A stretch of DNA of 8,600 bases from Clostridia bacterium (GTDB lineage: Bacteria > Bacillota_A > Clostridia > Oscillospirales > CAG-272): NCBI GenBank assembly GCA_017652965.1, contig JAGBZZ010000112.1, positions 1-8,600 on the forward strand, given 5' to 3'. A program made the translations under genes and the position numbers. Position 1 is the first letter of the stretch, and each line of letters begins with the position of its first letter. Of this stretch, positions 1 to 8,600 are shown piece by piece. Below the pieces are notes generated by a model that saw nothing but the letters and a program-made list of their open reading frames with translations, was not told the origin of the DNA and searched no databases.

Positions 1-613
1 CCTGATCTGGGAGCACGTCAAGGATCCAGGATATATGGATATCTCCCGCTTGATGTTCCGTGATATGCAGGCCCTCCGTGATATAGGGCTGGACGGCACG
101 GTCAACTGTCAGTTCTCGCGTTGTGCCCTGCCGGTCGGCCTGCCGATGTACGGGATGGCGCGTGCGCTTTGGGATAGACGGGCGGACTTTGACGCGGTGG
201 CGGACGAATACTTTACTGCCGAATTCGGGGAGAAGGGCGCCGCCGTGCGTGCGTATCTTGAGGAGCTTACCTCGCTTTTCCATCTCCCCTATATGCGTGC
301 CGAGATGCCCGAGCGCTCGCCCGAGCTGCTAAAGACCTACGATCGCATCCCCGCTGCTATCGCCGCCTTCCGCACGGCAAACCCCGAGCTGCAAACCGAC
401 AGTGCGTGCATGGCCTGGCGCGCCCTTGCCGTCCATGCCGATATTGTCACGATGCTTTCGATGCTCCTTAGCCGCTGTGTGTGCGGGCTTCCGTTTGAGG
501 ATATCGTGGAGTCGATCCGCGCCTACGTCAAGAAGACCGAGCTTTCGGTACAGCCCCGTTTTGACGGCCGAAGCTACGTCCGCCAGATCGTCAACAGATT
601 CCTGCACAAATAA
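1..613 (+). CDS. DUF4838-type protein, C-terminal part (5' end outside window)
   Basis: The frame is open from base 2, the first edge of the window, to a TAA at 611-613, giving 203 C-terminal residues. The methionine at base 35 is internal: 11 family-like residues (starting LIWEHVKDPG) precede it in frame. Visible blocks are a segment around RLMFRDMQALRDIGLDGTVN, then ALPVGLPMYGMARALWD, then DEYFTAEFG, followed by a helical C-terminus. I recognise this arrangement as the end of the DUF4838 family, large proteins of glycan-degrading gut bacteria; to my knowledge some members are now classed as GH163 endo-beta-N-acetylglucosaminidases. The catalytic part lies upstream of the window, so enzymatic activity cannot be assigned, and a GH20-like architecture is also possible. 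A hairpin with a T-run begins three bases after the stop. The gene converges on the minus-strand operon that ends at 947. Confidence 0.72.
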   Translation, partial: LIWEHVKDPGYMDISRLMFRDMQALRDIGLDGTVNCQFSRCALPVGLPMYGMARALWDRRADFDAVADEYFTAEFGEKGAAVRAYLEELTSLFHLPYMRAEMPERSPELLKTYDRIPAAIAAFRTANPELQTDSACMAWRALAVHADIVTMLSMLLSRCVCGLPFEDIVESIRAYVKKTELSVQPRFDGRSYVRQIVNRFLHK

Positions 614-615
614 AA

Positions 616-661
616 AAGCAAAAAGAGGAACTATGCAAAAACATAATTCCTCTTTTTGTTT
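616..661 (+). terminator. Rho-independent terminator after the DUF4838 gene (repeat copy 1)
   Basis: The arms 616-635 and 642-661 pair almost continuously, with one C/A mismatch (631/646) and one G-T pair (618/659), around the six-base loop at 636-641. The run TTTTTGTTT (653-661) forms the 3' side. It starts three bases after the TAA of the DUF4838 gene, the expected place for its terminator. The stem is AT-rich at its base and GAGG-rich in the middle. Confidence 0.7.
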
Positions 662-672
662 GCGTTTATGCC
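618..672. repeat. Palindromic repeat, copy 1
   Basis: This 55-base unit is repeated almost exactly at 877-932. Both run from GCAAAAA through AGAGGAACTATG, a short loop, CATAATTCCTCT, TTTTTGTTTGCG and on to TTATGCC. The differences are one extra A near the left edge, a few loop bases and one T/A change near the right edge. Conservation extends past the stem into the GTTTGCG-TTATGCC tail, which a pure terminator would not require. This suggests a repeated element rather than two independent terminators. Confidence 0.8.
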
Positions 673-876
673 GCGCGCCAGCAAATGCCGTGGCGTGCCG
701 CGTGCCAACGGCACGCGCTGAGGGCGTACGGATTTTGAGCAGAAATCGTCGTTCTCCGACCGAGAGGCGTATTGGTATACGTCGGAGGGAGGAAACGGCG
801 ATAGAAAAGGAAATATAATCAATTGGCAGAAAAGCCGCAGGCTTTTCATCCCTAAAACAAAACAAATTACGAAGAT

Positions 877-932
877 GCAAAAAAGAGGAACTATGCAGAA
901 CCATAATTCCTCTTTTTGTTTGCGATTATGCC
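877..932. repeat. Palindromic repeat, copy 2
   Basis: This is the second copy of the 618-672 unit, in the same orientation and offset by 259 bases. Because each copy is itself a palindrome, the pair acts as both direct and inverted repeats around the 673-876 interior. The interior carries three more stems. Whether the whole 618-932 block is one mobile or dispersed cassette cannot be decided from a single window. Confidence 0.8.
878..920 (-). terminator. Terminator of the minus-strand operon (repeat copy 2)
   Basis: Arms 880-895 and 902-917 pair with a single C/A mismatch around the six-base loop 896-901. Read on the minus strand, the stem is followed by a run of six T. It begins about 30 bases beyond the TAA at 947-949 of the phosphatase-like gene, the last gene of that operon. 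It has a T-run on both strands and so could also act bidirectionally. Confidence 0.65.
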
Positions 933-946
933 AAAATATGTAGCCC

Positions 947-1720
947 TTATACCAGGGAGTGGCCTTCCCACTCAGAATCGGGAGCAAAGCCCATCACCGC
1001 TGCCACCGTGGGGGCAATATCCAAAAGCGACAGCCCCTCGACTACCCTCCCCGCGGCAAACTCCTTACCGAGGAAGAAGAAGGGCACCGTCATATCCTCC
1101 TCGCAGGTACTGCCGTGCGAGCGGTCATGCCCGCCGTGATCGGCCATAATGATAACGGCGTACTCCTCCCCGACGGTCTCGATCACCCGACGGACGTTGT
1201 CAATGGCAATTGAAATGCGGCGCAGATACTCCTCACTCATCCAGCCGTGGTCGTGGCCGCCCTTCTCGTCTGTCTCCACCATGTAAAGAAAGACGAAATC
1301 CGGCTTATCCGTCAAGATCACGCGGAGCGCCTCGTCGGTCAGCACGGTGTCACTGCTTTCCTTCACGTAGGCGTTGATATAGGTCGAAAACTTCAAGGCA
1401 CCGGGCGTGGCAATGTCACGAAGCGGCTCCCAGCCGTAAAACATCGCCGAAACGCCGCCCGCCTGCTTGATCTTCTCAAAAAGACCCTCCACCGGGCGCA
1501 CCTCGGGCACGTAGGTATTGCTGAGAATGCCGTGGCGCTGGGGGGTCACCGAATGGGTCATCGAAAAATGGCACGGAAAGGTGACCGAGGGCACCATCGA
1601 GCGGCCGGAATAGGTGTAGGTGCTGCGCGCCTCCAGCTCGGCAAGGTAGGGATTTTTGCACGCACGGAGGCCGTCCGGGCGCATCCCGTCGATCGAGATC
1701 AGAATAACCTTTCTTTGCAT
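947..1720 (-). CDS. Alkaline-phosphatase superfamily (NPP-type) phosphohydrolase
   Basis: A 257-residue protein of the alkaline phosphatase superfamily, closest in motif pattern to nucleotide pyrophosphatase/phosphodiesterases. Candidate two-metal site residues are D11 in ISIDGMRPD, T47 in VPSVTFPCHF (expected nucleophile), D151 and H156 in TDEKGGHDHG, D194-H195 in MADHGGHDRSHG, and H198 or H202 in the same loop. The chain is much shorter than eukaryotic NPPs and has no signal peptide or membrane segment, so it is probably cytoplasmic. The start follows a GAGG-type ribosome site, 20 bases after the stop of the glycosidase gene. The gene is last in a three-gene operon and is followed by a terminator hairpin. 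One oddity: D151 and H156 are five residues apart, whereas the usual D-x-x-G-H spacing is four. The substrate is unknown; a phosphodiester or phosphomonoester is likely. Confidence 0.85.
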   Translation of the reverse strand: MQRKVILISIDGMRPDGLRACKNPYLAELEARSTYTYSGRSMVPSVTFPCHFSMTHSVTPQRHGILSNTYVPEVRPVEGLFEKIKQAGGVSAMFYGWEPLRDIATPGALKFSTYINAYVKESSDTVLTDEALRVILTDKPDFVFLYMVETDEKGGHDHGWMSEEYLRRISIAIDNVRRVIETVGEEYAVIIMADHGGHDRSHGSTCEEDMTVPFFFLGKEFAAGRVVEGLSLLDIAPTVAAVMGFAPDSEWEGHSLV

Positions 1721-1740
1721 AATGTCGCCTCACTTTTATG

Positions 1741-3252
1741 TTATCCCTCAGAGGGGAACAGGATCCAGGCATAGCTACGGGGGTCCTTCAGCCGTACGTG
1801 AAGGGTATCCCCCTCGGAAGACACCGTGACCTCGGTATCAGAGGCAAGCAGTACCCCCTCGCCGCATCCCGCGGGGCGGGGTACGATATGCGTATCCCGC
1901 TCTGTCCCCTCCCGCAGAAGGATAAGGTGCATAGCCGTCTTATGCCGTGCCATAAAGCCGGTCAGGGCGCATCCGCTCGGCTCTTCGCCGATGGGGGTGA
2001 CGTCGGCCACTGCAAGCTCGCCCCGATAGCGGCGCCACACCGCAAGGATCGCATGAAGCCGCGCGGCCTCCCTCTTTTGCAGTCTTTGCATCTCCATCCA
2101 AAGCAGGGGGTTTGCCACCATCACCGAGGCAAAGAGATAATCGATGCCGTAAAGCTCCGGGCGATACGGGTCGTCCTTTTCGTATTTTTCGGTAAAGCGG
2201 CAGGGGTTCAGCACCTCAAACTGGAATTTGGAGGCGGGGATATACCGACAAAGCAGCCAGAGGTTGCGCAGGGTGGCGTGGGGATAGTAGTTGCCCCAGG
2301 CACTGTAACGGTTCTCGACAAAAAGCGTCCCGTAGGGGGCGGAGGCCAGATAGCCGAGGCGGCGGTTGGCCGTCACGTCCAGCTCTACCGTTACCCCCTC
2401 GCCAAGCGCCGGGATCGCACCGAAGAATTCCTCGGCGCGGCGGCACTGCGACAGGGTGTCAAGATGCATCATATCCAGCTTGAAATAGCGAAAGCCCCAC
2501 TCACGGTGTGCGCGGCCAAGGATCGCAAGATCCCTCTCGAAATACTCAAAATCGTTGGCACTGTGCGGGGCAAACCACAGCCCCGTCTCCACCCCACGCT
2601 CTCGGGCATATGGGGTGATCGCCTCGATCCCATGCGGGAAGGCGGCCTCGTCCACCTCCCAGAACTCCCCGGGAAAGATATGGCGCCTCTCCTCGTCATA
2701 GACGGTGGGGGCGTTTTTCTGCCAGCCGTCATCCACCTGCACGGCATCCACTAAAAGCTGTGCCGCACAGTCGATCTCTCTGCGCACAAACTCCTCGGTA
2801 ACCACCTCGCGGCCGCCGCGCTCTCCCCAGGTGTTGGACATACACACAAGGGCGTGCGGCCGATACAGGGTGCGGTACCAGGTGCGGCACAAAAGCGCCT
2901 CCTCACCAAAGGCCGAGACACCGCGGATCACGGGGTATCCCCCGCACGTGATGGAAAGCACCCCGCCGTCAAGCGACAGGGAGGGCAGGATCATGTCGGG
3001 GGTGGGGACAATATAGACGGTGCTTTGCCCGTCCGCAGGGCAGGTAAGGAAAAAGAGATGCCCCGCAGTCGGCTTAAGGCTACCCCGATAGACGTAATCG
3101 GTCGCCGTGGTAAGCGGCGTATCGTGCCCGTCGGTGGCTGCAAAAAATCTGACAGCCGTCAGCTTAGCGGCAGAAAAACGCCGACCGACCGTCTCGGTAT
3201 ACACCCCGTCCTGCGGGGTGACGGTACTGAAACCAAAAGGATCCCGCTTCAT
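1741..3252 (-). CDS. GH36-like clan GH-D glycosidase (alpha-galactosidase-like)
   Basis: A 503-residue protein. I chose ATG 3252 because GGAGGG lies just upstream; the frame extends to an ATG at 3333, but that would overlap the upstream gene and adds unrelated low-complexity sequence. An N-terminal beta domain (about 1-120) is followed by a TIM barrel (about 130-410) and a beta C-terminus. Barrel signatures are SNTWGERGG (139-147), VQVDDGW (171-177), GLWFAP (224-229) and YFKLD (256-260). D260 fits the clan GH-D nucleophile. The usual cysteine-containing acid/base segment of GH36 is absent. In its place are VELDVTANRRLG (289-300) and FVENRYSAWGNYYP (311-324), which I recall from a distinct melibiase-annotated family. 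There is no signal peptide, so it probably works inside the cell on imported oligosaccharides. It is the middle gene of the operon, 13 bases after the MmgE/PrpD stop. Sugar specificity is not assignable. Confidence 0.8.
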   Translation of the reverse strand: MKRDPFGFSTVTPQDGVYTETVGRRFSAAKLTAVRFFAATDGHDTPLTTATDYVYRGSLKPTAGHLFFLTCPADGQSTVYIVPTPDMILPSLSLDGGVLSITCGGYPVIRGVSAFGEEALLCRTWYRTLYRPHALVCMSNTWGERGGREVVTEEFVRREIDCAAQLLVDAVQVDDGWQKNAPTVYDEERRHIFPGEFWEVDEAAFPHGIEAITPYARERGVETGLWFAPHSANDFEYFERDLAILGRAHREWGFRYFKLDMMHLDTLSQCRRAEEFFGAIPALGEGVTVELDVTANRRLGYLASAPYGTLFVENRYSAWGNYYPHATLRNLWLLCRYIPASKFQFEVLNPCRFTEKYEKDDPYRPELYGIDYLFASVMVANPLLWMEMQRLQKREAARLHAILAVWRRYRGELAVADVTPIGEEPSGCALTGFMARHKTAMHLILLREGTERDTHIVPRPAGCGEGVLLASDTEVTVSSEGDTLHVRLKDPRSYAWILFPSEG

Positions 3253-3265
3253 AGCCTTCCCTCCT

Positions 3266-4600
3266 TCAGCGCAGGGGCATACTGCCGTTGACAAGATCCA
3301 CAAGCGTGCAGACGCGCACCTCCTCGTCCCCAAGGATCACGGCGAGGATGGCCTCCCGGGCCGTCCTGCCAAGCAGGGGGGCTGTCATCCTGTGGAACTT
3401 ATCGGCAAGCCAGGCCGTGCCGATCCCCTCGTGCGCCTCTCCGCGCGGCTCGCAATCCGGGGAGGTAAAGCGCCGCCCGTCCTTGGTGAGGATCTCTGCA
3501 CGGCAGATCCGGTGGGCGGGAAACCTCCTGTCGATCTCGGGGTCTACCGCAAAGGAAAGCCGCTTCATCATGGCAAGCACCGCCATGTCGCCAAAGGCCT
3601 CGGGCAGTACCCTGTCGATCCCGAAATCCCCATGCACGATGGCCGTGGCGACCGGGTAGGCAATGTTATACTGCGCTTCATCGGCCGAGGTAGGCTCGAT
3701 CTTTGAAAGCAGGGTCGCCCTCTCGAAGGTCTCGATCACGACCTTCTCCACCTCGTCGGCCTTAAGGCCGTTTTGCCGCATGATATGCACGCAGGCATCG
3801 ATAGCGGGATGCGCCCAGCGGCAGCAGGGATAGGGCTTGAAGTAAAGCCCCATAATGGCATAGTCCTCGCCAAGGCCGTCTAAGTGATGCGAAAACTCCT
3901 CGGCCTCAAGGATATTCTTGTTGCCGGTAAAGCCGCACTCATGCTCGGAAAGCGCCAGCGCCCCGATCATCACGCCGAAGGGGACGCCGTCCTTGTTCAT
4001 GGAGGGATACTCCACACTGCGGATGCCCGGCACCAGGGGGGCGTTGAACTCGGCGATCGAGAGGACGTTATTGAGTGCCTCTTTGCTATATCCCCGCATC
4101 CTGCCTACGCCCGCGGCCACGCCGATGGCGCCAAAGGTACCGCTGGAATGGGCAAACCTATAGTAGTCCATCAGCGCCGCGCCCATGCGCACGGTGGCAT
4201 CGTAGGAGACCACCATCGCCGCCAAAAGCTCCCGAAGGGTGAGGTCACGCGCGTAGGCCTCGGCCAGAAGCGCCCCGATAAAGGAGGTGCCGGGGTGGGC
4301 GCGGGTCAGGTTGTGCCCGTCGTCTATATCATAGGCGTTGGAGGAATGCCCCATCGCCGTAGCCGCACCGAGAAAGCCGAAGCGCTTTCGGCTTCCGACC
4401 ACGGCGACCTCCCCCGTGCCGAACATGGCCTCGGCCGAGGCAAGCCCCACACGGAACTGCTCGCTCATGCTACCCGAGATCAAGGCGCCCATAAGATCGA
4501 TAAGACACCCGCGCGCGCGCTCACGGACGGCGGGGGGAAGCTGATCCCATTCCGTACCGAGAATATAGTCCTCCAGCCGATAGGTCGTCGTGTATTTCAT
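3266..4600 (-). CDS. MmgE/PrpD family protein
   Basis: A 444-residue protein, full length for the MmgE/PrpD family (2-methylcitrate dehydratase, cis-aconitate decarboxylase, iminodisuccinate epimerase). Family signatures are NAYDIDDGHNLTRAHPG (88-104) with D91, D94, H96 and H102; HSSGTFGAIG (151-160); YPSMNKDGVPFG (198-209) with K203; KPYPCCRWAHPAID (255-268); and QYNIAYPVA (310-318). D94, H102, H151, K203 and a tyrosine in 310-315 roughly match the active-site set described for cis-aconitate decarboxylase, but I aligned them only by eye. ATG 4600 is preferred over the longer start at 4699, which lies upstream of the promoter. An AAAGGA-type site precedes 4600. This is the first gene of the operon with the glycosidase and phosphohydrolase. 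No other methylcitrate-cycle gene is present, so 2-methylcitrate is unlikely to be the substrate. It probably dehydrates, decarboxylates or epimerises a sugar-derived or dicarboxylic acid. Confidence 0.88.
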   Translation of the reverse strand: MKYTTTYRLEDYILGTEWDQLPPAVRERARGCLIDLMGALISGSMSEQFRVGLASAEAMFGTGEVAVVGSRKRFGFLGAATAMGHSSNAYDIDDGHNLTRAHPGTSFIGALLAEAYARDLTLRELLAAMVVSYDATVRMGAALMDYYRFAHSSGTFGAIGVAAGVGRMRGYSKEALNNVLSIAEFNAPLVPGIRSVEYPSMNKDGVPFGVMIGALALSEHECGFTGNKNILEAEEFSHHLDGLGEDYAIMGLYFKPYPCCRWAHPAIDACVHIMRQNGLKADEVEKVVIETFERATLLSKIEPTSADEAQYNIAYPVATAIVHGDFGIDRVLPEAFGDMAVLAMMKRLSFAVDPEIDRRFPAHRICRAEILTKDGRRFTSPDCEPRGEAHEGIGTAWLADKFHRMTAPLLGRTAREAILAVILGDEEVRVCTLVDLVNGSMPLR

Positions 4601-4631
4601 AGCGGATACCGTCCTTTTCTCTGATACCGCT

Positions 4632-4660
4632 ATTATAACACAGTCTGCACGGAAAATCAA
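4632..4660 (-). promoter_or_regulatory. Sigma-A promoter of the MmgE/PrpD operon
   Basis: On the minus strand, TTGATT (4655-4660) and TATAAT (4632-4637) are separated by exactly 17 bases. TGT directly before the -10 also gives an extended -10. Transcription should start near 4625, leaving a 5' leader of about 25 bases before ATG 4600. Confidence 0.85.
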
Positions 4661-4705
4661 TGCGACGGGAAAAAAGAGAGCCGACGGCAAAAGCCGCAAA
4701 GTCTA

Positions 4706-4734
4706 TTGACTTCCACCCGGATATGATATATAAT
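4706..4734 (+). promoter_or_regulatory. Sigma-A promoter of gldA
   Basis: TTGACT (4706-4711) and TATAAT (4729-4734) are 17 bases apart, close to the consensus. The expected start is near 4741, about 30 bases before the ATG, with an AAGGAG ribosome site at 4758-4763. The quality of both promoter and ribosome site predicts strong expression of gldA. Confidence 0.88.
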
Positions 4735-4750
4735 ATTTTTGAAAAAATAT
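4733..4750. promoter_or_regulatory. AT-rich palindrome across the gldA transcription start
   Basis: ATATTTTT (4733-4740) and its exact complement AAAAATAT (4743-4750) flank a two-base centre. The palindrome overlaps the last bases of the -10 box and the predicted start site, a typical position for a repressor operator. AT-rich sequence makes a chance palindrome more likely, and no regulator gene is visible in the window. Confidence 0.35.
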
Positions 4751-4770
4751 AACACGCAAGGAGAAAGACT

Positions 4771-5868
4771 ATGGCAAAAATTCTGATCTGCCCGAACAAG
4801 TACGTTCAGGGCGCCGGCGAGATGGCTAAGATCGCCGATTATGCAAAGGCATACGGCAAAAAGGCCCTCGTCGTGATTACCGCCTCCGGCTACAAGCGGA
4901 TCGGTGCGACCCTGGAGGCAAGCTTTGGTGCCGGTGAGGTCTCGGCGGTGTACGACTACTTCAACGGTGAATGCTCCTGGAACGAGATCAACAGACTCAT
5001 CGCAGTGATGAAGGAAAACGGCTGCGACATGGTGATCGGTATCGGCGGCGGTAAGATCCTGGATACCTCCAAGGCTGTTGCCCACGCCTGCAAGACCCCT
5101 GTGATCATCTGCCCCACCATCGCCTCTACCGATGCCCCCTGCTCTGCCCTTTCGGTGGTGTACACCGACGAGGGTGTGTTTGAGGAGTATCACTGGCTTC
5201 CCGCTAACCCCAACATGGTGCTGATGGATACCGAGATCATTGCCAAGTCGCCCGCCCGCCTGACCGTGGCCGGCATCGGTGATGCCCTGGCGACCTTCTA
5301 TGAGGCAAGAGCCACCAAGAGAAAGGATGCCGGTACCTGCGCCGGCGGCAAGGTGACCTGCGCGGCTATGGCGCTGGCCGAGCTTTGCCTCAATACCCTT
5401 CTTGAGGAGGGCGTCAAGGCGAAGCTGGCACTGGAAAGCGGTGCCTGCACCGAGGCTGTCGAAAAGGTCATTGAGGCCAACACCCTGCTTTCGGGCATCG
5501 GCTTTGAGTCGGGCGGTCTTGCCGCGGCTCACGCCATCCACAACGGTCTGACCGTTCTGCCCGAGTGCCATCATATGTACCACGGCGAGAAGGTTGCCTT
5601 CGGCGTTCTCACCCAGCTGATGCTGGAGAACGTGTCGACCGAGGACCTTGACGAGATCGTCGGCTTCTGCATCGAGGTCGGCCTCCCGGTTACCCTTGGT
5701 GAGCTTGGCGTTGCCGAGGTGACCGACGAAAAGCTGATGGCGGTTGCCAAGGCGGCCACCGTCCCGGGTGAGACCATCCACAACATGCCCTTTGAGATCA
5801 CCGCCGAAAAGGTCGTGGCAGCCATGAAGGCCGCCGATGCCTACGGCAAGTATATGCTTTCTATGTAA
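4771..5868 (+). CDS. gldA: Glycerol dehydrogenase (NAD-dependent)
   Basis: A 365-residue member of the iron/zinc polyol dehydrogenase superfamily, full length for glycerol dehydrogenase, which oxidises glycerol to dihydroxyacetone with NAD. It may run in reverse in fermenters. The nucleotide-binding motif GIGGGKILDTSKA is at 90-102, and the cofactor loop PTIASTDAPCSALSVVYT is at 115-132. The expected zinc ligands are D171 (GIGDAL), H254 (AAHAIHNG) and H271 (YHGEKVAFG), matching the spacing of the Bacillus enzyme. ATG 4771 has AAGGAG seven bases upstream. The gene is monocistronic, with its own consensus promoter and a strong terminator, and is divergent from the MmgE/PrpD operon. No dihydroxyacetone kinase or glycerol facilitator is visible, so the physiological substrate could be another vicinal diol or hydroxy-ketone. 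Confidence 0.93.
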   Translation: MAKILICPNKYVQGAGEMAKIADYAKAYGKKALVVITASGYKRIGATLEASFGAGEVSAVYDYFNGECSWNEINRLIAVMKENGCDMVIGIGGGKILDTSKAVAHACKTPVIICPTIASTDAPCSALSVVYTDEGVFEEYHWLPANPNMVLMDTEIIAKSPARLTVAGIGDALATFYEARATKRKDAGTCAGGKVTCAAMALAELCLNTLLEEGVKAKLALESGACTEAVEKVIEANTLLSGIGFESGGLAAAHAIHNGLTVLPECHHMYHGEKVAFGVLTQLMLENVSTEDLDEIVGFCIEVGLPVTLGELGVAEVTDEKLMAVAKAATVPGETIHNMPFEITAEKVVAAMKAADAYGKYMLSM

Positions 5869-5877
5869 GGAAGGGCG

Positions 5878-5918
5878 AAGGGGAGATGCACTGCGGCTTG
5901 CGGTGCATCTCCCTTTTT
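5878..5918 (+). terminator. Rho-independent terminator of gldA
   Basis: A perfect 11-bp stem, GGGAGATGCAC (5881-5891) with GTGCATCTCCC (5903-5913), is followed by TTTTT (5914-5918). The stem can extend by a G-T pair and two A-T pairs at its base. It begins about ten bases after the gldA stop. Confidence 0.92.
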
Positions 5919-5954
5919 CATGCCTTCCCACCTCCCGAAGGGCGGGGCGCACTC

Positions 5955-5983
5955 TTGACGGGGGCGTGACAAGGTGCTATAAT
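5955..5983 (+). promoter_or_regulatory. Sigma-A promoter of the orphan/AKR/Fe-ADH operon
   Basis: TTGACG (5955-5960) and TATAAT (5978-5983) have a 17-base spacer. A second TATAAT lies at 6004-6009 and shares the 8-base string CTATAATA with the first, 26 bases downstream. The second has no acceptable -35 box at 16-18 bases. The gldA terminator just upstream separates this unit from gldA. The leader is about 50 bases. Confidence 0.82.
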
Positions 5984-6038
5984 AGGATCCATAGACAAAA
6001 TACTATAATACCGTCGGTCAAAAGGGGGAGACAGCAAC

Positions 6039-6341
6039 ATGATAACCTTACAGGATCTTGAGCGCATTGTGCCAGATCTTATCGCACAGCTGGAGAAGAT
6101 CCACCGGGATATGAGCAGATACAAAAAGCTGAATACCGATTTTCGCGGCATCACCCTGATGCGCGAGATCGAGGCCAAGATCCGCCAGATCCAAAAGGTG
6201 CATACAGCCTACCGCAATACCCCCTCCTACCGAACCAAGGATTTTTCCAACTGGGTAAGGATTCAGGAGCAGTACATTGCGGAGTGCCGGCGGATCTATG
6301 GCCGCATCAAGGAATACGAGAGCGTTAGCGGCTATTCGTAA
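6039..6341 (+). CDS. Hypothetical 100-residue helical protein
   Basis: I do not recognise a family. The start is well supported: GGGGGAG (6024-6030) sits eight bases before ATG 6039, and a consensus promoter lies 5' of it. The product is rich in charged residues and almost wholly helical in appearance. It has heptad-like hydrophobic spacing in residues 3-25 (LQDLERIVPDLIAQLEKI) and again around 37-55, suggesting two coiled-coil helices. The C-terminal part is rich in aromatic residues (YRNTPSYRTKDFSNWV, 58-73). It has one cysteine, no signal peptide, no membrane segment and no metal motif. It is probably cytoplasmic. It is the first gene of a unit continuing 41 bases later into the Fe-S aldo/keto reductase, so a partner or accessory role there is possible but unproven. 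Confidence 0.75.
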   Translation: MITLQDLERIVPDLIAQLEKIHRDMSRYKKLNTDFRGITLMREIEAKIRQIQKVHTAYRNTPSYRTKDFSNWVRIQEQYIAECRRIYGRIKEYESVSGYS

Positions 6342-6382
6342 GGGCCTGCAGGACCAAAGAAATTTCGGTAAGGAGAAGAGCT

Positions 6383-7408
6383 GTGGAATACAGAATACTG
6401 GGAAAGACCGGCCTTAAGATCTCGCGCCTTGGGCTTGGCGGCATTCCTTTGCAAAGGATCGATGCCGACGGCACAAGAGAGCTTGTGCATACCCTTTTGG
6501 AGGCCGGCGTGAACTTTATCGACACCGCGCGGGGCTATACCGTCAGCGAGGAGTACCTCGGCCGGGCGCTTTGCGGGGTGCGGGATCGCTTTGTGCTGGC
6601 CACCAAAAGCATGGCACGCACCAAGGAGGCTATGGCAAGCGACGTAGAGACAAGCCTTCGCAGCCTCCGTACCGATTATATCGACCTCTACCAGATCCAC
6701 AACCCGAGCAAGGCCGACCTTGATACGGTGATGGCACCGGGCGGGGCGCTGGAGGCACTTCTTGAGGCGCGCGCGGCCGGCAGGATCGGCCATATCGGCA
6801 TCACGCTTCACTCGGCCGATCTGTTTGCGGAGGCACTGACCCTGCCGTGGGTCGAGACGGTGATGTTCCCCTATAATATCGTCGAGACCCAGGGGGAGGA
6901 GTATATCGCCAAATGTGCCGAGGCAGGCATCGGCTTTATCGCCATGAAGCCCCTGGCAGGCGGCGCGATCGAGGATGCCGCCACCGCCCTGCGCTTTATT
7001 GCGCAGAATCCCGCCGTAACCGTTGCGATCCCCGGGATGGCCGAGGTCGCCGAGGTCGCCGAGAACGTAGCGGCGATGACCGATGCAAGACCCATGACCG
7101 ACGCCGAGTGCGAGAGGATCGCCGCGATCCGTGCCGACCTTGGCGAAAGCTTCTGCCGCCGTTGCGGCTACTGTGCCCCCTGCACGGCAGGTATCAATAT
7201 CCCCGCCGTCTTTCTCTTTGAGGGCTACCTTAGCCGCTACGGGCTTGGGGATTGGGCAATGTCGCGCTACGGGGCACTTCCCAAAAAGGCCTCGGACTGC
7301 ATCGCCTGCGGCGCGTGTGAAGGGCGTTGCCCCTACCGCCTCCCGATCCGCGATATGATGAGAAGGGCGGCAAGCGCTATGGAAAAGGCTAGGTCGGAGG
7401 TAAAGTAA
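6383..7408 (+). CDS. Aldo/keto reductase with C-terminal double [4Fe-4S] module
   Basis: A 341-residue protein beginning at GTG 6383, supported by AAGGAG at 6371-6376. An aldo/keto reductase barrel (about 1-250) carries the full catalytic tetrad: D47 and Y52 in IDTARGY, K75 in LATKS, and H106 in YQIHNP. A ferredoxin-like tail follows with eight cysteines: C258, C261, C264, C267 (CRRCGYCAPC) and C306, C309, C312, C316 (CIACGACEGRC, then P). This architecture matches the COG1453-type family of anaerobes. The clusters suggest electron delivery from or to ferredoxin in addition to a nicotinamide cofactor. The substrate, presumably an aldehyde, ketone or sugar, is unknown. The stop overlaps the next gene's ATG (TAATG at 7406-7410), so the two are probably translationally coupled. 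Confidence 0.92.
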   Translation: MEYRILGKTGLKISRLGLGGIPLQRIDADGTRELVHTLLEAGVNFIDTARGYTVSEEYLGRALCGVRDRFVLATKSMARTKEAMASDVETSLRSLRTDYIDLYQIHNPSKADLDTVMAPGGALEALLEARAAGRIGHIGITLHSADLFAEALTLPWVETVMFPYNIVETQGEEYIAKCAEAGIGFIAMKPLAGGAIEDAATALRFIAQNPAVTVAIPGMAEVAEVAENVAAMTDARPMTDAECERIAAIRADLGESFCRRCGYCAPCTAGINIPAVFLFEGYLSRYGLGDWAMSRYGALPKKASDCIACGACEGRCPYRLPIRDMMRRAASAMEKARSEVK

Positions 7409-8600
7409 TGTTTGCAATCAAACGATTTTTCTGCCGCACCGTGCAGTTTGGCTTCCGCGTGGCGCTCCCCCTGCTCCCTTACCGCGAGCCAAAGCTTTTC
7501 CCCTCTATGGACGGGATCTCCGAGATACTTTCAAAGCACCGCCCCGCCGCCGCCCTGATCGTCACCACCGCGGGGAGTGTGCGGCGCGGCCTGATTGCCC
7601 CGATCACCGACGCCTTGGATGCCCGGGGGATCCCCTACGCCGTCTATGATAAGACACAGCCCGACCCCACCGAAAGGGACGTGGAGGAGGCACTGGCGCT
7701 TTACCGCGCGGTCGGCGCGGGGATGCTGATCGCCCCGGGGGGCGGCTCGGCCATTGACTGCGCCAAGGGGGTCGCCGCGCGGGTGGCCTATCCAAGGAAG
7801 AGGCTTGACCGCCTGGCAGGTGTGATGCGCGTTTTGCGTAAGACCCCCACCCTGGTGGCGATCCCCACCACGGCGGGCACAGGAAGCGAGACCACCCCCG
7901 CGGCCGTGATCACCGATGATGTGACTCACCGCAAATACGCGATCATCAGCTTTCCGCTGATCCCGCACTATGCCGTCCTGGATACCACCCTTAGCTAGAC
8001 CCTGCCGCCCCACCTGACCGCCACGACCGGGATGGACGCCCTGACCCACGCCGTGGAGGCCTATATCGGCCGCTCCACCACCAAAAGGACACGGCGGCTT
8101 GCCGAGGAGGCGACCGCGCTTATCTTTCAAAATATCGGGCGCGCCTATGAAAACGGACAGGACGGCAAGGCACGCGAGGCCATGCTGATAGCCTCCTACC
8201 GTGCGGGATACGCCTTTTCGGTATCCTACGTTGGCTACGTCCACGCCCTGGCGCACGCGCTAGGCGGCCGCTACGGCATCCCGCACGGGCGAGCCTGTGC
8301 CATCCTGATGCCCGCCGTCCTGGAGGCCTACGGCAAAAGCGCACACAAAAAGCTGCACCGCCTTGCGGTCGCCGCAGGGGTGGCAGCAAAGGGGGAGCGC
8401 CACGAGGCGGGGGCGCAAAAATTCATTGAGGCCGTGCGCCGCCTGGCAGCCAAATACAATATCGAAACGGAAGTTCTGGACCCGGGTATAGATTCCCCCC
8501 TGGGCAGCACGGAGAGCGCGGGTTTCCGTCTGGCAGAAAAGGCCGTTCACGCTGTGTTCCCTGACGTAAAAACCGCGCCCTATCTCATGACCGGGGCCAC
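7408..8600 (+). pseudogene. Iron-containing alcohol dehydrogenase interrupted by in-frame TAG (3' end outside window)
   Basis: GGAGG at 7396-7400 precedes ATG 7408, which overlaps the reductase stop. The N-terminus (FFCRTVQFGFRVALPLLPYREP) is family-typical. Residues 111-117 are the nucleotide motif GGGSAID, and TTAGTGSETTP (154-164) follows. Codon 197 is TAG (7996-7998), in the place where relatives read roughly L-T-x-x-L-P-P. The frame then stays open for about 200 codons to the window edge, with strong family sequence: TATTGMDALTHAVEAYIG, YVHALAHALGG and GIPHGRA. Expected iron ligands, counting TAG as one residue, are D210, H214, H279 and H293, with the family spacings of 4, 65 and 14. All lie after the TAG, so the 196-residue product should be dead. 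I annotate it as a nonsense-interrupted gene; a base-call error or amber readthrough is possible. Only the last few residues appear to be missing at the edge. Confidence 0.82.
7996..7998 (+). other. In-frame amber codon within the Fe-ADH frame
   Basis: The TAG follows LDTTLS and precedes TLPPHLTA. Flanking sequence on both sides aligns with the family without a gap, so this is a single-codon substitution, not an indel. One base change would restore Gln (CAG), Lys (AAG), Leu (TTG), Ser (TCG) or Trp (TGG). The position is variable in relatives I recall, so many residues would be tolerated there. Confidence 0.9.

Follow-up and report, generated by a model that had tools for sequence, protein, structure and literature searches.

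Does the TAG codon that stands in frame in the middle of a gene for an iron-containing alcohol dehydrogenase (ADH) specify an amino acid, does it mark a gene that is being lost, or is it a fault in the sequence? We examined this question in the window, by which we mean the whole 8,600-nucleotide stretch that was analysed (contig JAGBZZ010000112.1, from a Clostridia bacterium). From the ATG at 7408, the frame runs for 196 codons, meets the TAG at 7996-7998, and is then open up to the window end, in agreement with the original prediction that the TAG is in frame and is followed by no second stop. When the two halves were scanned apart against Pfam, Fe-ADH (PF00465) was found in the N-terminal part and ADH_Fe_C (PF25137) in the part 3' of the TAG, both in one frame, which places the TAG between the cofactor-binding and the iron-binding domains, as had been proposed. 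Residues D210, H214, H279, and H293 of the window correspond to positions 194, 198, 263, and 277 of the 3owo chain, in a region that aligns without gaps, and they are invariant in 120 of the 120 listed homologues. These four residues, which we take to be the metal ligands of the enzyme (Asp-His-His-His), all lie 3' of the TAG, so the claim that the stop is located upstream of every metal ligand also stands.

Like the group III iron-containing ADHs (e.g. alcohol dehydrogenase 2 of 3owo/3ox4, or the 1,3-propanediol and lactaldehyde reductases), the window ADH has both Pfam domains and carries the four residues at the metal-ligand positions of the alignment. Compared with these enzymes, the window ADH shows a TAG at codon 197, a C-terminus resembling an M20 peptidase, and three broken invariant columns. 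We also observe an 18-nt inverted repeat within the ADH (window 7455-7472 and 8390-8407, 94% complementary, 917 nt apart), which is possibly a chance occurrence in GC-rich coding sequence. The features of the region are collected in Table 1.

Table 1 Features of the window around the in-frame TAG, with the evidence for each.
Feature	Position	Strand	Evidence and remarks
Glycerol dehydrogenase homologue	4771-5868		PRK09423, 525.8 bits, cut-off 336
Aldo/keto reductase with 4Fe-4S dicluster domain, intact	6383..7408	+	PF00248 2.3e-39; 96% identical to P0241
N-terminal (cofactor-binding) part of the iron-containing ADH	7408..7995	+	196 codons; ORF, PF00465 2.2e-42
Three differences from P0001 in five codons (193, 196, 197)	7984..7998	+	196 invariant in 120/120
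In-frame TAG, codon 197	7996..7998	+	Tyr in 99 of the 120 listed homologues
Shortened C-terminal (metal-binding) ADH part	7999..8445	+	PF25137 4.8e-46, alignment
M20-family-peptidase-like fragment, in frame, in place of the ADH C-terminus	8446..8598	+	about 51 codons; NF006113 7.1e-6

The gene had also been described as otherwise intact, with its motifs undisturbed over about 200 codons to the window end, and this description proved wrong. In an alignment with 11 homologues, the ADH homology stops at about residue 346 (about base 8446), i.e. about 149 codons past the TAG, and the C-terminus common to the 11 aligned proteins is absent from the window copy, so that its loss from this copy is firmly established. 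Compared with an uninterrupted gene carrying the C-terminus of the family, the window ADH is interrupted at codon 197 and is M20-like from about codon 347. The premise of an otherwise intact gene is thus false, because of this fusion and of the broken conserved columns described below.

The tail matches the M20 peptidase model NF006113 of NCBIfam with 25 bits over profile positions 392-450 of 510, a score that, as expected of a fragment, does not approach the 503 bits required of the whole protein; only about 58 positions of the model fit within the window. When the tail is aligned with three M20 proteins, the change from ADH to M20 falls somewhere in 8425-8458. By tblastn, the tail matches the M20 gene of a relative, locus L001, with 30% over 56 residues (E 7e-5), and another tblastn gave an E value of 2.5e-6 at the same place (as L087). 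A stricter tblastn (1e-4) with a 51-residue piece of the tail gave no match in 80 loci of relatives, the best E values in Pfam were only 0.16 and 0.19, and comparisons of the tail with plasmids and with solved structures gave no match. The M20 assignment, which rests on the NF006113 match and on the tblastn matches to L001/L087, is well supported for so short a piece, and the replacement is most probably a fragment of an M20 peptidase. Since the ADH ends and an M20-like frame begins at about 8446, a chimeric junction lies about 450 bases past the TAG and the end of the window is not ADH sequence.

In L001, the ADH gene (8313-9512, + strand) and the M20 peptidase gene (9550-10926, - strand) are convergent, with 37 bases between them. 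This order occurs in one of the 80 loci, 72 of which extend at least 1.2 kb downstream. The M20-like piece fused to the window ADH is in the opposite orientation to the M20 gene of L001, and an inverted or amplification chimera with a downstream M20 gene would fit the gene order of this single locus.

The homologue set comprises 120 listed proteins out of 7,998 that were scored. The closest of them, P0001, encoded on a 2,029-bp contig, matches 89% of the query at 94% identity, is full length with an ordinary ADH C-terminus, and has a Tyr in the column of the TAG. Over the whole set, this column holds Tyr in 99 proteins, Phe in 12, Cys in 4, Val in 2, and Arg, Ala, and Asn in 1 each. Predicted proteins cannot carry a stop, and the codon test at the DNA level weighs more. 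The comparison of the orthologous codon at 7996, proposed along with the original prediction, was run on the DNA of 80 loci, kept from 577 confirmed in a genome scan with a best identity of 64%. These loci come mostly from gut MAGs, with many labelled Clostridia, Oscillospiraceae or Lachnospiraceae, many from deer and ruminants, and a few from other phyla, so that a gut bacterium of this kind is the probable source of the window. All 80 have a sense codon at the site (27 TAT, 5 TAC, and the rest codons for other amino acids), the residues encoded being Y, L, V, F, K, R, T, M, and E. The ADH gene stops with TAA in 40 loci, TGA in 33, and TAG in 6, while one runs off its contig, and none of the 80 has an internal stop. 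Likewise, when 394 genomes from a single order were scanned, 345 gave a match (best identity 65%), and no internal stop was present among the matches listed. A truncated close copy was not found among the 120 listed matches of the 196-residue query, for which the best identity was 62%. Phage and plasmid collections gave weak or short matches only, the longest being 63% over 43% of the query in a Subdoligranulum plasmid record, and viral contigs scanned with P0001 gave one pattern match and no relative.

Beyond the TAG itself, the window ADH deviates at three of the 100 columns that show no variation across the 120 listed homologues, with S196, R295, and C297 in place of T, L, and N. Column 196 adjoins the TAG, and columns 295 and 297 are found beside H293. 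In a leave-one-out comparison of the 120 homologues, 99 break no invariant column, 14 break one, 4 break two, and 3, P0001 included, break three; the three breaks in the window ADH are therefore not extreme. The columns that P0001 alone breaks among the homologues (89, 104, and 180) are broken in common with the window, and none is private to P0001, so that, going by these residues, the window copy would have broken three invariant columns since the two split and P0001 none. Private residues, i.e. residues absent from all 120 listed homologues, number 9 in the window over residues 1-343 when the stop is included, compared with 18 in P0001, a count that ignores residues common with the window, and with a maximum of 20 and a median of 1 in the set.

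The direct comparison with P0001 shows 18 residue differences over residues 1-343, whereas residues 1-100 are identical. All 18 differences thus fall after codon 100 (p 0.002 if they were uniform), and they are clustered, 10 of the gaps between neighbouring differences being no longer than 5 codons (p 0.00025). Part of them are ordinary allelic differences, because at residues 108, 143, 278, and 342 the window carries the commonest residue of the family. At the nucleotide level, taken as the smallest base change with ties averaged since P0001 is compared as a protein, 16 of 21 differences are toward G and 11.3 are transversions. The adjacent aldo/keto reductase, which served as the quality control for the window sequence, shows against its own close homologue P0241 7 of 14 differences toward G, 4 transversions, and a weaker clustering (p 0.012); the numbers are small, and P0001 and P0241 need not come from one strain, for the longest contig of P0241 equals in length (2,650) that of P0072, an ADH homologue of only 66% identity. 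The bias toward G might be an effect of two-colour sequencing chemistry, but our search for literature on G overcalls of this chemistry found none.

The reductase, whose stop overlaps the ADH start (TAATG), breaks no column out of 141 in which 119 or all of the 120 proteins agree, a slightly looser threshold than for the ADH, and none in the leave-one-out comparison. In the protein pairs P0004/P0263, P0083/P0293, and P0087/P0316, the longest contigs have equal lengths, which suggests that reductase and ADH may be neighbours in close relatives; a reductase within 1.5 kb of the ADH was found in 0 of the 80 loci. The glycerol dehydrogenase homologue was tried as a second quality control and dropped, its matches in 15 genomes reaching only 34% identity, with 32% for the best match. 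Between this gene and the reductase, a 100-codon ORF (6039-6341) gave no Pfam or NCBIfam match. An MmgE/PrpD protein, a type I phosphodiesterase, and a protein with sub-threshold similarity to glycoside hydrolases are also encoded upstream. The window gave no match to any Rfam family. At 620-672 and 880-932 it holds a direct repeat of 53 nt (94%), each copy forming an AT-rich hairpin with arms of 16-20 nt that hold A and T tracts, and the two copies bracket the gap between a + gene and a - gene. In appearance, this repeat is either a bidirectional terminator that has been duplicated or a palindromic element of small size.

Three origins had been put forward for the TAG, namely a recent nonsense mutation, a sequencing or assembly error, and amber readthrough or reassignment; the first two remain and share nearly all of the probability, whereas the third has gained no support. 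A TAG read as an amino acid by a suppressor tRNA, by reassignment, or as pyrrolysine would yield a full-length enzyme, and it would be consistent with a frame that stays open past the stop and retains the metal ligands, with a column that tolerates many residues, and with the stops of the seven other window genes (6 TAA and 1 TGA), which leave TAG unused. Pyrrolysine at UAG is known in some bacteria. Nevertheless, the column is without TAG in each of the 80 loci, TAG is the terminator of this same ADH gene in 6 of these relatives, and the ADH C-terminus would be absent however the codon were read. In-frame TAG in other conserved genes, a sign expected by the original prediction under reassignment, was looked for in the other seven genes of the window, which had been selected for being open frames, and was found 0 times in 2,214 codons, which include 87 Tyr codons (40 TAT and 47 TAC) and 33 Gln codons. 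The search for a CUA tRNA and PylS revealed no tRNA in the window, no CUA anticodon among the tRNAs of the 30 of 80 loci scanned, and no PylS over the cut-off in 15 genomes of distant relatives (1 of 14 in control genomes). The predicted fold of the 101 nt of RNA from 7990 is no better than that of shuffled sequences (z 0.09). We therefore regard recoding as very improbable, and still more so the variant in which rare amber suppression is tolerated or used, so that a little ADH would be made past the stop, fused to the peptidase fragment. The least credible of all is a split enzyme, in which the ORF 7408-7995 and an ORF from the ATG at 8032 would be translated separately. This ATG does open the second part, but it encodes M209, a conserved residue within the motif TGMDALTH, no N-terminal half exceeds 62% among the 120 listed matches, and the second part lacks the ADH C-terminus.

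Between the two remaining origins, we give slightly better than even odds to the TAG being an error in a base or in the assembly, close to where the contig ends in a chimera, and not a decoding feature. The window is probably part of a metagenomic contig from an uncultured gut bacterium related to Clostridia, and its last kilobase would have been poorly assembled: past about base 7708, wrong bases would occur in clusters, one of which creates the TAG, and near base 8446 the assembly would jump to part of an M20-type peptidase gene. The in-frame switch to the M20-like sequence, the confinement of all differences from P0001 to the region past codon 100, their clustering with three in codons 193-197, the three invariant columns broken by the window, the excess toward G and of transversions relative to the reductase, the absence of any broken column in this adjacent gene, and the absence of a truncated close copy among the 120 listed matches all point in this direction, and we infer that both the jump and these deviations arose as artefacts rather than as changes in the DNA of the cell. 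Some observations fit a fault less well: clustering, although weaker, is seen in the reductase too, ordinary allelic variation accounts for some of the differences, the three breaks are not extreme and the 9 private residues are fewer than those of P0001, and 343 codons pass without a frameshift, the chimera itself being in frame. The competing origin, to which we give a chance somewhat below even, is a real nonsense mutation that arose recently in a gene on its way to loss; a real deletion or rearrangement may also have fused the ADH with an M20 peptidase gene. Disabling changes, as in a pseudogene, are indeed present in the window sequence (the TAG, the lost C-terminus, and the broken columns). 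The TAG is one base away from the Tyr codons that dominate the column, the loss of invariant residues near the metal site (295 and 297) and next to the TAG (196) fits relaxed selection, and L001, with its convergent M20 gene directly downstream of the ADH, indicates that the two genes can adjoin. However, relaxed selection alone would not have spared the first 100 codons relative to P0001, and since the order of L001 is limited to 1 of the 80 loci and has its M20 gene reversed relative to the window, a simple deletion would not give the arrangement of the window. If the mutation were real, translation would stop after 196 residues, short of every metal ligand, and the product would be inactive.

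In a 2021 screen (PMC8629427), in-frame stops in pseudogenes are blamed for false inferences of recoding in yeasts; such a case shares with the window a lone in-frame stop in one conserved gene with no suppressor tRNA seen, whereas the window adds a chimeric junction about 450 bases downstream. According to the same screen, every code change known in bacteria is a reassignment of UGA, and a reassignment of TAG, if true here, would therefore matter a lot. The gut phage phAss-1 (PMC10607447) recodes TAG and carries it in 41 ORFs; in-frame TAG is common to both, and a gut setting is likely for the window too, but the window has a single TAG, located in a cellular metabolic gene.

Lone in-frame stops near a chimeric contig end can lead to false calls of recoding or of pseudogenes from metagenomes. 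A cheap check is to ask whether the frame past the stop encodes the same family to its end, which in this locus it does not. With a sequence fault as the origin of the TAG, the enzyme would probably be full length in the living strain.
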